A stretch of DNA of 64,000 nt from Polytrichum commune (Eukaryota; Streptophyta; Polytrichopsida; Polytrichales; Polytrichaceae): NCBI GenBank assembly GCA_950295325.1, contig OX485803.1, forward strand, positions 16,058,001-16,122,000, in the 5' to 3' direction. Shown here piece after piece: positions 1-64,000 of the stretch. Position numbers and translations under genes: made by a program. Each line of letters opens with the position of its first letter. The first letter of the stretch is position 1. The notes under the pieces were generated by a model, which worked only from the letters and a program-made list of their open reading frames with translations, was not told the DNA's origin and ran no database searches.

Positions 1-3000
1 AGTTGGTGGAGTCTCATAATAGCCTAGGCAGGCTCACATGGCCTGGGGCCAGTGGTGATTTTTCACAAGGCAGCTTACATGTCCAGGGACATGTTCATTA
101 AAAAAAAAGAAACATTTCCAGTGGACGGGTTCTTAGAAAATGAACCGGTTTTCGGACATGGCAAATTCACTTTGGACGGGTTCTTAAAATAACAATTCTT
201 TTGATGATTTTTTTCCAAAAAAAAGAAATGGTACAAATATCAGTTACATCATGTCATATATGACATGTGAATATGAGCATAATGTAATCAAACCACTAAT
301 ACCCTATCAAAATATCAATCTTGAAGTGCTTCATTCACCTGCATACATTAATTCATCAACCAGAACATTTAGAATGGGGTGTACTGGAAAGATGAGAATC
401 GACAGCAAAAGACAAATAACTGACAAACATTGAAGGCATAATTTGTCAAGATCCTATTGTTTCCAAGTGTAACCAATCACATGTCGACATCTTTTGGTTT
501 ATTTTTTTTGTTTTTTTTGTTTATTTTTCCTAATTTTTTACCAACATTGTAAGAGACTTATTTATACCTCTTGCGGGACGGGTATTTTCATTTTCAAACC
601 GGTTTCGGGACGGGTTGTTTTTTCTTTAACCTTTCCTCGGACGGGTTGCAATTTTTTTTTGCCTTTCAATTCAAGGTTTTTGGACATGGACGGGCAAAAA
701 CTTTGTGAAAAAAAAATCAGCCCTGCCCGGGGGCCTTGCGGGCCAGACCTGTTTGGAGCCTCAGAAATGTGAGGCTTCAGGGCTCAAGTGTAAGTACTTG
801 GCATAACCCTAACTGCAGCGTGTGGCATGCCAGCTGGGTAAATTATGCATGCCACGTGGGCCACTTGAGAGCTCCACTTGGACTTTCCTCTTGTGCCCCA
901 AAGATACTTATGTGTGAGTTTTTTATGTGGGAGGGACATTCCGTGTGGAACACTGCATTCAGAAAAAGTGCAGTGTTTGTAGATATTTGTGTGGAACAAA
1001 TAGAGGAAAACTCGTGAATCGCTCAATACATGAACCCTTTAACCAAAATTAACCCTTTCATTGTCCCTCGGGTTTCATGTGAGATCTTTGAGCTTGCTTT
1101 ATGAAACATTTGTGAAACAAAATTGTTCACACAAAGTCGAAGAATACATCGTACAATTGGTCCTTCTATGTAAGGTCATGTATGTGCTGCGTGTAAGCCT
1201 TCGCAAAGCAAGAACTTAAGGACTCCTAGCAGTTCTAGCTAGGCAGGATGGTATTTTTCCGGCTCATCAAAGGTATTCATATGTGGATTACTGCCTATAA
1301 GAAGCTTTCACCTAATCCAGGTTCAAAGGACATTCTTAAAATGAAGATGACATTGGTTTGCTCAGATGTTTGGTAGATTTTCTTTATCTTCTAAAGATTT
1401 GTGACTTGTTTGAGAATGTGTGAAGGAATATGATCATGTGTGTAGAGTGTGAACAACATTTGTAACCGGAATTGAAAAATTGTCATTCAGGACGTCAATG
1501 TTGACTTTTTGTTGATGTCTTGCATCATGAGACTTGGTGATACACATACCCAATTTGAAACATGACTAATATGATCAATTTTTTCTTATGAATTTTTTAT
1601 TTTTTATTTTTTGAAAATTAATATGTAGATAATGTAATCAGTTTAATATATTTTACATTATTTGTGGATTATATATGCAAGAGCAAGTAGGTTCAAAGTT
1701 TTATTGGTAGATGGCCCAAAACTCCAATGTTAAGGTAGAATACACCTTTGAGAATAGCACGTGTTTCATGCACAAGACTTTAGGGTGTTGGGTCTAGGTG
1801 GAGCAATGGACTTACCATGTCATGAATTTAGGGTTCATCATAGGCAACATATTCCTCTACTGTTGCTTTGAATGCCAATGCGCAGCATGTGCCTAGGATG
1901 GGCACTCACAAATCCACATGCTATTTTGGGTGTCGAAAAGGATTACAAGTTCTGAGATCCCCTTAATGATTGCGAACCAAGAAGATTGTCATTTCAAGTT
2001 CTTGATTCAAAATTGACATGCACAAATTATAAGAGATCAAAATATGAAAGAATTTTTCTTCTTCTTGGAATTATTATACATGACATCCCACTTGACATGA
2101 ATAGATTTGGGATCTGCGAAGGACATGTCTTTACGTACCTCTCATTGTACACTAGCTTGTCCTATTATTGTGGGCCACATAAATTGTCTATAGCCCAATG
2201 CATTAATAAATTCTATAGAGTATTGATGTGGATGATTGTTTTAGATTATAATGCTTTTATCCTCAAACTATGATGCCATGAAACTCTATCATTTTGGTTG
2301 GAAGTCTTCATGAAAACTTAGGATAAGATCCAAAGTCTTGGACCCACAACTACATGAAATATTATATTTAGGGAGCAAGCACAATCAAGTATATGGAAAA
2401 AATGCTCCTATATATTAAAACCATATTTTTTTTGGTCAAATGTCTAAAAGTAGTAGCAAAGTGTTATTTACATTGGACTTTTTTTTTCATGGTGCCCTTT
2501 ATTGTTGTGATAGGTACTTAAATATAAAAGACCAAGATTAGATTTTCAAAACTTATCATTAAAAGTATTGCTCAAAAGGTAATGGCCAAATTTGGCTTTG
2601 GACGTAAATTTGATGACCTTAAATACTTTAAAGTTGATTTTTTTCATATATCTTGAAGTCATTATAAACTTGAGGGAAAAATTACAAAATGTGTAGAAAA
2701 ATATCAATTTTATGTAATTTTATCATGTTTTAGACAAATTTTAGAAAATTACATGTTCAATATACCTACTTGCACACTACTTGCACCATCTTTTGAGATA
2801 TGTAGATTTTTCTTCAAATTTCTTTTGTCAACATAAATTGCTTGGCTTTGTAAATCAATGTTTCTATATTTTTTCCTTCACAAAATTCAAAGTCAGTATA
2901 TAGTTTTGAATCACTTTCACTTAAACATGTGCAAGGCAATGGAGTTGTGTACTTGATTGTGCTTGTGCCATTTAGTAGCACCAATTCAATTTGTCTTGCT

Positions 3001-3440
3001 CAATAGTACAAATTATCATCCGCCTGTGTAGTGTCACCAACACTAATTGGAAACCTAACATCATGTATCATTCCTTTTATAACAATTAGGGCATTATAGA
3101 TTTACAACGTTTCAATTATTGTCACTTACTAAGTGACTTTTCATCCAAATTTCAAGCATCCTTGAGAATATTCCATGAAGATGCCGACCAGGCAAAAGCT
3201 TTGTTTCAAAAAATCGGCATGTATGTCATGCAGATTTCAATCATCCATGGCACGAACCATAAACTTACGCATAAGAATTGTATAAAAAATTCAACCATAT
3301 TGACATAAAACACAATACGGTCCCCTAATAAATAAAATATTTAATATTGTTAGACATTTAGAGTGACCCATAATAAATATTTACACATTCAATTTCCACC
3401 CACATGAATAAAGGCAATTTAATATAGTAAAAATATGTAT
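1..3440. other. Intergenic, no gene recognised
   Basis: I see no recognisable coding region. The first 750 bases hold several degenerate copies of a short GACGGGTT-type phrase, which look like a decayed repeat. A small perfect 9-bp-stem hairpin (AACACTGCA...TGCAGTGTT) lies near 950-980. The rest is AT-rich DNA with only short open frames that have no family features. Confidence 0.6.
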
Positions 3441-3459
3441 GTAAGGTAGATGGGTCTTC

Positions 3460-3815
3460 AGTGGCTCATTTTCTTATTGGGACCCCTGTGTTTGATTGGT
3501 ACGGGATTTGTGGGGATCAAAGAGCCAACATCACAAAAACACATGGTTGAAAGAGATTGGACTACATCTTCAAATATTACTAACTACTCTACACTCAACA
3601 ATGAACGCAATTGGGATGACCTATGTATTTAGTTTTTAAAAAATCAAGAAACATACACTTTCAATAATCATAACTAAATAAGGGGAGGTCCGACTTTGAA
3701 CATAGTTTTTTGCAGATGTTTCATCGTAGATTTGTAAATGCAACACGGGTTTTGTTATGTAAATATAATTGATAGAAGCTGAAGAACAAACCATCATTTA
3801 AATCCATACCAACGT
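3460..3815 (+). repeat. Dispersed repeat R2, copy 1
   Basis: This segment aligns by eye with stretches at 27,955-28,440 and 39,576-39,895. Shared landmarks in the same order are a 'tttgattggt' start, 'agagattgga', an 'actccacactca'-like phrase, 'gggga(g/a)(g/a)tc' and 'catagatttg'. More distant relatives lie at 9,174-9,480 and 34,930-35,245. No coding capacity is seen. The termini were not defined, so the class (MITE, SINE or LTR fragment) is open. Confidence 0.6.
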
Positions 3816-3820
3816 TATGT

Positions 3821-3899
3821 GGGACTGATAGTATTCCATAGAATATTCCCCACATTCAGTCTGAATGTGGGGAACATTCTGTGAAATACTGTCAATCCC
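3821..3899. repeat. Near-perfect 39-bp-arm palindrome
   Basis: Arms 3,821-3,859 and 3,861-3,899 are inverted copies with a one-base centre. The few mismatches between the arms are all transitions (C/T or A/G). It lies just downstream of repeat R2 copy 1. It could be a tiny MITE, a hairpin RNA source or a cruciform. Confidence 0.8.
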
Positions 3900-3959
3900 A
3901 GAGAACACTGCTGTAAATATGAATAATGTTATGAACTTGAAAAACAAACCAAATAAAAC

Positions 3960-5560
3960 ACACATTATACCTTAATGGGTGAGAACGAATGATGCCTGGC
4001 TATGCATAGTGCTTGGAGATCTGGTGGTGGTGGGGCCAAGGATCCTACGGCTACGGTTCGTTTCTTTCAACACACACTGCCTGCCCGAGCCCAAGTAGCC
4101 GACTCCAAGAGAGAGGCTTAGGATACACTTGAAAGTTTTCACCCGCTGCCCGACATGCATCCAAAGTCCATTCCCAATTGACATTTGACAAAGGTGGTGG
4201 ACCTTGTAAAAGCCTCACCTCACACCTTCCACGTCCTTGGTTGTAGTGCACTTCTCAAAGTGGTCGACCTTTTCCATCGTCATTTGAAGCTTGGACGTGG
4301 ACGTTTCCTAGCTTTCCAAGCCTACATGCACCTCACAAAGAAGTAGTTTTCAATGTATCTTAACATGTCGACTTGTTTCTTCCGATATAAAGCCTTTCGT
4401 TTTACATAACTACGGCAATTTAGTCTAAGAGTTCAACATTAGTGTATACATACGTGAGACTGGGATGAGACTGTTATGTAGTCTATGATTTGTATGTGTA
4501 GTTTATTTTTGGGTCATGGGGATTCTGTTTATTGGGGGTTTAAATAAGGGGGTCAACCACCCCTCCCCCTTTTATTTGCTCATGCCACTGCCCATTTACT
4601 CCAAGCATTGTTGTGTAGCACTCAAACATTGAAGAGTGACCACATAAGGCCCACATACCTGACAATTTTGATTTGATCATGTGTAACCTTGTGACCATCC
4701 ATCCATCCATCCAAGCAAAGAGACGACAATTTCGGACAGAACGACTGATGACTACAAATGCAAGTGATTCGTATTTTTGTCAATTTGTAATGCATAGGCA
4801 TGGATTCAAGCCGATTTCGGTCTGACTTAGACTCATAAAGTTTTTCAGCCCAATGAACCTAGATAACCTAATCCGGAGTGGCCTTTGGGTTGTTCACCTT
4901 GTCACGAGATAGTAATCGACATTTGATCCAAGAGCATAAGGGCTATGAGGACTCGTCATAAGGTTTCATCCATGTAACAGTGTATCATTTGTAATTTCAA
5001 GATTTGTTTCTATGAGCTACAAAGTTATGATTGATAACCAACTCAAGTAGTCATGAGGATGACTCATTACTATTGTGGCTTGTCATTTGACTCGGCTGGT
5101 CACGTAATAAACAATGCATGGGGAGGAGTGCATTTGTCGAGCCATATGAACACCATGCAAGGCCGTTGCCACGCATAGGTGTCCTTGTTCCCCAAAATGC
5201 GTCCTTCCTCATGCATAAGCAAACATAAAGTCTCAAGGACAAATTTCAATGCCTTTAATCAGTTGGAGAAACATATTGCGCTACCCGAAAACATAATGCA
5301 CTATGAAAAAATAAATGGGGTGCATTACGCAAAACAAGGATACCCAAATAAAGGTACATAGGAAAACTTGACCTTTGGCATGGGTCCTTACGTAAGCCGT
5401 AACAAACTAGGGTTGATTCCCCTTTATTAATATATGTCCCTTATATAACAAAATGCCCCAGTTATCAGTGACATGCATTATGTGCCATAATATACGTTGT
5501 GCACATTGCATGCGACAGTATGCACTATTATTGTTTTTGGAATCAACCCATTCTTTACGT
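3960..5560. other. Intergenic, no gene recognised
   Basis: Short open frames on both strands near 3,970-4,250 and 5,050-5,360 have no family features and overlap one another. A CATC microsatellite lies near 4,690-4,712. Nothing else was identified. Confidence 0.55.
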
Positions 5561-6694
5561 AGGATAGAGCATTCTTGACATTAAGGTCCTACCTTAGACG
5601 TAAATACCACCGTTAACTGCAAGGACCCATCCATCCATTCATCCACCCACCCACCCACCCACCCACCCGGTCGCCGTTCATCCATCCATGCATGCATGCA
5701 TTTCCAAGGACGACCAGGGCGACAGTTCCGGGCGGAACGGCGCAGGAACGGCGAACTCAAGCAAGAAGTAAGCAGCCTGATCACCGCCCGTTTTTGGCAT
5801 AATGCAGCTGAGGCACGCCATCACCATCTCCTCAGCTTCCTCCTTCTTCCGCTTCCTCTCGGTCGGTCACGTCTACTCCATCACCACCATTCTTTATCAT
5901 CATCATCATCATCAGCGTTGTCTCCCCGTCTCCTAAACTACCTATGCTCTACTTACCTAACTCAAAGATGCTGCGAGCCACCTTGTTTTAACCTTGCGTA
6001 TACTTTTCTACCGCCTCGTGCCTGCTTCCGTGTGCTGTACTCGTGTCTTCTCTCCGTAGACCTCCACCCCTCCTCGAAGCCTTGCAACCAACACAACCTC
6101 CCTCCTGCACTCATATCATCCATTCTATTGGACGCCCAATCTGGCCCAGTAACTTAACGTCCACAGCAACAAACAGCAGGCGATTGAATCTCGTTTCGGT
6201 TTCGGTTTCGGTTTTGGTTTACGTGACGAAGCTTCAATCAAGGAGTGTCGTGTGTGTGCACGGGAGGAACTTTGGACCCAAGGTGGCGTCTTTTGGTGTA
6301 AATTGGTTGGAGAGGTTTGGGTTAAGTGATCAATAAAGACTCCCTTCGGATTTGTAATTGAGCTTCTCGCCCTCTCTTTCTCTCTCTCTCTCTAGCGGTG
6401 GAGATTGTTGGGATTCGAGATCGAGCTTCGTTCTTACTCTGGAAGAAGCGGCGGAGATTGTGGCAATTTGTGTGGAGAACTTGTGGTCAAGAAGAGTTGG
6501 AGAGTCTTGAGGATTTGGAGTGAGTCGGGTGTGGCCCAAGGAGGTTGGTGGAGGTTGTTGGGAGATTTTGGACGTGGAATGGTGTTTGGAGTGTTAAGGT
6601 TACAGGTGATTGGAAGGATTCAGCTTCCCAAATTGGAGTAGGCAACACAAACCCTTGTAAAAATTGTGGTGTCTTCTTCGGCGGGTGTGCAGAA
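5560..6694 (+). promoter_or_regulatory. SGR promoter and 5' leader region
   Basis: This is the region immediately before the SGR start codon. It contains a CCCA/CCAC microsatellite (about 5,640-5,670), a CAT run (about 5,898-5,917), GTTTCG repeats (about 6,192-6,220) and a CT microsatellite (6,371-6,395). CT-rich tracts are common in plant 5' leaders. No TATA box or transcription start was fixed, so the role is assigned by position only. Confidence 0.4.
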
Positions 6695-9600
6695 ATGGCC
6701 ACTTACAGTTTGACATGCCGACCACTGACCTCGGTGGGTGGGAGGGCAAGAGAGATTTCGTCTGGGAACATGCACAAGGATGTGCATGCCTCGGCTATGG
6801 TGTCTTCCGCTGCTCACCTGAAATTTGAAGCAGCAAGATTGTGCCAGGAAGCCGCCCAAACCAAGAACGTCTCCGATGTTTCTTTGGTCTCTGCGTTCTG
6901 GAGCATTGGCAGCCGACGTGGCCTTTTGACAAACAAGATGAGCTGCTCAGAATCCGTCCGCAGGCCTGGTGGCCATCTTGTGGTGGTGAGACTTAGCCTT
7001 GCTCATACGGCGATTTTAAGGATTTTGTCACTGTTGAAACGAAGCCCATCCGTAATAATTAGTTGAGATGCATGCACGATTCTGCAGCGGGTTTCTACGA
7101 GATAATCTACCAAAATATTCGTCAGGAAGAATAATTGCAGAGGATTTGATTATTGCGGCGACTCGGGTGGACTTACACGTAAAATCCGCGGTGCAGGAGA
7201 AGATGTCATATTAAATAGCTTGGCTCTTGAAGATCCAAGGCTCTCTGTCTATGTTCTCCTCGTATTACAATACAGTACTCGCAGCAACAGAAGAGGACTG
7301 TTGCAACGTAACTAAAGTTTAACAGGTTTTTGAAAGTTGTGAACGATGGACCAGTGAGAAGCGTCTCACTTGGTGCGAGGGACTCAAACTTAGTTTTCAA
7401 CATCTGTCCTCAGGTACACCTGTCTGTGCTGTTATACACGTAATAACAGACAAGGGGAGTTCCAACGTCAGAGGCAACGTTTTACAGTTTCTCGCACCTT
7501 GGAAACTGTTATGAGCTTGTTGTGAGGCACTCCAACCTCACGATCTGTCTTTGTTGGATGATTATTTAGGAGAGGTCGGTCGTTGAGGATTTGGAAGGGG
7601 GAGCTGATGAATCTTGTCTAGATAAAGAGAGGTTGCAAGATGTAAAGTTTGCTGTAGAAGTTGGGGGCAACTCCTGAACAGCGAGATTGTTCTGAACCAT
7701 AATTGAACCAAGCTCGTTTAGGTAGCGGCACTTAGTGGGAGTTGTTGGTACCGACGTGATGTTGATTTGATTGTTGAAGTTAGAATGATAACTTGAGGAG
7801 GTTCTATTGACCGCAGCTAAAATGTTGCGGTTTTGATGTTGTGGTTGGATGCTGCAGGAGGCTAGATTGTTTGGACCTGCGATTTTCGAAGCTGCCAAGC
7901 TGAGAGTTCTCTTCCTGGGAGAAGATAAGAAACATCCAGACGAGACGCCCCGAATCTACACCCTAACCCACAGTGACGTCACCTCCAAAATCACGTTGGC
8001 CATCTCTCGGGAAATAAATAAAGCTCAGGTAAACATTCCTTTGAATCATGCCCATGAAGCCAGTGCGAGAGAATCATGCCTCTGGTTCAAATTAAGAGAA
8101 TCATGGACTTGTGTGCCGGTCTGCACGTAGATCATTGCATGCAGATATAACTCAACGTCTGTTTCACAACAATTAATGGTTTCCAATTTAGTTCTTGTCA
8201 TCTTTCAACAGTGTTTGTAGTTTCTCAACCTTGTTGAAGAGGGTGTAAGGTGTCTGGGCGTTATTCGGTTTGTATTCCATATTCTCCAACTTCTACTACC
8301 GATTAGATTCACGCAACGAAACTAGTGTTGCATTAGCAAATCTATGGTGAAGCATCAGCAAATCTTTAGTGAACCCAAATTTCGTTATGGTTACCAGAAG
8401 TGGATGTTTGTTGATTCCTTAACTGAACACATAGGTTATCCCAACCATGTTCATTATTGAGTTTGGAGTAGTGAATATAACCTGAAGACGTACTTCAATC
8501 TCTTTTAAACATGCGTCTTTATGCTGCTTGTTCTATAATACTCATCAAACCTTACACCAATCAAATATAGGTGTCCTATTAGAAAGAGTGACCAAATACA
8601 CACCCGTATACCTTATTGTTTCAAGCTTGGCTTCCTCATATTATTACTACTGTCCGAAGAGGAACTCACTTGATAAGATGGTGCTGATGCAGCTCAAAGG
8701 ATGGTACAGCAAGCTCCAGAGGGATGAAGTCGTCGCGGAATGGAAAAGAGTGCAGGGAAAGATGTCTCTCCATGTGCACTGCCATATCAGTGGCGGAAAC
8801 TTTTTACACAACATAATCGCGAACTTGCGGTTTTATATTTTCCGCAAAGAGTTGCCAGTGGTTAGTTCTTGCTCTATTAAATTATGACACCACTATGTTC
8901 AGCAGTTGTGTTTATGCTTAAGAGGCCATACGCATGATTCTTCAATGCTTTGCTTCACGTTGTGTTATACATGCATCACCCCGATTTCTCTTTGCCTTTT
9001 TCTCATGTCGATTTGGTATTTCACCACAGGTGTTGGAGGCCTTTAGGCATGGCGATGAAGAACTTCTGAAGGCATATCCAGGTGAGGACCTATTCTGCGA
9101 TCAATGTAACGTTACAATAAATCTGTGATTTAAAGTTTCATTGAGTATGCTAACGTAGTCATGTGTTAACCTCGACACCTATATTTAAGTGAGATGTGGT
9201 TAGGTGTGAACCTAAGCACGGACACCAAACAGACATGTGCTTGAAAGAGATTGGAGTACATGCTGAAAATAAGATAATCATTCTAGGCTGCGAAGTCAAA
9301 CATAATGGGGGGGACATAGGTAAACATTTAATGAGCATGAGAATATTTCACTTTGAGAATGAATTAGATAATGATACGAGTTCCAAAAATTATGAATTAA
9401 ATGGCTAGGGGCATGATTTGGATGTTCTCGCTGTAATTCAGTGTTTCATATCCTACGAGAAATGGGTGCAGAGAGCAGTATCCAGTTAACATACATCTAC
9501 CTTACTATCAGCAGAATCGAGGTCTGAATAACTGACCTGGTATGTGCAGATCTGGACAACTCCATGGTTTGGGTTTATTTTCATTCAAATGTAAAGGAAT

Positions 9601-9980
9601 ACAATCGGGTTGAATGCTGGGGCCCGCTTGTTGAAGCTGCCAAGGTATAAATAGACTTTAAATTTCCCCCTTGCATTATGAAAATTTTGCTTGGAATGTG
9701 CTATAGGGTTTGAGGTGAGATAAAACCTTATGTAGTAGTAGAAGCTGACCAACTGCAAGAACACGTTGTCTGTCTGCAGGGTGCAACTCAAGAAGCAAAA
9801 GAGGCAATCCACCATGCTTTGGAAGAAATTGAGAAGCAGTGGCCTAAGCAATTGTGGCCTGGGAAAGTATGCGACGAACCTTGTGATTGCTGCTCTCGCC
9901 ATGGCACTCTGATTCCACTGCCAAAGACCTTTGAGCTATTACAATTGCAGGAGGAACAGCACCAGCAGCAAGAAAATTAG
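6695..9980 (+). CDS. SGR: STAY-GREEN magnesium dechelatase (SGR/NYE1 type)
   Basis: SGR removes Mg2+ from chlorophyll a in the plastid, the first committed step of chlorophyll breakdown. Exons: 6,695-6,985; 7,858-8,028; 8,693-8,860; 9,030-9,081; 9,550-9,644; 9,780-9,980. All joints are GT/AG and the joined length is 978 nt (325 aa plus TAG). The start MATYSL opens a Ser/Arg-rich leader of about 97 aa, like a transit peptide. The family core starts at LFGPAIFE (about residue 100) and continues with YTLTHSDVTSKITLAIS, GWYSKLQRDEVVAEWK, GKMSLHVHCHISGG and WVYFHSN...VECWGP. The last exon carries the family's Cys-rich motif, P-x3-C-x3-C-x-C-C (Cys 290, 294, 296, 297), but SRHG follows where FP is usual. 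The protein is longer than the roughly 270 aa of angiosperm SGR, mainly in the leader. Intron 4 holds repeat R2. Exon 1 is the least certain exon; the core is secure. Confidence 0.9.
9174..9480 (+). repeat. Dispersed repeat R2-related, in SGR intron 4
   Basis: It matches 34,930-35,245 (RNase J intron 4) in order and spacing of landmarks: 'cacctttatttaagtg'-like start, 'gattgga(g/c)tac', 'cattctaggct', 'aatggcta(g/c)gggca', 'gtgtttcat', 'gaagtgggtg'-like end. It is more distantly like the R2 copies at 3,460, 27,955 and 39,576. No coding capacity is seen. Confidence 0.6.
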
Positions 9981-12900
9981 ATTACATTCACAAAATACAT
10001 GACAAAAACGGTGGTACATACGATTGGATATAAGCTACAAGGTAAACATTCTGGTCAGCATCATCATCAAACACATGATTCCTTTGATTCGTCGATTTTC
10101 ACACATGGAGCTTTTCGGCTGCGGGAAAAAATGCAATCGTCATTACTTGGTTCCACACATCTATCTGCCTCCTGAAACCAGCAGGTCAGAGTTTTCTGTA
10201 CATAATTCATAGTCTGAACAGAGAGAATACTTTTACACCTTCAACAGAAAAGACTTTCAACAGATTCTGGTGATCATCTTCGGATTTTGTGTGTCTTCAC
10301 AAATTTAGTATCTTTCCAGCAACGCAGTAGCACATCTGGTCTCCCGTGATGTAAACTCGGTACATATATTCGTGGTGACAACATTACATTCAATTGTTAA
10401 CTCTTTGGAACATTATAAGTTCCTATATACAGAGGCTTCTCTATGTGAAGAAGAAGCAGACATTGTTAACAGAAATGTACAAGATGTGCTGAGACAGTTT
10501 GTGCTGTACAGTAGTTGGTTTTGAAGTATCTTCACCATTGCATGGTGAGAATGTATGGGAGCAATCAGCCCCTTATTGCAATAAAGTGTTCTGATATCAT
10601 TGTTTCATAGATTTATCTTCTGAGCAAGAGTGGTCTTTTCCTCTCTAATACATCATCTTATCTCGCGAATGCAAACTGCTACTAAGTCACAAATGTACGC
10701 AAGCTTACCTCAGAAGTTTCAAAATTGGCAGATGAATCCTTTCCGGTCCACTCTCGCATAAATGTACCTAATCGAAGAATTCTGAGCCGCTTGTATCTCC
10801 TATGCTGACAAATTTACCTCATTCGCATCTATTACCCAAGAATATCAAGCACCTGCAAGGATCAGAATGTCAACTCTATATTATGATTGAAGTTAATGAA
10901 ACATTCTCATGGAGACTCCAGCAAACACAGAACATGGACAGAACCACGGATTCTCTTTTCTATAAGGCACCCACCTGGCCATCACATAGAGGTTCACCTG
11001 ACTCTAGATTTCAGGCAAATTGTAGAGGGGGATGAAACGATGAGTACTGCGAGATGACTAGGATCGGTGAATGATCTGTCAACATGACTACATTTTCATT
11101 GGACAAAAACCACATCATTATCAGCAATTGTAGATCTTATCCATGGGGGTATGATATAGCTACTCTTGCACGATATCAAAAGCATGATTCCCTCGCCATT
11201 GTTTCATATGAGGTAAATCAGCTGACATCACTTAGTTTGAACAGAGCAGACATCCATGACAACTCAGCGTCAAGCTCAGGGCCAGAATTGATTTAACTGG
11301 AGAATGCCTGATTTCATGATCTCGAGCCTCTGCAATCATGGATAATATTGCATGCAGGAAATAAAAAGGAAACATGTAACAGCTCTATGCCTATCATGAT
11401 GATCAAGAACAGGCGGTATGTTGATATTGAATTTTCAACCACTCAGACCACTTGTGCTAGTCATGAAACACATTGTACAGAGACATAAAACGATCTGCAG
11501 TTTTAAGAACAAAATCACACACTGCTGTTCAACAACCCACCTGCACGGGCATGTATTCCATGCAGGTGAGTCGGCCTATGTGCTCAAACTATAGACATCA
11601 CTCTAAGTCTAATAGTTAATAGAATTAGGAGGGCATGTGCATCATTTTAGAGAGAAAGAGAATTTTCACTTTGACATCAGATTATTGTACTTTTGCATCT
11701 CAACTGCGATTCCTAGACTTGAATCAACAGACTTCATGAATCGCCACCAGATCCAACGGCTATTATTGTCTGTGAAGTTGGAAGTACTCACCATAGGACC
11801 ACATACCTTCACCATCCTGAGAAGAGATTCCAGCACATCGAGAGCACAAAGTACCTTCTGGATGTTGCATACGATAATCATCTTCGAAGTTATCCAGCAT
11901 TCCTCCGTTAAAATCCCATGTGTAAAATCACCTGCTACAATGAACTCTCAACAGGCCAGGGTTACTGTAACTTTCGGCAACAACGGGCTGCGATTCAGGC
12001 AAAATCACATAATTTACAACCTCTCAACCAATCTCCAGCAACACCAGAATAATATTAAGCTCTTCATGCAAGTCTACCACTCTAGAAACATAGATTGCCA
12101 CATGCTCACAGAAAAGGAGTACCCGCAGATGTTCCTCAAACATCCATATGCACGTCCTCTAATGAACTCTCCCATGGTTACTGCAACTTTCAGCTACAAG
12201 AGGGAGACTAACAGGCTGCAATGGTGGTTACAATCCAATGGAAGACACCCAAACCAGAACTCAAGGAACTTGCGACCTCTAAAACGATCTACAGAAGCAG
12301 CTGCAAATTAAGCCATCGGTGCAACAGCTCTCTGGCACAAGGAGCATTTGAGAAATTCCCGCATGGGAAATGGGATATGGTTTTTCCTACTATGAACATT
12401 CCCACTTTGGTACAATTCGCACCTTTTGAAAGGGAATTCTTGCGTTCTTCCCACACACAAGAGGGGATTGTGCCAGGAGGAAATGTTGTACATCCCCCTT
12501 GTGTGTCTCTGCAAACAGAATTCGCAAGTACATAAGATACAACACAAAACAATGGGTCGATCCTGCCTGGGAAAAGTGGCAGCTGAAAAGCGAAGCGTGG
12601 ATGGAGCACCACGTGCATTGAGCAGACACAAAGCCGAATTGTAGTACTGCTATGTTTCCCAATGTTGTGGTGCTTTCTTCCCTGTCGTTTCTTCCCATTA
12701 CACAGCCGCCGATAAGGCGCCCAAACTCTGGCCCTCCCATTGGCTCCTCAGGATCGCGCGGAAGTGGATGAATGATAATCTTTCTCGCGTGGATGAACGT
12801 CGAGCACAAAGAGGGTGCAATGAGAAATGGTCCCGAGATGCTCATTCTGCCCTATCTAGGTATGGCAGGATGGATGAAATATATGGATGATGCATGGTGG

Positions 12901-13338
12901 ATGAAAATATAGATGATTGGATTTATGGATGCATGGGAAGTGCAGTCACTGATTTTAATTTCAAGTTTCTAAGAGAGGACGCATTGGCTATAACATTTGG
13001 CTATTGGAGTGACGAAGCCACATATGGATGGTTAACCCAATTTTCATCCAGATGACTACACATTCCTCCAAGTAGTCCACGATCTCATCCAATTCTGATG
13101 ATGTTTTGGGATATTTCTGGCTATTCATCTGCAGAATTCATTTTGCGGAATATTTCATTTTTTGATTTTAGAATCACAAATCACTGGCGGATAGCCAGAT
13201 TAAAAATCGCTGGGTACAGTATGGATGGATGGGGGAAGGAAGTCTTGGATGAACATCTATGAACAAGAGCATTCACAAAATTAATCCTGTGAGGTACTGT
13301 AGGTCCACAATAGATGGGTCTTAAATGGTTGATGGGTC
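9981..13338. other. SGR 3' region and unassigned intergenic DNA
   Basis: The first few hundred bases after the SGR stop are probably its 3' UTR. Beyond that the region is open in several frames, with the longest frames at 11,637-12,311 (+) and 12,390-12,845 (-). None shows a recognisable domain or a convincing start, and frames on both strands overlap. The GATGGATG-rich stretch at about 12,860-12,945 is low complexity. Confidence 0.45.
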
Positions 13339-13640
13339 TTAGGGCCGGTTCACATGGGGTCCCAAGTCCCACTTGTATTAGCAAGTCCCACCATGGAGGC
13401 AATTTCCTGACTTTTGAGCCTCAAGTAACCATAGAAATATAGTTAATTGTCATAAATTTGGATCTTGATTATTGTACACAAAATTAATCATGAGACTCGT
13501 GTTGAGAGTTGGGTCCAAGTTATTTCTCAACCCAACTCTCAAACACAAGTCCCAAGCCTCAGCTTCAAAAAAAGTGTTGTCATGTAGGCATTCATGTCAT
13601 ACTTGGGACTTAGGACTTGGGACCCATGTGAAGTGGCAAG
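13339..13640. mobile_element. Tourist-like MITE, right end degraded
   Basis: The left end reads TTA then GGGCCGGTTCACATGG. Inverted 20-bp blocks at about 13,347-13,366 and 13,613-13,633 (CACATGGG(G)TCCCAAGTC) form the arms. An inner hairpin (GAGAGTTGGGT...ACCCAACTCTC) starts near 13,504. The same end sequence appears inverted at about 22,190-22,230. GGGCC-type ends next to TTA/TAA resemble PIF/Harbinger (Tourist) elements; the right TSD is not visible here. Confidence 0.5.
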
Positions 13641-14320
13641 TCCAAACTTTCATGTTCTCAACCGTTAAGATTGGATGCTCTCAAAAATGCCGGTCCCAAA
13701 AAGTAGTAGCTAGCTAGAAGCATAAATTGTTTGAGTCTTAAAAATGGCTATGAGAGCCTAAAGCCAAACCTCAAATTGGCTAAAAACGAGGATTTTCTCT
13801 CAGAGTTGGCTCGGGTGTGAGGGGTAGACCTCCTAGGCATATCAACTATACATCGACATTTGCTTGGAGAGGGGTGGAACACTCAAGGTTAAAAATCTTG
13901 TTTCTAAAGGAGAATGCCTCCGACTCACGAGCTAAGCAAGTACATTTGCAAGCAAAAGGCACATCCAAAGGCTCTAGATTGAACGCATTCCTCAAGCTTC
14001 CGAAGCTTACTTTTAGGATAGTGTTGCTCTTCAACTCCCGCCCCTCCCCCCAAAAAAACCGGTTTAACATGATTGTGATTGACATGGATTCAAGATTGAC
14101 AGTGAAGGTCGATTGCAGAGGGAGGCCCAACCGCACAATTACCAAGAGGACCAAATCGTGAAAGGTGCATATTATCAAGAAAACGAGATCCACCTTGCTT
14201 GCACTCATACCAACAAGAAAGACTCACCTCGCATTCAACCACATCTCATGCTATAACATTCATAAAAACAACCATAAATCACAACAAAATATACACAAGA
14301 TAAAACATAAATGAGGAAGG
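13641..14320. other. Intergenic, no gene recognised
   Basis: Overlapping open frames on both strands (about 13,817-14,208) lack family features. Nothing else was identified. Confidence 0.45.
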
Positions 14321-14994
14321 GTTTCAGCTTCCTTGTTTAGCCGAGGCAATTACACGTAAATAAAGGTATTCACCTTTGAATCTATCCCCCATAATCGTAC
14401 AAGTTCCAACAATTTCAATCGTGACTGCTACATGACAGCATTTCATCACTTCCACAACTTCATCGTAGTGTGAAGTACATAGATACAAACTCCCCATCAA
14501 TAAATGAAAACTTGGCAAGTTTGAATTGGGAAGTAATCAACAAAAGATATTGGTCTTTACGACAATTCCCGCCATTAAGCACTATCAGCCAATGCACCTT
14601 CATAAAAGACGATGTTATCAAACACAAGGGCCCTACCAAACGCAATGGCGGACTAGCAGTCAGTGATTATTGTGACAATCAAAAACTTAGAGATAATGAA
14701 CGAAGTGACAATGAAGAGATGAAGGAGGCAAAATAGATGCGCGATACCTTACAAGTGGCAATAGGACTCAAATCCATCGGCAAGGGTATCGTATCATTGG
14801 CTACATGTACAAGATTACGACATCTGATAGAAGACAAGTTTGGTCTCTTACGATGGAATATATTTAAAGAATTGCATAAATTCTCAAAGATCTTTGGTCG
14901 ACAACACCATCTTCAACCTGAACTTATAGAGCTTGAAGTTGTCGCCACCGAATTTGTCAACCGTTACAAGTTTATCGTCCTCACTAGAAGCCAT
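14320..14994 (-). pseudogene. Ty1/copia-like Gag N-terminus, relic
   Basis: Reading leftward from an ATG at 14,994 on the - strand gives about 36 residues of a copia Gag N-terminus: MASSEDDKLVTVDKF, then GGDNFKLYKFRLKMVLSTKDL, followed at once by a stop. The pattern K-F-x-G-x-N-F-x-x-(W/Y)-K-F-x-x-x-M-x-x-x-L is that of copia-type Gag. Farther left I could not follow the frame, and the boundary at 14,320 is arbitrary. No RT, integrase or LTR pair was found. The call rests on one short motif. Confidence 0.45.
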
Positions 14995-15269
14995 TTTTTT
15001 ATCCGAATACAAACTCCCACTCACTCAATGTAGCACAAGAACTCAAAAACCCTCAAAAGAGTTAGAATTTGCTTAAACAATATGTAATGGACTCTACTTA
15101 TTTAAGGTTCTCCTACATACAAGTCAGAATCTTAACCTTTTAAGTTAGTACAAAACCACTAAAAAACTTTAAAATATTCTAGAATTATTGAAATCACTTA
15201 ATAATTCTAGACTTCAATTGAATCCTTCAAAATTAAAATATTTCAAAACACTGTGAAATTATTGAAATC

Positions 15270-15655
15270 TCTCAAATCAATACATTTTCAATCCAAATAG
15301 ATGCAAAATCATTCAATAACTACGATAAAAACACAACTAAGCCTCTGGGAATTCAAATCATCTCAAATTAATCGTAAAAAATAAAGGCTTTCAAATCAAC
15401 ATTTTTTACTCCAAATAGATGTAAAATGATTTAATATCCATCAAGAGAGCACAATTAGGTATTTTGAAATTCAAATCACCTCAAACTAAGCATAGATTGT
15501 AAGGATCTCCTAAATCAACACCTTTGCATTCAAAATAAATGTAAAATCACTTCAAAACCATCAAGAGGACACAACTAAGCATCTTGCAACTCAAATCACC
15601 TCAAACTAAAAGTATAAAAAAAATATCTCTCAAGTCAACACCTTTTCGTTCAATA
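15270..15655. repeat. ~120-bp tandem repeat, three to four units
   Basis: Units begin near 15,273, 15,389, 15,511 and 15,631 with '(t)caa(a/g)tcaaca...tt' and share 'aaataaatg(t/c)aaaat', 'acaca(a)ctaa' and 'caaatca(c/t)ctcaaa(c/t)taa'. Units diverge by eye by about a fifth and the last is partial. The array is AT-rich and non-coding. Confidence 0.65.
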
Positions 15656-15659
15656 AACG

Positions 15660-18050
15660 AATTGATTGACATTCATGCATTCAAAATGAAATGGACCTCT
15701 ACCAAATGGGTCATTTAATATAATAACACTCTTATAAGATGTTTCACACTGGTCCAAACCTCCACGAGTGCTTTTTAAATCCTTCAAAGCTTCAAAACTC
15801 CATCAAAAGTTCTAAACATCTGCAAATCGCCTCCGATCAGATCTAGCCCTCTCCTAGCTACTTCTAAGTTGATCTCTCTCCTTCACAACAAATTGGGCCT
15901 ATAATATACAGGGAAATGAGAAAAAAAATGCAAATAGTCCAGCGTAGGAACGTATGATACAATCAATAAGATTTACATACAAGGAAAATAATGCTTAGTT
16001 CATTCTCTTTATTTATACGTATAGGTCACGACCAATGTTGACAACCCATATGAGACAATATTACTAATGCAACCTAATATTATCTTTCATTAGTATTTAA
16101 TTAAAGAATTTTTGCACACATTGCCATATGGACATGTTTATAAGATATGGCCATCCAACTAATTCAAATAATATATTTTTAGAATACATCTATCATAAAA
16201 ATTAGAATAAGCATAGGGCATCTAGATTTGGATGAAAAAAACATAATATCAATAATATCTTAATTTTTATATTACCAATATTCATATAATTTTATATTTA
16301 TATTTATATTTTATATTTAAAAATAAGTTTTATATAAGAATTTAAATAAAATAATAATTTTGATAAACTTTAATTTTTTTAATTAAATAAAATAACATAT
16401 TTGATTCTATAGAATAAAATTGCTTGATTAAATTAAATCTAACTATTTTATTCTATAAATAAATTTATTAAATTAAATATTTCATTCTATAAAATAAAAT
16501 ATACATATTCATTCAAACAAAATATACATATGTTATTTCTTAGATTTTGTTGCTACTATCTAATTTATCATTTAACTTTCGTTTGATTTAATTGATTGAA
16601 TATTTTTCATATGTAAACTTAAAGATGAAACAAAAATATTACAAATTGAATTAAAACTTATTTGAATATAATAAGATTATGAATCTACATTGAAATTCAA
16701 AATTATATTTTTTTGTCAAATCATGTTGCTTATCAAAATAATATTCTTAATAACCAACAAAATATGATATCATAGTTATCGTGTAAATACCGATCGTGTG
16801 TCATTGCAGTTCGAATACCAACCACCACTAATAAACAACACTAAAATATAGCAAGGTCACATATGAACAACACATCTTAACTGTGCCCAAAAGATCCGAG
16901 GATCGACCTTGCGATGATGCCGGAGACGGAAAACAATAATGTCGGCTCCGCGTTGTAACCATAACCCCGCAATGGGTTTAGTCACTGGAGCCAACAACCT
17001 AAACTAATGTGGTGTAAAGGTAAAGGGTTGATATGTGAAAGGCAACATGCACCTGCAAACAATTCCAAATCTTATGGTCATTTGGTCATCAATCCAGCCT
17101 CATCATAAGGGAATACAAGCACCGCCCATTTGGTGTACACACAAGGGTCTCGTCGGTCATTACTCCGACCTCACCCCCACAAGACCCTATCACAAACTAG
17201 GACAATACAAAATGGGGCAATGTTGGATGACTTCAACACAACATCCCGCCACGGGAGAAGGTACCACAACAAAATACAATGAACAATGCAATAATAACAC
17301 TGGATCCTCTTCCCCAAAACAACACTTAAACAAAAATTGAAGGCGACCGCGACCAACCGGCACTCGTATGCGGTTATTGGTCAAAATGAAGAGCCCTTGT
17401 TGCTTAAGAAATTAAATTGTATAAGCATATCTCTCATCTAGTACTACAATATAAAATCTTCTCTTCCCTGAAGTCCATGGAATCTGTGTTCTTAACACAA
17501 TTCGCTCTTAACAATTATCTTGTTAAGTCGAATGGTGATTCCATATACCACGCTCCACCCCTAGGCAATCTCTCAACAATTTATAAACTTATCCCAACCA
17601 ATCTAATAAATCTATCCCTAAATAAATTCCAACAACAATCTAATAAATCTCACCCAAAATAAACCCAAACACCTACAATTTGCCCCCCAAAATTGAAAAA
17701 TACCCCTATGTTTCTTTGAACCAAAAGAAAAAAAAGAAAACACCTTTCGATGCCAAGTACCTCGCCCAAATTGTTACGGAAGATGAGTAAGTCACTTGCA
17801 CGTTCGCCGCAAGCCCACGCTTCCAACGTGACCGGATGCTCCCACGAACTCTTCCCATGCAGTCTTCCTCTTCCGAAACCAAATACCTTAAATGATCATA
17901 AGGTATTTGTGGATGATGGCATTCAATGTCCCAAACCCCCAATTGCCAGGCGTGATGGATGAAAATAACCTTGGCAATTACTTTGGTCAATATGTATCTT
18001 GTTTAGTTAAGAATGTGACCTCCAAACACTAAGGTTGTAAATGTGTCCCC
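15660..18050. other. AT-rich intergenic DNA, no gene recognised
   Basis: The stretch at 16,200-16,760 is extremely AT-rich with A/T runs. 16,800-17,700 has higher GC and looks like old retroelement leader or LTR DNA, but no motif was identified. Open frames at 17,035-17,384 and 17,706-17,990 overlap on both strands and show no domain. Confidence 0.45.
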
Positions 18051-19587
18051 TTCGGAATCGATATAAATTGATTATTTTATTTTATTTTATTTTTGAACAA
18101 GTTATGGTCACCAAGTTGCAAACTTGGTTAACAAACTCAATGTTTAAAATAAATTTAAAAAATCCAAAATCCAAAATCCAAAAATATATAAAAATAAATG
18201 AAAAGGCCCCCCACCCTGCCGGCTGCTGGCGGGGGGCAGGGAGGGCCGGGGAGGGTAGCACTGGGGGAGCCGCGTCACTGAGGCGCGGATTAGGGAGCCG
18301 AGCCTGTGGGCGGCTCCCACAATCTGAGCCACTCACTTGGTAGCATTCATCCAACGGTTGAAAAAATCCTAGGTGGCGGGCGCCCATAGTCGGGCACGGG
18401 TCCCAAACGCGGGCGGGCATGCAAGGTCCGGCACGGGTCCCGGAACGCACCTCCCCATTAACTGCGGTCCAAATTAATTGATGTCAAGTGAGGAGAGGGC
18501 ATTAGAATTAATTGATGTCAAGTGAGGAGAGTGCATTAGAATTTATTGATGTCAAGTGAGGAGAGGGTATTAGAATTAATTGACATTAATTAATTTGGAC
18601 CACAGTTAATGGGGAGCTGTGTTCCGGGACCCGTGCCGGACCTCGCATGCCCGCCTACGTTTGGGACCCGTGCCCGACCATGGGTGCCCGCCACCTAGGA
18701 TATTTTCAACCGTTGGATGAATGTTTAGAAGTGAACGGCTCAGATTGTGGGAGCTGGCCACAGGCCCGGCTCCCTAATCTGCGCCTCAGTGACGCGGCAG
18801 GGGAGGGGAGGGCGGCGGGGAGGCATCCGGCTCGGCTTGCCGCCGGCCGCGTGCCGTCACAGCCTGGAGTCCAGAGAGCTCCGGCTCTCGGCGCCGCTTC
18901 CTCTTCTCCTCTCCCTTGTTGATTCTTTTAATTTTTTTGTAAATTTTTGTGAATGAACTTGAACTTGAATCGGAATGAAGAGTGCTCTTCACAAGCTTAA
19001 TGATACAAATCCAAGCTTGTAAGTGGAAAAATAACAAGGAATTCCGTAGTCAATTCAATAATTCATCACCACAATTCACCTTGATGTGGCCTTCAAAAAA
19101 CAAGCATTCTTCATCTTGTTGTGCCGCAAATTCGCGGTGTTCTCTCTCCGGAACTTCGCAACTTCATCACTCTTTGTCCTCACGCCTTTCCTTGTGTGTT
19201 ATATATCAAGAATGAAAAAGAAAACATAAAAAATGAGGCATTCTTCCCAGGTGAGAAGGAAGAAAGTAGAACACTCATAATAGCTCTAAATCTCTTTTCA
19301 AATGCACACAATTAATCAAGCTATCTCTCACTCCACCACGGGAGAATCCAAGAGTGCAAGAGAGGGGAGAAGAACTCAAGATTTATTGTAAAAACATGCA
19401 ATCTTCACCTCACACAAGCTCTCTTCACACACTCACTTACAAGACTTGACTTGGCAAGAATGTCAAGCCAAGGAGGAGGCTCCTCACTTAGGAGCCTCAC
19501 TTTCCAAAACTAAGGTTCATCCATCCAACTCTAAATGAATAAAGCCCAACGGATAAGGTGCGGCCGCCGACGCCACATACCGTGACA
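18050..19587 (-). repeat. Decayed LTR related to the 61.5-62.95 kb LTR
   Basis: The right part (about 19,310-19,587) parallels the LTR at 62,600-62,951. Shared blocks include 'caagctatctctcactcca', 'gggagaatccaagagtgcaag', 'acacactcac', 'caagacttgactt' and a terminal CGTGACA. Both LTRs also have an AT-rich stretch leading into a GC-rich block. I see no internal coding region, so it may be a solo or truncated LTR. The left boundary is uncertain, and the foldback at 18,269-18,798 interrupts it. Confidence 0.55.
18269..18798. mobile_element. Foldback element with ~210-bp arms and 34-bp triplicate loop
   Basis: The left arm (18,269-18,478) and right arm (18,588-18,798) are long inverted repeats. 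Both arms carry the GCCGCGTCACTGAG end, CACGGGTCCC blocks and the inner CATTAACTG(C/T)GGTCCAAATTAATT block. The loop holds three tandem 34-bp units starting at 18,477, 18,511 and 18,545 (ATTGATGTCAAGTGAGGAGA core). No open frame of interest is present and no convincing TSD was found. A Mutator-like foldback is possible but unproven. Confidence 0.8.
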
Positions 19588-21404
19588 GAGTGGACCTAAA
19601 TTTTTTCGTGAAGACAAAGTTGAGAAATAAATTTAATTCGATTATTTTACATTTGAAAAAATTCATTTGAATACATACAAATTGAATCAGATAATCATTC
19701 ATCTTCTACACACTTGAATATATCGTGTATTTGTTACAACAATTTCATATTTAATTAAAGTGAATAATTAAACTGATTTGTTACATTTCTATTTTCTGAA
19801 ATAATATGTACTAATAGATATTAAACCACATTGTCTACTTTGCAAGTTCTATAGATATGGTAGAATAAAGAATAATTTGATTCATCATACATAAATAATC
19901 TTTAATCCGTAGTATAAATATTCAATCAATCAATTTATATATATATATAATGATATAATACAATACATTATAATATATAATATATAGTAATATATACAAA
20001 CTAATATATAGATAAATTAAAATAAATTAAAAATTAAAATAACATAGTAAAATAAATTATAGATTTAAAATAATATTGTATTACGTATATATATTTATAT
20101 ACAATATAACAAAATGATAAAAAATGATACAATATAATAGAATGATTGAAATAAATATTATAGAATATAAATAATCACATTAATATCAATTATTTCTTGG
20201 CAATCTGTATGATTATAATGATGAATTTTTTAATAATGTTAATCACTCGAGTAACAATGATCTATGTGTCAATTTTAAGAAATTGATGATGTTTTGGTGT
20301 AGTGGTTATGTTTTTAGATATCACCAATATAATTTCATTAATTTCAAAGATTTTCAAAGATTTTTTGTATATTCATAAAAATATCATAAAAATCCATCAG
20401 TATCGTGATCTTCTTCTGTAATACTGTCTACAATAATCACTGGACAAAAATTCTTATTGTTTGCATTTTTATTGTGACCTTGAATTCTGATCATTATTGT
20501 ACAAAATGTAGTGATTAGACTTCTAAGAGATCTTATTTTGAAATCTCTTATACATATCTTTGTATAAAAAATTTGAAGTAATTCAAATACAAATGCAGAA
20601 AGAATAATAATAATATGCCTATTTTGTGATATTAATATTGTGTAAGATATATCACACATTCGAAAGCCAGTAACATATTTATATTTGACACCAATTTTTT
20701 TTGTCTTCATATATGTTCATTTATAATCTGGTCTTTGTGATTATGTATTACGTCACCAACGATTGTCATTGTGATTGATGATAAATACTCTTAATTTATT
20801 AAATCACAATGAAAAAAAATTGAACTTGATGTATTTTTTGAGTTTCCATAAAAAAATGTAATGGAAAATACCATACACGTTTAGAATTCAGTCACAAAAT
20901 GAAAATCTTTACGTTTAACATATATTTCAAGTATATACATGACAATCTTAGAAGATCTAATGATAATAGTAATGACCATGAAAATGTGAGTACTATGAAA
21001 ATAAAAATAAAATCACATAAAAATAACAAACAAAAAAAAATGCTCAAACACAATAAATGTAAGATGAAAAGAAAAAACTACAATTACGCAGACCACCTCA
21101 ATATATACAAGCTTTTTGAACCGTGGACAACTGCCAAATTTATTATAATTATCTATGATTTTTCAATATATTTTAGGGAATAACTATAATTAACTATATA
21201 TATATACATACACTATAGTGAACATGACCAAAAATAACATGAACAAGGAAACGGTAGAACTGTGCGGCTCTGTCCTTTCTTATGAAAGACTACAATTGTA
21301 ATTGTCTAGTTTGCTCATTCCAGTCCATGGCTATTTTCTATATCTTTAACCAAAAAGGTCCAAGTATTATCCGGAGGCTAGTTAGTATTGAAAAATCACA
21401 AAAT
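19588..21404. other. AT-rich desert, no gene recognised
   Basis: Long AT-rich stretches include a TATA microsatellite (about 19,935-19,950) and dense A/T tracts at 19,960-20,170. Open frames near 20,384-20,710 and 20,899-21,183 are low-complexity K/N/I-rich and look like chance frames. Confidence 0.5.
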
Positions 21405-21815
21405 TTACGTACCATTGCCGTTAGTATCAATTGCCCCAAACGAACAAGACACATCACTCACACTCACTGTATTAGGAGAATTCAAATAAGAAGAGGGATT
21501 AGCATACAAAAAACGGTACTTACTGTCCTTCTTCCAAAGTGAAATAGCGTCACCAATTATGTCATCTACCTCCTCATATGGCCCTTCCAAGGCAATTCGC
21601 AGCATTGCATCGAGATTCTTACTACCCAACCTATTTCTAACTTTGGTCTTGATCAAATTCTGCACACTGAAAGCACGCTCACATGTCGTTGTAGAAACAC
21701 ATTGCACATGAGCTAAGTCTGCAAGAATAAGGAGGTTGGGGTACTGTGCTTGCAAAGCATGATTCCAAGTTATCATGCCCCACCGCTGCGGAATGGAAGT
21801 TGTGGCGGGAAGCAA
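21405..21815 (-). pseudogene. hAT transposase C-terminal fragment
   Basis: The 136-aa frame contains the hAT C-terminal dimerisation region. Visible features are WNHALQAQYPNLLILADLAH, a Thr/Ser-rich turn, CERAFSVQNLIKTKVRNRL (the conserved CER-x-FS-x-x-x-x-I-K-x-x-x-R-N-R-L signature) and LDAMLRIALEGP. It ends normally with an acidic tail. No N-terminal BED finger, catalytic region or terminal inverted repeats were found upstream (21,816-22,200), so this is a truncated copy. A domesticated protein is unlikely without the rest. Confidence 0.75.
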
Positions 21816-22184
21816 GTAACCCTAAACCATAAGCCACACTAACCCTAAACCACAAGCCAACAAGGCATAGTCTCCAACTATGCATAGTATTGAAAAAAAT
21901 ACTTAATATATATATATTTGGTCGGATGCCCGCCATGAAAATAAAATTTCAATCGGTAATTTGCCGTGGATACTCTAGGGCAGCTTGCCTTAATGCTGGC
22001 ATTTTTTTTCTTCTAATCGGCCCATTTCCGTAAACCTTGATTTTCTTCCGGAACCGCTTCCTAAACTTTCCAATTGCATTCGGAAATTCTCAAAATCAAC
22101 CGGCTAGCTTGTAACTAACTGCCGGCACTACCCGTTCATTGGTCCCGGCTTCCATTCTCTCAACGGCTGAGATTGGACGGATTG

Positions 22185-22231
22185 AGTTCAAGTGTATCTG
22201 GGACTTGGGAGCCCGTGTGAACGGGCCCTAA
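22185..22231. repeat. Orphan right end of a TTAGGGCC-type TIR element
   Basis: Read in reverse, this stretch gives CTTAGGGCCCGTTCACACGG followed by CTCCCAAGTCCCA. It matches the left end of the MITE at 13,339 with a few changes. The opposite end was not found upstream, so it is a relic. Confidence 0.5.
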
Positions 22232-22681
22232 GTACTTACCCCGGCGATGACCAAGGCTCTTCCGTTGTTGAATTCGGAAGCACTCATCAATTGCGGTTGT
22301 TTTGTTTTGAGTTTGTTTTAAGAGTCTGTGTTATGTTGAACCACGGTGACTGTGAATCGTCACTCCTCAATACCTACGTATAAGGTTGATCAGCTAATTT
22401 GTGTGCTGTTTCCTACTGAGTGAGGAAGGAAGGAAGGAAGGCGGGATTGCACAGTTATCCCCGCAACAGGATTCCCGAATTTCATCTCCAACTCAATTCG
22501 GTGCCAGGATTGCGGTGCTCCCGGGATGCTTCATCAGCTTCGCAGGGGATATCTCGTAATGTAGGTCATCAGCAGCGCCCAATTGACTCTTAAGTCTGCG
22601 TTTCATATATAAGTTAACTTAAGTTACGTGGAATGAGCGTTTTGGAAGTGCAGTGAGTGAGCGCATTCATTCATAGCTGCC

Positions 22682-25600
22682 ATGCAGGGTGGTGGTTTCT
22701 TGGCCAATCGCTTCGCACTTCTTCCCACCCCCACCGTCGCTGCTTTGCTTCTTGGCTCATCTGGTAACGCCGCGAGGGGGGCTACTCGCATTCAGGACAT
22801 TGCCCGCAGTTGCGTAATCCAGCCGCGAACGAGGGGAGGAATTAGTAGCTCATCACGGCCTTGTTTGCATCTCTTGCTGCAACGGAGCACGCCAACATCT
22901 TTTACCAGGTGCGCTTCACATTTGGAGGCTAGGGAGAGGGAGAGCACTATGGACGCAGAGGGCGCCGGCCTGCCTGGTCAGTTCAAATTCTCGCACATCT
23001 CTCTCTCTCTCTCTCAATTATCGTGGCCGTTAGGGCTCTTGCCTCCTGATTAGGTATAGCCAGAAACTAAATCAATTCATCACACACTTCTAAAATCATG
23101 TATCATATAAAATCATACAATCGCATCAAACCATAATTGCAAATCCACACCTATCGAACAGAGCTTTGAAATTGTTAATCTCTCAACTTTGGAACTCTGC
23201 GTTGCTCATATACGGGTCCTTGTGGCCTCCTTGTGGCCGTTAGGCTTCTGTTGCCTCCTGATCTATACCCTTCCACTGAAATCAATCTTTTGTGGGCTAA
23301 ACCCTAAACCTTTATCACAGACCTCTAAATTCCCTTATAAACACGGATTTCACAGTCGTGCATTCAATCGCATTTACATTGATACACTCGCATGAAATTA
23401 AAACTTTTAACATTGAGTCCATCCATGCCTACCAACATAGGTTTGCAATTCTAAGCTTCTTTTGTTTCTACATCTTATAGTTTCAAGACCTAAAAGATTT
23501 GAGATATGAGTTGAACCAGCGTTACCTCAATGTTATGTCTGCAACTCAAGAAGATTTTAGACCCCGAAGGGTATGTATCAACACTGACTCCACATTCAAC
23601 GCTACCTAGTCGCTTGCATCTTGGGATGATTTTTGTGTCGCCAGAGCAACTTGGGACCCACAATTTGTATTTCTCCTGCATCCATCTTGATCTTGAAATC
23701 GAAACGTCTTTAATGAGAGGAAGTAACAGTTAAGCCACAAATGAGCTCAGGCTCACAAAGCGTTCAAGGGACTTAGACCTTCCCCCCCCATATTTTTGGA
23801 GATCAGGATTTGTGCAATTTTGTTGTGCAGGTCATTGAGGAACAACCATTTCCTAAGCTGTATCCAGAACGTCAAAAGTGCAATTTTATTTTACAGGGAA
23901 GCAGGGTGTAGGCGCAGAACGGACCCAAGAATTGAGCACTTCCGCATCTGAAGAAGTGCCTGTGACAATCAAAGTGTCGGAAGAGCTAGGGCAACTTGAA
24001 CCAATGGGTCCAGACTCAGACGTAAAAGATGGCGTCAAAGTGGAGAAGTCAATATGGTCGAAACTGGGGCAGAGGGTCAACATTGCAGGCATTCAATTCG
24101 CCTCACATATCATCATGGGAAACCAACACCTTGCTATCCCTCACGTCAGTGTCCCTGATATACGGTGAGTTCTGAACCTTCGATTGACATTGGTCTTTCA
24201 TGTTGACTATATTTTCTCCTGAATTAAGTTTGTTGAAAGCATAGCAGTTCTTTGGGTTTTCGAAAGGAAGATCTATATTATTATGGCCAGTCTAATGAGT
24301 ACTTCTTTGAGCCCTCATGTGCAGTGAACCAATGTATGTGTCTCTACAAGGACTAAAGATGCAAAACTCCTTAATTGAGCGAAACGATCAAAGTCAATGT
24401 TGCATTGTAACATAGGTTACCTCAATCCTTTATCCAGGTTTGATGGTTTTGATGGTTATGGTAAGACCTGGCAATGGAGATTAAAGCATCTGTCGTCAAC
24501 ACTGATGTTTACTGGCAGGTGGGTAGACTGGAAGGCTTTACGTGACCGTGGCTTTGAGGGTGTTGTCTTTGACAAAGACAACACTCTCACTGCACCATAT
24601 GCACTAGCGGTCTGGCCAGCCCTTGGTCCATCTCTACAAGAATGTCAGGCCATTTTTGAAGGCCGAGTTGCCCTTCTGAGCAATTCAGCAGGTACATCTT
24701 TCTATTCTGTAGCACAAAACATGGGAGGTGCAGTTTTATTCTGTATAGTGCTAGAGAAGAATTTGTGTATATTGTGGATATTTGGATAAGGTTTAGAGTC
24801 GAATGCTGCAAAGCATGCATGGCAGCTCCAAATGTACGTCATAGCAACAGTTTTACTTACAAACCAGAATGGTGCAAATATTAACCAATGCAATTTGGAA
24901 TGCATGGATGGGGGCTAGAGCAGGGTTGTATCAATTTGATCCTGATGGGGTGGAGGCAAAAGCATTGGAGGAGAGATTGGGTATTCCAGTCATTCGCCAT
25001 GGTAATGATACTCACTGACGCACTCTGACATGTTCATGGTTGCAGTAGTTTTCCTTCATTGATGCAACCTAACTCTACACGAACATATTAGAATAGTGGT
25101 TATTTTCTCGAATCTGCATAGTATTCGCTAGCACCCCTTCTGAAAATTTGTAGAACAAAGTGTCATGGATCAGATACTCTCTGTGAAGACTGGCTAATAT
25201 TTGAGAAGGAGGTGGCTGTTGTTACATGTCTTGGGGAGATGAAGAAAGGAGAATGGCTGTTGTTACCATGTGTCTTGTGAAGTCATGTAGAAAAAATCAC
25301 AAATCACTCATTTGATCAAATTCTGTTGTGCAATGGTTGTGGTGTACCTCCTGTAAGTGCTACTTAATGTTTCCTTTTCCAGGTGCATCATGACACAAGA
25401 GTGGTTATCTATGTTGTATTCTAGCTTGACTACAATCAGTCTTGCCTTTCTTTTATTTAAGATTGTTTTGGAAATAAACAAGTCAATCACTTAGTGCATA
25501 ATCATGTATTGAGGTAAGTGTTGATGTGGAATTTATGAAATTCAGGAACCAAAAAACCAGCTGGTACAGCTGAGGACATCTCCAAGCATTTTGGATGTGA

Positions 25601-27372
25601 GCCATCACGACTGATCATGGTAAAGGCTAATCCACAGCATATTGGAACTCATTGAGAGAATTATCATGAGATTGCATGAAAAGAAACTTCCTTTCCAATC
25701 TTTGCCTGCATTGTGATCATGCAGTTCAGTTGCTCGAGACTATAAGCTTAGCACATCTCCAGTAAGGTGTAAAAATCTCCTATCTTGAAGTAAATTGTGA
25801 ACAGGTTTACCTTTTGACTACTTTTTTTTAGCTACATTACCCCTAAGTTGTCATAACATTACACAGCTTAGCCATGGCGTTCTGTGGGCCATGGCTAAGC
25901 TGAGTAATCTTCTAGTTTTTTAAGCCAATGTTCCTGCATTATACAAATGCTCCAAGTCTAGGAGGCTGGTATTGGTACTTGCAAGGTAAGATTTAGTTCC
26001 TCCTGTATGACGAATTTGGCTTTGGGCTCACTGATGATACTGTGGTATTGCCCACAAACTGGCAGGTAGGAGACCGGTACTTCACAGACATAGTGTACGG
26101 CAATAACAATGGCTTGTTAACAATCAGGCCTGCTCCACTTACGCCAATTGGAGAGCCATTTATTGTCCGACAGGTATTTCTTTTCTCTTCAACGTAGTGA
26201 GCATGTTTGTGAGTCTCTTGTAAAGTTTGGGCCCTTTGAAGTCTGCCCATCCGAACCACTGTTGCTAAGGTGTCCCTAAGGGGATTCTTAGACCATGGAT
26301 TTTTCCATTGGGAGTCGATCCACTATGATTTTCCATTGATTTTTTGCATACAGAATCAATAATGTTTTTCCACTTGTAGTGCATGCTTGGAGGTAGTATA
26401 TAATTCTGAATGAAGCTCAACCTATTCCGTTTCATTGAGGGCCAACTTATTTTAGCACCTCTTGGCATGCCAAAATGAGTTTGACTCTCAATGAACTGAT
26501 AGAATGTTCTCTCTTCAAACCTCCACAGTACCATTAAGCAAGCATATAAAAGATACTGAACATGGAAGGTGTTGTATGCAAAAAACAACCAAATCCCAAT
26601 CAAAAGTCCAATTGAATCAAAAAATAATTCTATAATGCATCTATTACATCAGACTAAAATCTGGGCTGCACATCTTTAAGGTCAATATTACCTGGCAACC
26701 ACATGAAGAGGTTGTTTGGATTATTTCAGCTTTTAACATCACTGATGCCACTTGTGTTGACCTCCATGATCAAGCCTCCATATTGTGAATGGAGTTCCGT
26801 CATGTTCAATGATGTAACATTTGCAATATTGCTCACTATTTTTAGACCAGTGTTGGACTGGTATCACCTTTTTTGATGACGGGTATCTAAATTAAGGTTT
26901 TTTTCTTTTTTTGGATACCTGTGGAGTACAAGTTTTTGAGGATATTTTTGTTATTGATATCATCCATGTCTACATACCACACAAGAACCTTCATACCTAG
27001 GTAGACTTACCCTAGTATCAATATCCTATTAGGATGGTATTGACCCAAATAATGACTTGCATATATGAAGATTCTTTCTTGTGATACACACCAAGTAGCA
27101 AAATTTGACATATATTACAATTTTGATACTGGCGGGGTAGGTAAGCTCATCGATACCATTTTTGCTGTTGTGTATGGATACCATGCATTCACCTATATAC
27201 TAGTCCAACGTTGGTTAAGACTCATTGAGAGGTGCCTTATTTGGTCATGCAACAGGTGAGGATGCTTGAAGAAGCTCTGGTGGGGCGATGGCTGAGACTA
27301 AAAGTGCCACCAACAGAGCATGCCTTGTATACCTCTCCTTACGAATTCATCAAGGACCCTGCATGCTGGTAG
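22682..27372 (+). CDS. PGPP1: Phosphatidylglycerophosphate phosphatase (HAD, YqeG/GEP4 type)
   Basis: The family dephosphorylates phosphatidylglycerol phosphate to phosphatidylglycerol, an essential thylakoid and mitochondrial lipid. Exons: 22,682-22,976; 23,897-24,164; 24,519-24,691; 24,924-25,001; 25,546-25,619; 26,066-26,173; 27,256-27,372. Joints are GT/AG and the total is 1,113 nt (370 aa). All four HAD motifs are present: DKDNTLT (nucleophile Asp206, Asp208), LLSNSAG (239-246 region), Lys in KKPAGT (274/275) and GDRYFTD (298-304). VPDIR joins W-x-D-W across intron 2, as in plant relatives. The first ~100 residues are Ala/Ser/Arg-rich and look like an organelle transit peptide; residues 100-150 form an extra linker. 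Exon 4 uses the AG at 24,922-24,923; the AG five bases upstream would break the frame. Introns, especially intron 6, hold dispersed repeats. Confidence 0.88.
26270..26635. repeat. Dispersed repeat R3, copy 1 (PGPP1 intron 6)
   Basis: It aligns with 35,925-36,150 (RNase J intron 6). Shared phrases in order are 'ctatgatttt(t)c', 'ttttgcata', 'gcatgct(t/c)g', 'ctcaatgaac', 'gaa(c/t)atggaag', 'gttgt(a/g)tgc', 'aacaacca' and 'aaaagtc'. No coding capacity is seen. Confidence 0.55.
26846..27215. mobile_element. Small TIR element R1, copy 1 (PGPP1 intron 6)
   Basis: The ends are inverted: ACCAGTGTTGGACTGGTAT at the left, and at the right the complement of ACCAACGTTGGACTAGTAT. It is 370 bp and has no open frame of interest. 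Related sequence is found at 41,819-42,120 and, more degraded, at 39,384-39,560. All three copies contain 'tattgaccca' and 'gtatcaata'-like words. A MITE is the simplest reading; the superfamily is not determined. Confidence 0.6.
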
Positions 27373-27954
27373 CTACATTCCATACCTTGCATTTTTAGGC
27401 CATAAAGTTTTTACTGAATTGTACCAAAAACCTGGCAACATGTTGCCAACAATAGAAAGCTATGCTCAACACCACAGTTCAACTGTTAACTCTAGTAAAG
27501 CTTCAGTGGAGGCCATTATATCTTAGGATGCTAATCTACATCTGAAGTCATTTACTACAAGGATATGAAGTCAATTACTACAAGGATCTGGAGTGTGAAG
27601 GATTTGAAGCGAATGTTCACATGACTATTTATCCTGATTTTTATGAAATTTCCACATAAATGTGCAAAAGCTGATGCCTATGCACCCACTACATACATGT
27701 TTGCACCCGCCCTAGATTGACTTAAGGGTGGAAATGTTGAGAACCTCTTGGAGCTCAAGAATTTCTATGTGAAGCATATCTGACCCTGAATGAGCATGAA
27801 GGATTCCAAATGAGTCTAGCTTACATGATTTTGTAAGACAAGAAGGCATGGCTGAAATACACCGGTCACCCATTGTATTGCCATAAGGTCCTTGCTTTCA
27901 CATTATTATTGGTGAAAGGAAAACTCTTAGCTGATGGACTCCATTAAGCCTTAA
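27373..27954. other. PGPP1 3' region
   Basis: AT-rich sequence after the stop codon, probably 3' UTR then spacer. No gene is recognised. Confidence 0.4.
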
Positions 27955-28440
27955 AGGTATACCTGTATTTGATTAGTGTGTGATTTGGTGAGGATCAAAG
28001 AACAAACACCATAAAGACACATGTAACTGACATTTAAGTATATGTGGATGAACCACTTGTTGAAAATAAATAAAAGATGTGCATTTGTTGGGACAAAAAA
28101 GCAAATGATAATTGCAAAAATATCAAATGACAACTATTGTAATTTAGTGTATGTCATATTGATGGTTGGAATTGTCCAAAATTCATGCATAAATTCAAGT
28201 ATGTTTATATTCTAGTTATGTTTAAAAGAGATTGGAATTCATCTTCAAATTTTATACTCCACACGCGATAATGAGCACAATTGGGAAGACTTATGTATAT
28301 AATAAAGAAATCAATGAACATGCACTTTTTGATTAGGGGAGGTCTGATTTTTGTTGATGGTTCATTATAGATTTGCTACCGAGTTTCATTGTGCAAATCC
28401 AATGGGTAGAAGTCGGAGAGCATGAGCAACGAATGGAATA
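27955..28440. repeat. Dispersed repeat R2, copy 2
   Basis: It has the same ordered landmarks as 3,460-3,815, with about 100 extra bases in the middle. It lies downstream of PGPP1. Non-coding. Confidence 0.55.
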
Positions 28441-29059
28441 ACACCTTCATGCATTATAGGCCCATTATTTGAGTCTCTAGGTATCATATCGAGGTGTTAT
28501 ATAATGTTATTCTTAGCTAATGATGTCATTGTGACCCATTCTGAAATTATAAAAATATCAAATGCATTCTACCAATTGGACAAAATGATACAGATTTAAA
28601 TACTAACTAGGTATATTTGACCAGTATTACTGCACATACCTCTAATATTTTCACTTTTTTGTGTTGTAAGTTGTTGTAAATCTAGCTTCAGTCTCATAGA
28701 TCAAGTCAAAATTGACTTCGTTATTTGTTGGGGCTTGTGCAAATTGTCAAGTAGACCAATCAACGGTAGCATGATACTATTTAGGGGTTAAGAAAAGCAT
28801 CCACTCTACAATATCCATAACTTACAATAGGATTCTCAACCCCCCCTTCCATCCCCATAACATTTCTAAAGACAATGTACATATGACCTTTCAACAAGGA
28901 ATCAAAACACACCAAGGAAGCACAAAGTTGCATTTTTCAATATCTTGAATTGAATATGAGAACACAAATTGCTCCATTGGGAAAAGAAAAGAAAAAACTC
29001 CTAGCTTTAAGGGCCCATCCAATGCTTGGAGCATATCATGCTTACACAACATCCTAAGG
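28441..29059. other. Intergenic, no gene recognised
   Basis: AT-rich spacer with no open frame of interest and no recognised repeat. Confidence 0.5.
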
Positions 29060-29480
29060 GCATGGGCATAATTGTATTTAGTAATAAAATATGAAAAATG
29101 ATCGAGGTAGTGTCAATCATATAATGATATGCACAACATTTGTTGTAAGTACAAAAGCCTACATAACATTACTTAGCCATGTGGGTTGGTTCCATGACTT
29201 TGGAACATGTCGATTATATTTTGCGCCATTTGAACAAAATGAGAATATTTTTTTTATTGTTCATACATTCATGTTGAGCTTGGAAATTTGGGTGGAGTTA
29301 TACTCCCGACACTATGCGTAGGAATCACTTGTTCATCCTAGTAATACTCATAGGATACATTGTCCATCCCAATATTATTCCCGAAAATTATTATTCATAG
29401 CAGCACTATCATTGAAAATACTGACATTATTCACAATATTCTTACTATTTATATTGGCACTTATCATTATTCGTACCGGT
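29060..29480 (-). repeat. Dispersed repeat R4, copy 1
   Basis: The reverse complement aligns with 52,590-53,030. Shared words include 'tgttcatcc', 'attattc', 'atcattgaaaa', 'attattcacaatattcttacta'-like text, 'gtggagttatactcc' and 'gccatgtgggttgg'. The two copies are in opposite orientation 23 kb apart. Non-coding. Confidence 0.6.
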
Positions 29481-29806
29481 TTCGGTTTTTTCCCATGTAG
29501 GTAAGATAGTGGAGGCCATGTCATATGATAAATATAGAATAGAACTCAACCATGCAAATGAATAATGTTATATATGTCAAGGCATACATTAGAATGAATA
29601 GGGAGAAGAAGCTTTGGGGTCCTTTGAGACCATCATGAGGTTGGGAGACTTTGTTTCCTTTCCCTAGAAATGAACTTTGTTTGTTGCATTTTGATTAGGA
29701 AAGGAAAGTGCAAGTTGCAAATTCTTTATTTGATTTCAGCCTCAATTTTGTAGTGGATGGGGAAAAAGGGGGTTTAATAGGTTTGGGGAAAGAATAAATT
29801 TCATAG

Positions 29807-30375
29807 CTTAAGTGCCCGGGTACGCAACTCCCATATTGTATGTAGGGGACATCGGCATTGAAACGGTTTAGAGGACAACTTTTGTAAAAAATATATCAAA
29901 TAAGACAAAAATGTAAGGACCAAAAAGTTAGGTGAAGACCAAATTAAATAAAATGAGATGGAGAAAAAGTTGGGTTGCATTTTTTTTTTTAAACTCCACA
30001 ATGTGTATAAAGAATTGAAACACCTATCTTTAAACTTATTTTAATTGGAGTAGTTGCCTCCAATTAAGATTAAAAGTCATTGTATTTTAATAATAAATAT
30101 ATTAAAAAAATCTTAAAAATCTTAAAAAGTTGGGTAGTTTGGCCATGCTACATGTATTTATGAAACTCATATAATTAAGTTTTTAATGCAATTATATGCT
30201 TCAAGGAATATTCATTTCCTATTCATTTTTGGATTCCTTGTTAGAAGGGTTAGAAGAGTTAGAAGAGTTTCATGTATCAAAACAAATTATATCACTTGAG
30301 ATTGGACTAAAATTCATTATAAGTGATTATAATCAGGGCCATGTAATACGGGAGTTGCGTACCTGGGCTTAAGTG
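29807..30375. mobile_element. Non-autonomous hAT-like TIR element with perfect 8-bp TSD
   Basis: The element is 29,815-30,367 (553 bp). Its left end is CCCGGGTACGCAACTCCC and its right end is the inverted GGGAGTTGCGTACCTGGG (one mismatch in 18). Both sides are flanked by the same 8 bp, CTTAAGTG (29,807-29,814 and 30,368-30,375). An 8-bp TSD is the hallmark of hAT elements. The interior is AT-rich and codes for nothing recognisable. The intact TSD and TIRs suggest recent mobility. Confidence 0.85.
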
Positions 30376-31526
30376 ATGTTATGTACATTGGAAAGAAAAA
30401 AGATTAAATCAAGCAGTGCGGATAAACTACTACATCCTTGCTTCAAACTGTAAATTGAATAGATCAAGATATTCTTGAACATACAAATGGCAAGTGTCAT
30501 TTGTGTACACTTTAGTCAACTTGGAGATCATTGTGTAATACAAATATAAGCATACACCTCATAATACTATTGAACATACTCATGCCAAGATGTTAGTTAG
30601 CGCACTTGAACGCCAAGTGTCATGAGGTGAAGTAATGGTGAAGTTGTTGGTTATTAGTGTAACCTAGGATACACCTCAAAATAGGGAAAGTGACACTATT
30701 ATGCACATGACACTAATCACCATAAACGGTGTACTTAGGCTTAGATAGAGAACAACCTTCACAAGTTGAGTAATGTTTTCAATGAGACCGAATTCAAGCA
30801 TAAAATGCTATATTTAAATAAACCAAAAGAAACTCTTTCCCGGAAATACTTTCTGTTGGTTGCACTTTAAATGTAGAATAAAAATGAAGAGATGCAGAAT
30901 CTTGATCCAATTTCAGCCTGAAGAATCTGTGGATGGAAGAGAGGGAGTAGGCTTGACTAGGTTTGGATAGCGAACGAGCTTCAATAGTTCAAGTTTTCAG
31001 TGAGATTGAATTTCTGCTTGGATGAATTTCTGCTTCATACTAAAAGTGTCTTGATTCTCACTTACTGACTTTCGTAGTACTACACCTAGTTTCTTTCTTC
31101 GACTTGTCTAACTTTGAAACGGGAGCCACTTTTGGATAAGAAGTCTGCATAACTTCAAGCTTTTCAGTTTGTCAACTCTTTGCTTTCCAATTTGCAGGAG
31201 CTGAATGACACATAACTTAAGTTACCACTGTTGCATTTCATCTGTGGGTTCATGGTCTTGCTGTAACTTACAGATAAAATTATAAGTAGATTCTGCTCCT
31301 GGCAATCTGTAAGTAGGAGGAGCCCCCCATTGTTGAAGAATTTGCTGTTCTGTGAGGTTGAAAGTTTTGAGGGGTTTTGAAGGTTTTGTAGAAGATGGGT
31401 AGTAGTAGTTTTAGTAATCTGTGAGGCAATATTTTCTTTAGCAGAAGGGAGATACGGACACAGGTGCGACCAGTTTTTTTGCAAATTCTTATCCAAAACT
31501 GCAATTTTGGCAATCTTTCCTCCACA
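30376..31526. other. Intergenic and RNase J upstream region
   Basis: No gene is recognised. The last several hundred bases should contain the RNase J promoter and 5' leader, but no TATA box or transcription start was fixed. Confidence 0.4.
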
Positions 31527-34500
31527 ATGCAAAGCTTGCAAGTGCGACCAGGTTTTTTGGGTTCTCTCAATGGCGGTGCAGACATTTGGGTTTCGGAGTG
31601 GAAAAAAGCTGAGCTTTTGAGGTCCAGCCCACAGCTGCGGGGAGTTTGCAAAGGGACGAGGAGGGTCGTCACTACTAATTCTGGAGGTAGGATAGGGGGC
31701 CGCTTTGCTTTTCTTTTCTTTCCTCGGTTGGTTTACTAAACAATGTTGGTATTTTTGTAGCACATTTTGAGGTTTCTGTGCCTGCGAAGATTGCACGAGA
31801 TAAATTTGATGTAAAGGATATGATTCAGCTCCTTTTCTTTTTCTCCAGAGTTTTTTTCACTAGAGAATGCTTTGACATCTTCTATTCGCTTCCGTCATTT
31901 CCTTTCTTAACATGACATATTCTGAAAGAAATCTGTGGCATTTTCGATTTTGAAGTTCTCAATCCGTGGAAATGTACAAAATTTCAATTCGTTACTCTCC
32001 TGTAGTAAGGAACTGGAGAACTTTCCATTGGGTTTAGGAAAGCTTCACTGTCAAGCCCCTCCAAAGAATTCGACTGGGTTTAGGGTTTATGATGAGTGCG
32101 CAGTTTTGCAACCCCTGATTGAATGAAGGGGTTGGTTATACTGAACAACGTCAATGTTTTTGTAGCAAATTTTGAGGTTTCTGTGCCTGCGAATATTGGA
32201 CGAGATAAATTCGATGTTACAGGATATCATCAGCTCTTATTCTTCTCCCGAATTTAATTTTTTTAGTAGGGAATGCTTTGACATCTTTTATTCCCATTTG
32301 TCATTGCTAATCTTGTTATGACATATGATGAAAGACATCGGAGGCATTCTGGACTTTCAAGTTCTCAATCCATGGAAATGTACAAATATTCCAGTTCCTT
32401 ATTATCCTGTAGTTAGGAATCCACTCCAAAATTGACTGGAAAGTGAAGAAGTAAGTAAAAATTGTGCTACCAATTTCGGATGAGACAAAGCATGTCGAAG
32501 TGAAGTAGGATATAATATTCAGCGTGGACAGACAGGCTTGTTCCATTTTCCCTGACTTGTTCGGGTATCCAATTCTTCAATGTAGGGCGTAGTATCTTTC
32601 CAGACAGGTTTAGTTTGTGTTGTGATGCATGACGATGATTATTTAGCTCACAGTTGGTGTAAAAATCAGCCCCTGCTACGCAGAAACATCAACAACCACG
32701 CCGCTATTACAACAGCAACAGTGGGCAGCAGGGCAGACATCATAATCACCACGAGGGAGCAGGACGCAGTAGAGACGATGCGGTGCAGCGAAAGATGAAA
32801 TCCTTTCACGAGGGCAAAGAGGGCCCTCCGTTGCGAATTCTTCCGATCGGTGGGCTTGGGGAGATTGGCATGAATTGCATGTTGGTTGGCAATTATGATC
32901 GTTACATCATGGTTGATGCAGGTCTCATGTTCCCTGAGTAAGTTTGTGCATCCCATTTTGCTACTGTTCTGCTCGATTTGTGTACGTAGGTTTATCATAG
33001 TACATCAACAAGAATTAGGGTTTAGGGTTTAAGAGGAAGGCCACTCAACCTCAACCCAACCTCAATACCCTAATGTCGGATGACAGTGTAGGTTAAGATC
33101 GGTGACATTCTCACCCCAACCTCGAAACAACCTCAAGCACTTCAATTGGATCAAATACAACGACAAGGCAGGGCAGTCGTTACACCATTCGTGCAGGTCG
33201 CTACTTATGCGACAAGGAATTTCGCTACCTTAGGACAAGAGGTTGAGGTCGGGCCTCAACGACCCCTCTGACCTCATTAAATAGTTTTGAGGTGGGATGG
33301 GAATGTGTCCAACTTCAACGTATATTGTCATCCGGTATGGAGGTTAAGATCGTTATATCATGGTTGATGGAGGTCTCATGTTCCTGAAGTTTGTGCATCC
33401 CATTTTGCTTGCTCCACAGCACCAGGGCTTCCCAGGTCAAGGTCAAGGTCAAGGTCTAGGGTTTAGGGTTTAGGGTTAAAGAGCAAGGCCACTCCAACCT
33501 CAACCTCAACCTCAACACCTCAATATTGGATGACAACAAATGTTGAGGTCTGACACATTCCCACCCCAGCCTCAAAACTATCTATTGATTGATGTATGAG
33601 GTGGTTAGTGAGGTCTTGAGGTTGTTTTGAGGCTGGCGTGAAAATGTCTCCAACGTCAACCTAATTTGGCATCCGATATTAAGGTATTGTCACATCATCA
33701 TCGATGCAGGTCTCCTTACCACAATCCGGAGGACAATATAGGTTGAGGTCGGAGACATTCTCAGCCGAACCTCAAAACAACCACAAGAGGATTGAGGTCG
33801 GGCCTTAATAACCCCATTTGACCTCATTAGATGGTTCTGAGGGCGGGGTGGGAATGTTTCCAACCTCAAACCTACATTGTCATTCAATATTGAGGTACTG
33901 GGGTATTGATGTTGGAGTGAGAATGTGGCCCTCCATCAATCTATATTGTAATCCAGATATCGAGGTTTTAGGCTTGGATTTGAGGTTGGGGTGGTCTTCC
34001 TCAAATTTGAGCATCAAAATCTGAAGCCTATGCCAGGATCCAGTTTGGGAATAAATCCAAGTAAATTCTACAGATGAGTGAGTCTTCATAGAGTCACAAT
34101 ATTTGCATGAGCCAGTCTTCAGAGGGTTTAGGTTACCGCTCAACCTTGTAGGGAATTTGAAGTTGAAAAGACATGGCAAGTATGTGGTCATTTATGAAGA
34201 GAATGTTGAATTTTGTGAATTTATTTCTCAAAATTGGATTGAAACTCTTAGCTGTTTTTTTGCAGCTACGATGAACTTGGTGTGCAGAAAGTCCTACCAG
34301 ATACTGCTTTCATACACAGGTGGAGGGATAAAATTGAAGCTGTCATTATCACCCATGGCCATGAAGACCACATTGGTGCTCTCCCTTGGGTAGTGTACAT
34401 GTTCCTGAAGCCATTTTGCTTTGCAGATTATCTTATTAATCTTTTGGACTTGCAACCCTCAACAATACCAAATGATAAATTTCTATCATATGTACCAGAC

Positions 34501-37500
34501 TTAATTCATCAGACTGTAAGGAATCCATATTTTTAGCTGCTTGTATAAATTTGGCAGTCACCATAGTGGAAATATGTTTTGAAATGACTGGAAAAAAATT
34601 TGCCTGCATGGAAGCAAGAGTGGTCATCTCACAATGAGAACACATAAAAAAAATGTTTTCTGAGGGGTTGTTGTTGGTTCTTACGTGACTCCCCAGTTGA
34701 TTATTGCTTTGTGAATGCTGCTTTGTAGGTCATTCCAGCACTAGACCCCAAGACGCCAATCTATGCCACAGGTTTCACAATGCAGGTATCTGTGTCACAC
34801 AACACTGTCTCTCTGATTCTATTTTGAAGAATTCATCAGAGACTTGAGTATTCACGATGAACAACTAAAGCTTCATCACAGCCTGACTTGTCTAAGGTAG
34901 ACTGGTGTTAATCCAACATAGCAATAACGTGGACACCTTTATTTAAGTGGTCTATGGTTAGGTTTGGATGCAAGAACACCACAACGGCATGCGTTAAAAA
35001 GATATTGGACTACGTGCTCAGAATTTGTAACCATTCTAGGCTCAATTGTCAACATAATTGGGGAACGTATATGACCATTATTGAGCACAGAAATCCTCAC
35101 TTTGGTAATTAATAAGATGCTCAGATGAGCTCCAAAAATATATAGGAAAATGGCTACGGGCACAATTTGGGTTTGCTAATCATCTCGCACTTATTATGTG
35201 TTTCATGTCTCAGGAGAAGTGGGTGTAGAGAGAAAAGTATAGGATTAAGGCCCACTTAGCTTAGACAGGTCTTCATTCCATATGTATCCTGATGCTGACA
35301 TATCAATGGCTTGGTTTTCTTTCTTTTAATAAGCTAATCAAGAGGCGATTGAAGGAGTACAACATACCAGCTGAGGGTCGATTGCGCACTTTCAGTATGC
35401 GTGCTCGCTTTGACGCAGGCCCCTTTGAAGTCGAACCAATTCGAGTCACACATTCCATACCAGATTGTTGTGGACTTGTTTTGAGATGTGCGGATGGAAA
35501 TATCTTTCACACAGGAGACTGGAAGGTTAGTAACTTCATATGCCGAACAGTGGATTGGTTGACATTCCTTTAATCATTAATTTCTCAAATATGGTTTGAA
35601 ACAGCTTTGAGTAGGCTCTGTGGTGTCTGCTAATGTCCTACCTGGTACTGTCTAGAGTTATTGTAGTATTTTAAGAGGAAGGTTTTTCTGATCTAAATAA
35701 CCCTTTCCTGTAGATTGACGAGTCCCCTGTGGATGGTAATATTTTTGACCGTACGGCTCTGGAGCAGCTTCAAAAGGAGGGTGTGACTCTGGTGAGCCAT
35801 CTGTTATTTGAGATTAACCATTTCAAATGTTGGGTCCTCATGTATTTTGTCTTAACATACTTTGTGCTGAGTTTGAAAGCAGCCATTCCGCATTTAAGTT
35901 ACACATTACGGTTATCCTTAACTTAATGGGACTTTTTGTCCCCTATGATTTTTCATCGGTTGTTTTGCATATAATATCACTAATTTTTGTGCACTCATGG
36001 CGCATGCTCGTGGGTGGATACCTCGAATGACTGGACCCTCAATGAACCTATATAATATACCGAATATGGAAGTGTTGTGTGCCAAACAACCAACTACCGT
36101 CCAAAAGTCACATTGAGCTAAAAGATAACTTTATTATAGACAATGAACCTTGCAAAGCTCTGCAGACTCTAAATTGTGAACACATGAAGGATAGAGATAA
36201 GTGCCAGTATCACTCTGAGCTACACTAAGCAAGTAAGGCGCGCCACTCTAATTGTCTAGTCAGGTTGGAAATAATGAGGGCTCAAGATCCCGTGTCTTTC
36301 CCTAAGTCTTTCCCTGGAGACTACCAATCAATACCTTACATCCTTTGCTTTGAACAAAAGTAGCATAAAATAAAATAGTCACCCACATCAATTTCCTACA
36401 AGCAATTGATGTGGCCCACACTTAATTTGAACTAGAAGATTTGGCAAATGTTGAAATTTTATGTGGGTTCAAGAGAAGTACTGTGGCCCACACTAATAGG
36501 GCATTTTAGTGTTTAATTGCATTGTTCTTGAACAGTCCTCTAAGCTGAGGGCCAAAAGTAGCTCAAGCTATTTTTGTTGAGGCGAAAGGGCTAACTTGCA
36601 TTTTATATTTGCAGATGATGAGTGATTCTACAAATGTATTATCTCCCGGCAGGACTACAAGTGAAGCTGACGTGGCAGAAGCTCTGATGCGCAAGATTAC
36701 TGCAGCAAAAGGTCGACGTGTCATCTTGACCCAATTTGCATCAAATGTTCACCGCCTAGGCTGCGTCAAAGCTGCTGCTGAAGCTTCGGGTCGAAAACTG
36801 GTAATTTTTTTTTGTCTCTTGTCGTGGATTGATGAAACAAGAATGTTGTGAGGGCTGTCTGATTCCATCAAGTTTTCCCCTTTGTTGTGGTACAGGTATT
36901 TGTTGGACTGTCATTGAAGACTTACCTTGAAGCAGCATGGCGAGACGGACAAGCCCCTTTTGACCCCTCGATTCTGGTATGACCCAAATTCTGATCTGTG
37001 GATTTCAAATGAATGGAGATTTAACTATCCTTTTCTTAGATTTATGAGACTTTTTAATTCTCCATATGCTTGAGCACACATAGGTGTATCCTATAGACCC
37101 TACATGGTATTTTGACATGTTTGGTGATCTTTTGTTGTCCAGGTTAAAGCTGAGGATATGGATTCATATGCACCAAAAGACCTTCTCATTGTGACTACTG
37201 GATCACAGGTTTATTTCCAACTGTGAACAATGAAAAGATTGTTATAAAATGAGCTGGCTTCAGAACAAGGACATTTACATAGCACGTCTTTCATAATTTG
37301 ATTACAGTTAACTATTTTTTGCAGTTAAGCAAGAACCTCTAGTATCTATTCATGTGTGCCCCACACGGTAATTACCAAAAGGCCAAGTAAAGTACCTGCA
37401 GACTTGCATCCATCTGGCATATTGTACTTGGAGTTCTACTTAATGAATGAAGAATTATGAAGTATTTGATTCTTGCAATATTTCTCTCTGTTGCAGGCAG

Positions 37501-40500
37501 AGCCACGGGCAGCATTGAACTTGGCTTCCATGGGCTCTAGCCGCCTCCTCAAGCTACACAAGAATGATGTTGTCCTCTATGCTGCCAAGGTCTTTCTCAA
37601 AACCTACCATGTTTGCTTCAATTCGGATGGTTTCAAGACCAAAGTTTTTCAGGGGCACTGTATATTTATAATTCACAGTACCGTAGAGGGAGCTCTAGTT
37701 AGTCTCTACTACAGCAAATAATTAGTGTCACCTTCTATGTGGAATTACGCAATGCTATAACATTTGACTATTCATGTAAAAGTTACCAAGTATAGAGGTT
37801 AATGTTCTATAATGTCCAAACTACCAATTTGACCTTTGTTGGCAAAAAATGAGATATACAGTAACCAGTTATAGCATTTTGTAATTCCAAACAGTATGTG
37901 AGACCAAATACAATATTTAGTGTAGTGCTGCAAGTTGAGTCCATCTGGGTCTTTGCTATTGTGGGAATGACATGTGGCAAAAGTTGAGGGGAAATCTGTC
38001 GGGATAGCTCTATGGTATTCAGCACTTGAAGATGCTGTTGTTCTTCTACAGATGATTCCTGGCAATGAAACACGAGTGGTAAAGATGATGAATCGAATTG
38101 CAGAGCTTGGGCCAACTATTGTGATGGGTAGAGGAGAGAATTTGCACACTTCCGGTCATGCATATCGTGATGAATTGGTGAGACATCTCATCAGGATGTT
38201 ACAATTTGTGCGATTAACCAAAAATGTTAACATTGTTTTTCTATACCTGAGAAAATTAAAGAAAATATTTTAAATGTTGTCTTTCAGCTTAATAAGGTAC
38301 ATGCATATATCAAATTAATATAGGATTATATTCCAAGGGTTATGTTTTTGTCAAGTATGTGCTGAAATTATCCAAATACCTTATAAAGCTAAAACATGCT
38401 TTTGTCAAAAGATGTTGGCTGTTGTACAAGACCTCCTTCCAGGAGCATTACTGATTTGTACTGTAGTGTGCTGCAACTCCCAGCTATTGTAACTACTTTG
38501 CCACTACATATGGAGGTTAAACAACAATTATGAGTACAACGTGCGATGTAAAAGAAGAAACCGAGACATGAAGAACTGAGTGTCAATTTGTGGTGATGTT
38601 AAACATTGTTGCATTCTGTTCTTGACAAGGGAGTTGGGATGCTGTGGGTGTTGTTAAACATTGTTGCTTTTAGGAGGAGGTGTTGAGACTGGTGAAACCA
38701 CAACATTTTCTTCCTGTTCATGGGGAATTTGCCTTCCTCAAAGAACATGAACTTCTTGGCAAAGCCAATGGCATTAGACATACTGCAGTAAGTTTATGAT
38801 AATCCCACAGTGCCTTGGTTTCCTGATGTAACTTATTGTGATTACTATGTTACCTGCATTTCTTAGCCTACTTTCCTATCTGTAGAGCGGCATGTTCACT
38901 AAGAGGGGATTTAGAGGTTATAGGAGTTTTAATAGATGTTTAATGAGTACATCTCATGGTGCAGGTAATTAGAAATGGTGAGATGCTGGGTGTGGCTCCT
39001 CTAAGAAATGGTCGCGTTCTCTCAAGTGGATTCTCCAATCTTGGAAAGGAAAAGTTGAAGGTTAGTGTTCGTTAAAAACATTTGTCTGTTCAGATGTCAC
39101 CTTGTGTAAAGTGAAAATTTTCTCTCTGGAAAAAAGTTCTGTTGTAAATTGAAGAATTTGCAGCTGAAACAGAAACATTATTGGGAAACTCACTAGAATG
39201 CATTCAATTGTGGCAGTTGATGTACAATGATGGGGATAAGGCATTTGGAACAGCAGCTGACCTTTGTGTCCAAGAACGCATGCAAATTGCTTTAGAAGGC
39301 ATCGTAATTGCCAGGTACACATACATATCTGGTAACTCCAATATTATGTCAAGATTGATTATGTCAGTTGGATTTATTTTTAGTCTTGGACTGGTATTTA
39401 GGTTCCAGCATGGTATCAATACACAATATTATTAATGGTATTAAAAAATTTACCTGACTGGTATAAAATTTGTAATATCAATATGGTATTAGGATGATAT
39501 TGACCCAAACACACGTGGGAATACCATGTGTTCACCTATAAGGTATCCAGGTGTTACTCAGTTACTTTTCTTAATTGGACACCTATATTTGATTGGTGTG
39601 GGGTTAGGTAACAATTAAAGACTAAACACTATAAAGACATGTGTTTAGTCCATAAAGAGATTGGACTAAGTCGTCAAATGTTATTAACTACTCCACACTC
39701 AATAGTGAACATAGTTTAGAGGACCCATGTATTCGGTGAAGGAATCAACAAACATGCCCTTCCGTTAACCATAACTAAATCAGGGGAAATCCAAATTTCA
39801 ATCTGGTTTTTGTTGATGCTTCATCATAGATTTGCTAATGCATTGCAAATTTGAAGACATAAATAGAAGATGAAGAACAAGAAAAGCAAGCCACTTAACA
39901 CCTGCATATCTTACACCAGTCAATGTATGGACTCCTGCAGTTAGTTATAGAAATTGCAAGGTATTATGTGTAGTCATACTCATGATGAAATTGTCATTGC
40001 AAACAGTGTTGAGGTCATAAGAGCTGAAGAAACAACAACACTTGGTGAAGATGATGAACTGGTTGAAGATGATGATGATGATGAAGAAGGTGACGAGTAT
40101 GGGTTGCAAGGACGTATCCGAATTACCACTCGTTGTCTGTGGACAGATAATGGTAAACTGTTAGAATCATTGCAAAGGGCAGCTGATGTGGCACTCGCAG
40201 CCTGTCGAAAGGATGCAAAGCTTCCAATTGTGGAGCGCCAAGTGGGAGCGGTCCTCCGCAAAGTAGTGCAGAAATATAGTAACCGAAGACCAGATGTCAT
40301 TGTTATCGCAACTGATGCTTCGGAAGGGGTTACGCCTAATAGAACTCTTATTCAAGGGCTTGGTCAAACTCAAAACAATGACCAACATCAACGTCATGGT
40401 AAGGGTAATGGTAATGACACGTGGACCCGGTCTTCAAGTGGGTCCGTTGTCAGAGGGAAATTAGAAACCGTTCATAATAAGAAGAGCATAGAGCAGCGAG

Positions 40501-43149
40501 TAGAGAAGAAGAAAGTTGAGAGGTTGGAACACACAGTATTATCGGCTACAGTGAGTACAGTAGTTGAGGTTGAAGCCCTCGAAAGTGAAGCTCCTGCAAC
40601 AAATTCTCAAGTTGAAGTGACTGAGGATGATAGTCTTGCGTTGGCGCCATCTGAGGATGTCCTCACACCAGAAGGTACCAATTTCTTGTTTGAGTATGCA
40701 GTCTTATTTTTCTACCAATTTCTAGAAATATTCATGTCATTGACTGTTAACGACAGATTTAATGGCAATGCTCCACTGATTTGGGGAAGAATGCTCAAAA
40801 TTTTCAAGATCAAGACATGAATAAAAATAAATAGTGCTAGGGATGTCATAAACACAAGGCCTTAATCCAGAAAGCGTCTGAGAGGCCCAATCTGGGCCTC
40901 TCTATGTATTTGAGCAACATACTTCCATTTATAGCTAACTGTGTTAAAAGTGACCCTATTTAAAATGACCTACTTCATGAAGTGTAGTTTTAAACTCAGC
41001 TGAGTACCTAAGTAGAAATTCGGGTTTAAATACATGACCTGGGTGCCTTTGGATGCAAATATAAACTTAGTATATTGATCATCAATGTCATATATGACCA
41101 TTTTTTAGTCAAGAGTGCTTTCTTGATTTTATACTGCTTGCAGTCATCCATATTTTTTGATTGCATCACGTCTGGTACATTCATTCGTAATACTATTAAC
41201 TTCCGCCTTCCTGTGCCAAAAGGTGTTGAGTGAGAATGAGAATGGCCAAAAGCTATTAAGTGGTCTAGTTAGATGTCCTTGAATCTGAATCTCGATGAGA
41301 ATATGTGACTTTGACAAGGATTTCCCTACAGTCACAATGCAGTCCAGAGGTCCTTGTAATTGATCTATTGGTGGTTTGATAGGGCCTTGTATATTAGTGT
41401 GCCGCAGAATTCTGTACACTGAATCGATGAACACAATAGAGCACACCGAGTATAATGCGAAAATCTGAAGTGTCAAGTACCTACATTGCTCTGAACTTTA
41501 TACAGATTTGAAGAGCAGTGATGACAGTGAGGATACTGACTCCGAAGAACCAGGCCCAGTCAATGGAGTTAAGGTTTCAAGTCCACCAACTTCAGAGGAA
41601 GACAATCCAACATTTACAAAGAAACGCCAAAAGTGGAGGTAATCAAACGAAACCCAGTGGTCTACTACCATGCAAAGTTTATTTACAAGGGATGGATGCA
41701 TACTTTTTGTTTTGTATTGAGATACTTTGTAATGTCTTGGGCCATCTCCGCACCAGCTGCTCAACATGTTATTGTCGACGTCCTACTGTTTTAGAACTTC
41801 AGAATGCCTACTACGTCACCACCAGTGTTGGATTGGTATCACCTTTTTTTGATACCACTCGAATATACCTATATTATGAGGTTTCTACATTGTTTTGATA
41901 CCAACAGGGTAAGCGTGTTTGAATATACTCTCTTTTTTACACCATTTGGGACTATATACCACTCAAGAACCTTCGTACCTGGGTCAACTACCCCACTATC
42001 AATATGATAATAGGATAGTATTGACCCAACAAAACTCGGGTACACAAAGATCCTCTCATCTTGTGATACCCATCCAGTATCAATGTTGACTCATTTTAAT
42101 TTGGATACCGGTTGGGTAGGATCTTTGTTACCTCTAATAAAATTGTGAATTGATACCACATACAGGATGGACGAGACCTTGAAGCTAATTGAATTGAGAA
42201 GTGCAATGGAAGACCAGTTTGCCGTGGAAAAGAAAAAGAGGAAATCGGTCTGGAAAGACACTGCAGCTTTGCTGGAACAGCAAGGATTCAAACGTACCCC
42301 AGAGCAGTGTAGCTCCATGTGGTCATCTTTGGTCAAGAAATATGAGGTAGAAACTTCCTCTCTGTCAGCAATTGTTTTTTACCTGCTCTATAAACTTGGT
42401 CACAGCATTTGCTTCTTCTAGTGTGCGCTGAGGGCCACTTGACACCATGGCCAAGTGCTGTGACCATGAAATTGCAAGGGCCCTTGCAACCCACCTGAAC
42501 GATGTATCATGGGAAGTTGAAATTGAATTTTGTGTGATCACGGGCCTCCAAGTGAAGTGTAAAGACAAATGCAACCGAACTCTCAACCAATGCTATTTCA
42601 TCACAATCCTACTCATGGAGGCCCTTCTGCACATTAAGTTAGAAAATCAAGGGTTGTGAGATATTGAAGTGCCATGGTCATCTGGTTTTTTATTAGACCC
42701 ACATCTTTGAGGTGGGCTTAACACAAAATCCGGTAGACCATGAAACATTATGCATTTCATGCCATGTAGGGCCTCTTGTAGTGTTTGTTCATCCATTCAA
42801 ACTTTGTCGGTGCCTTACACACCTCAAGCTCTAATGTAAAGTGAAGGGGGGCATTTTCCACCAATGTGAGATTTTAGATTTTCTATGGTCTTGGCCCCTC
42901 AAGCTCTAGTGTAAAGTGCTGGATGTTCATGTCGCTATGGTGGATTGTGCTTCAAATGAGAACCATTCTAATTTGTCAACCCCTGACCATATATGGGCCC
43001 AGGCTGTGGCCGAGGAGAAGGCAACAAGGGATCCAAACACTGCACCCTCAAAGAAAGAGTGGCCTTATTTTGAGGTGGTCGGAGCGGTCCTTCTCAAGCA
43101 GAAGAACTCCAAAACTCTGGACACGCAAAATGGTAATTTGGCAAAGTGA
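31527..43149 (+). CDS. RNJ: Chloroplast ribonuclease J with C-terminal Myb/GT-1-like domain
   Basis: Plant RNase J trims and degrades plastid transcripts, including antisense RNA. Eighteen exons: 31,527-31,686; 32,670-32,937; 34,266-34,389; 34,729-34,785; 35,334-35,525; 35,714-35,791; 36,615-36,800; 36,896-36,976; 37,143-37,208; 37,497-37,589; 38,052-38,177; 38,674-38,787; 38,965-39,060; 39,217-39,314; 39,974-40,674; 41,506-41,638; 42,166-42,346; 43,003-43,149. All joints are GT/AG; total 2,901 nt, 966 aa. Exon 1 looks like a transit peptide (MQSLQV start; frame open upstream but without ATG). Metallo-beta-lactamase and beta-CASP landmarks: [17 protein letters not shown] (173-178), THSIPD, HTGDWK (262-267), DST (297-299), HTSGH (467-471), HGE (493-495). 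Exon 15 adds an acidic Asp/Glu run before GRIRITTR. A Trp-rich trihelix-like domain follows (about 853-925: [27 protein letters not shown]). The acceptor at 39,973 was chosen because it keeps the frame and gives Ser. Confidence 0.93.
31741..32420 (+). repeat. ~400-bp tandem duplication in RNase J intron 1
   Basis: Two units begin near 31,741 and 32,144 with 'tttttgtagca(c/a)attttgaggtt' and share 'tctgtgcctgcgaa', 'gaatgctttgacatctt', 'gttctcaatcc(g/a)tgga' and 'tcctgtagt(a/t)agga'. They lie between the transit-peptide exon and the catalytic domain. Confidence 0.7.
33000..34020. repeat. Repeats and telomere-like TTTAGGG tracts in RNase J intron 2
   Basis: The intron (32,938-34,265) contains short TTTAGGG-type tracts at about 33,017-33,030 and 33,455-33,478. 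Around them are three to four degenerate units built on 'cctcaacc', 'ggatgaca(g/a)', 'gttgaggtcggagacattctcacccc' and 'aacctcaaaacaac'. These are interstitial, not a chromosome end, because coding exons flank them on both sides. Confidence 0.7.
34930..35245 (+). repeat. Dispersed repeat R2-related, RNase J intron 4
   Basis: Partner of 9,174-9,480 in SGR intron 4 (same landmarks in the same order). Non-coding. Confidence 0.6.
35925..36150. repeat. Dispersed repeat R3, copy 2 (RNase J intron 6)
   Basis: Partner of 26,270-26,635 in PGPP1 intron 6. Shorter, with internal deletions. Non-coding. Confidence 0.55.
39384..39560. repeat. R1 fragment in RNase J intron 14
   Basis: It carries 'ggactggtat' and 'ggtattaggatgatattgaccca' as in the R1 element at 26,846-27,215. 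The terminal inverted repeats are not intact. Confidence 0.45.
39576..39895 (+). repeat. Dispersed repeat R2, copy 3 (RNase J intron 14)
   Basis: It has the same landmark order as 3,460-3,815 and directly follows an R1 fragment, so intron 14 is largely repeat. Non-coding. Confidence 0.6.
41819..42120. repeat. R1 copy 2 in RNase J intron 16
   Basis: Left TIR ACCAGTGTTGGATTGGTATC matches R1 copy 1, as do the interior 'caagaacctt(c)(g/a)tacct(g)gg', 'tattgaccca' and 'cttgtgatac' words. The right end is not recognisable. Non-coding. Confidence 0.55.
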
Positions 43150-45561
43150 GTGGCCCACAACCCTCTTGGATTGTGTTTTAATCACATTTTTCCACTCGTA
43201 AAGACTGATTTGGTGGTCTTAGCTTATAAAATTATAAGCTTGTGGTGATGCTTCTATAGGAGGCTGAGATGTGGTTTCCTTATTGAGGCGAGGGAAACGC
43301 TTGTTAGTAGGGACTGTGGAATCCCTTTATTTTTGGAGGAGCTGGCCCTAGATGGCTAATTATCTACATTTACCATTCATTGGCTCTGCCCCTTCAAGGG
43401 GAGAAACCTCATTTGTAGTATTTCCCTTTGATCAATCCCAATGTTCAGAGAAATTTCTGGAAGGATTGAAGTTAGGAAAGTTTGAATACAAACACTGAAA
43501 CACAGATTTCAGAATATAATCCAAATAAATCACTTGAGTCAGAGAATGAATACTTTATGAAGAGACTATTTATTGATTTTCATGTACAATCTGAGTTTTC
43601 CAAAGAACCACTATAGTGTTGTCTGGCCTTGTATCTACTATAATAAGTAACGATCATTAACTTCATGTCTTTAAAGTGACCCCAGATCAAAAGGCTTTTA
43701 CAAAAGATGCTACAAGGAACAGAACATTGAAAATCACAAGAAGAAAGATTGCCAAGAGAAGTGATAAACAAAACAGGTTGTCTTGGGACCCAATTTTTAT
43801 TTTATTTTTCATTTTGAAGTGGTTTTCAAGTTTTCAGAGTGTGGTAGAAATAACCTTTCAACAGTCGAATTATGACACCTATATTGTGAAAGTCCAATAT
43901 ATGATTGTCAGTAAGTCATAAAAGTGGATGGATCAGGTTTTCATGAGTTAACCCTAAGTAACTCTCTGACTTGGTATAATGCCTGGTTGTCTGTAGAACA
44001 TTTAGTATTCCTAGCATTGTCAACCATGAATTTTCCATGCAGCCCGTCTAACTTGAGTTTCAGTCCAAGCCATATATGTATGGTTTCTACTTTTCATATT
44101 GACCACATCAATACAAGTTTCCAGAGGTCCTAGACTCCCTGGTTGATGCAAGATATTTATAACATTACAAAGCCCTTAACTTAGTACTTAGATGTTTGAT
44201 GGCCTGAGAACAACCTGAGCTTTGGATTAGCATAACTCTCTTGAGATTCTCCCACGCCCAGATTCAGCATTGAATCACAATGTCCAGCATGAATTATACT
44301 TGTCCAGTCTCAAGCCTATCCAACTGGCTATAGCAGGTGTCTAGTTACCAGTGGCCATCAGGTTATAGGAAGTGGAGCTGGGAGTTGGGGGGCCTGGAAA
44401 GGGCGCCCAAGCAACTAAACGGAGCCCATGCCCACTTCCAATTCAGGAAGACAGCATGCTGATAGGCATGAGCAAAGTTATGTTGGAGTATTTTCCATTT
44501 CGTGCTATTGACATTGATCACGTTGACAGTCATGGAGTTCAAAAAACATGTAGCCCATGTCCATATTTGATAGCAAAAACTTGGAGTATTTCATCCTCAG
44601 ATCCTCGTGCTGGGGCTATTAACCTTGTACCAATGTAAGGGCTACCCCAGTAGTGTTCCTTGTTTGTTAATAATTATTTATATATCCAAAAATATGCAAC
44701 ATCTTGGAGCCATGAGGGTGCAATTCTGGAAATTTAAACCTTAGATGTAAGAGCAGTAAACTTAATACAATGTCATGTTGTCTCTGTCTGTTCTACAGGA
44801 CATTGCTTGTTTTCATTTCACTTTCAAACTTGTGATTTTTAATTGAGCCTTATGGAATGCTTTCATGCATATATATATATATATATATTCCATCACTCCA
44901 ATGACGAACAAACCTCATTCGTATGGTTGGTTATCCTCCCCAGCTGATACAAATTTTAACTCATTAATCCACCTAGAAGCAGAAGTCAGCTACCTTGGTT
45001 ATATATTATTGTGATTCTCATAAGCTCAAGATATCAGTAAGAATATGGAAGGTTCTGCAAATGAATGACAGAGCCAAAGCAATAGAGAGAACTGACAGTT
45101 GCAGAGGCGGAATTTTGTTTAGCAAAGTGAGGTGCTGGTTCATGGTGTTGAGACAAAGTAGAACTTTCCCTTGATATCATGTCTAAATGTGGGATAAAGG
45201 AACTGTCTGTAAGGGAACATGATCATCAATGGGCACCCCTTTTGCAATCCCCCAAAACCTATTGAGTTCACGTAACTCAACAGGGTGGCACACTATGCTC
45301 ATTCATATCAGCAAAGTGCATAGTCAAAATTTATAAAAATAAAAATAAAACAGATTTGGCAAGCAATGGGAACTTCTTCGATGTTACCCATGAGCAACTT
45401 GCCAACACAAATTGCACTTTGTCATGTAACAATTAATGCCTGTCACAACACGCAACAATAAAGAGAAACACAATGACAATAATAGCCAGCACACTAATGC
45501 TGTGTTGAAATGCAACTGAAACCCAAGAAAGGAAAAGGCCGATTCTGTTAAGATTTTGGAA
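43150..45561. other. Intergenic, no gene recognised
   Basis: RNase J 3' region then spacer. An AT microsatellite lies at about 44,870-44,888. The open frame at 44,372-44,638 has no domain. The F-box promoter should be in the last part but was not defined. Confidence 0.5.
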
Positions 45562-48500
45562 ATGAAAGCTCATATGTTGACTCTGTTGGAGATTAATGAT
45601 CTGGAGCAACGCCTACTAACAAGCAAGTTGCTCCCCCCTTTGAAAATGGAAGCTTCTTCCCAAAGATCGAGAGATTTGAGTGTTGATGATATGGAGGCGG
45701 TGATCTGGAGTGAGCTTCCAAATCACCTAGTGTACAAGGTCCTAGCCTTGCTGCCGTTTCGTGACTTTGTTCGCCTCCAATGGGTGTGTCGAAGATGGAG
45801 CCGCCTCGTGGACTCACAATCTTTCCTGGAGGAATTTTCACAAGGCCCGCCAGAGAATCCATGGTTTGCTATTGTTGGAGACGCTCGGAAGGTAAATTAG
45901 CTCCCGGTGGACATCACTCTTTCTAAGATATTAGGAACCATGTGCTTAAAATTATAGGGTGGAATAAAATTCAAAGGAGTAATTATTCTTTTTAAGATAA
46001 CATATATGTAGGATACTGGATATTAGTTTTGAGAATATAGAGAGTATAATTCATCAAATGTATTAAAAAATCCCATGAATATGCATATTACTTCATAGCC
46101 CCTCCCCCTGCGCAAATACACACACTTGATAATATCTTATTGTTGCATGCGCTTCATATCCCTACAAGGGACAATTGTTCCCCACCCCTCCCCCCCTAGC
46201 TTTCCGGGGATTAGCTCCTGTGGTGTAAAAATCAATAAAGTTGCTAGAAGGTGATGAAAAACATAATCAACTCTTGACAATTTGATTCCTCATTGTAATG
46301 TGAAGCAAATCGATTAATCTTTACACACCATCATCACTTTTTAATAGGCCTTTTTCTCATGTCATTAGGTATACGTGTATGTGCCGTATGCGGAGAGATG
46401 GTACACCATGCCCACCAATTTCCTCCCTCAAAACTCCGTCTACTTAGCCTCCGACAAGGGTTTGATACTATACCGCGTTTCCCAACGAGCCTCCGGCCTT
46501 CAAGACTTGCTCATCGTACACAACCCTTTCGTAACGAACTCGCGGAGGGTGTTGCCATGGCCGACACTTTACGGGTGCAGCTACGCGATGGAGGTCGACG
46601 AAGCCACAAAAACGTACAAGATCTACCACTTTGGCCAACTGCAACTCGACTTGCTGGATGGGTTGGTGGCAAACCCTAATCATCATAATCCTAATAACGA
46701 TGTTGGTGGTGTCGAGGATGACCATGCGATCGAGGTGCTGTTAGTCATTGGCAACCGAGGAGGAGCAAGCGGAACAATCACTTCTTCTTCTTCTTCTTCT
46801 TCTTCGTGGCAAGTGCTCGGCCGCGAGAACCCGCAAATCTTCGCCGGCTTGCCCTCCTACGCTTTCGACGACGCCAAGATCCTCGTGTGGGACGACTACG
46901 TTTTCTGCCGCCTCCGGGGCTACTTTGGAGTGTTTGCCTACGGCCTGACGACTAGAAACTGGATGCGAATCCCGTGGCCGATGCGCCCAAACATCACTGC
47001 GTTCCAACAGCTGATCTGCTCTCACAACCAGCTCATCATGGTAACTTGTGCTTTCATTTCACATCTCTTCGTTCCTCGAGTACAGTTTGTGTCACCGTGA
47101 TGCTAATTCGGCAACCAAGGCTTCTCCAAGAAGTAAGTTAGGGCTTCTTGAAAGTCCACAAGTCCTCTGTCCATTACGCAGCTCTTGGTTATCTCCTCAT
47201 CTGCACACTTGTTCCTGTGGACAAGAGATGTGCCTAAAAACATGCACTGTGTTTTCATGACAAAAATGTATGTAAACCTTAGGGTGGGGGTACACTAGGG
47301 TCCAAGACCGAAGAAACTCCACAATCACGCAGTCTTGTTGGGTCTTGAGAAAAAAACTTTGGACCCATGGAGTTTACACAAGGAATGAAAGATTGAAGTG
47401 GTGTTAATGGGGCACTATTTTCGTATGAAATCTCATCCAGCCACGCTCACGAAAAGAATCATGTGAGTTTGAGAAACCAATCCTCAAGTTGTGTCCAATC
47501 TTGAGTCCAACAGCGTGGTCCGTTAAGGGGTAATTTGGACCCCAAGTATCATGGACCCAAACCATAATGTAAATCCACCCTTAGTTGGCATCATATCCAT
47601 CTCATCAATTGCAAGGGTGGAGAGAGAGAGAGACCCACGTGAATTGGTGTTGCAAGTTTGTTAAATTCTTCTCCAGAACAAGCATTACAAGAATAAAAAA
47701 TGCCTTTTAAAAGTATTGTCTCCCTCCAAAAGTGAATGTTCAACTTGAATGGGGTACAAACATATTGACCAAAACATAAGCTCCCCCAATGGCAAGCCCA
47801 TAGGAGTAGGGTGCACCAGCAAAAGGGAATTATCGCATATGAGCATACCTCTCTTCCATCTAACAATGCAACTTGACCCCCCCCCCCCCCTTTTAGGTTT
47901 GTTGCCAATTTACCTCAAATGATAAGGATTAGACTACTTCAACAACTTTAGAATCATTTTTTGTGTCAAAGGAATTAAAATAACAACATCCACAATGCAT
48001 TCTATTTTAGGACATAGGTCATGCGTGAAGTCCCTCAAAGAGAGGATTTTCTTTTGTTTGAGAAGGAAAGTCCCTCAAAGACCTCCAAGAGGGATAGTTC
48101 CATGGGTTTGATCCAAGAGGGATAGTTCCATGCCACCTCAAAAACTTTGAGAAAACCTCAGGATCCAAAACAGGGTTTGCCCATGAGACCATCTACCCTA
48201 AATCCCAAATCAACCAGTGAAAGGCTAGCTTGGCCGTCCAAAATACTATAACAAGCTATAACAACCGATATTTAGCAGCCCAACATCACTCGATAAACAA
48301 GTTAATCTAAGCCCAAAGAACACTTAAAATGACATCATGGATACACACACTCTCAAACTCACGTTCTTTTACCCACCTCACTGGGAGTCGAACCCCAATC
48401 CGTTACACATAACTCTAAAGATTACGACATTCTCACACGCTCGAAACATCACGAGGGAATCGGTTACATGTGGTGCTAATCATCATCTTGCACTAAGTCA

Positions 48501-48934
48501 CATGTTCGATCGATCTCCAAAGAGAAGTGGACTCATCCGACAAAGGAGAAGATAGATAGATAGATAGATAGATATACATAGATATACATATATACATATA
48601 CAAGCAGTGAAGGAAGCGAGCGTGCGTGCAGGTGGTGGGCATGAAGGAGGAGGGAGTGGGGTCGGACTCGGGGTGCAAGAGCATTGAGTTGCGGGGGCTG
48701 GGGCGTGGGAGCCTGCAGTGGACGGAGATGGGCCGTGTTCCCAGCCACATGAACCACATGCGCTACAACTTCGACAGCTACAGTCGCGGCCACTTTGTGT
48801 TCCTGCTCTATGCCACCAAGCTTCTCGTGCACAACGTCGCCACCGGGGCCTGGAGCTTCGCGCCCCCCTGTCACCACGTCTGTGAGAACTTTCAGGAGTT
48901 TTGTTTCGAGCCCAGGTTGAACATGGTGGCGTGA
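45562..48934 (+). CDS. F-box protein, plant kelch/DUF-type C-terminus
   Basis: F-box proteins present substrates to SCF ubiquitin ligases. Three exons: 45,562-45,891; 46,369-47,040; 48,632-48,934. All joints are phase 0 GT/AG; 1,305 nt, 434 aa. The first ATG (45,562) is used; an in-frame ATG at 45,646 (MEASSQ) is a plausible alternative start. The F-box is WSELPNHLVYKVLALLPF followed by FVRLQWVCRRWSRLV (about residues 49-86). The C-terminal part has beta-propeller-like text (ASDKGLILYRV, ILVWDDYVFCRL, GVFAYGLTTRNWMRIPWP, LLYATKLLVHNVATGAWSF) without clear kelch glycine pairs. A Ser run from a CTT microsatellite (46,780-46,806) sits mid-protein. Intron 2 holds a MITE and a GATA microsatellite just before the last exon. 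The substrate is unknown. Exons 2 and 3 are more GC-rich than the flanking DNA. Confidence 0.85.
47279..47583. mobile_element. Tourist-like MITE in F-box intron 2
   Basis: The element is 47,282-47,580 (299 bp) between two TTA trinucleotides. The left end GGGTGGGGGTACACTAGGGTCC-like text is inverted at the right as GGACCCAAACCATAATGTAA then ATCCACCC. TTA duplication with G-rich ends fits PIF/Harbinger MITEs. No coding capacity. Confidence 0.75.
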
Positions 48935-48954
48935 AATAGGTAGATAGGTAGGTA

Positions 48955-50415
48955 GGCAGAATGTTCCTCAATCCAACATACATCTATTCAAGAAGGTTCA
49001 AAAATTCGGCCTTGGCGATACAACTTGACAGCTGCAATAATTACGGCGACTCTGTGTTTGTGTTGTATGCAACAAAGCTTCTCGTCCATAACGTCGTGAC
49101 CGGGGTGTGGATCGGAGCTTCGCATCTCCCTGTGTAACCACGTCTATGAGAACTTTCAGGAGTTTTGTTTCAAGCTGAGCTTCAACATGATGGCATGAAA
49201 TAGGTAGGTCGGTGGGCGGGCAGGTAGGTAGGTAGAATGCTCCTCGATCCAGCATACATCTATCCGAGAAGGTTCAAAAATTCGTCCTTGGCAATACAAC
49301 TTGACAGCTGCAATTACGGCGACTCTGTGTTTGTGTTGTGTGCAACAAAGCTTCTCGTCCATAACGTCGTGACCGGGGTGTGGAGCTTCGCATTTCCCCC
49401 TGTAACCACGTCTGTGAGAACTTTCAGGAGTTTTGTTTCGAGCCAAGGTTGAACATGGTGGCATGAAATAGGTAGGTAGGTGGGCAGGCAAAATGCTCCT
49501 CGATCCAATATACATCTATTCGAGAAGGTCCAAAAATTTGTCCATGACGATGTTTCGTGTGTCAACATTTCTATATGCACGAAAGGAGAAGCAACTAAGT
49601 TTTGTATCAGCGCAAAGTTGTTTATGAACTTAGTTGCCTTGGCGATATAACTTGACAGCTGCAATTACAGTGACTCCGTGTTTGTGTTGTATGCAACCGA
49701 GCTTCTCGTCCATAACGTCGCGACCGGAGCGTGGAGCTTCGCATCCCCCCATGTAACCACGTCTGTGAGAATTTTCAAGAGTTTTGTTTCAAGCCGAAGT
49801 TGAACATAGTGGCATGAAATAGGTAGGTAGGTAGGTAGGTAGGTAGGCACAATTTTCCTCAATCCAACATACATCTATTCAAGAAGGTCCAAAAATTTTG
49901 TCCATGGCGATATTTCATGTGCCAAGATTTCTATATGCATCGTTGTTCTTGGATAGGAGAAGCAATTCAGTTTTGTATTAGGAAAAGTTGTTTATGAACT
50001 TAGTTGCCTTGGCGATACAACTTGACAGCTCCAAATTACGGCGACTCCGTGATCGTGTTGTATGCAACAAAGCTTCCCGTCCATAACGTCGCAATTGGGG
50101 TGTGGAGCTTCACACCCCCGAGTAACCACAATCTTGAGATTTTTCAAGAGTTTTGTTTTAAAGCGAGTTTGAACGTGGATAGGTAGGTAGAATGGTGCTT
50201 AATCCAACATATACATTTATTTAAGAAAGTTTCAAAAATCGTCCATATCGACATTTCATTGTTCTATGCCAAAATTCTATATGAATCATTGCTCTTGGAC
50301 AAGAGATGTGCCCAATAGCAGGTATTTAGGTTTGTAAAGGATAAGTTTATCTATGAACTTAGTTGGCTCGACGATGCAACTTTGATAGCTACAATCACGG
50401 CAATTTCGTGTATTC
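48955..50415 (+). pseudogene. Array of five broken copies of the F-box last exon
   Basis: Copies start near 49,015, 49,290, 49,639, 50,010 and 50,369 and correspond to the parent exon from about 48,762 (Y-N-F-D-S-Y...TKLLVHNV..G.WSF...). Each of the first four ends in a GGTA/TAGG microsatellite and a 'ccaacatacatctattc' tail, as the parent does. The first four share a one-base deletion (AACTTGACAGC in place of AACTTCGACAGC) and stops, so none can code. The fifth is short but keeps the undeleted reading (AACTTTGATAGC) before decaying. Spacing grows from about 250 to 370 bp. Confidence 0.8.
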
Positions 50416-51001
50416 ATGTATAAGGTTGGTAGGAATGAGAGTTGCTTGCCCATTTGGGCATATGGTGGACATAAACCCTGCACAAACACCTACCTTTTGG
50501 TATAAAGTGGGCAAGTATATGCTTGAAGATGGTAACCTTGAAAAAAACATATTTGTGGCTAATTGGCAAAGAGAGACAAACGGTCATTATATTTGTAAAT
50601 GGGTACAACGGATGTCAAAGGATAGGTTTGGAAAGGTATACATGGAAGATGTGAATTTAAAAAGGGACAAAAAGTCAATCCTATAATTCAATTCCAATTA
50701 GTGATTATTGAGTGGTTGAAATGGATATGAAAGGATTAGGAATGTGAAGTTTGGGGGATGTGGAGGATTTCACACAAACAACACTTATGTCAGACATTGG
50801 AAACAATTACCAAATTAAGAAATTAAAACCAAATGCTTATGTAAGAGATTATGCTCAAGTTGCTCAGTTACCTCTCCTTTTCACATGTAACACGATATTC
50901 AATATTTTGAGAGAGTGGGATCCTCTCAAAATAATATTGGCCATTTGGACACCTAAAAGTCATGTTAGGTTGATAAATACTAGATTATACTTCAAACGTG
51001 T
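50416..51001. other. Intergenic, no gene recognised
   Basis: Short open frames at 50,363-50,686 and 50,751-51,017 lack features; the first starts inside the fifth F-box relic and then reads spacer DNA. Confidence 0.45.
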
Positions 51002-51360
51002 GGTTTTCATTAAATGAGAGTATGTTAAGCTGGGAAATCGACTCATTTAGGTTCAGTCGGCCTAAATGAGGACAATATTTTGTCAATTTAGGTTGAGTCG
51101 ACCTAAATGAGGACATTATGTTGTCAGTTTAGGTTGAGTCGACCTAAATGAGGACAATTATGTTAGTCAATTTAGATTGAGTCGACCTAAATGAGGACAA
51201 TATGTTAGTCAATTTAGGTTGAGTCGGCCTAAATGAGGACAATATGTTAGTCAATTTAGGTTGAATCGACCTAAATGAGGACAATATGTTGTCAATTTAG
51301 GTTGAGTCGACCTAAATGAGTCGATTTCCCAGCTGAACATACTCTCATTTTAATGGAAAC
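51002..51360. mobile_element. Foldback element with a 42-bp palindromic satellite inside
   Basis: The ends are inverted over about 45 bp (TTTCATTAAATGAGAGTATG, then AGCTGGGAAATCGACTC, and the complement at 51,310-51,360). Between them are seven tandem units of about 42 bp, centred near 51,047, 51,089, 51,130, 51,172, 51,214, 51,256 and 51,296. Each unit contains a small palindrome, TTTAGGT-x7-ACCTAAA, with GTCGAC at its heart in most copies. No open frame. No TSD was identified. Confidence 0.8.
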
Positions 51361-52589
51361 TACAACGGAATTTACAGCGGAATTTATAGCGGAAAATCAA
51401 ATGTTATTTTTTTACTTGTACTCTACAACTTTCCAGTGGTTTTCATTTCATTCTTGGATTAATAGTTTGCTTTATGTACTCTCAACTCACTGGAAAACTC
51501 TCATTTTAATGAATATTGTGTTATGTCCTTAGCGTTACAATGGGAAACACCTAAATAAGAGATATAAAGAATGTTTGAATGATTCACGTGAACACATCGA
51601 AGCAACTTGTTGATAGGTGTTATGAGGGTGGAGGCCACTTTAGTCTAACTTTATTCCTTTCGGAAATGGAGGTCTTGTACAATGTTTTGTCACGACAACA
51701 TGTGACGAAATATCCGATGCCTTACAACCACCCCCACCAATCGGGGCACCCTAATGAATGCCATGACACCAAGTGTGCACTTTGTACATGGACACCATGG
51801 TGTATGAAGTACGACAATGTGTGGAAATGAGATGCAAAGTAAGCGTCACCTAGGATACACGATTTCACTGGCAATTATTGTATAGACACTTGTTTTTCAG
51901 ATACTTTCATGACAATTAGCTTAGCATGGCCCATACCATCATAACATCCTTCATCCAAGAGAAATTACTTTCATTTTCTTTTATTTGAACGCTCACTAAA
52001 TCATCTCAAAGCTATAATGCCAACACTACAAGAATTGCGGAATATTACCATTGCGTCGCTTCCATTAACATATTCTAAAATCTATGAACATGGATTGAAA
52101 TCCTACTATTTTAGTAGATCTTAAAATGAAATAGTGGACGAAGACAATATAACCAATGATAAAACCACCTAATCTCCATAGTGCAAGATCGGACTGAAAA
52201 TCCCATATCTTAGTACCAATGAAGTTGCAGTTTTATGTGAGCATTGATGTAACCGATTCTTGGGCCCACTTAAGAAGACTATGCACTTGAAAAATATAAA
52301 GATAGGTCACATTCAAGTGTACATTATTGTGTAATAATCTTGTATTGATAATGCTCTTTGTTGTTGAAATTGTCACAGGCACACGAATGTCATGGCATTT
52401 GGTGGCCAACTTTCTACGTATAAAGATGCACAAACAATTGGATGCACGTTGAATGTGTATCCATGCATGTACCTTATTACTATGCAACCCATAACATTAT
52501 TCAGTTGCACGGTTGAGTTCCATTGTTTATTTAGACTTTGACATGGGCATCTGCTATCTTACCTTCATGGGAAGAAACTTGGAAAATAA
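51361..52589. other. Intergenic, no gene recognised
   Basis: AT-rich spacer. No recognisable open frame or repeat apart from short fragments near 51,436 and 51,500 that resemble the foldback ends (CTCTCATTTTAATG). Confidence 0.5.
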
Positions 52590-53030
52590 GAAGAAACTAA
52601 TGTTGGTACGAATAATGAATAGTGTTAGTTTGAATAGTAAGAATATTCTGAATAATGTTAGTGTTTTCAATGATATCGCTTCTATTAATACTGCTTTTAG
52701 GGAATATTTTTGGGATGAACAATGTGTGCTACAAATATTCTTGGGATGAACAATGTGTGCTACAAATATTCTTGGGATGAACAATATTTTTTGCCCATAG
52801 TGTCAGGAGTATAACTCCACTCGAATTTCCAAGTTCAGCATGAATGTGTGAAGAGTAAATGAATATTCTCACTTTGTTCGAGGGGCCACAAAATAATATT
52901 GGCGTATTCCAGGGTCACGGAGCCAACCCACATGGTTGAATAATGTTATGCCAAGAGCTACTTTTAGTGGCTGAAAAATGAGTTGGGGTATCCAAGTTTC
53001 ATGTTGATCATACAAGTGCGTTGTATTTTT
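52590..53030 (+). repeat. Dispersed repeat R4, copy 2
   Basis: Inverted partner of 29,060-29,480. It includes a local 33-bp tandem triplication (TTGGGATGAACAATGTGTGC core, about 52,706-52,788) that the other copy lacks. Confidence 0.6.
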
Positions 53031-53068
53031 GTTGCCCACATGTTTCTCGTTTGATATTTTTTTTACAC

Positions 53069-53474
53069 TTAGGGTCGGTTTAGACTATGGTGAAGAAGTG
53101 CATTGGTCAAGAATTTTAGGGGAATGGAGCAATATGATTGACTACAAAATGGGTTCTTCACCGTCCAGGGTTTACACTACAACCAAGACTTCTCCAGTGG
53201 AGAACATCCAGCATGGATGAAATAAGTGAGAAGCTTGCCAACATGGCAACACTTTTTTGCTAGGGAATTTTTCCAAAGATCAAGTTTCTTGGGCAACCTC
53301 AAACCATCGGACAAGAAACTTGACCTCCAAAGAACTCCAACTTGAGAGTCTTTTTCTTCATCTGATTTACCATCTTGTCTACCAAACCAACCGTTGCCTC
53401 AAATATCATTGTATTGGGCTAAAATTCTTGATCAACTAATGCACTTCTTCACTGTAGTCTAAACTTGGCCCTTA
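53069..53474. mobile_element. Tourist-like MITE with ~50-bp TIRs and TTA duplication
   Basis: The element is 53,072-53,471 (400 bp) between TTA trinucleotides (53,069-53,071 and 53,472-53,474). The ends GGGTCGGTTTAGACTATGG and the inverted right end (GGGCCAAGTTTAGACTACAG) continue into a shared TGAAGAAGTGCATT block, about 50 bp in all. No coding capacity. Fits PIF/Harbinger MITEs. Confidence 0.8.
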
Positions 53475-54175
53475 TATCAACCCATCAGCCCATCTTGAAT
53501 GTCAAGTTGCAAGTTTGACGTAGAAACAACGAATGCATGTAATGTGTTAATGGAAGCACCACCCAACATTACTAGGTATTGACTTGTGTCATATTCTAAG
53601 GGCAATTTACATTAGAGAAAGGTTTACAGTGTTAGATAGTCTCAAGCCTTTCTTCTCCCAACTTGATCGTCATGTTGGTATTACTTGTTATTGTACAAAG
53701 GTTACTACATTTTAACTCCACCTTCGTACACTTTTCTTAGACTTGTCGTATAAACTAAGATCGTTAAACACAACAAATCGAGTGTCGTCATCAACATCAA
53801 TTAGTAAAATAAAATAGCAAACTAATATGCTAAACAACCACCTCTTCAAGTGCCCCCACTAGCAGATAAGGAGCCCCTCCAATCGGCTAGGAACAAACAC
53901 ACTCAGCGGTAGAGTTGTTGAACATGATGAAGTTGTTGCTACATCTATACATATCCAATTGGTTAGTGGTAATCTAAGGAATTAAACTCATGATGGAGAA
54001 AGTAATCCAAGAACTGTAGGCTGGGTGCAATGTGAGCCCCATCCTTAATCGCCTTCAACAATTTATGTTGAATTCTTGGATAACTCTTTCAATGTGATTT
54101 TCAATCCCATAAACTTTCCAACCAACTAAATAATAACTTCACCACTAAAACATGTGGTAAACATCCACAAAATCT
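53475..54175. other. Spacer; 3' LTR of the gypsy element expected but not seen
   Basis: The 3' LTR of the - strand element should lie here, but no match to the LTR at 61,507-62,951 is visible. The - strand text near 54,050-54,180 is weakly like a gypsy RT but has stops, so it is not called. Confidence 0.5.
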
Positions 54176-55750
54176 TCAATCATGACCATTAACGGCCATG
54201 GAATGAGAGGCTTTCCGACAACGAGGACAAACCCAATTGCCAGAACGAAGAGTCAAAAGGGGAGGTGTCAAACATGCCATGTGCCATCCACATTGACATT
54301 GGTCGCACAATAACATTGTTGCAGCTCCTTTCTTCTCTCCACAAACATAACAAGGCAGACCCTGTGGTACAACCGCCAACTCGGGATGCACAGAGCAGTC
54401 GATGGGAAGGTGACATGGAGCACAATTCTTTGAATGCTCACGACATTCCCGTCCATCTTTGCCTTCAAGCAATAATATACCACTTGGCAAGACATCTTTT
54501 ACCCGCAAAATCGTGCGCCCAGCCTTGACATCCAATGTCGTAGGCGCCTCCCATTGCAAGTAAACATAATCCCCCTTGGAAAATCTACGAACCTGAGGTC
54601 GATAAGCTCCACTGCGGATCCGGGCATACCGTAATGTATCACGATGCTGAGCAATATTTAAGTTCTCTATGGCCATAGGCATAGCCTTTTGGAAGAACTT
54701 TGCTCGGTCATGAAGACATTGAGCCCAAACATCTGGATCATCCAAATTTACCACGGGAGCCAATTTCTCTTGCACCGAGCTAGGTAAAATTGGTTCCCGT
54801 CCATACAAGAGTTGGTATGGACTATAGGATGCCAAAGATGTTTGCCGGCTGAAACGATAACCCATTGCTATCCATGGTAACATCAAGTCCCAATCGCGAT
54901 GGTCGCCATGAAGCAATCCATACTTCCACAAACCACGCTTAACCGTCTGAACAACTCGTTCAGCTAAACCATCTACCTCAGGGTGATCTCTGGAAGTTGT
55001 CCGATGATCAATCAAAGCCTTGATACACAAAGCCTCGAAAGATCCAAGAAATTCTCTCCCTTAATCCGTCAACACCTCTGCAAGTGCTCCAAACCGTGCC
55101 AAAACTCTATCAAGAAATGCCATAGCCGCCAATTCTGAGGAATTTTGGGGAAGAGCCACGAGTTCAATCCACTTACTAAAATGCTCCACCATCACAAGCA
55201 CATACTTGGAACCACGTGGAGTGATAGTAAGCGGTCCGGCAAAATCCAAAGACCAACGATATCCCAAGCCCATAATAGGTAAAGGCTGAAGTTGAGGTGA
55301 CAAAGTATTAAAACTTGACCTGACCCGGTCACATACTTCACACCGAGAAACATAAGTGACAACCTGTTGATACATACCAGTCCACCAATATTGGTTGCGC
55401 AATATAGAGTGTGTCATTTGCACTCCAAAATGTCCAAGCTCCTCGTGCACTTGGCGCACTAAAGAAGCTCTTTGATCTGGCCTTGGAACGATGCGCCTTC
55501 TTCCGTTCGGCCACACACGAAACAACAAGCCGTTTGCCCAACGAAACCTTGTTATTCGATGGCTAACTCTATCTTGCTCCATAGCAGATAGTCCAAGAGG
55601 AAATATCCCTTGTTGAAGTTTGTGCAAGACCGCCTGGTCTTCCCACACATCACTAACAACAAGAGATTTATCAACCTCCTCATCTTGTTCTTCCACAAGG
55701 ATCTCAGCAGCCAATCCTGACATATTGTGAGATATGTGGCAGCATGCCAA
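54176..55750 (-). pseudogene. Integrase with C-terminal PHD finger
   Basis: The integrase inserts the element's cDNA. Zinc-binding part: H-x4-H in HEELGHFG and C-x2-C in CEVCD. Core: WSLDFAGP (first Asp), VLTD (second Asp) and the acidic residue in DGLAERVVQ (Glu). A single stop follows VLTD at about 55,058-55,060, where CAA would continue GREFLG. After the core, a basic region and a 'KGDYVYLQWEAP' beta segment are followed by a PHD finger (54,213-54,355) with C-x2-C, C-x2-C, H-x2-C and C-x2-C spacing (CYVC, CDQC, HMAC, CPRC). PHD fingers read histone H3 tails, often H3K4me3, so this may steer integration; chromoviruses place a chromodomain here. The specificity cannot be read from sequence. 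Confidence 0.85.
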
Positions 55751-55759
55751 TCCGGCACT

Positions 55760-57304
55760 GCCTCACGATCACAATCTCCATGCCACCTGGCTCCAGTTAA
55801 ATCCTCATCTGAAGGACTTGGATTGCGAGACAATCCGTCTGCATCTAAGTTGGCAATTCCTGCTCGGTGAACAACTTCAAAATCATATTCATGAAGTAAC
55901 AATGCCCACCTAGCAAGTTTTCCGGTGAGCTTATCTGATTCCATAAGCCATTTTAAAGGCGATGATCAGTCACCAAAGTAAATTTTTGCCCATACAAATA
56001 AGGTCGAAAATGTGCAATGGCCCAAACGGCCGCCAAGGCCTCGCCTTCATAAGAAGAATAATTAGATTCAGCACTATTATTGCTTCTAGATGTATAAGCC
56101 ACCACATATTTCTTTCCCTCTTCATCTTTCAGTGTCAATACCGCTCCCAATCCTACTGCACTCCAATCCGTGTGCAATTGAAAAGCTCTAGACACATCCG
56201 GGCGTCGAAGCACTGGCGCTGAACCGAGCTTCTGCTTCAATGTATCAAATGCTTGTTGTTGTTCCCGACTCCAAATCCATGGTTGGTCTTTCCCCGTGAG
56301 AATGGTAAGAGGTTTGGCAATCAAACTAAAGTTTTTGACAAACCTCCTATAATAATTTATCAATCCTAGAAATGCACGAAGCCGTGGTACAACACTAGAT
56401 GCGGGAATTTTGTGCAAAGCATCCACCTTTGCCTGTTGCACACCAAGACCGCCAGGAACAATCATGTGGCCTAAATAGGGCAATTGATCATGGAAAAACT
56501 TACATTTTCCATGATGTAAACGGAGTCCCCACCGTTGAAGTTGTTCAAATACCGCTTGCAAATGTCTCACATGATCATATGCACTATTACTAAAGATGAT
56601 AACATCATCAATGTAACATCTAGCAAACGGCAAACCAGTTAATAATTGGTCCATCACACCCTGAAATTCAGCTGGTGCATTCTTGAGACCAAATGGCAGA
56701 AATTTCCAATGATAAAGTTGATCCTTGCCATCTTTATCAATTCCCCAAAATGCGGTCTTCACCCGATCACCCAACAACAAAGGTAATTGGTGATAACCAG
56801 CCTCAAATCCATAGTACTGAAGATTCTAGAAAATCCCAGTGCATCAAACAACTTCTCCGGCATCGGCATTGGATATCGATCCAACTTGGTCTTGCGGTTG
56901 ACTGGACGATAATCACCACACATCCGTTTTTCCGTCTAGTTGCCAAAGATATCCTTCTTTGACGACATAACCGTAGCACAAGCATACTCTCCATTGAAGA
57001 GTTCAATCAATTCCGCTACCAATAACTCTTGACATAGAGTTTGAACACCCAACCTTTCAGAGGTACTAAGTCGGTACGGCCGTCTGAAAATAGGATGGTC
57101 GTCCTCAAGTTGAATACGAACATGTTTACCTTTATATCCTTCAAGATCATGAAGACTAAAGGCAAAACAATTACGGTAAGAGCTAATAAATGCCCGTACC
57201 TTTCGTGCTTCGGCACCAGTAAGCTTTGGCCCCACTTCAATTGGCCAATCGTCAAACTCCGTGGTTTCCTTCTTCATAGAAGGATTGCCACTTGGTGCCA
57301 ACAC
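55760..57304 (-). pseudogene. Reverse transcriptase and RNase H
   Basis: RT copies the genomic RNA into DNA and RNase H removes the RNA strand. The start (57,304-56,936) shows the RT lead-in (FRRPYRLS). The palm follows in another frame, with the FLPFGLKNAPAEFQ block and the catalytic YIDD (in ARCYIDDVIIFS). A second indel lies between 56,780 and 56,940, where DYRP-like text is read in a third frame. RNase H shows its acidic set: LHTDWS (Asp), YEGEALAA (Glu) and TDHRL (Asp), then IANLDADGLSR near 55,830. The chain is broken into three frames, so no enzyme can be made from this copy. Confidence 0.88.
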
Positions 57305-57649
57305 AGCCTGTGATTGCTAGTCCGTGGAGAGGGCAATACCTTTGCCCCCATCATCTGCACTTGAATCCAAATGCGTATCCTCTCCACTACAATCAGTTTG
57401 TGTAGCTAAATAGCTACCCACAGATGAAGTATCACCAAGAAATACAAGTGGAAACATTTTATGGGCCTCCAACTTCCCAAACTCTTGGGCCAAAGCCGAA
57501 AAAACACGTTGGGCTCGAAGCTCTTCCGCAACATGAAGTTTCAAAGGAAATAATCCCTCGCTGTCATTGACCTCAATGTGATCCTTGGATTGCGGCTCCA
57601 TTGCCCCCAGACCATTGTTCTCTGCCCTCAGAGTAAGCAATTGGTCATC

Positions 57650-58610
57650 CATACGTTGTTGAGCAGCAAGACAAATTCCAATTATCCACACAATGCTGTT
57701 AAGATCCATAGCTTGCCCCAATAGGAAACGTCTCTGACCTTCCTGAAGCCCGTGAGCAGCCGTGGTACCTGTAAGAAAACCCATGGCACGTTCCCGCTCA
57801 TCTGCCATAGGCTCCTCATAAGTTTGGAATTTTGAATCCCAAACCATGCCAGGTCCACGAGATCGAAATACAAAAGACTGTGGATATGTCACAAAAATAG
57901 GTAGTGCACCTCTCGGAATGCCCACCTTATTAATTAATGCAAATGGCAAGGTATCATCCTTGGTAACTGCCAAGGAAACACGATGATCATCTAAAATGTC
58001 ATCCACCTTGCGATCCATAAGGCGGGGAATGCGGGCAATCGCCGCTGAAAGCACCCAAGGTGATACCAAGTTGGTCCAAAATCAACGAGGCCGATGAGCA
58101 AAGGATCCCTAAGATGCAGCATCCAGAAATTTTGGAGTATCCAGAATTTGGTTAATGTACTCACCATCCTTCACCACTTTGTGCCGGGTATCACCCAATA
58201 ATGGTACATTTTCGAAAATATATTGGCGTAGTTGATTGGTGGTTAAACCACCATTGCGTCAATCGCATCAAATCAGCAAACAAACTAGACCTAGGATCAT
58301 CCAATCCCTGGCCAGTTCCTGCCCGCGAATGGCCTTGACAAGGCCATCCTGCAATAATCAAATCCACGTGGCCTAATCTTCTCAAATCCTCATCACTAAT
58401 CATAGTGACATCTTGAGGAAGTTGACCACAACATCCATGACTGGCAGAGGCTGACAATTATGCGGGGTATCTCAACAACAATTGTTGGATGTGGTGTCGG
58501 ACGGCTCTGTTGGCTACATACCCATTGTCCACATGAATATATCGCCAAACTATAATTCCAGCTTCCAACACTGCCGCCAAACCTGTGCCAATGCCTCCAA
58601 AGATCTCCAC
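57650..58610 (-). pseudogene. C5-cytosine DNA methyltransferase domain inside gypsy Pol
   Basis: DNA C5-methyltransferases transfer a methyl group from SAM to cytosine. Motifs in order on the - strand: I, VEIFGGIGTGLAA (about 58,572-58,610, SAM binding); IV, GWPCQGHSRAG with the catalytic Cys (about 58,338); VI, ENV (about 58,205-58,213, in the frame next to the one used before it); VIII, HRPRxFW (about 58,090-58,110); IX, ADERERAMGF; X, RRFLLGQAMDLNSIVW. A target-recognition stretch lies between VIII and IX. Motif I is in the same open frame as the protease C-terminus (58,458-59,213), so it is not a host gene nested nearby. One TAA (58,458-58,460) and one frameshift (58,210-58,250) break this copy. 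Motif IX/X wording (ERE-x-MGF, LG-x-x-x-D) is closer to the DNMT3/DRM group than to DNMT1/MET1 by eye. Confidence 0.88.
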
Positions 58611-58619
58611 AAGGACAAT

Positions 58620-59698
58620 ACCTTCAGGTGATGGTTGCCAACGAATGGGTTGAGCAAAAGAAAATGAGGATGAAGTTGGAGGTGCCTCTCCAAGCTCCAA
58701 ATCCGCTACAATGTGTCGACAATGGTCGGATAACTCCTTAGGAGTTCGCCATGGTGGAGGTGGATCCTTGAAATGTCGAGCAGGAATTTGAAAAGATGGT
58801 AAAAATTGTTGTTCTGCCGCATTACAAGTGTAGTCCATTGTTTCCTCCAATAAAACTGGAGCACAAGGTAAATCTGCAACTAAACCGCTGCAACCAAACA
58901 TTGCGTCCGCAACCATAGTCATAGCAATGGCTGCAAATGTGACGGGAATAAATACCTTCCTGCCATCTCCAGTGGACCATCCCGGTCTAATCCATGCCTC
59001 TTCCGTCCAATTATCCAAACCAAAGCCAAGTGGGTAAAGAGCTTGCTGACCAACAAGTATATCATAGTTGGTAGCATTAGTAACAACACACTTCATTGAC
59101 AAATGAATGTAAGTAGGCCCTGCCCCCACATGAAAAATCAAACATAGAGGTGCCTTGGTGTAACCTGTTGCACGTTCAGTGCCCCTACTGAAGTCACAAT
59201 AGTGAATGGACAAGGATCCAAGCTTGCTGGCGTCAATCCAAGACTATCAGCAAGTCCTTTGCCAATCATAACCGGTTGAGCACTGGAATCCATCATAACT
59301 CTCAGTGGTGTAGCACGGATAGTGGGCATATCCGTGCGTGAAACGACAAACAAAGATTTGTCGTTCATCAGCCGTACAACTCCAGGTCGCAAATTATGCC
59401 GTTCGCGAGCAGGCCTTGCAGAAATATCTGCAAGATATGCCGCTCCCGACGCATAATTCGAAAATGACGTATCCACTGCTGAAATTGATGCTGGAGGAAT
59501 ATCAGTTTGCTTACCAAAAGCAATGATCGCCGCATCCGCAAGACCCGCTCGCAAATTGGCTAAGTCCTCCACCTCCTCAGCCACAGGTACGTCAACAACA
59601 GCTTGGAATACTTGAAGGGATGGCAAATCCGCCTTACCTTCTAACATTCTCCCAGCTAAATGAAAAACTGCAGCAGGCTTCAAATCCGGAGCCATCAA
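58620..59698 (-). pseudogene. Retroviral-type aspartic protease region
   Basis: The protease frees Gag and Pol proteins. The active-site-like block is MDSSAQPVMIGKG (about 59,255-59,290), where the usual DTGA/DSGA reads DSSA. A TNATNYDILVGQQALYPLG block (about 59,030-59,080) matches the distal protease (I-L-G-x-x-x-L). A frameshift separates the halves (59,138-59,213 overlap). About 130 residues of unassigned sequence (58,640-59,020) connect it to the methyltransferase. The ATG overlaps the Gag stop as TGATG. Confidence 0.7.
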
Positions 59699-61409
59699 CT
59701 CCGAACCTGAGAAATTGGCATATGGAGAATTTTATATGCCAATGCCTGCGTAACATCCTTCGAGATGGAATCCTCATCTCTCAAAGGTACCGGGTTTTTA
59801 GCCCCAACAACAGTGGTGTCTACCAGTCCAAATGAGAGAGGTAAACGTGCTTGACCAATTTGATCCGCAGGTCCGGCATGGCGAGGATGTGGCACCTCAT
59901 TGCTACCACCACTCGTGGAAGCCACCGCATCTGCCAATGTTTGTGAGCGGGTAGAAGCCACCGCCACCACCTCTCCAGCTGCTCCAAACATATACATGTC
60001 CGAGCCCGAGGTGCCACCACCCATATGCGGCTCATAAATCTGAGCAAAAGACGCAGAAGATTTGAGCTTTTGCTCAAGTTTTGCTACCTTAGCCTCCAGA
60101 CTCTGCTCCCGTGGAGATCTGCCAGTGACATAACTGGCAGGCCGCATCGCAGGATGAAGTTGGAAACAATGATCCACATCGTGATTAGTGCCACCACAAT
60201 GGCTACATTTAAATTGTCTCTTCCTAGAATTTTCCCCCGCCTTTACTAGTTCTACCTTTTGTTTTAATTTTCCTAAAGGCTGGGTCTTCTTCCTCTTCGG
60301 ACAATTGGGATCATTCTTCAAATGACCAGATTCTCCACAACCCCAACAATGCAAAATCTTTTGCTCCTTGACGGGTTGAGCCTCAGCTAAACTACTAGTA
60401 GTTGTGACAATTCTTCTTGGTTTCGGACTCTCTGTCATCCAAAATACCATATCCGTGGCATCATGTTGGCAAAGAGCCCGATCACATCTCTCAACCACAG
60501 CAAACGTTTGTGCAAGCGTAGCTCGGCCCTCGTAGTCGAGGATAATCCGAGGTGATGCCAACTCAAGTAGCCGCTTGTCAATCTTAGACAAAAAGATTTT
60601 AACAAGCTGACTCTCAGCAAAAATACCTCCCGACTCCACAGCAAATCGCGCGAGTCGCGTATACATGGTCCGTAGAGTATCATCCTTCTCTCGGCGGAAA
60701 TCCTGGATGCGCTGCATCTGGTCTCGCCGAAACCCACCATACTCCACTTCCAAATGTGCGACAAATTCAGTAAGGGGATTAAACGGAGGTGGTGGACCAA
60801 CAGCCGTCAATGCTGCCTGTGTAGCACGTGCCATCCGTGAAAGGATAGCCATGCTACTGCCAGCACTATTGGCCCAAGTGCCAGTTCTTTGTCCTTAGAC
60901 TCCTCCGGCGATTCCTCCTCCTTTAAGGTGGGTGGAGCTAAGGTAGCAACCGCCCCATCTTTAAGGGCTGAAATAAGCTCAACCCGGGCCTCCCAATACT
61001 GCTCCACCTCCCGAAGGTGTCGCTGATGACCCTCTGTCCAGCGTTCGTAAGTTTGGAGTGCCTCATACTCCAAATGCTGAGGCAGAAGTTCAAAGGCATA
61101 CCAATCATTGAAATTGGAAGACCTTTGGCGTTTCTCCTTAATCCAGGTACGAAACCGGAGTTTCCAATCGGGCAAGGAAATGCCCCCAGCTCGACCTGAA
61201 AACCGATCACGCACTGAATTGTGGCGATCGTCCTCCATTTCGTCGAACGTGCCGACACTCCAAATCCGAAGCCTACTAGTAGTGTCCAACGCCGAAATAG
61301 GCTCAAAAGCCTCGTTGGTATCTACCTCTGGCTCAAGATTTGTGGTATGCACGTCCTCCAAGTAATCTGGTGATGAAGATCGATAATATCGGCTCCTAGT
61401 TTGCACCAT
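59695..61409 (-). pseudogene. Gag with two zinc knuckles
   Basis: Gag forms the particle that packages the RNA. The ATG (61,409) opens MVQTRSRYY, with a helical Gag core (FVAHLEVEYGG, FRREKDDTLRTMYTRLARF, about 60,640-60,780). Two zinc knuckles follow: CWGCGESGH...C (about 60,300-60,348, wider than standard at its end) and CSHCGGTNHDVDHC (about 60,165-60,210, standard CCHC). A coiled-coil-like ARVAKLEQKL stretch follows. One frameshift lies at 60,807-60,852, so this Gag is broken too. Confidence 0.85.
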
Positions 61410-61506
61410 AAAATAATCACTTGAGTACCGGCAACTATCTACAAGGTAATGGCAACCTGCACCGGTTGCGGGCTATCTAAATGGCAATCCCTTGCCAAAT
61501 GCCAAG

Positions 61507-62951
61507 TGTTTATTTAGGCCTCCAGAACTCCAAAATTGTGCAAAGGTTTGAGATTGGTAATTAAAATTAAAAAATCAGCGTTGAAAATGTTAATTTCCAA
61601 GGTGATTATGGAATCCAATCAACAAACTAATTGCACCAATGGACTCCTAGGAAGATTTCACACAAATTAGGCTCAAATTTCACTCCGTTCGAAGTTAATT
61701 TGCTCCCAAAAACAAAAATCAGCGTTGAAATTAATAATTTCAGCAATGATTTTGAATTCCAATCAACAATCCAATTACACCATTGGATTCCTTGGCAAAT
61801 TTCACACAAGATAGGCTCAAATTTCACTCCAATCGGAGCTAGTATGCCCCCAAATTTGAACCTCAAAGTTTGTGAGAATTGGATGCCAAGTTTGAAAGGT
61901 GAAAGTAAAAATGTGAAAAAAATAAAATAAAAATATTTGTTTTAACTAAACAAAACTAAAACTAAAACTAAAACAAAATAAATATAAATAAATAAATAAA
62001 TAAAAAGGGTAAGGGCTTACCTTACCTGCCTGCCAGGGCCTGGCTGGCGCCCGCCCGCCCGTGGGGCCCGCCCGACGCCCGCCCGCCCCCAGCCCCGGCC
62101 CGGCCTGCGCCACCCGCCCCCGGTCCTCCCAGAATTGGAGCTCCAGGAGCTCCAAGAGGGTCCGGTGAGCTCCGGATCCGTCCAGAGCTCAACCAAAATT
62201 AAAAACAAATTGGATTTTAATTTTGGTTTGTGTTTGTGTTTGAATTAAACTTTGCTTTCACAATTTGCAAGCAAGAAAATGTGACTTGAGAATCTTGAGA
62301 CTAAATGGAATCTCAAGATTCAACCATCAACAATTGAAGAAAATACAAAGAGACAACAAAAGAAAAATGGGAAGATTTCTCTCAAAATCTTCTTGAGGGT
62401 TGCAAGAAATGACAAACTAAGCTTTCAAACACTTGTATCACTCATTTGCTCTCATTACTGGGCCATTCTAGCTCAGAAATACAACCAAAAATGAAAAATT
62501 TGAGCCATTGTTGTCAAGTATGAGGGTTTCTCTCTCCAAGCTTAAGAAACTAAAATGTCTTCTTACAAAGCTTAAGAAACTCTGAAATTCACACACAAGA
62601 GTCAAGCTATCTCTCACTCCACGAAGGGAGAATCCAAGAGTGCAAGTGGTGGAGAAAGAATGCAAAGGCTTTACTCATAATCTACTACACCATAGCCATG
62701 AGAAAGCAACAACAAGCTCTCTCTCTCTCAAAACACACTCACAAGACTTGACTTGACAACAATGGCAAGTCAAGAGGCCTTCCTCTCCATACAACCCCAA
62801 TCTTATGTGGAGGTCATCCATGGAGTGGATGAACAACTAACTAGGACTCCCAATGGAGTCCATTACTCATCCAAACACACATGGACTCCTAATGGAGTCC
62901 ATTTACTCCTAAATTGACGTGACTTAGCCCCCGATGTCACCTCACGTGACA
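61507..62951 (-). repeat. 5' LTR of the gypsy element
   Basis: Inferred as the LTR from its place before Gag and its TG...CA ends: the + strand starts TGTTTATTTAGG and ends CACGTGACA, so the element strand starts TGTCACGTG. It is about 1,445 bp with two tandem ~155-bp units near Gag (61,565-61,860) and a very GC-rich block (62,020-62,170). A TGG-containing primer-binding-like site (about 61,490-61,504) follows on the element strand; the matching tRNA was not identified. Similarity to 18,050-19,587 supports it. Without the second LTR the exact boundaries are provisional. Confidence 0.6.
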
Positions 62952-64000
62952 GACTCTTAAATCATTTGCCTTTGCGAAAATTAAATCAAATTCATCTCAT
63001 CAGGATGTGTGTCCAAAGAAATCTAATTCAAGCTGCATTGAAGGTGTTGAGTATGTGAAAATGTACCAGTTTTTATGAAGGTGAAGCGTCTCTCTCTCAT
63101 TATTACCTTTAAACTATATAAATAGTCAAGTGTGAAACTCTTAACAAATTGATTAGCCTCCTACAAAGTTTGGAATACTTAGTAGAATCTACACCTATGT
63201 CAGACAATATATTGTACTTAACCATGGGTTAATTAACCATAATTAAGGAAGTCATCATGCTCCACAATTTAGGGTTTCCGTGACCTTAAGGTACCCACTA
63301 CACCTTACTAAGCAAATACTTAAAGTGTAAACACGTCCATATGAAGACTCCTTTAAGTGTTGGGGGGGAGATAATACTTGGCTTAGTTTATTCATTGTGA
63401 CTTGGTAGATGCTAAGTGTGAAAGTGCATGGCATTTGGTGTACAAGAGGTTCTTACTATTCAATAAAGTTACACAATATATATGGCAAAAGAACATGTTT
63501 CTATGCCCAATTTTTTTTATTGAGTGTAAAGGTTTGCAACCTCTCAATAAACTAGATAGGTAAGATAAATGTGGTATATGAATTACTACTAAGCCTAATT
63601 GAAAACATATGACACACACCTTTCTAAAACATAATTGTATGTTTCGGTTGGTACAGGTGCAAGTGAGGCTAGCCCTTCACATTTGAACACCAGCAATAAT
63701 GCATTGCTCATGTTTGAATGGTCTTTTACTCTTGAAATATTACACTACTCAAAGTTATTATGTTGATGTGACTGGCACTTTGATGTATACACAAATTCCC
63801 AAATTGTACTTGAGGCATTGAGAATACTTTCTAGCAAATTAGGTACGTAAGCCTACATATCACATCATTGCTTTATTACTTGGTTGTAACAATATCATGT
63901 AATTATTGACCAAAATGCACGCATATGTTGGACCATCTTTGGAACTTAGTTGCCATAAGTGATGGATATTTGATACCAAGGCTTGTATCATAACATCACA
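62952..64000. other. Intergenic, no gene recognised
   Basis: AT-rich DNA with no recognisable frame or repeat. The window ends here. Confidence 0.5.

Follow-up and report, generated by a model that had tools for sequence, protein, structure and literature searches.

Background

Hosts silence transposons by cytosine methylation, and a transposon that itself writes this mark is therefore a paradox. Retrotransposons of the PAT, Ngaro and DIRS types have split direct repeats (A-body-B-A-B), use a tyrosine recombinase and leave no target-site duplication (TSD), and the chromoviruses carry a chromodomain, i.e. a domain of histone-reader type, fused to the C-terminus of the integrase. DNMT3 retroelements have been reported in Klebsormidium and in dinoflagellates (de Mendoza et al. 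2018, PMC5890265, in the sections available to us), a precedent that a first, sequence-only reading of the DNA studied here had named correctly. In the same sections, isolated domains of the dinoflagellate SymbioDIRS-Dnmt3 elements are stated to methylate CG in yeast; the Klebsormidium nitens retroelement methyltransferase (MTase) gave no methylation in yeast, a result that the authors deem inconclusive, and they regard the gypsy case as acquired within the lineage of K. nitens.

Here we describe a Ty3/gypsy element with a putative DNMT3-class MTase in a window of the Polytrichum commune genome (the whole stretch of DNA analysed, 64,000 nucleotides, G000:C1:16058001-16122000), together with its copies in the same genome and its relatives elsewhere.

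The element in the window

The element occupies window positions 62951-53744 on the minus strand, as do all its features given below, and lies between two 4-bp target duplications, AGTC, at 62952-62955 on its 5' side and, identical, at 53740-53743 on its 3' side. It starts with a repeat, A (A1; 432 nt, 62520-62951, beginning TGTCACGTG), with boundaries taken from other copies; among six long copies of subfamily 1, five have an A1 of 432-435 nt and the sixth has one of 561 nt. The internal region begins directly after A1 with ACTTGACAACAATGG (62500-62519), where we place a putative primer binding site by analogy with its position in LTR elements. A direct repeat of 141-144 nt (80-83% identical) is present at 61570-61854, in the 5' region upstream of gag; elsewhere, the window has tandem arrays of 268-nt and 42-nt units (48764-49490 and 51045-51320) and an inverted pair of 219 nt (18269-18798).

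The gag region (60439-61409, in two frames here) and the zinc knuckle region (CCHC; 60094-60423) were located using tblastn with another copy, the former at 94-95% identity; the gag region of the window copy gave no Pfam gag match, and in a subfamily-2 copy the zinc knuckle matched PF00098 with E=0.0038, short of the curated cut-off. The aspartic protease (PR; 59016-59404) is frameshifted and has D-S-S in place of D-S-G. It matches PF13975 (E=0.011) and PF13650 (E=0.018; 0.00055 in another copy), and all protease matches are weak and under the curated cut-offs.

Downstream of the protease (59404-59016) and upstream of the reverse transcriptase (RT; 56989-56424) is the MTase (57662-58625, motifs I to X), as identified by Pfam, tblastn and structure-sequence matches. 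The sequence-only reading had placed a C5-methyltransferase between these two domains, at 57650-58610, with motifs I, IV, VI, VIII, IX and X in linear order and motif I in the same open frame as the end of the protease, and had named a profile search among its checks. Each of these points was borne out: PF00145 matches the motif-IV frame 58457-58191 (minus strand) with E=1.4e-10 (41.6 bits; cut-off 22), another copy's MTase domain used as a tblastn query recovers the full domain at 58625-57662 (90-94% identity, two frames), the motifs follow in that order, and the shared frame is 58458-59243. The same reading was right to combine gypsy and MTase. Four features described below lie outside it: a PHD finger, an in-frame UAG, split repeats and the broken state of this copy.

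The border between the two open reading frames (ORF1/ORF2) is a UAG stop followed by CAAUCA (57311-57319, the stop being 57319-57317). It is followed by RT (56424-56989; PF00078, 2.9e-23; one stop and a frameshift), RNase H (RH; 55879-56279; PF17919, 1e-34; frameshifted), a DDE integrase (INT) with an H2C2 zinc domain (54950-55504; PF17921, 1.8e-17; PF00665, 1.4e-7, the latter slightly under its cut-off; one stop) and, at the C-terminus of the integrase frame, a PHD finger (54212-54364; PF00628, 3e-9; PDB PHD fingers from 4.2e-12). The 3' end consists of a polypurine-tract-like TAGTGGGGGCA (53851-53861), with similar tracts in other copies, immediately upstream of repeat B (B1; 107 nt, 53744-53850, ending ACGACA), and the window copy is a short form with no A2-B2 behind B1. 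The MTase retains its catalytic PC; it is interrupted by three stop codons and, near 58200, by a frameshift, so this copy is unable to make the enzyme. With the further damage in gag, protease, RT, RNase H and integrase, the window copy is dead.

Copies in the genome and the UAG stop

A search of the genome (407.8 Mb in 64 contigs, seven of which account for 406 Mb) with PF00145 gave 353 candidates, of which 123 were scored; all 123 were matches and 18 of these lie in intact open frames of 1356-1386 aa. Ten of the copies with the longest frames were fetched with their surroundings for ORF analysis, and the MTase is present in all ten, in one open frame (ORF1, gag-PR-MTase) that ends before RT and is 1386 aa long in seven copies and 1366-1372 aa in the three that represent a second subfamily. 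ORF2 follows in the frame of ORF1 after one stop; seven of the ten copies have it whole (1045-1047 aa), and in the other three it is broken. Using hmmscan, two ORF1s gave DNA_methylase matches (1.2e-11 and 1.3e-11) and, ahead of the MTase in the same frame in both, protease matches under the curated cut-off, while two complete ORF2s both contained RT, RNase H, H2C2, rve and PHD. The family is real, old and recently active.

The stop that separates MTase from RT is UAG in 10/10 fetched copies of the two subfamilies; it is followed by CAAUCA in the seven subfamily-1 copies and by CAAUUA in the three subfamily-2 copies, and the flanking codons vary. UAG-CAR-YYA is the readthrough context of tobacco mosaic virus, and on this resemblance the UAG is predicted to be leaky. 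Among 28 ORF1-type proteins without RT, 23 (host, environmental and Marchantia) end 78-146 residues past the MTase, one (P0169) ends 172 residues past it and the remaining four are truncated. In Marchantia, three gene models (P0022, P0023 and P0026) extend from the MTase into RT, as does the Sphagnum model, by way of an intron, of joined models or of a genuine fusion, so the UAG split is not present in every bryophyte model, and in the Klebsormidium, Closterium and P0029-like proteins the MTase likewise continues into RT in a single frame.

An old, more diverged MTase-bearing copy (L053, G000:C4:43284000-43293900) suggests a long residence of the family in this genome. In one copy the 3' flank (L010:1417-3006) has a Transposase_21 frame (tnp2, CACTA-type; 1.9e-62), i.e. 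this insertion is beside another transposon. The plastid contig (G000:C8, 146,561 bp; L074) has an intact, AT-rich matK frame (20-22% GC). Further matK matches, of which two contain stops, lie on C1, C2, C3 and C5 and are probably nuclear plastid DNA.

The methyltransferase and the PHD finger

Searching the PDB with a single MTase sequence gave DNMT3A as the top match (1.2e-8), then DNMT3B/3C, HaeIII (7.7e-6), HhaI (3.7e-4) and 4onj (1.5e-3), which we take to be a DRM-type methyltransferase. With a profile of eight family members the matches were DNMT3A (1.4e-22), DNMT3B (6.7e-20), 4onj (7.9e-13), DRM2 (7.7e-10), HhaI (1.3e-8) and tRNA enzymes of DNMT2 type (from 3e-6), and none of the 57 profile matches within E 0.01 carried a DNMT1 or CMT name. 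Because DNMT3 matches far better than HhaI or HaeIII, a bacterial origin is not favoured on sequence grounds, with thin sampling of the references.

In an alignment restricted to unbroken MTase domains of at least about 295 aa (59 domains, other MTase-bearing proteins being left out), the most conserved positions include the catalytic Cys of motif IV (97%), the Glu and Asn of motif VI (98/97%), the Arg residues of motif VIII (95/98%) and the Gly of the cofactor motif I; the Pro before the motif-IV Cys is replaced by Glu in 4 of the twelve sequences displayed. AlphaFold2 predicts a full MTase fold for a relative with 75% identity (pLDDT 88.6, pTM 0.89), and the fold of the family enzyme is predicted from sequence together with this model confidence. 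The MTase is of DNMT3 class with its catalytic residues kept, and is a putative DNA writer. An IMG/VR scan with the MTase found four stretches that fit the pattern and no relatives. Among three unusual MTase matches fetched from the genome, a single one is not a retroelement (L051, G000:C2:4699000-4708900): it is a separate MTase gene (FSGIGGAEVAL...) with rearranged motif order, presumably a host DRM-like de novo methyltransferase gene, as named from its motifs.

Between subfamilies 1 and 2, dN/dS was 0.11-0.12 for the MTase (dS 2.4, near saturation), 0.036 for RT, 0.027 for INT, 0.11 for PHD and 0.17 for PR, and 0.60-0.62 for the tail after the MTase; for gag and the linker dS was saturated in most pairs. 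The MTase has accordingly been under purifying selection over longer times, weaker than that on RT and integrase. In a comparison of C5_29747803 with the related copy L007 the MTase ratio was 0.18 (dN 0.030, dS 0.165) and that of PR 0.24, with 0.47 for the PR-MTase linker (dS 0.067) and 1.85 for the tail (dS 0.015), the last two resting on few changes. Within subfamily 1 (seven copies) the values were 0.51 (MTase), 0.49 (linker), 0.21 (gag) and 0.31 (PR), and no MTase constraint is visible among these young copies. The observed/expected CG ratio was 0.67-0.76 in element bodies, 0.65 in the window copy, 0.54 in the rest of the window and 0.36-0.88 in single flanks. The element bodies have no CG-depletion scar of heavy CG methylation, of which young copies would show little.

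The PHD finger has the pattern CxxC...CDQCQRGWHMACLTPPL...WVCPRC and matches the fingers of PHF12, CHD4, Lid/KDM5, PHF21A, UHRF1 and ATXR5. Several of these fingers read unmodified H3K4, and so does the ADD domain of animal DNMT3. By resemblance, the PHD finger of the element may prefer unmethylated H3K4, and the element may divide between two polyproteins a writer-reader pair that a single chain carries in DNMT3A.

Relatives and domain orders

A search with the host MTase, in which the 8000 candidates sharing most words were scored, gave 35 proteins at E 1e-3, including 13 Marchantia polymorpha rows (42-49%) and one Sphagnum fallax row (34%, MTase in pieces). The sequence-only reading had raised the prospect of a land-plant extension of the known cases, and the named Marchantia and Sphagnum relatives support land-plant membership. 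A second search, with the MTase of a divergent member, gave 60 proteins at E 0.01, among them K. nitens KFL_009030040 (P0181; a divergent family member, its MTase 44% identical over 72% of the query), four Closterium rows and Cymbomonas tetramitiformis. A third, with integrase-PHD, gave 395 proteins, and PF00628 was present in 118 of the 120 matches listed, Haematococcus lacustris and Volvox reticuliferus among them; since a PHD finger was part of the query, PHD-bearing proteins were favoured. Most of the relatives found are environmental contigs.

These proteins show two arrangements: order I, with the MTase between PR and RT, and order II, with the MTase before the integrase. The Marchantia, Sphagnum, Closterium and Klebsormidium relatives have the domain order of the window element, and P0181 and Closterium are of order I (PR-MTase-RT-RH-INT) where frame length allows. 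A domain scan of 157 proteins found RT-RH-MTase-INT-PHD in one frame in 19, the others being partial; Volvox P0085, which belongs to the order-II clade, has MTase-INT-PHD with no RT in its frame. A protein of the RT-RH-MTase-INT-PHD type (P0187) also came from a bin labelled Minisyncoccia bacterium, most likely as algal contamination. In the divergent-member search, the PHD finger is present in all but P0179 of 23 order-II proteins with integrase. Of 14 single-frame order-I proteins with integrase, some of them partial, two (P0048 and P0166) have the finger, and it is absent from all Closterium rows.

In a midpoint-rooted tree of 123 integrase domains, a clade of 43 holds the host ORF2s and all four single-frame order-I proteins with no order-II protein, and the other clade, of 80, has 45/45 order-II proteins, the order-II label here including MTase-INT proteins without RT in frame. 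For the 59 proteins with one whole MTase and one whole RT, which excludes e.g. the Marchantia models, 17 of order I and 42 of order II fall apart from each other in the MTase tree. In the RT tree of the same 59 this split recurs, except that P0196 (order II) is placed beside order I and the order-I node has a low support of 0.108. MTase and RT distances are correlated (r 0.70, equalled in 0/2000 shuffles; 0.855 within order I and 0.65 within order II). The two trees largely agree and the MTase has been co-inherited with RT. P0181 is on the order-I side in both trees, where deep nodes are weak.

A 38-taxon ML tree set 34 retroelement MTases apart from DNMT3A/B, HhaI and HaeIII (93.5/94), with order II as a clade (99.5/98) and weak deep order-I nodes; an earlier quick tree had DNMT3A inside the order-I proteins with weak support. 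The DNMT3 references in the trees were vertebrate only and entered by hand.

Split repeats and integration

Repeat ends were studied in 31 copies, i.e. 20 long-frame and 10 mixed copies from the 123, hand-picked and non-random, plus the window. The structure is A-body-B-GC-A-B (long form) in 25 and A-body-B (short form) in six (the window, C6_31140883, C3_13098650, L031/32, L056/57 and L058/59, the last classed from its 3' structure alone). An exact 4-bp TSD surrounds TGTC...GACA in 23/31 (by batch 10/10, window 1/1, 8/10 and 4/10); for the other eight, the start of A was not found in six, one TSD agrees in three of four letters and L041/42 has none. A TSD match of L070/L071 was left out since the place does not begin TGTCACG. 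Between B and A, GACAGCTGTC is present in 25/25 long copies, and a 15-mer across the B-A junction has 143 exact occurrences genome-wide as compared to one for a control.

Among eight long copies compared, A1 equals A2 in three and B1 equals B2 in five while the copies differ from one another, which suggests that the repeats are renewed with every cycle and that some insertions are recent. Of 24 visible A2|B2 joints, 21 are exact; in the other three (L030, L040 and L063) the A side is shortened and B starts from its normal first base, and A1 is whole in both checkable copies with a shortened A2 side. This pattern fits end-joining of a linear B-GC-A...B-GC-A cDNA, and later deletions at the joint may also explain it. 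Cuts 3' of both CA in GACA-GC-TGTC would give the usual 2-nt overhang established for retroviral integrase. The split repeats fit a DDE integrase that cuts GACA-GC-TGTC inside the LTR, probably on a circle; the short forms could alternatively come from B1 x B2 recombination after insertion.

Discussion

Our data provide direct support for the anatomy, the copy number, the intact frames, the selection between subfamilies, the co-inheritance of MTase and RT, the split repeats and the 4-bp duplications. To account for these we propose, with somewhat more confidence than doubt, that the family belongs to the gypsy lineage of LTR retrotransposons and has captured a DNMT3 catalytic domain of host type, together with a PHD reader at the integrase end, and that it would operate as follows. 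Ribosomes would mostly halt at the UAG and make abundant Gag-PR-MTase, so that the MTase would enter the particle in amounts similar to those of Gag, and occasional readthrough would give RT-RH-IN-PHD. The cDNA made by RT would have an LTR of the structure B-GC-A, judged by where the primer site (behind A1) and the purine tract (ahead of B1) lie, and the particle MTase would place de novo methylation, probably at CG, on the fresh cDNA, such that the latter reaches the nucleus already bearing the host's "self/silent" mark. The cDNA ends would be joined into a circle and the integrase would cut 3' of each CA in GACA-GC-TGTC within one LTR, generating 2-nt overhangs and inserting with a 4-bp stagger; a two-LTR circle would then yield A-body-B-GC-A-B and a one-LTR circle A-body-B. 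Finally, the PHD finger may direct the integrase to chromatin that has H3K4 unmethylated, in which a copy methylated beforehand would be least harmful and survive.

The rival that fares best, which we regard as rather unlikely, is that the MTase serves to silence newly made copies of the element, as a self-restraint that lessens host damage, instead of protecting or disguising the cDNA. Purifying selection alone cannot separate protection from restraint, host-friendly restraint is among the options given by de Mendoza et al. (PMC5890265, in the sections available), and the very recent insertions (A1=A2 in 3/8 long copies), counted on this side, mean that the family was still active a short time ago. 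However, selection on single copies would favour losing a self-silencer, and the domain has been kept in the host, Marchantia, Closterium and Klebsormidium.

That there is no circle at all is a weaker candidate still: A-B would be an ordinary LTR, the linear TGTC...GACA ends would be used, the missing 5' B and extra 3' B would be an inherited oddity and the short forms B1 x B2 deletions. TG...CA ends with 4-bp duplications are typical of normal integrase products, and the TSD is kept in all five checkable short forms (of 6/31), as expected of recombinants. Against this, the 5' end is A without B in 23 exact-TSD copies from two diverged subfamilies, and the purine tract stands before B1 rather than A2. 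Moreover, B1=B2 and A1=A2 occur within copies that differ mutually, as if both repeats were remade in each cycle, the A2|B2 joint varies on the A side only with A1 whole in the two copies checked, and K. nitens is reported to share this repeat plan (PMC5890265, legend of Fig. 4).

We judge it very unlikely that the MTase persists because of a role other than catalysis (binding of RNA or DNA, or assembly of the particle) or because it methylates RNA. The K. nitens domain was inactive in yeast, inconclusively so according to its authors (PMC5890265, in the sections available), and some relatives have Glu for the motif-IV Pro, but the catalytic Cys, the motif VI Glu/Asn, the motif VIII Arg and the motif I Gly are highly conserved over the 59 domains. 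Nested insertion by chance, the alternative that the sequence-only reading had set against a family-wide domain, would mean that the MTase is an inserted host or bacterial gene; it has a probability close to nil and is ruled out, because the MTase matches recur genome-wide (18/123 in long open frames, one frame ending before RT in 10/10 fetched and behind a protease match in 2/2 scanned), the domain order is shared with K. nitens, Closterium and Marchantia, and the MTase distances track those of RT.

Beyond the captured writer and reader proposed above, the relatives suggest an old family across green algae and bryophytes, rather than an acquisition in the K. nitens lineage. More tentatively, and as a view that we would not yet lean on, there may be one ancient writer-reader gypsy clade (DNMT3 writer and PHD reader) that predates the split of green algae and land plants, in which the writer moved once between the PR-RT and the RNase H-integrase positions, the DDE integrase cuts a palindrome at the circle junction as a third route of integration, and the bryophyte-type members make the writer as a Gag-level particle protein via a leaky UAG. 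Circle-junction integration by a DDE integrase was once proposed for retroviruses and later abandoned; the split-LTR anatomy makes it testable here. The UAG likewise offers a direct test of the amount of writer relative to RT, and with the genetic model Marchantia polymorpha among the carriers the function is open to genetic test. The family is thus suited to studying why a parasite of the genome would write the silencing mark of its host.

Comparison with known systems

The titles and abstract openings returned by literature searches on this theme contained no report of a DNMT-bearing gypsy element in bryophytes or chlorophytes, or of a similar PHD gypsy; supplements and figures outside that scope may name a bryophyte member. 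Like animal DNMT3A/B, which are its best solved-structure matches, the MTase has a motif VIII of the form AHRxR..W.NL and a motif IX/X of the form E.ER..GF; unlike them, it has no ADD or PWWP among its Pfam matches and is fused in a Gag polyprotein. It differs from the DRM methyltransferases in its linear, not rearranged, motif order. As in the chromoviruses a reader is located at the C-terminus of the integrase, but in the two ORF2s scanned it is a PHD finger only, with no chromodomain. Split direct repeats are shared with PAT, Ngaro and DIRS, in contrast to which the family has a DDE (rve) integrase and a target duplication, with no tyrosine recombinase among its Pfam matches. SymbioDIRS-Dnmt3 of dinoflagellates, as described in the available sections of PMC5890265, is similar in having a DNMT3 domain in a retrotransposon polyprotein and split repeats, and differs by its tyrosine recombinase, where we find a DDE integrase and a 4-bp TSD.

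The closest known element is KnitGypsy-Dnmt3 of Klebsormidium nitens (de Mendoza et al. 2018, PMC5890265), which, in the same sections, has a gypsy pol, a DNMT3-class domain, DIRS-like repeats and purifying selection. P0181 (KFL_009030040), which has the PR-MTase-RT-RH-INT order of the window family, is probably one of the KnitGypsy-Dnmt3 copies of that report. The MTase of the Polytrichum family is, unlike that of KnitGypsy-Dnmt3, encoded in the gag-PR frame before a leaky-type UAG and not in one Pol frame. The family also has a PHD finger at the integrase end, a feature for which the partial P0181 is not comparable; the word PHD is absent from the main text of PMC5890265, and an integration mechanism for the DIRS-like gypsy repeats was not found in the available sections. 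Compared with KnitGypsy-Dnmt3, new here are the land-plant relatives, the PHD finger, the predicted leaky UAG, the second domain order and the integration anatomy, i.e. the TSD, the palindrome and the two integration forms.
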